DNA of 17,456 nucleotides from an uncultured Prevotella sp. (GTDB taxonomy: Bacteria; Bacteroidota; Bacteroidia; Bacteroidales; Bacteroidaceae), in the NCBI GenBank assembly GCA_937906765.1, contig CALCUV010000003.1, positions 1-17,456 of the forward strand, written 5' to 3'. The translations under genes and the position numbers were made by a program. Positions 1 through 17,456 of this stretch are shown piece after piece. Every line of letters starts with the position of its first letter. Position 1 is the first letter of the stretch. Below the pieces are notes generated by a model. The model did not search any database. It saw only the letters and a program-made list of their open reading frames with translations, and was not told the DNA's origin.

Positions 1-710
1 TAAACAATGTTGTTTTATATCATGAGATAGGACATTTTGTTGATGTCGTCAATGGAATATCAATTTACTCATTAAATAATATGAAGAAAAAGTTTAGCAG
101 GAGTGAAGATATTCCAAATATGCAGACTTTTTTCCCTTATCTTAATGGCTTAACATTTAATCAGGTTATAGATGCAAATGGTAATTTCTTAGATAAATCT
201 ATCGAGAAGGCTCTTTATTATCATTGGATGGAGTTTTTTGCGGATATGTTTGCATGTAGTTATATTGGTAAAAATATCACCAAATATCTTGGATATGTAT
301 ATTATCCAGATTGTCGTTCCAGTAATTATTCAATAACTCACCCATCCAACGATTTACGCTTTAAACTTGCTGAGGATTTTCTATCATCAAATAGAAACTA
401 CATTTTGGATATAATACAAAATGAATTGCGCGGAAAATTTGGCAAAGTAATGAACGACTTTACAAACGACCTTGATAGTTCTGATTTGTACAGATTGCTT
501 CCGATTGAAATAAATTCTGACAATGAAATACACAAACTATATGCAACCGCCTGGGATGTCTGGTATAGCGATAGAGATCTTTTCAAAACGGCGAACAATT
601 TATCATATACTCTTGAAGCAACGCAAATTTATACGATAATTAATAATCTTATTGAAAAGTCTATAAGTAATTATTTAATTCAAAAAAAGTGGAGTAATGT
701 ACCTGAATAA
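1..710 (+). CDS. Zinc-metalloprotease-like protein, 5' end outside the window
   Basis: The frame stays open to the left edge (first whole codon at 3), so the ATG at 81 is probably internal and the gene begins outside the window. The first visible residues include HEIGH (bases 21-35), which fits the HExxH zinc motif of gluzincin-type peptidases. About 70 residues later (bases 231-260) comes EFFADMFA, which resembles the helix that supplies the third zinc ligand (E..AD.FA) in M48/M78/ImmA-like families. There are no long hydrophobic segments, so it is probably cytoplasmic. The stop overlaps the start of the next gene by 14 bases, so the two are likely translated together. AT-rich composition and the neighbours suggest an accessory, possibly defence-related gene. 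The motifs are seen directly; the metalloprotease role is inferred, and the subfamily cannot be named without the N-terminus. Confidence 0.72.
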   Translation, partial: NNVVLYHEIGHFVDVVNGISIYSLNNMKKKFSRSEDIPNMQTFFPYLNGLTFNQVIDANGNFLDKSIEKALYYHWMEFFADMFACSYIGKNITKYLGYVYYPDCRSSNYSITHPSNDLRFKLAEDFLSSNRNYILDIIQNELRGKFGKVMNDFTNDLDSSDLYRLLPIEINSDNEIHKLYATAWDVWYSDRDLFKTANNLSYTLEATQIYTIINNLIEKSISNYLIQKKWSNVPE

Positions 711-1296
711 GAATGAAATAAATAAAGCTTTAGTAGAAAAGCAACTACATATTAGACCGCTCTTAGATCCAAATCAGGTTACCAATATTTCTGTTGATTT
801 AAGATTAGGTTGTGACTTTCTTGTGTCAATAAAATGTCGCGATCCTTTTATCGATGCGACAAGAGAACATGATGCATATGAAAATGTTTACAAATTTTAT
901 CAAGAAACAAGACGACAGATAGGGGAAACGTTTTTTCTTCATCCTAATCAAACCATTATGGCTTCTACCCTTGAATATATTAAATTACCCAAAGACCTAA
1001 TGGCTACTATTGATGTTAGAAGTTCGTATGCTCGTTTAGGACTAACCATGAATTCTTTTCTGGAGCCAGGTTATTGCGGTTGTATTTCTGTAGTATTAAC
1101 CAACACAAGTATGAACCCTATAAAACTTGCTGTTGGGGCTAGAATATTTACTATAAAATTTTCCAAGGTAAGCGATGACACTCCATCATACTTTAGTACT
1201 AATAGGAAATACATGTGTCAAGTACGCCCCGTTATGTCTAATATATCTGACGATAAAGACCTAAATATATTGGAAAGCATCCGAAAAGGGCTTTAG
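697..1296 (+). CDS. dCTP deaminase/dUTPase-fold protein, catalytically divergent
   Basis: This 199-residue protein matches the dCTP deaminase family in length and layout: NISVDLRLG at 30-38, FFLHPNQ at 79-85, the signature RSSYARLG at 108-115, then LEPGYCG and ISVVLTN at 122-136. The serine and arginine of the active-site loop (S109, R113) are kept. The glutamate that activates water in dCTP deaminases (E138 in the E. coli enzyme, in VLEFYN) is V133 here. The usual ID of IDPG is LE, and about three residues of the H-T-A loop before it are missing. It may therefore bind nucleotides without deaminating dCTP, or use another chemistry. GGAG lies three bases before the ATG, inside the upstream gene, and the 14-base overlap implies coupling. 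Related deaminases are known antiphage proteins, so a defence role is plausible but inferred. Confidence 0.85.
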   Translation: MYLNKNEINKALVEKQLHIRPLLDPNQVTNISVDLRLGCDFLVSIKCRDPFIDATREHDAYENVYKFYQETRRQIGETFFLHPNQTIMASTLEYIKLPKDLMATIDVRSSYARLGLTMNSFLEPGYCGCISVVLTNTSMNPIKLAVGARIFTIKFSKVSDDTPSYFSTNRKYMCQVRPVMSNISDDKDLNILESIRKGL

Positions 1297-1496
1297 CTTT
1301 TGCACATCAGTACAAGCATATTGTTTTGATAACATATAGTATGATATTTTTATGATGTAGTGGAGGTCTTTATGAATAATCCTTTATGACAGGGAACAAC
1401 CGCATAGAATATAAAAGAGAATTGAACTTGTAGCTTGATATTGAGAAAAGAGTATAATAAAGATAAAAATAAAGGATGTTAAAAGATAGATAGCAT
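1297..1496. other. AT-rich spacer with gene debris
   Basis: These 200 bases hold no intact gene and no clear terminator. They contain a degenerate fragment of an AlbA_2-like N-terminus (listed separately). No TAnnTTTG promoter box was found in front of the downstream Fic gene, although one should exist if that gene is transcribed independently. Confidence 0.6.
1386..1457 (+). pseudogene. Remnant of an AlbA_2/Schlafen-type ATP-binding protein N-terminus
   Basis: Read from the ATG at 1386, the frame gives MTGNNRIEYKRELNL, a TAG stop at 1431, then LDIEKRV and TAA. The string N-R-I-E-Y-K-R-E-L followed by an L-x-I-E-K stretch is characteristic of the start of AlbA_2-domain (putative DNA-binding, Schlafen-like) proteins, which begin with IEYKREL and continue with an LEKEVVAFLN-like stretch. 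Only about 22 codons remain, interrupted by one stop and ended by another. A similar gene was probably lost here, which would mark the site as a turnover point between the deaminase-like gene and the Fic gene. The assignment rests on a short motif recalled from the family. Confidence 0.5.
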
Positions 1497-2372
1497 ATGT
1501 CAAAAATATCCATTCGATTTTATAATGACCGGGAGGTGCGAGCTGTTTGGGATGAGGAGAATTCCAAGTGGTGGTTTTCTGTACTCGATATCGTAGGGGT
1601 GCTGAACAACCAAGACGACTACCAGAAAAACCGCAACTACTGGAAATATCTCAAAACAAAGCTCAAAGGCGAGAATAGCGAAGTGGTTAGTGGCACTAAC
1701 CAGTTGAAATTACTTGCGCCCGATGGCAAGCGACGACTCGCGGATGTTCTCGACTACGATGGCGTTCTGCTCCTCGCAAAGAGTTTTCCCAACGCCCGTG
1801 CGATGCGTTTTGTCGAGTGGTTTACCAATAGCGACGAGACTATTGACGGCAAGAGCAAGTCGAAAGCATATGCTCTTTTCGAGAGCAGTCTAATAGACAA
1901 TATCGAGGTTGGTACGGTCAAAGGCTTACAACAGATCCACGCATACTTGTTTGGTGGTTTGTATGATTTTGCAGGGCAAATTCGCACGGTAAATATCGCC
2001 AAGGGAGGTTGCCAGTTTGCGATGGCGCAATTTCTTCCGCAGACGCTTGCTACAATCGAGCAGATGCCCGAAACAACTTTCGAAGAAATTGCCGACAAAT
2101 ATGCTGAGTTGAATATTGCTCATCCGTTCCGAGAGGGCAATGGTCGTGCGACTCGTATATGGCTCGATCTGATTCTCAAAAAGCAGTTGCAACAATGCGT
2201 TGATTGGAGTAAGATTGACAAGAACGACTACTTGAATGCGATGCAAAAGAGCGTAGTTAATTCGTCAGAGATTAAGCAACTTTTGCAGTCTGCTTTGACC
2301 AACAAAATCAACGACCGTGAGACCTTTATGAAAGGTATAGACTACTCATATTACTATGAGCAGGAGGAATAA
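1497..2372 (+). CDS. BRO-N domain-Fic domain fusion (putative AMPylase toxin)
   Basis: Residues about 4-110 read as a BRO-N domain, known from phage-type anti-repressors and DNA-binding proteins ([13 protein letters not shown] near the start, [13 protein letters not shown] near its end). A short lysine/serine linker follows. Residues about 125-235 are a Fic domain with the complete catalytic motif [12 protein letters not shown] at 209-220 (H209 the catalytic histidine) and the substrate-docking hairpin around TVNIAKGG at 164-171. Fic proteins usually transfer AMP from ATP to a target hydroxyl, and many act as toxins. I see no convincing [ST]xxxE[GN] self-inhibitory helix, so an antitoxin might be separate, lost or carried elsewhere. 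Composition is closer to the core genes than the two genes upstream. Fic activity is well supported; the target and toxin status are inferred. Confidence 0.92.
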
Positions 2373-2385
2373 TAATTCACTCGCA

Positions 2386-2523
2386 ATGGCGAGCAAAATA
2401 GAGTATGAAGATTTATTAAGTGAGATAAATTCTTTATCGCAAAAAGAACACCGATGGTGACCGAAGTTGGCAAAACAAATTTTAGGATTTAGAACTGCTC
2501 TCTCCGTAACAGAAGAAACGTAG
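2386..2523 (+). pseudogene. Short frame broken by one TGA, downstream of the Fic gene
   Basis: An ATG 13 bases after the Fic stop, with GGAGGA about 20 bases before it, opens a frame of 24 codons ending in KEHRW and TGA (2458-2460). The same frame then continues for 20 more sense codons (PKLAKQILGF...) to TAG at 2521. The codons on both sides look like ordinary protein, so this may be a 44-residue remnant with a nonsense change, possibly TGG to TGA. I do not recognise the family. It could be a decayed Fic partner, a fragment of a larger lost gene, or noise. Confidence 0.35.
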
Positions 2524-2584
2524 CATGTAGAGATTGAAAGTTTGTATATATAAATAGTGTCTATAAACACATAAACACAATCTG

Positions 2585-2616
2585 TTTGTTTAATCCAAAA
2601 AAGCGTTCTATCTTTG
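2585..2616 (+). promoter_or_regulatory. Bacteroidota-type promoter for rubrerythrin
   Basis: TTTG at 2585-2588 and TATCTTTG at 2609-2616 are separated by 20 bases, which fits the primary-sigma consensus of this phylum (TTTG, 19-21 bases, TAnnTTTG). Transcription would start near 2622 and leave an A-rich leader of about 40 bases, typical of strongly expressed Bacteroidales genes. Confidence 0.85.
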
Positions 2617-2664
2617 CACTGTCAAACAACAAGAAATAATAACTAAACAAAAAACAATACTACT

Positions 2665-3255
2665 ATGAACACTGAAAACAAGAAGTCCGTTAAGGGTACT
2701 CAAACTGAAAAGAACCTCATGATGTCATTTGCTGGCGAATCTCAAGCTCGCATGCGTTACACTTACTTTGCTAGCGAAGCCAAGAAGGAAGGTTTTGAGC
2801 AAATTGCTGCTATCTTCCTTGAAACGGCAGAGCAAGAACGCGAACACGCGAAGCGTATGTTTAAGTACCTTGAGGGTGGTATGGTCGAAATCACCGCAAA
2901 GTTCCCCGCTGGCGTAATCGGCACAACCGTTGAAAACCTTAAGGCGGCAGCTGCTGGTGAACACGAAGAATGGGCACTTGACTATCCCGCATTTGCCGAC
3001 ACTGCTGCGGCAGAAGGTTTCCCCCAGATTGCAGCAATGTACCGCAATATTGCCATTGCTGAGAAGGCACATGAAGAAAGATACCGTAAACTGGTGAAGA
3101 ATATTGAAGAGCACGAAGTGTTCCGCAAGGACGGCAAGGTGTTCTGGCAATGCCGCAACTGTGGTTTCATTACTGAAAACATTGAAGCACCTAAGGCTTG
3201 CCCCGCATGCCTTCACCCACAGGCTTACTTTGAAGTGATGAAGCAGAATTATTGA
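2665..3255 (+). CDS. rbr: Rubrerythrin
   Basis: Rubrerythrin is a cytoplasmic diiron protein that reduces hydrogen peroxide in anaerobes. The 196 residues have the standard two parts. The N-terminal four-helix ferritin-like domain shows its iron ligands in FAGESQAR (E25), EQEREH (E58 to H61), GEHEEW near 99 and AEKAHEER (E133, H136). The C-terminal rubredoxin-like domain has CRNC (C163, C166) and CPAC (C179, C182) to hold one iron. Length is normal for the family. It has its own promoter and is followed by a strong hairpin, so it is probably monocistronic. Even codon use and a clean promoter suggest high expression, as expected for an oxygen-tolerance protein in an anaerobe. Confidence 0.97.
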   Translation: MNTENKKSVKGTQTEKNLMMSFAGESQARMRYTYFASEAKKEGFEQIAAIFLETAEQEREHAKRMFKYLEGGMVEITAKFPAGVIGTTVENLKAAAAGEHEEWALDYPAFADTAAAEGFPQIAAMYRNIAIAEKAHEERYRKLVKNIEEHEVFRKDGKVFWQCRNCGFITENIEAPKACPACLHPQAYFEVMKQNY

Positions 3256-3304
3256 TATTCAGCATATCATAAATTTAACCCCGATTTTTAGAACTTCACA
3301 CAAC

Positions 3305-3344
3305 TTAAGAGGGAGTGCCAAATTAGTTTGGCACTCCCTCTTAA
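3305..3344 (+). terminator. Perfect 18-bp hairpin after rubrerythrin
   Basis: An 18-bp arm at 3305-3322 (TTAAGAGGGAGTGCCAAA) pairs without mismatch with 3327-3344 around a TTAG loop, starting 50 bases after the rubrerythrin stop. The T-run after it is weak, but stem strength and position support a terminator. Confidence 0.8.
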
Positions 3345-3380
3345 ATAATCATCCAACTCATAGCATATAGCTACTTGCTT

Positions 3381-3714
3381 TTATTGGTGTCAGGTAAAAT
3401 TTATCGCTTTATTTTTAGAACACGAATTTCACGAATAACACGAAACACCTTGCGGGCAGAGATTTGCTAATCGCATACGAATTTCACGAATACCATCCGG
3501 ATGGTAAAAATTAGTGGTATTGACTTGCGCGACCTTCGGTTCGCCCCTGATTAAGAAATATTCATCCCGCAAAGTGATTCGAAAATTCGTGCAATTCGTG
3601 TTCTCTTAAACAAAGAAATTCGCGTTTCCTTTCAGGTGGATATCTACAATGGGTTTGTATAAGTACAACAATCCCTCTAACAAAGAGTTATCTGTATTTA
3701 CCAGACACCAATAA
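3381..3714. mobile_element. MITE-like element with nested inverted repeats
   Basis: The ends are inverted repeats of 18 bp with one mismatch: TTATTGGTGTCAGGTAAA at 3381-3398 and TTTACCAGACACCAATAA at 3697-3714. CTT flanks both ends (3378-3380, 3715-3717), which could be a 3-bp target duplication. Inside, a second inverted repeat bounds 3418-3603: GAACACGAATTTCACGAAT at the left and its near-complement at 3585-3603, one mismatch in 19. A further partial copy of the inner repeat lies near 3478-3490. No transposase is encoded, so it would move only with help from an element elsewhere. It fills most of the gap between rubrerythrin and rmuC. The repeats are seen directly; mobility is inferred. Confidence 0.55.
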
Positions 3715-3732
3715 CTTACTTTGTATAAAAGA

Positions 3733-5091
3733 CTACTCGCTGGAAACATCTATTGCATTTAATTGAGGAACAGGATAATTAGCATTTTGCTTCGCGCCAA
3801 GCGCCTCGAGTTGATTACAAGTTACCACGATACTCTGCCCTTTTTCTAAAAGTTTCTTCTCACCATCCTCGTAAGCATCACGTGCATTTTTTAGAGCTTT
3901 CCCCACCGCGTCATAATTCTTGAGGAACATCCCTACGCGCTTAATCATTTCGTTGGCAAGTTTGTACACCTCCTTATGATTTTCCGCTTGCTTAATTTGT
4001 GTCCACGTAAGGTTAATCATTCGTAGGGCTGCGAAAAGTGTTTGCTCATCGGCAATAAACACATTCATCTCCATCGCCTTGCGCCAAAGGTCGGGTTGTG
4101 CATTCAGCGCCGTCCATAAGGCTCCGGTATGAGGCATAAACATAATGACGTAATCCATTTTGAGTTTCGGAGGTTTAATGTAAGAGGAATAATCCTTCTT
4201 TGACAACTCCTTGACATGTTTTTGGATACTATCAATATGTTGCTTCAAATACTCTTGGCGCAACTCTTCAGTTTCGGCATTAATGTAGTCCATGAACGCC
4301 GTAAGTGACACTTTTGAATCGATAATTACTTCACGGCAATTATCAAGATGCAGAATAACGTCAGGACGTAGGTTTCCGCCTGTGTCGGTTTTTACGACAT
4401 TTCCATCCATGTCACGTATCACGCTTTCGCGCTCGTAATGTATGCCTAATTGTAACCCTTGTGAATCCAGGAGTTCCTCAAGCACACGCTCGCCCCAGTT
4501 GCCCTGCACCTTGCTCTTGTGCTTAAACACCCGCGCCAATTCGTCTGCGCTTTGCTTTGCTGCCTCACTGTGGCGAATCATATTCTCCAAGTTCTCCTTC
4601 ATTGCCGCACTGAGTTCCGTATGTTTCAAAGTGCTTTCGCTCATCGTTTGTTTCATCCGCTCAATCGTCTCACGCAAGGGCGTAACAATCTGTCCGAGGT
4701 TTGCATTACTTGATTCCGCAAACTCTTTCTGTCGTTGTTTCAACAGGTCTTCCGTAGTTGTTTTCACCTGTGCCGTAACTTTCGCCATGGTTTCCTCAAA
4801 TCGTTCTTGCTGTGCCCTTAATGCTTGCTCATGATTGCGCTCTTGGGTGAGCAAGAGTTCCTTTGAGTCCGCCTTCACTTGGCACAGACGCTCCTCAAAA
4901 TCTGCCTTTGAGGTTTCCAACAGCTTCTGCAAGTTGTCTATTTGCGTCTGCGCATTTGCCCGCTCACTTTCCAACTGCCATTTGAGGCGCTCCATTGTTG
5001 CTATGCTTCCTTGATTTTTAAGTTTTGAAAGCATAAATCCTAAGAATCCTCCAAGAAGCAGACCTGAAACAACTGCAATTATAATTTCCAT
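3733..5091 (-). CDS. rmuC: DNA recombination protein RmuC
   Basis: RmuC-family proteins limit certain DNA rearrangements (inversions at short inverted repeats in E. coli) and contain a PD-(D/E)XK-like nuclease fold. The 452 residues begin with a membrane anchor (about 2-21), then a long coiled coil (about 32-190), then the RmuC domain with KVQGNWGE at 194-201, RPDVILHL at 242-249 and VIIDSK at 255-260. These give the candidate catalytic residues D244, D258 and K260. FMPHTGALWTAL near 318-329 is also typical. Size is normal. The start at 5091 is the ATG that directly precedes the hydrophobic anchor. Its presence in an inverted-repeat-rich region is suggestive but may be coincidence. Confidence 0.95.
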   Translation of the reverse strand: MEIIIAVVSGLLLGGFLGFMLSKLKNQGSIATMERLKWQLESERANAQTQIDNLQKLLETSKADFEERLCQVKADSKELLLTQERNHEQALRAQQERFEETMAKVTAQVKTTTEDLLKQRQKEFAESSNANLGQIVTPLRETIERMKQTMSESTLKHTELSAAMKENLENMIRHSEAAKQSADELARVFKHKSKVQGNWGERVLEELLDSQGLQLGIHYERESVIRDMDGNVVKTDTGGNLRPDVILHLDNCREVIIDSKVSLTAFMDYINAETEELRQEYLKQHIDSIQKHVKELSKKDYSSYIKPPKLKMDYVIMFMPHTGALWTALNAQPDLWRKAMEMNVFIADEQTLFAALRMINLTWTQIKQAENHKEVYKLANEMIKRVGMFLKNYDAVGKALKNARDAYEDGEKKLLEKGQSIVVTCNQLEALGAKQNANYPVPQLNAIDVSSE

Positions 5092-5181
5092 GGTATCTAA
5101 AATTTGTGTGCGTAATAAAATCTATATGTCAAGCGTAAAAGTACAAAGAAAAAACGACTTTGACAACCTTTATATAAATGA

Positions 5182-5210
5182 ATGGGTGCATCAAACTTTG
5201 ACACACCCAT
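5182..5210 (-). terminator. Hairpin downstream of the rhodanese gene
   Basis: ATGGGTG...TCAAA at 5182-5195 pairs with TTTGACACACCCAT at 5197-5210, with two central mismatches and a short loop. It lies about 20 bases past the stop of the minus-strand rhodanese gene and before rmuC, so it probably ends the rhodanese transcript. Confidence 0.6.
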
Positions 5211-5231
5211 CTTTATTGGTTACAAGAAAAT

Positions 5232-5600
5232 TTACTTCACCACTTCGCCCTGCCAAGAAAGGATGCCGTCTGCGAGTTCGGTGACTTGGAGACCGGCGTT
5301 GGTCATGCGCTCGGCAGCGAGTTTGCTTCGGCGACCGCTACGACAGTAAACGGCGACGGGGCGGGAAGAATCAAGTTGGGCGATTTGGGCATCAAAGTCT
5401 GCGGATTTGACATCCATATTTACGGCACCGGGGATGTGTCCTTCGCTAAATTCTTCGGGGGTGCGGGCATCTACGAGTTGCACGTCCTGGTTGGCAATGA
5501 CTTCGGCAAATTGCTGGGCATCTACGGATTTAAATGCTGTGTCTGACTGGCAACCCACAAATGAGGCTGCGGCGAGGAGAAGTGATAAGAGATGTTTCAT
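5232..5600 (-). CDS. Rhodanese-like lipoprotein
   Basis: A single rhodanese domain, which typically moves sulfane sulfur through a cysteine persulfide. I chose the ATG at 5600 because it starts a classical lipoprotein signal peptide, MKHLLSLLLAAASFVGC, with the lipid-accepting cysteine at 17. An upstream in-frame ATG at 5654 would add 18 residues that do not look like a signal. The mature part carries LVDARTPEEF (42-51), GHIPGAVNM (54-62) and the active-site loop CRSGRR with C86 as the catalytic cysteine. At 122 residues it is normal for a one-domain rhodanese. It should sit in the cell envelope on the periplasmic side. The substrate is unknown. Confidence 0.9.
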   Translation of the reverse strand: MKHLLSLLLAAASFVGCQSDTAFKSVDAQQFAEVIANQDVQLVDARTPEEFSEGHIPGAVNMDVKSADFDAQIAQLDSSRPVAVYCRSGRRSKLAAERMTNAGLQVTELADGILSWQGEVVK

Positions 5601-5641
5601 AAATATGAAGGAATGAGTGATGGTTAAAGTGTCGTAAAATG

Positions 5642-5767
5642 GATTGAATTGCAAAAGGATTAGACAGAAGCGCTACAAAGTTAGACATAATTGCAATAAA
5701 GTGAGATAGAATTGCTACAGTTTGAGACATAGGGACAGATGTTTCAGATAAGATAACCGATGGTTTA
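5642..5767. repeat. Degenerate 21-bp tandem array, six units
   Basis: Six units begin at 5642, 5663, 5684, 5705, 5726 and 5747, each exactly 21 bases and starting GA[CT] or GAT. The approximate form is GAyAnAATTGCnAnAnnnTnA, with strong divergence between units. The array ends where an octamer element begins (5768), which keeps the same 21-bp phase. The rhodanese promoter box lies in the second unit. Positions were checked base by base; the origin is unknown. Confidence 0.75.
5676..5683 (-). promoter_or_regulatory. Possible -7 box for the rhodanese gene
   Basis: On the minus strand this reads TAACTTTG, a full match to TAnnTTTG, about 75 bases upstream of the chosen rhodanese start. No good TTTG element was found at the expected distance. 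It lies inside the 21-bp array. Confidence 0.45.
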
Positions 5768-5833
5768 GACATAAGTACAAAAGTGCATAAGGAATGGTTA
5801 ACGAATAATCTTTTGTTCTTTTGTCCTTCTGTC
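5768..5833. repeat. 66-bp octamer element, copy 1
   Basis: Left arm: three octamers GACATAAG, TACAAAAG, TGCATAAG (5768-5791). Spacer: 18 bases (5792-5809). Right arm: CTTTTGTT, CTTTTGTC, CTTCTGTC (5810-5833), the approximate inverse complement of the left. The same 24-18-24 layout occurs at 7812 and 7896. Confidence 0.8.
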
Positions 5834-6170
5834 AGAATTTCGTTTGAATGCGGACGCACGGGCCGTGCGTCCCTACTTTTCAATGGTTAATTCCTTCTGT
5901 TTCTTCTGTTCTTTTGTCTAAAAAAGATTGGCAGTATTTTGTTCTTCTGTACTTCTGTCAAAATTTCGTTTGAATGCGGACGCACGGGTCGTGCGTCCCT
6001 ACTTTTCAATCGTAAAATCCTTCTGTTTCTTTTGTTCTTTTGTCTAAAAAAGATTGGCAGTATTTTGTTCTTTTGTACTTCTGTCAGAATTTCGTTTGAA
6101 TGCGGACGCACGGGCCGTGCGTCCCTACTTGTCAATGGTTAATCTCTTCTGTTTCTTTTGTTCTTTTGTC
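5810..6170. repeat. 126-bp tandem repeat with palindromes, three units
   Basis: Three units are in exact 126-bp register: a 21-base palindrome (GGACGCACGG...CGTGCGTCC) lies at 5852-5872, 5978-5998 and 6104-6124. Each is preceded by CTTCTGTC and TTTCGTTTGAATGC, and followed by CCCTACTT and pyrimidine-rich octamers of the CTTTTGT type. Two units share GATTGGCAGTATTTTG. The array fills the gap between the rhodanese and AlkD-like genes and ends about 17 bases before the AlkD-like stop. As 126 is 42 codons, the minus strand stays open and shows a 42-residue repeat, which I do not regard as a protein. Confidence 0.9.
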
Positions 6171-6187
6171 TGAAACAGAAAACATTG

Positions 6188-7000
6188 TTATATCGCTGTC
6201 ACACTTCGCGTTCGGAAGGATTCGCGGGCCTTACGGACGTAAAGTTTGATGACGTCTTCGGGGAGGGGTGTGGCACGCACGAAGGCGCGGGTGAGGTCGG
6301 GGAATTTGGCAAGGGCAGTGGCGAGACACCAGGCTACTGCCATGCGCACGTAATAGGGTTGTGGTCCTTGCGCTGTGCCTTGTTGGGCAACTTTAGGCTT
6401 ACCTTTTACGTATTGATACTCGGAAAAGATTTTCTCAAAGCGGAGCGCTTCAAACTGCTCAAAGATGCGGGGCAACCATTCCTCGGTCAGGAAATAGGTC
6501 ATGGCAACGACGATGGCGAAGCGCACTTCAAATTCGCGCGTGGAGCGGAAATAGGGTTGCAGAAATGCCCAAAGTTCGTGCTTATCTGCCTTGCCCATCC
6601 ACTTGGCATGGGCACAATAAGAATCGCATACCGCCCAGTTGTCAATCACAGGGATGTAGCGCCCCAAAAGTGAGCATCGTTCGGAGAAATTACACTTTTC
6701 GTGGTTTATCAAATACCCCCAGATGACCACTTCTTCGTGACAGAGCGAATTGTTAGCCACTTGCTCAAAACAATGTATCACTTCCTTACCATTCTTACAG
6801 ACTCTGTGCCGACCATTAGGCATTTCCACTTCGCACCCTGCCACAGAAAGCGTCCTTGCCGTAAGTTTCAGTTCCGGACTATGGAGTCCCAACACAGGGC
6901 GTGAGGGTAGGGCATTCACAACCCTCAAATGCCCCTCGCGATAGCGCGAATCGGTGAGGAATCGATGACTTATGAGTGGAGTTAAAACGGAGCGTATCAT
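6188..7000 (-). CDS. DNA alkylation repair protein, AlkD-like glycosylase
   Basis: AlkD-family proteins are built of HEAT-like repeats and excise alkylated bases such as N3- and N7-alkylpurines. From the ATG at 7000 the protein has 270 residues. A GTG at 7072 would add 24 residues with no family resemblance, so I prefer 7000, where the family's opening pattern (SRYREGH...RPVLGLHSPEL) begins soon after. IDNWAVCDSY gives W122 and D126, matching the tryptophan and catalytic aspartate of Bacillus AlkD (W109, D113). The arginine in EVRFA (R160) and the tryptophan in AVAWCL (W224) match R148 and W187. A basic, glutamine-rich stretch of about 17 residues (198-215) before the last helices may be an insertion. 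Family is clear; substrate range is inferred. Confidence 0.88.
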   Translation of the reverse strand: MIRSVLTPLISHRFLTDSRYREGHLRVVNALPSRPVLGLHSPELKLTARTLSVAGCEVEMPNGRHRVCKNGKEVIHCFEQVANNSLCHEEVVIWGYLINHEKCNFSERCSLLGRYIPVIDNWAVCDSYCAHAKWMGKADKHELWAFLQPYFRSTREFEVRFAIVVAMTYFLTEEWLPRIFEQFEALRFEKIFSEYQYVKGKPKVAQQGTAQGPQPYYVRMAVAWCLATALAKFPDLTRAFVRATPLPEDVIKLYVRKARESFRTRSVTAI

Positions 7001-7228
7001 AATTATCTGAGGTTGTTTTGCAAGGCATACTTCTAACGGTGTGTTGTTGCTGGCGAGATACGCGTTGCTCACACACTGTTTTTCGTAAATAACCCACCTT
7101 TTGTGTGAAAAAAAGGCACATTGCTTGGAAGTTTTGTTTTATTTACTAAATTTGCAATGTGTAACGCATTCATATTGAATGCACTTAATTTAAATTTTGA
7201 AGTTCTACCGCTATAAAAACACAAAGTT
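7001..7228. other. Divergent intergenic region
   Basis: The region separates the AlkD-like gene (minus) from the exported-protein gene (plus). It contains the promoter box at 7147-7154 for the latter. No clear box for the AlkD-like gene was found. Confidence 0.5.
7147..7154 (+). promoter_or_regulatory. -7 promoter box for the exported protein
   Basis: TAAATTTG matches TAnnTTTG. The upstream element is weak (TTGG at 7125-7128, 18 bases away). Transcription would begin near 7160 and leave a leader of about 68 bases. Confidence 0.6.
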
Positions 7229-7717
7229 ATGAAAAAAACGTTATTTACCCTTGTGATGGGTTTGTTTGTCGTTGCGTCTTCGGCCTTTGCTAATACATCA
7301 GTTGTTACTTTTGCGCCCGCAACTAATGCTGCGAGTGCTCAGCAAAAGGCTGGTACGCCCAGCGCTGTTGCTGTGAAGTTTTGCAATAATATGATGAAAG
7401 GTGTCGTTGAAAAGGATAGTTGGTATTCAAAGGAAGTTTTTGACGAATTGGAGAAAATGAGCGCTGAGCAGAAGGAACTGTTTAATGAATATTTCATGCA
7501 AGCAATGAACGAAATGGGAAAGGAACTTGCTAAACAATTTGAGGAATTTAAGGGGGCAAAGTTTGTTGTCGTGTCAGAGTCTATATCTGAGAATGGAAGG
7601 ACTGCCACGGTGAAATTAAAAATTTCTTATAATGGGAAAACGGAATATGTAGAAATCCCCATGGTTAAGTATGCTGGCAAGTGGAGAGTTGATATTGAAG
7701 AATTGGGTGGTATGTAA
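7229..7717 (+). CDS. Small exported protein, DUF4878/NTF2-like candidate
   Basis: A 162-residue protein with a clear Sec signal peptide: KK, hydrophobic core LFTLVMGLFVVASS and a likely cut after AFA at 21. No lipobox cysteine is present, so it should be periplasmic or secreted. After a low-complexity Ala/Ser/Thr linker (22-46), a domain starts with VAVKFCNNMMKGVVEKD. It has a helical charged middle (71-106) and ends with strands such as FVVVSESISENGRTATVKLKI and VKYAGKWRVDIEEL. That helix-then-sheet order and the closing KWRVD resemble DUF4878/NTF2-like lipoprotein domains (for example LumP-like), but this is from shape only. It has its own promoter and terminator, so it is monocistronic. 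Function is unknown. Confidence 0.8.
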   Translation: MKKTLFTLVMGLFVVASSAFANTSVVTFAPATNAASAQQKAGTPSAVAVKFCNNMMKGVVEKDSWYSKEVFDELEKMSAEQKELFNEYFMQAMNEMGKELAKQFEEFKGAKFVVVSESISENGRTATVKLKISYNGKTEYVEIPMVKYAGKWRVDIEELGGM

Positions 7718-7732
7718 TTTAGAATAACAAGC

Positions 7733-7777
7733 GCGGGAGTGCCTAAACCTTAAAGTTTGGACACTCCCGCTTTTTTT
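7733..7777 (+). terminator. Intrinsic terminator after the exported protein
   Basis: A 16-bp stem (GCGGGAGTGCCTAAAC with GTTTGGACACTCCCGC, two mismatched positions) has a 6-base loop and is followed by seven T residues. It starts 15 bases after the stop codon. Confidence 0.93.
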
Positions 7778-7811
7778 GTGGATGAAATAAAGGAGAGGTT
7801 ATTGTTTTTTT

Positions 7812-7877
7812 GACATAAGAACAGAAGAGTATAAGGAACGGTTAATTAATAACCTTTTGTGCTTTTGTACTTCTGTC
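7812..7877. repeat. 66-bp octamer element, copy 2
   Basis: Left arm 7812-7835 (GACATAAG, AACAGAAG, AGTATAAG), an 18-base spacer 7836-7853 containing GGTTA/TAACC, and right arm 7854-7877 (CTTTTGTG, CTTTTGTA, CTTCTGTC). Layout is identical to copies 1 and 3. Confidence 0.8.
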
Positions 7878-7895
7878 AGAAACGCTGTTTATTTT

Positions 7896-7961
7896 GACAT
7901 AAGAACATAAGTACATAAGGAATGAGTTGCTAATAATCTTTTGTTCTTTTGTACTTCTGTC
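7896..7961. repeat. 66-bp octamer element, copy 3
   Basis: Left arm 7896-7919 (GACATAAG, AACATAAG, TACATAAG), an 18-base spacer 7920-7937, and right arm 7938-7961 (CTTTTGTT, CTTTTGTA, CTTCTGTC). It begins 84 bases after copy 2, that is four times 21. Confidence 0.82.
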
Positions 7962-8215
7962 AAAACTTCGTTTGAATGCGGACGCACGGGCCGTGCGTCC
8001 CTACCTGTCAATGGTTAATCTCTTCTGTTTCTTCTGTTCTTTTGTCTGAAAAAGATTAACCATCTTATGTCCTTTTGTACTTCTGTCAAAACTTCGTTTT
8101 AATGCGTACGCACGGGCCGTGCTTCCCTACCTGTCAATGGTTAATCCCTTTTGTTCCTTTTGTTCTTTTGCCTGAAAAAGTATGACCGTATTTTGTTCTT
8201 TTGTACTTCTGTCTA
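7938..8215. repeat. 126-bp tandem repeat, second locus, two units plus a partial
   Basis: The palindromes lie at 7980-8000 (intact) and 8106-8126 (two substitutions, both arms affected), again exactly 126 bases apart. The flanking sequence matches that at 5810-6170, including TTCGTTTGAATGC, CCCTAC, GTCAATGGTTAAT and CTTTTGT octamers. A third unit starts after 8127 but stops before a palindrome, at the YggS stop codon. It fills the 504-base gap between two genes. Confidence 0.88.
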
Positions 8216-8221
8216 AAAAAG

Positions 8222-8887
8222 TCAGGAGTCGCAAAAGATTTTGGAACCTATGCGCACAAGGGTGCTTCCTTCGGCAATGGCGAGGGGATAATCGTCAGAC
8301 ATTCCCCATGAACATTGAGAGAAGTGGGGGGCATCGGCGAAGAAGGTGGACTTGGCGCGGAGGAAGAAGTCGTGTGCCACTTGGAAATCGTGGCGAATGC
8401 GGAGTTCGTCGTCCGTGTTCGTAGCCATGCACATGATGCCTGAGATTTGAGCATGAGGGAAATGCTTCCATTCGCCCGACTCCAAGAATTGCCATGCCTC
8501 ATCTGGGGAAAAACCATATTTGGTTTCCTCAGCCGCCACATGGAGTTGGAGCAAGCAGGGAATCGTGCGCTCACATTTCTCCGCCTGTCGGTTGATTTCG
8601 GCAAGGAGTTTGGGAGTGTCAACGGCATGAATCATGCAGATGAACGGGGCTATGTATTTCACCTTATTGGGTTGGAGATGCCCAATGAAGTGCCACTCAA
8701 TGTCCTTCGGAAGCGCCTCTGCCTTCTCACGAAGTTCCTGTGCGCGACTCTCGCCAAAGATGCGCTGCCCAGCGGCATAGGCTTCGGCCACCGCCTCTGT
8801 GGGATAATATTTTGACACAGCCACCAATTGGGTCGTTGGTGGCAGTGATGCGCGGATTTCTGAGATGTTTTTAGCAATGTGTCCCAT
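8222..8887 (-). CDS. yggS: YggS/PLPBP family pyridoxal-phosphate homeostasis protein
   Basis: PLPBP proteins are single-domain TIM barrels that bind PLP, show no enzyme activity, and help control vitamin B6 and amino-acid balance. The 221 residues carry AVSKYYP with K26 as the PLP-binding lysine, then FGESRAQEL (FGEN is more usual), WHFIGHLQPNKVK (65-77), GIMCMATN, and the closing SWGMSDDYPLAI...GSTLVRIGSKIF, which contacts the phosphate. Length is typical. The start at 8887 follows a leader of about 90 bases with three repeated 12-mers. DUF4494 lies upstream on the same strand. Serine in place of the asparagine of FGEN is a small departure. Confidence 0.95.
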   Translation of the reverse strand: MGHIAKNISEIRASLPPTTQLVAVSKYYPTEAVAEAYAAGQRIFGESRAQELREKAEALPKDIEWHFIGHLQPNKVKYIAPFICMIHAVDTPKLLAEINRQAEKCERTIPCLLQLHVAAEETKYGFSPDEAWQFLESGEWKHFPHAQISGIMCMATNTDDELRIRHDFQVAHDFFLRAKSTFFADAPHFSQCSWGMSDDYPLAIAEGSTLVRIGSKIFCDS

Positions 8888-8923
8888 GTAGATTTAGGGC
8901 TTTCTCTTCTGCAGTTTCCTATT

Positions 8924-8977
8924 AGTTACTTAATTGAAATTAAGAGTAACTTAATTTAAACTATAAGTAACTTAATT
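8924..8977 (-). promoter_or_regulatory. Three 12-mers at exact 21-bp spacing in the yggS leader
   Basis: AGTTACTTAATT at 8924-8935 and AGTAACTTAATT at 8945-8956 and 8966-8977 (plus strand) are spaced exactly 21 bases start to start, two helical turns, so a bound protein would meet all three on one face. They lie between the likely promoter box and the yggS start codon, an operator-like placement. No regulator can be named. Confidence 0.6.
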
Positions 8978-8982
8978 TTTAG

Positions 8983-8990
8983 CAAAAGTA
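8983..8990 (-). promoter_or_regulatory. -7 promoter box for yggS
   Basis: On the minus strand the box reads TACTTTTG, a full match to TAnnTTTG. The upstream element is weak. A start near 8977 would place all three 12-mers in the leader. Confidence 0.6.
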
Positions 8991-9039
8991 TTGTAGTTTG
9001 AAAGGCAAGGGAATGCCTCAATGCGAAGTCTTTCTTTGG

Positions 9040-9486
9040 TTATTCTATAGCAGGCTTGTAGCGGAAAATGTCCATGATGGTCGTCTCTTGGATAGATGCA
9101 ATGGTGTAATCTCCCATATAATTTTCCATTCCCTTATCGAGATTTTTAAGGGCATCGTGGAAGGTTCCTGCCTGCACGAGAATGATTTGCGACGTTTTCT
9201 TTTCTACGCCCTTTGATTCGTCAATCGTGGTGTAGATAAGCTTGGCTTTATACCACTTGTCGGCACTCTCTTCCGCTGCTTCGAAGAGTTCGGCAAAGCG
9301 TGCGCGTTTGATGTCCGACACTTGGAATTCTCCGGTCATGAAGGGGGCAATCTCTTCGATGATACGTCGTTCTGCTTCCGTGAAGTTGAGAGCATCTACG
9401 AGGTAAGGTTCACTTACCTTCTTGAGGGCGCCATTGTCTTGTTGCTTTTCGTATTTGATTTTACATTCAAACCATTCGTGTGTCAT
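9040..9486 (-). CDS. DUF4494 family protein
   Basis: This 148-residue, probably cytoplasmic protein matches the conserved DUF4494 family of Bacteroidota, recognisable by WFECKIKYEK at 5-14, EPYLVDALNFTEAE at about 26-39, GEFQVSDIKRA at 52-62, and the closing ASIQETTIMDIF. No signal peptide or membrane segment is present. No biochemical function is established to my knowledge. It sits upstream of yggS on the same strand, an arrangement I recall as common in the phylum, but a promoter box lies between them. A link to B6 metabolism would be a guess from position only. Confidence 0.88.
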   Translation of the reverse strand: MTHEWFECKIKYEKQQDNGALKKVSEPYLVDALNFTEAERRIIEEIAPFMTGEFQVSDIKRARFAELFEAAEESADKWYKAKLIYTTIDESKGVEKKTSQIILVQAGTFHDALKNLDKGMENYMGDYTIASIQETTIMDIFRYKPAIE

Positions 9487-9510
9487 GAGTGTGAGGGATT
9501 AAAATTAAGA

Positions 9511-9558
9511 GGTTATGAAGTTCTGAGGTTCTGAGGTTCTGAGGTTGAAGGGTTTTAG
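9511..9558. repeat. GGTTCTGA octamer tandem, six units
   Basis: Units of 8 bases run from 9511: GGTTATGA, AGTTCTGA, GGTTCTGA, GGTTCTGA, GGTTGAAG, GGTTTTAG. The remaining bases to 9630 contain a GGTGAC/GTCACC hairpin (about 9565-9581) and repeated ACCTTAAA words. Confidence 0.75.
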
Positions 9559-9630
9559 GAACGTTTAGGTTGGGGTGACGTTAAGGTCACCTTAAAACCT
9601 TAAAGCGAAGCGCCCTTATAACCTTAAAAC

Positions 9631-9930
9631 CTAAAGTTGATAATCTACACAACTGCGTCCGCAAATGTTGGGGCGCAATTCGGCACCTACGGCCTTGTGG
9701 GCGGGATGTTGTGCGTAAACGTCAAGGTCTTCGAGCGAGGCAAAGGTGCTTTCAAGGCAAATGTCCCACTGTTCGGCGGGATTGCAATTGAAGTTGACGG
9801 CAATAGATTGGATTTCGGGGATAATGGCAGGGAGTGCCATAATGCCCTGTTTGAAATTGTCCATCACGGATTGGCGTTGCTCCTCTGTAAGTTCGGGTTT
9901 CAGTTGAAAGAGTACGATATGTTTCAGCAT
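9631..9930 (-). CDS. Dabb family (stress-responsive alpha/beta barrel) protein
   Basis: A 99-residue dimeric alpha/beta-barrel protein. The start MLKHIVLFQLKPELTEEQ is the standard Dabb opening (MIKHIVLFKLK...), followed by the helix NFKQGIMALPAIIPEIQSI. Then comes a strand with the usual aspartate, EQWDICLESTFASLEDLDVYAQHPAHKAV. The YAxHPxH motif and the length agree with the family. Dabb proteins have mixed or unknown roles; some bind small hydrophobic molecules. It sits upstream of DUF4494 with a repeat between them and has its own promoter box. The specific function is unknown. Confidence 0.93.
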   Translation of the reverse strand: MLKHIVLFQLKPELTEEQRQSVMDNFKQGIMALPAIIPEIQSIAVNFNCNPAEQWDICLESTFASLEDLDVYAQHPAHKAVGAELRPNICGRSCVDYQL

Positions 9931-9958
9931 AGTGTTCTTAGAATTTTGTAACTTCGCA

Positions 9959-9966
9959 CAAAGTTA
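9959..9966 (-). promoter_or_regulatory. -7 promoter box for the Dabb gene
   Basis: On the minus strand this reads TAACTTTG, a full match to TAnnTTTG, 28 bases before the ATG. A possible CTTG lies 23 bases further upstream, slightly too far. Confidence 0.6.
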
Positions 9967-9985
9967 AAGATTTTTCTTGGGTTTG

Positions 9986-10156
9986 GACACAAGAACATAA
10001 GTTTTAGACACAAGAACATAATAAGGAAAGATGCTTTTGGGGGTTTTGGACATAAGGACATAAGTACAAAAGGTGCTTTTTGGGGGGGTAGACACAAGTA
10101 CATAAGAACATAAGATGCTTTTGGGAGTTTTGGACATAAGAACATAAGTACAAAAA
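9986..10156. repeat. 42-bp tandem array of octamer triplets and 18-base spacers
   Basis: Triplets of octamers of the form GACATAAG/AACATAAG/TACAAAAG start at 10007, 10049, 10091 and 10133, each exactly 42 bases after the last. Three spacers between them, at 10031, 10073 and 10115, are 18 bases each and read roughly ATGCTTTTGGG.GTTTTG. A shorter pair sits at 9986-10001. This repeats the 24+18 layout of the 66-bp elements, here head to tail. The spacer at 10073 includes a run of seven G. Confidence 0.87.
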
Positions 10157-10340
10157 ATGTAGAACTTCTGTTCTTTTGTTCTTCTGTCAAGAACTTTTGC
10201 CCTTTTGTCTGAATTGGACATAAGAACATAAGTACAAAAAATGTAGAACTTCTGTTCTTTTGCTCTTCTGTCAAGAACTTTTGCTCTTCTGTCAAGAACT
10301 TTTGCCCTTCAGTCAAAAACTTCAGTTCTTCTGTCAAAAC
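10133..10340. repeat. 84-bp direct repeat merging into a 21-bp tandem
   Basis: Bases 10131-10183 recur almost identically at 10215-10267, 84 bases apart. From 10257 the sequence is a 21-base tandem made of two CTTNTGNN-type octamers and an AAGAA/AAAAA pentamer: units at 10257, 10278, 10299 and 10320. The arms before 10160 and after 10165 are approximate inverse complements around an 8-base spacer. The array ends about 50 bases before the helicase start codon. Confidence 0.87.
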
Positions 10341-10392
10341 CATTTACTCTTCTGTCTAACCCTCTGGTCCTTCGGCCAAAGAAACGTGTGCT

Positions 10393-13300
10393 ATGATGTA
10401 TGATGAAGAACTCGCTTTGGCGTGTGACGAGCAATTGAAAGTGCGTGTGCGCTACACGATGCTCTATGCCTTGCTGAAGCGTGTGTGTATAGATAAAACA
10501 AAAGAGTTTTCCACGGATTTCTCTGGACTTTTTGCGCGCCTCTATGCGGTGTGCAAACACTATAATCTGCCTCACGCCGCGGCAGATCGCTTTCGCCGTA
10601 ATGCCCTTCTGACATTGCGCGGACAGCGTGAAGCAAGCGAAGAACTCTTTGCGACGGACGTGGCAGACTTACGCTCTTTCCTCGAGGCATTAGAGCAAGG
10701 CGAAGGGGGAAACGAGGCTCCCGCGCCAACCGAAGTCACTCCGCCCGTGGAGCAACTCAAAGTGGCGCGCGGATTGGTGAAAGAAAGGGTGGGGGATGAC
10801 GCCTTTACGCTTCTGCTTCAGGATAATGCAGGCGAGATTCTCGTAAAGACGGACGCAGAAACCTTGGAAATCTTGGAGGAAGGCATGCGTGTGAACGTCG
10901 TTAACGGAGGCGAACTCGTGATTCTCGAACCCGACTTCCTCATTGACGTAAGTGCGCTCACGGCATGCGTAAAGCCTTACGGCACTTCGGCATTGAATTA
11001 CCTCCTTGCCCAACTTCAACCGCGCCAAACGACACGTGCCATTCTCTTGGGTAATGCTGCCAATCAGTTTATGGATGATTGCACCAACACTGCCGAAGTT
11101 AATTTTGCGGAAAGCATGCAGACGCACTTCCGTCAGTCACTCCTGGATTACGCTTGCTTTGAGGCGCCCGAGGAAATCAATGTGGATTATTTCAAAGAGG
11201 CACGCCGGCATTTTGAGAACATTCATCGCATCGTGCATCAGGCGTATGCTTCGCCCGAAGTGGGGATCGCGCTTGACAAGGTGTTGCTCGAACCCGCCTT
11301 TATCTGTGCTACGCTCGGCTTAAAGGGACGTTTGGACGTCATGACGGCAGATCATCGCCACATAGTGGAACTCAAGAGCGGCAAGGCCGAAGATTTTCGA
11401 TCTCCTGTCCGTCCCAGGGAGGAGCATGTCTTGCAGATGGCGCTTTATAAGGAGATGCTTCACTTTAATTTCTCCATTCCTCGCGACGCTATTGCTTCCT
11501 TCCTGCTTTATTCCCGTTATCCCACTTTGCTTGACGAACGCATTCCGCGCACTAAGATTAAGGAGGTGATGCAACTGCGTAATGAAATTGTGCGGATGGA
11601 AATGCGCATGCGCAATGGGGAAGTTGTGGACGTTTTGTCGGAACTCACCTATAATAATATTATACAGAAGCAGGGACTTCACCCTAACTTTTTGAAGGCA
11701 ATCTTGCCCCCGATTCAGGCAGTCGTAGAACCCTTGACGAATGCCTCACCCTTGGAGCGCAGTTACTTTAACCACTTCATGACCTTCTTGTCGCGCGAGC
11801 AGTTTCTCTCAAAGATGGGCGAACCTCGCCCTGACTCTACGCGCGGATTTGCTCGTGTGTGGAATGCTGACTATACCTCAAAACTCCTTTCGGGAGAGAT
11901 TCTCATCAACCTCCGAATCCGTGAACTTTTAGGCGAAGGTGGGGTGGAGGAAATCATTTTCGACGTGCCCGATTACGGAGAGAAATTCATTGCAGACTTT
12001 AATGAGGGGGCGATGGTGCAACTCTACGAGCGCCGTTCGGCAACGGACACCGTTTGCAACCGACAATTGGTGCGCGCTTATATCGTTCGCCTTACGGATA
12101 CCGAACTTCATCTGCACCTTTCCTATAAGCAGCGCAATCGAGACTTCTTTTCGAAGGACACACTCTATGCCATTGAGAAGGACAGCACAGATAGCAGTTT
12201 CCAATCCGCTCGCCGTGGTCTCTTCTCCCTACTTACGGCTCCCCAAGAGCGACGCGATCTTTTGCTCTGCCGACGTGCGCCCCGCTTTGATACGAACATT
12301 CAACTTTTTGGGGATTATGGCGCACGCACTAACGCCATAGTGCTTCCCGCAATGCAGGCTCAGGATTATTACCTTCTCGTAGGGCCTCCGGGAACTGGGA
12401 AAACCAACGTCGCACTTCGCGCAATGGTGCAAGAGTTTCTCACTTCGGCATGCCTTCGTGGTGAACGCCCCAACTTGTTACTCGCTGCCTACACCAACCG
12501 TGCCGTAGATGAAATTTGCCAAATGCTTCAGTGCGCCGGCATTGACTTCCTGCGACTCGGCATTGAGCAAACGTGTACGGAAGCAGTACACAAAAACCTG
12601 TTCCAAAATCAAGCGGCGACGCTTAAGAATCGTGCAGAGGTGAGTCGGTTACTTCTTGACCATCAGGTAATAGTGGGAACGGTGGCTACGCTTACTTCTC
12701 ACACGGAACTTTTTAACCTAAAGCAGTTTGACCTACTGATTCTTGACGAGGCATCTCAAGTGCTCGAACCTCAGATAATGGGACTTTTGGCGCATCCTCA
12801 TGCCGTGCGTCGCTTCATTATGATTGGTGACCATAAGCAACTTCCCGCCGTCGTGATGCAACGCACGGAGCAAACCATCATACGTGATGAAGCGCTTCGA
12901 AGTATCGGACTGACCGATCTTCGTAATTCCCTCTTCGAACGTCTGCATGGATTTGTCAGTCATACTCCAGAAGTGGTAAATCTTGCCTCAGGATTGCTCT
13001 CTCTTCAAGGCAGAATGCACCGCGAGATTGCCCAATTCGTAAACGAACGCTTCTATGACGGGCGCCTTTCCGTTGTGCCGTTGGAACATCAAGAGGAGGC
13101 GTTGAATTATACGGATGCGCAAACGCCGATGGAGCAGTTTGTGGCATCTACGCGTATGGGATTCGTCCATGTTTCTGCCCCAGACGTTTCTGACAATGTT
13201 AAAGCAAACAAAAAGGAAGCAGAAGTTGTGGCCAACATAGTTGAGGCGCTCATTCAATTAAATGAGCGTAGCGGCGCGCCTCTCTCCCTGCCCAAGCAGT

Positions 13301-13635
13301 TAGGCATCATCGTGCCCTTCCGCAATCAAATCAGCATGGTGCGGGCAAGTCTGCGAACGCGCGGAGTTCCCGACGTGGATGACATTACGATTGACACCGT
13401 AGAGTGTTTCCAAGGTTCACAGCGCGACTACATAATTTTTACCACCACTATCTCGCGCCCCTATCAGTTAGACATCCTCTCCGTTTGTCAGCACGTAGGC
13501 GAAACTGAGGTGGATAGAAAACTCAACGTAGCCATCACTCGCGCCCGCAAGCAATTCTTCCTCGTGGGCAACCGAGACTTGCTCTCCCGCAATGCGCTTT
13601 ATGCGGATTTGATAAAGAGGTGTGAGCAGGCGTAA
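10393..13635 (+). CDS. Dna2-like nuclease-helicase (PD-(D/E)XK plus superfamily 1 helicase)
   Basis: A 1080-residue fusion. The first 300 residues are helical with an Ala/Pro/Glu linker at 102-120. A RecB/Cas4-type nuclease follows: GLKGRLD (D315), VELKSG (E326, K328) and QMALY (Q348, Y352). The SF1 helicase half has Walker A GPPGTGKT at 664-671, AYTNRAVDEI at 699-708, LDEASQ at 784-789 (motif II), GDHKQLPAV at 812-820, GRMHREI at 873-879, VECFQGSQRD at 1003-1012 and LNVAITRARKQ at 1044-1054, an order typical of Upf1/Dna2-like helicases. No cysteine follows the nuclease before C555, so the usual four-cysteine iron-sulfur cluster of Dna2/Cas4 seems absent. Its role may be flap or end processing, or defence; no partner is adjacent. 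Either of two tandem ATGs may start it. Confidence 0.93.
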   Translation: MMYDEELALACDEQLKVRVRYTMLYALLKRVCIDKTKEFSTDFSGLFARLYAVCKHYNLPHAAADRFRRNALLTLRGQREASEELFATDVADLRSFLEALEQGEGGNEAPAPTEVTPPVEQLKVARGLVKERVGDDAFTLLLQDNAGEILVKTDAETLEILEEGMRVNVVNGGELVILEPDFLIDVSALTACVKPYGTSALNYLLAQLQPRQTTRAILLGNAANQFMDDCTNTAEVNFAESMQTHFRQSLLDYACFEAPEEINVDYFKEARRHFENIHRIVHQAYASPEVGIALDKVLLEPAFICATLGLKGRLDVMTADHRHIVELKSGKAEDFRSPVRPREEHVLQMALYKEMLHFNFSIPRDAIASFLLYSRYPTLLDERIPRTKIKEVMQLRNEIVRMEMRMRNGEVVDVLSELTYNNIIQKQGLHPNFLKAILPPIQAVVEPLTNASPLERSYFNHFMTFLSREQFLSKMGEPRPDSTRGFARVWNADYTSKLLSGEILINLRIRELLGEGGVEEIIFDVPDYGEKFIADFNEGAMVQLYERRSATDTVCNRQLVRAYIVRLTDTELHLHLSYKQRNRDFFSKDTLYAIEKDSTDSSFQSARRGLFSLLTAPQERRDLLLCRRAPRFDTNIQLFGDYGARTNAIVLPAMQAQDYYLLVGPPGTGKTNVALRAMVQEFLTSACLRGERPNLLLAAYTNRAVDEICQMLQCAGIDFLRLGIEQTCTEAVHKNLFQNQAATLKNRAEVSRLLLDHQVIVGTVATLTSHTELFNLKQFDLLILDEASQVLEPQIMGLLAHPHAVRRFIMIGDHKQLPAVVMQRTEQTIIRDEALRSIGLTDLRNSLFERLHGFVSHTPEVVNLASGLLSLQGRMHREIAQFVNERFYDGRLSVVPLEHQEEALNYTDAQTPMEQFVASTRMGFVHVSAPDVSDNVKANKKEAEVVANIVEALIQLNERSGAPLSLPKQLGIIVPFRNQISMVRASLRTRGVPDVDDITIDTVECFQGSQRDYIIFTTTISRPYQLDILSVCQHVGETEVDRKLNVAITRARKQFFLVGNRDLLSRNALYADLIKRCEQA

Positions 13636-13728
13636 TGCTGAAATGTGGTGAACGCTAAGGCAAGGTTTGCAACTATCATGCCTGACGCTTCAAAATCTAT
13701 GCCTAAGAAATGAAATAGTTAGTAACAG

Positions 13729-13763
13729 AAATGGCGATGACTCTCAAAGAATCATCGCCATTT
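13729..13763. terminator. Bidirectional hairpin between convergent genes
   Basis: A perfect 12-bp stem (AAATGGCGATGA at 13729-13740 with TCATCGCCATTT at 13752-13763) and an 11-base loop lie between the helicase (plus) and the ATPase gene (minus), where one hairpin can end both transcripts. Confidence 0.78.
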
Positions 13764-13802
13764 GTATCATGGTCAGGGTTGTGTTTGTGATGCGCAGGAA
13801 CA

Positions 13803-15392
13803 TTATTCTTCCACGGCCCAATCAGCAATAGTTCCCGTCTCGGATGAGAAACTGATTCCGATGCGGTAGAGTTTTCGTGGGTCGGCAGCGTAGGGTTGTG
13901 CATACCCTTTTTGGTTGATTTGCGTGAGGGCTTCAGTGGCGGTTCCGTCAAGTTTGAATTCGAAGATATAGACGTAATTCGGCACTTCAATAATGCAATC
14001 TACGCGTCCTTCACTTTGTTGTTTTTCGGTGTAGATGGTGTAACAACTCACCATACGCATAAGTAAGTAGAACGTGTAATGGAAATAGCGCTCACGCTCT
14101 CTCTCAGTTTCCTTTCTGCGCATAGAGTAGGGGATGTCGGCAAGGAAACTTGTGAGCAGTTTGCGAAACCTTTCGAGGTCGGCAACTTGAAGTGCCTTGA
14201 CCGATTCGCGTGCCCAATTTCCCGTGTCGCCTTTCGTTTGCAAGTAGTTGTTGGCTACGAGCGTCACAAATCCTTTGCGCACTTCATTATTGGGAAAGTC
14301 GAGCAGGAAGGAATTGAGTGCGAGGTCGCAATCCTTAATCGTGAGATACCCACTCTGATAAATCATGGGCAGAGGTTTTTCAACGTCAGCCTTATAGTCG
14401 ATAAATTCGCTGGGGTCGTAATAGCGCCCCGTAAGTTCGTCCAAATTCTCGTTCGTATGGTTGAGCAAATTTATGAGGTAAGTAGGTGTGCCCGTGCGGA
14501 ACCAGTAGTCGTCAACACGTTGTGAGGCAAAGGCGTTGAGCAAACTGAAGGGGTTGTAAATGTCCGTAAGTTCGTCGCTAAAATGATAACCATCATATTG
14601 GCGCTTAAGGAACTCTTGCATTTCCGTTGTGCTAAACTTGTAGCGCACCGCCAAATCCTTGATTGCTTCGCTGAAATACGTGTAGAGTTCTTCCTCTGTA
14701 ATGCCACATATAGCCTCATAGCGTCGGTCTAAACTGATATCTGCAGGTTGGTTAAACCCACTGAAAATGCTCACTTGGGAGAACTTTGTGACGCCAGTGA
14801 GGAGCACGAATTGCAAATCGTCATCTGCTGCCTTGAATACGGAATAAAAACCCTTGAGGATTTCACGGTTGACATCTTCAATCCGACGTCGTTCGCCGTC
14901 AATCTCAATGGTGTAATTCGTGTCGAGAACGTCAAGCAAGGGTTTGTCATATTCGTCAATTAAGACTACGGCGCGCTTGCCGTATTTGGCATGTGCTTGC
15001 TTGATGATTTGCACAAAGCGCATCCCTAAGTCAAGTTGTTGGGTGGCGCATTCATATTCTTGTTCCCAAGTGGCGAGTTTTCCTTCCAGAAGTTGTTCTA
15101 AGGTTCCCCCTTTGGTGAAATTCGTGCCATTGAAGTCAATGTGAAACACGGGATGTTCCGCCCAATTCTGCTCTAATTGCTCTATCGCTAACCCCGCAAA
15201 GAGTTCTTTTCGCCCTTCAAAGTAAGCCTTCAAAGTGGATATCAAAAGACTCTTCCCAAAACGCCGTGGGCGACTGAGAAAGTAGATATTACCCTTTGTT
15301 ACAAGGTTATAAATGAGGGCGGTTTTGTCAATATAAACAAAACCTTCTTCTCTTATTTTCTCAAAACTTTGTATTCCAATGGGGTACTTCAT
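13803..15392 (-). CDS. AAA-ATPase-like protein with C-terminal PD-(D/E)XK nuclease
   Basis: This is the Bacteroidota-abundant family with an AAA-ATPase-like domain (PF09820) and a C-terminal PDDEXK_9 domain (PF08011). From the ATG at 15392 it has 529 residues (a TTG at 15401 would add three) and opens with KYPIGIQSFEKIREEGFVYIDKT, the family hallmark. The nucleotide-binding loop is SRPRRFGKSL at 40-49, Walker B is VVLIDEYDKPL at 142-152, and the nuclease signature is GRVD (D465) then FEFK (E478, K480) and the following helix. The function of these multi-copy proteins is unsettled; defence or mobile-element links are often suggested. The full motif set indicates an intact gene. Confidence 0.93.
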   Translation of the reverse strand: MKYPIGIQSFEKIREEGFVYIDKTALIYNLVTKGNIYFLSRPRRFGKSLLISTLKAYFEGRKELFAGLAIEQLEQNWAEHPVFHIDFNGTNFTKGGTLEQLLEGKLATWEQEYECATQQLDLGMRFVQIIKQAHAKYGKRAVVLIDEYDKPLLDVLDTNYTIEIDGERRRIEDVNREILKGFYSVFKAADDDLQFVLLTGVTKFSQVSIFSGFNQPADISLDRRYEAICGITEEELYTYFSEAIKDLAVRYKFSTTEMQEFLKRQYDGYHFSDELTDIYNPFSLLNAFASQRVDDYWFRTGTPTYLINLLNHTNENLDELTGRYYDPSEFIDYKADVEKPLPMIYQSGYLTIKDCDLALNSFLLDFPNNEVRKGFVTLVANNYLQTKGDTGNWARESVKALQVADLERFRKLLTSFLADIPYSMRRKETERERERYFHYTFYLLMRMVSCYTIYTEKQQSEGRVDCIIEVPNYVYIFEFKLDGTATEALTQINQKGYAQPYAADPRKLYRIGISFSSETGTIADWAVEE

Positions 15393-15416
15393 AATTGGCA
15401 AAATGTGTTTCTATTG

Positions 15417-15424
15417 CGAAGTTA
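15417..15424 (-). promoter_or_regulatory. Weak -7 box for the ATPase gene
   Basis: On the minus strand this reads TAACTTCG, one base off TAnnTTTG, 25 bases before the ATG. No matching upstream element was found. Confidence 0.3.
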
Positions 15425-15522
15425 CAGAATATTTGTGATACTGCATAGGGATTTCTGGAAAATGCGAAACTTATGTGTAAGGAGGGTTGCCGTCAAAGAA
15501 TGGAGCGTGTCACTATGAAAGC

Positions 15523-15559
15523 AACATGAGAGACAGACTTTTTATCCATCTCTCATGTT
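15523..15559. terminator. Hairpin between the TM2 and ATPase genes
   Basis: A perfect 11-bp stem (AACATGAGAGA at 15523-15533 with TCTCTCATGTT at 15549-15559) with a 15-base loop lies 23 bases past the TM2 stop. The T-rich tail is on the plus-strand side, so activity for the minus-strand TM2 gene rests on position. Confidence 0.6.
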
Positions 15560-15581
15560 TATATTTTTGACGTTTGTCAGA

Positions 15582-15815
15582 TTAGAATGTCTTAGGAGTA
15601 TTGTATTTCTGGTTGAACTTTTCGTCATCCATAACGAGGAGTAAGATGAAGTCAACGAATGATAAGATTGCACCAATGGGAAGACAGATAATCATACCCA
15701 CGAGTGTGAGACAGATATACAAAATTCCCATACCGATTTCACCAAGATAGAACTTGTGAATACCGATACCACCAAAAAAGAAAGCCAAAATAGCTGCTAA
15801 AACTTTGTTCTTCAT
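15582..15815 (-). CDS. TM2 domain membrane protein (first copy)
   Basis: A 77-residue protein with the TM2 layout: a first membrane helix (about 5-22) containing AAILAFFFGGIGIHKFYLG, in which GIGIHKFYLG is the family motif, then a helix (28-44) and a third hydrophobic stretch (46-62), with a short charged tail. The start with MKNK fits an inside N-terminus. TM2 proteins are small inner-membrane proteins of unknown function, often beside DUF2752 in Bacteroidota. It has its own promoter box, so it may be transcribed separately from the second TM2 gene, whose sequence is clearly different. Confidence 0.93.
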   Translation of the reverse strand: MKNKVLAAILAFFFGGIGIHKFYLGEIGMGILYICLTLVGMIICLPIGAILSFVDFILLLVMDDEKFNQKYNTPKTF

Positions 15816-16107
15816 TTTGTTTAATTTTAATGTTATTTATAATGTAATATGATTCTGAAAATATGGTTAGATTGCTTCTTCAGCAGTCCTGCAAATGTAG
15901 TTAATAAATCTTAAACAGACAATGTTTACTGAAACATTTATTGCAAAACGTGATTTTAAGAGTTTAAGGATGCAGTGTTGCTTTCATAAAACATCTATTG
16001 TCAGCGTGTTGCAAATCTGTTTTTATGAGCGAAAATAAGGTCTCTCTTTGTGCGATTTCTTAGTAAGATTGTGAGTTGTAAGTTTCTAATAAAATGTGCA
16101 AATTCAG
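15816..16107. other. 292-base intergenic region between TM2 and DUF2752
   Basis: Apart from the TM2 promoter at 15892-15923 nothing else is supported: no gene, no clear terminator for the DUF2752 gene, and A/T-rich sequence with scattered short words. Confidence 0.5.
15892..15923 (-). promoter_or_regulatory. Promoter for the first TM2 gene
   Basis: The minus strand reads TACATTTG at 15899-15892 (full match to TAnnTTTG) with ATTG 20 bases upstream (15923-15920, one base off TTTG). The leader would be about 70 bases. Confidence 0.65.
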
Positions 16108-16509
16108 TTATAGTTTTTTTATAAACTCATGCCACCAATCCGTATTGCGCAAAATCCACCATGCAATAGTAATGATAAACATTGTGATTACGAAAATAGG
16201 TTTCCCCGCAATAAAGTCGCTAAACTTTCGCCCTCTTTTAGAGGCAAAATGAAGTATGGCAAGTGTTAACAAGGTAGGAACGACCACCACAATGAAAAAG
16301 GGATTATAGCAAAATGCCGTATGAAAATCGCCATGAAGTAAGTGGTAAATCAGGCGTTGCGTTCCGCATCCCGGACAATCGTATCCTGTTATGGCATGAA
16401 AGGGACATTTGATGAGCCATGAGGAACTTAGGGGATTGAAAATGAATAGCGATCCAAGGAATGCGCAGACTAATAATATATATATGAGATACTTCTTATT
16501 GATATTCAT
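16108..16509 (-). CDS. DUF2752 membrane protein
   Basis: A 133-residue protein with a first hydrophobic segment (about 7-25), the family signature CPFHAITGYDCPGCGTQR at 35-52, LLHGDFHTAFCYNP at 57-70, then two further membrane segments (71-90 and about 104-120). The cysteine triad of CPF and CPGCG is typical of DUF2752 and could bind metal or form disulfides. Function is unknown. The gene starts only about 17 bases after a strong hairpin that follows the second TM2 gene and has no obvious promoter of its own, so it may depend on read-through of that hairpin. Confidence 0.93.
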   Translation of the reverse strand: MNINKKYLIYILLVCAFLGSLFIFNPLSSSWLIKCPFHAITGYDCPGCGTQRLIYHLLHGDFHTAFCYNPFFIVVVVPTLLTLAILHFASKRGRKFSDFIAGKPIFVITMFIITIAWWILRNTDWWHEFIKKL

Positions 16510-16526
16510 GAACGGTTTTAAAAGAT

Positions 16527-16560
16527 AGGGTTACACACTTGCCAAGAAGTGTGTAACCCT
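16527..16560 (-). terminator. Perfect 14-bp hairpin between the second TM2 gene and DUF2752
   Basis: AGGGTTACACACTT at 16527-16540 pairs without mismatch with 16547-16560 around a 6-base loop. On the minus strand it lies 24 bases after the TM2 stop, is followed by ATCTTTT, and ends 17 bases before the DUF2752 ATG. It may be a terminator or attenuator. Confidence 0.8.
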
Positions 16561-16584
16561 ATACGTTTGTTCTTTGTTTTAGTT

Positions 16585-16800
16585 TTATTCGCAAACGATA
16601 TTACCATTAGCGTCTTCAAACTTCTTAGTAACAATCATAAAGATGTCATAAAGTGTCCAGAAACCGCAACCACCTGCTGTAAGGAGCATAGCGATACCAG
16701 TCTTAGTGTGACCAGTGTAGAAACGGTGAAGACCAAGGTTACCTAAACCGAAGAGACTGAGCAAAAGAGTTGTCATCCACTTCTTTTCTGAATTTGCCAT
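16585..16800 (-). CDS. TM2 domain membrane protein (second copy)
   Basis: A 71-residue TM2 protein. After a short charged start (MANSEKKW) it has TTLLLSLFGLGNLGLHRFYTGHTKTGI, in which LGLHRFYTG is the family motif, then a second helix AMLLTAGGCGFWTLYDIFMIV and a hydrophilic tail ending FEDANGNIVCE. Two membrane helices, with both ends probably facing the cytoplasm. Length is typical. It differs clearly from the first copy 700 bases away, so it is not a recent duplicate. A likely promoter and a perfect hairpin frame it as a transcription unit. Function is unknown. Confidence 0.94.
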   Translation of the reverse strand: MANSEKKWMTTLLLSLFGLGNLGLHRFYTGHTKTGIAMLLTAGGCGFWTLYDIFMIVTKKFEDANGNIVCE

Positions 16801-16916
16801 AATAATGTAATGTTATAAATTAATAATGTGAATAAGTCTAGTTTCTCAGAGTGCGTGTAAGCAAAGTGAACGGGTTTCGCTACAGTCTCTGATTCCATTT
16901 TGTTGTTTTAACCTTG

Positions 16917-16948
16917 CAAAGATGGAATAAATATTCAGAATGGGCAAG
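16917..16948 (-). promoter_or_regulatory. Likely promoter for the second TM2 gene
   Basis: On the minus strand CATCTTTG (16924-16917, first base off consensus) has CTTG 20 bases upstream (16948-16945). Spacing is ideal, sequence is imperfect. The region 16801-17070 otherwise shows only A/T-rich sequence. Confidence 0.45.
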
Positions 16949-17070
16949 CGTTTTATGACTTTTCTGCAAATAAATGCGCGAAAAAGTGGCAGTTTGTTAA
17001 AAATGAGAATCAAGGGGTAAAATAATGGCAAATGTAACCTATTTTACTTTTTATTAGTTCCAGTTGTTGG

Positions 17071-17456
17071 TCAATCTTTCTTAGTTCCCTTTTCTATTTT
17101 CTTTTCCTTATTGCTTTGGAAAGTAATCAAACTTCCAATACTTGAAAGGATGGTTTTAAGGTTAATTTCGCGACCATTCTCTACGTGGTCGATGAGCAAC
17201 TGAGAGTTCTTGGCGTATGACTTTACAAAGATATCCAAGAAATCGCCTGCGCCGGGAATCAAACCGACAAGGAAGTCGATGACTACGTTTAAGATGATGG
17301 CAACTGTAAGTTTGAAACTATGCAGTTTGAAGATGCTGACGAAAAGGAAGGGGATGTTGAGCACGGCTGTGATGATATCCCCATAACCAGGTAAGAAAAA
17401 TCCGATGATAGGGTCCAAATAGTAGGCGTCCATCCACTTTGCGATGAACTTCGTAA
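17071..17456 (-). CDS. DUF4112 membrane protein, 5' end outside the window
   Basis: The minus-strand frame is open to the right edge. The codons before the ATG at 17433 read TKFIAKW and continue the DUF4112 pattern, so the true start lies outside. The visible part shows DPIIGFFLPGYGDIIT, two hydrophobic stretches, NVVIDFLVGLIPGAGDFLDIFVKSYAKNSQLLIDH and a lysine-rich tail. The paired GhIPGxGD motifs and the FDxxxKxxxxNxxLL pattern are diagnostic of DUF4112, a small membrane family of unknown function in Bacteroidota and others. It ends the window's group of small membrane proteins. Confidence 0.9.
   Translation of the reverse strand, partial: TKFIAKWMDAYYLDPIIGFFLPGYGDIITAVLNIPFLFVSIFKLHSFKLTVAIILNVVIDFLVGLIPGAGDFLDIFVKSYAKNSQLLIDHVENGREINLKTILSSIGSLITFQSNKEKKIEKGTKKD

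Follow-up and report, generated by a model that had tools for sequence, protein, structure and literature searches.

In the 17,456-nucleotide stretch of DNA analysed here (the window), we identified a gene for a protein, C, in which the catalytic glutamate of dCTP deaminases has been lost from a retained DCD/dUTPase fold (697..1296, forward strand as for all window features below; 199 amino acids). This loss is supported by close homologues, in which it is conserved. Relatives of C are the last gene of a conserved cassette, behind a small gene, A, and a gene for a predicted zinc metallopeptidase, B. The arrangement, a putative DCD-family pseudoenzyme within a protease cassette, is probably defensive, and no paper on a DCD-HExxH pair or cassette was among the titles listed in searches of the open-licence literature.

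The catalytic glutamate and its surroundings

C matches the Pfam DCD model at 6.3e-28 and the Pfam dUTPase model with 26.1 bits (cut-off 22), and with 138.4 bits it passes the NCBIfam model dCTP_deam TIGR02274 (curated cut-off 92.8). Both the DCD fold and the family profile are thus recognisable. The RSSYARLG motif (residues 108-115, 1018..1041), with S109 at 1021-1023 and R113 at 1033-1035, is kept, as the first-pass annotation had stated. The position of the catalytic glutamate, E138 in E. coli Dcd, was proposed there to read ISVVLTN (residues 130-136, 1084..1104), with V133 in its place (codon GTA, 1093..1095), and a phmmer comparison with PDB sequences bears this out. In chains of E. coli Dcd the V133 column is E (1xs1), A (1xs4) or D (2v9x); the PDB titles give 1xs4 as E138A and 2v9x as E138D, and also name H121A and E145A/Q as studied variants. 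C therefore fails to carry the glutamate expected of a Dcd. Two further readings from the letters alone were also correct: the ID of the IDPG motif is LE (E123, 1063..1065), and the H-T-A loop is short, by three residues relative to E. coli Dcd and by two relative to the Priestia and R. phaseoli proteins. At the C-terminus the family motif KYMCQVRP (1207..1230) replaces the NQQGAVAS tail of Dcd. Rfam gave no match within the window at gathering scores.

A protein search of about 5.8 billion sequences returned 249 homologues of C, and the 120 matches listed, with the window included, were aligned. Among these 120, column 133 is valine in 49 and glutamate in 71, and nothing else. The valine rows are exactly the 49 listed rows that are at least 72% identical to C, while the listed glutamate rows share 48-58% identity with it. 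Conservation of V133, which the first-pass annotation had wished to see examined by alignment of homologues, is therefore complete among the matches listed, in 48 of 48 relatives that share at least 72% identity with it. The same annotation had named glutamate-bearing homologues as evidence against the loss. Such homologues exist, but only as distant ones (71 of the 120 listed rows), and the claim stands for the clade of the window because all 48 listed relatives at or above 72% have valine. A sequencing slip at V133 is rejected because of the valine in 49 of 49 rows at that identity, and sequencing error or a pseudogene is further ruled out by the open frame and the conserved core.

A tree of C that included column 133 was built from 95 rows, comprising 11 valine rows chosen to span the clade, the 71 glutamate rows and 13 others. 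The valine rows form one clade with support of 100/99, nested within the larger glutamate set, and column 133 changes state once. The stem of the valine clade measures 0.76 changes per column in this tree, in which some outgroup and distant rows have very long branches and an unsure placement. A structure alignment of C was made with P0035 and P0048 excluded.

The remainder of the protein is well conserved in the valine clade. S109 is present in 48 of the 49 valine rows listed and R113 in all 49. We defined 46 core columns as those at least 95% uniform in 76 non-valine members, and 41 of them are preserved in 90% or more of the 49 valine rows. The five exceptions are E133, Q152, G47 (replaced by Cys), L88 (mostly Met) and L114, which persists in 39 rows. 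Residues that are kept include R108, S109, S110, R113, Y126, N136, Y165 and K171, which, with others, we take to line the nucleotide site in Dcd. Twenty-five columns set the valine rows apart (one residue in at least 90% of valine rows and in at most 15% of glutamate rows), including 47, 80, 106, 118, 119, 133 and 139 as well as an inserted P163. This pattern gives the impression of a retuned clade rather than a decayed one, where selection was judged from protein sequences only. Searches for DNA of the clade gave one P1-type copy from the family alignment and two glutamate-type loci from genome contigs, and no member of the clade was found in viral contigs scanned with P0001 and P0246.

Column 123 is glutamate in 65 of the 120 listed rows, glutamine in 53 and histidine in two. 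It is aspartate in all seven dUTPase rows aligned (six from Bacteroidota genomes and one from E. coli) and in six of seven DCD rows outside cassettes, namely those of E. coli, Azospirillum, Salinibaculum, Priestia, Streptomyces and genome G018. None of the aligned cassette-type proteins has aspartate here; the column is glutamine or glutamate in plasmid-borne relatives and in locus L002, and histidine or glutamine in two distant sets. Together with the short H-T-A loop, the missing aspartate is common to glutamate-bearing cassette members too, and C departs from Dcd in both (E123; loop three residues short). The Thermomicrobium DCD (L029:2001-2516), which by annotation has no partner gene, has glutamine at column 123 and glutamate at column 133, and this goes against aspartate loss as a mark of the cassette. 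The IDPG aspartate is a weak criterion for Dcd because it is also absent from this protein.

Column 152 behaves differently. It is glutamine in 70 of the 71 glutamate rows among the matches listed and in 7/7 dUTPases, threonine or serine in 49 of 49 valine rows (T152 in C, 1150..1152), and alanine in the Dcd proteins of E. coli and Azospirillum. Just two changes at catalytic positions are specific to the valine clade, V133 and the missing Gln152. C has neither the motif 3 aspartate nor the motif 4 glutamine of dUTPases (E123, T152). From columns 133, 123 and 152, the clade is without the deaminase glutamate and without the dUTPase aspartate and glutamine. The suggestion that C might resemble the nucleotide-depleting deaminases of phage defence is accordingly unsupported for the valine clade, because both catalytic sets are incomplete.

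The three-gene cassette and its predicted metallopeptidase

Immediately 5' of C, and overlapping its start by 14 bases, the window carries the 3' part of a gene for an HExxH metallopeptidase-like protein, B, truncated by the contig start (1..710). A full-length relative, P0246, has 388 amino acids and is 97% identical to the window protein over the part present. The HEIGH zinc motif lies at 21..35, and its H, E, G and H are invariant in all 130 rows of the B alignment, A8. This alignment also places EFFAD (ExxxD; 231..245), which probably provides the third zinc ligand and a stabilising aspartate, and THPSN (HP...R motif; 336..350). HExxH and ExxxD occur together in 130/130 aligned rows and in 145 of 146 listed relatives, the exception being a 203-amino-acid fragment; 17 of the 146 were left out of A8 by hand, and 16 of those 17 carry the motifs. 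One relative, P0262, has a precomputed match to PF07737, the lethal-factor family. A Foldseek search of PDB and BFVD gave no match for B with an E-value of 0.001 or lower, and superpositions on M48 and lethal-factor structures were weak only. We regard B as a predicted zinc metallopeptidase, with zinc binding and protease activity suggested by these motifs. The relatives P0260 and P0263-P0267 are 43-45% identical to the window B and lie on contigs of up to 84,825 bases; none of the proteins listed was recognised as their C partner.

The genes A, B and C occur in the same order and on one strand at 12 loci, with A encoding 95-109 amino acids. These are found in Dysgonomonas mossii (L001), a Bacteroidetes MAG (L002), an Emticicia plasmid (L006), an E. 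coli plasmid (L007), Rhizobium (L008), Bradyrhizobium (L009), Shinella (L011, a near copy of L008) and five Bacteroidota genomes (L031-L035). In the ten loci measured, the C start lies between -70 and +5 bases from the B end, and the two genes overlap in eight. A natural fusion, P0199 (631 amino acids), joins an HExxH B to a DCD-fold C that keeps its glutamate. For the valine clade, B adjoins C in the window, and indirect evidence of linkage comes from contig sizes: when 14 more distant valine clusters were compared with 23 of 27 B clusters, the longest contig of six of the 14 was exactly the same size as that of a B cluster. Seven cassette genomes each have a single near-full-length match to the DCD model, namely the C of the cassette. 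The second match lies at the position of the dUTPase in six of the seven and is a 157-amino-acid frame in G002. Annotated records name the cassette C genes plain dcd.

More distant sets, A'-B'-C', with an HExxH protein were found in Bradyrhizobium quebecense and Rhizobium phaseoli. In a two-sequence search the B profile scored 20.6 bits against the R. phaseoli B' and 6.2 bits against that of B. quebecense. Both sets are likely distant kin of the cassette; their C proteins have long branches and an unsure place in the tree. Elsewhere the partner was not seen: tblastn with two proteobacterial B proteins gave no B at Azospirillum L010 or at the weak matches L012 and L013, which cover only about 3.5 kb; the two genes upstream of the Salinibaculum DCD (L026) have no HExxH; and annotation of the Priestia, Streptomyces and Thermomicrobium DCD neighbourhoods gives no B-like gene. 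Two plasmids were not counted as cassettes, one from Salmonella (L023), on which unannotated DNA matches B and C, and one from Sinorhizobium (L030) with C in two pieces and only the last 24 residues of B. Several of the 30 plasmid records listed lie outside the loci opened, among them H14 and also H4 and H6-H13, which their identity marks as near copies of L007.

Distribution and gene neighbourhood

The cassette is rare. A phylum sample of 395 genomes gave one clear cassette-type C, that of the seed itself, and two weaker matches at 27-33%, one of them with the canonical aspartate and glutamate. At E 1e-25, C was found in three of 393 genomes sampled from the order of Dysgonomonas (seed included), and B was found in four of 395 genomes in a class sample (seed included). 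In E. coli the cassette is present in eight of 5426 genomes, always on plasmids of 90-109 kb. The one E. coli plasmid read carries pacase, terminase, Phd-Doc and capsid genes; it is a P1-like phage-plasmid, with the cassette (L007) as cargo. A housekeeping Dcd was considered and rejected because the cassette is rare (3/393; 8/5426, all plasmids) and linked to B.

Twenty hand-picked neighbours were scanned for defence matches. Clear defence genes adjoin or lie near four of 11 distinct loci, L011 being excluded as a near copy. The Emticicia cassette sits inside a type I restriction locus, L002 adjoins type I methylase and specificity genes, L031 adjoins AbiH, and L034 is near BilA, BilB, BilD and an IrrE-like peptidase. 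Weaker matches were found at three further loci: L008 is beside a PtuA-like ATPase and an operon of multiubiquitin, ThiF and DUF6527, L009 is near a GajB-like helicase (a broad helicase match), and L035 is near an RmrA-like protein. At L001, L032 and L033 there was no defence match among the neighbours scanned, only a helix-turn-helix protein. Gene neighbourhood is what points to an anti-phage role, which the cassette probably has.

Several other features were observed in passing. Ubiquitin-like operons (BIL or multiubiquitin/ThiF) lie near the cassette in two phyla (L034:10015-12844 and L008:1941-4572), and S8 and trypsin-like peptidase genes lie near the distant A'-B'-C' sets (L025:4712-8480 and L024:1-1166). 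Directly 3' of C, the window encodes a Fic protein with a BRO-N-like N-terminus (1497-2372), of NmFic type and matching PADLOC candidate family PDC-S04 with 547 bits; a Fic gene is also just upstream of the R. phaseoli set (L025:1112-1780). Short repeats with start-to-start spacings that are multiples of 21 bases occupy 9972-10380 and 5660-5780, about 4 kb apart, with units including GGACATAAGAACATAAGT and CTTTTGCTCTTCTGTCAAGAA. At 5811-6188 a 126-base unit is repeated three times in tandem, each with the near-palindromic GGACGCACGGGCCGTGCGTCC.

Proposed function and comparison with known systems

The best reading of C in the valine clade is that it may be a nucleotide-binding sensor or regulator. 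The cassette is a mobile unit of A (small, about 100 amino acids), B and, as last gene, C. C would most likely form the usual DCD-type oligomer, bind a (deoxy)nucleotide in the pocket that it has retained, and contact B, holding or releasing it according to nucleotide state. B might then cut A or a cell target, with defence against phage or other invading DNA as the outcome. C of the valine clade would be a pseudoenzyme that binds a nucleotide without converting it, because the catalytic glutamate has been dropped and the dUTPase aspartate and glutamine are absent; most other lineages keep the glutamate. We give this explanation as a whole a probability of about one half; its main support comes from V133, the fusion and the motifs of B. 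A narrower form is more tentative. There, C would read a dNTP pool disturbed by phage and activate a gluzincin-type B, which would cut A or a host target, and the valine clade would be a natural separation of function that has lost deamination and kept sensing.

The glutamate in the 71 non-valine rows of the 120 listed and in the aligned plasmid-borne members could instead mean that cassette C proteins are generally active dCTP deaminases, which starve phage of dCTP once activated by B, with the valine clade weakened or decaying. Defence enzymes that deplete nucleotides do exist (PMC12409349). However, the valine clade reaches down to 72% identity with 41 of 46 core columns and the B motifs intact, and aligned cassette members also lack the canonical aspartate and the full H-T-A loop. 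We consider this doubtful and retain it as a minority possibility for the family as a whole, because glutamate is conserved in other lineages.

The least likely of the readings for C of the valine clade is that it has come to hydrolyse nucleotides, as dUTPases do or otherwise, by means of E123. This reading is kept because dUTPases have isoleucine (six of seven) or serine (one, from E. coli) at column 133, never glutamate, and S109, R113 and Y126 are in place. Nevertheless, aspartate has become glutamate and Gln152 threonine or serine, whereas both are kept in 7/7 dUTPases; C also lacks the glycine-rich tail of the aligned dUTPases, and a separate dUTPase is present in all six cassette genomes searched. 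Carriage on P1-like phage-plasmids and large plasmids, a small first gene and the B/C overlap in eight of ten loci would each suit an addiction or superinfection-exclusion module, in which C acts as an antitoxin-like inhibitor of B and senses no nucleotide. That is improbable, as it leaves the strong conservation of the nucleotide pocket unexplained, and the chromosomal L032 and L033 have no defence match among the neighbours scanned.

If the nucleotide-gated explanation is true, a protease cassette found on plasmids, phage-plasmids and chromosomes in two phyla has taken over an enzyme of nucleotide metabolism as its ligand-binding part, and one clade demonstrates that it can do without catalysis. 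The cassette would allow a direct test of whether the role of DCD-fold proteins in such mobile units is to deplete nucleotides or to sense them. Most of the interest comes from features that the first-pass annotation had overlooked, namely the B gene (1-710), the conservation of the three-gene cassette and the missing Gln152. B represents a predicted metallopeptidase family for which Pfam has no fitting model, found beside BIL, AbiH and restriction genes. PHROG 24479 matches the P1-type B with 854 bits and PHROG 23419 matches part of C with 193 bits; both are listed as of unknown function. B differs from the gluzincins (M48, such as Ste24 and BepA; lethal-factor-like M34) and from the ImmA/IrrE and CapP peptidases of defence loci in that two B proteins gave no Pfam match to M48, M34 or M78 at E up to 1.

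C shares with Dcd and bifunctional DCD-DUT proteins the fold, the RSS..R motif, the aromatic residue of the PGY/PGW loop and N136. Unlike C of the valine clade, these enzymes have the catalytic glutamate; the aligned relatives of C have Glu, Gln or His for the IDPG aspartate and a shorter loop, and they have a QETRR insert, a CQVRP tail and the genetic partner B, which Dcd and DCD-DUT do not. The defence dCTP deaminases of the DcdV/AvcD and Tal 2022 type have a zinc-dependent cytidine-deaminase fold and a kinase-like domain, and zinc cytidine-deaminase-fold defence deaminases are represented in PADLOC. The DcdV/AvcD and Tal 2022 proteins resemble C in annotated name and substrate and in their defence setting; in contrast, the fold of C is that of dUTPase/DCD, and no PADLOC family matches it at E up to 1.

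The closest parallels for the proposed mechanism come from two other systems. In the staphylococcal system, the apo form of a phage dUTPase binds the partner Stl, an interaction that dUTP blocks, and SaPI induction is usually obtained only by Duts with normal enzymatic activity (PMC5593958). Like the proposed C, this is a trimeric protein of the dUTPase superfamily that acts through a partner and is blocked by nucleotide; unlike the cassette, the partner is a repressor, the Dut is still an enzyme, and there is no metallopeptidase. Clover (CloA/CloB) senses dTTP, and is thus, like the proposed cassette, a defence that reads dNTP levels; Clover differs in pairing a dGTPase effector with a nucleotidyltransferase and in having no protease (PMC12265719). 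The dUTPase-Stl pair and Clover provide precedents for each half of the proposed mechanism.
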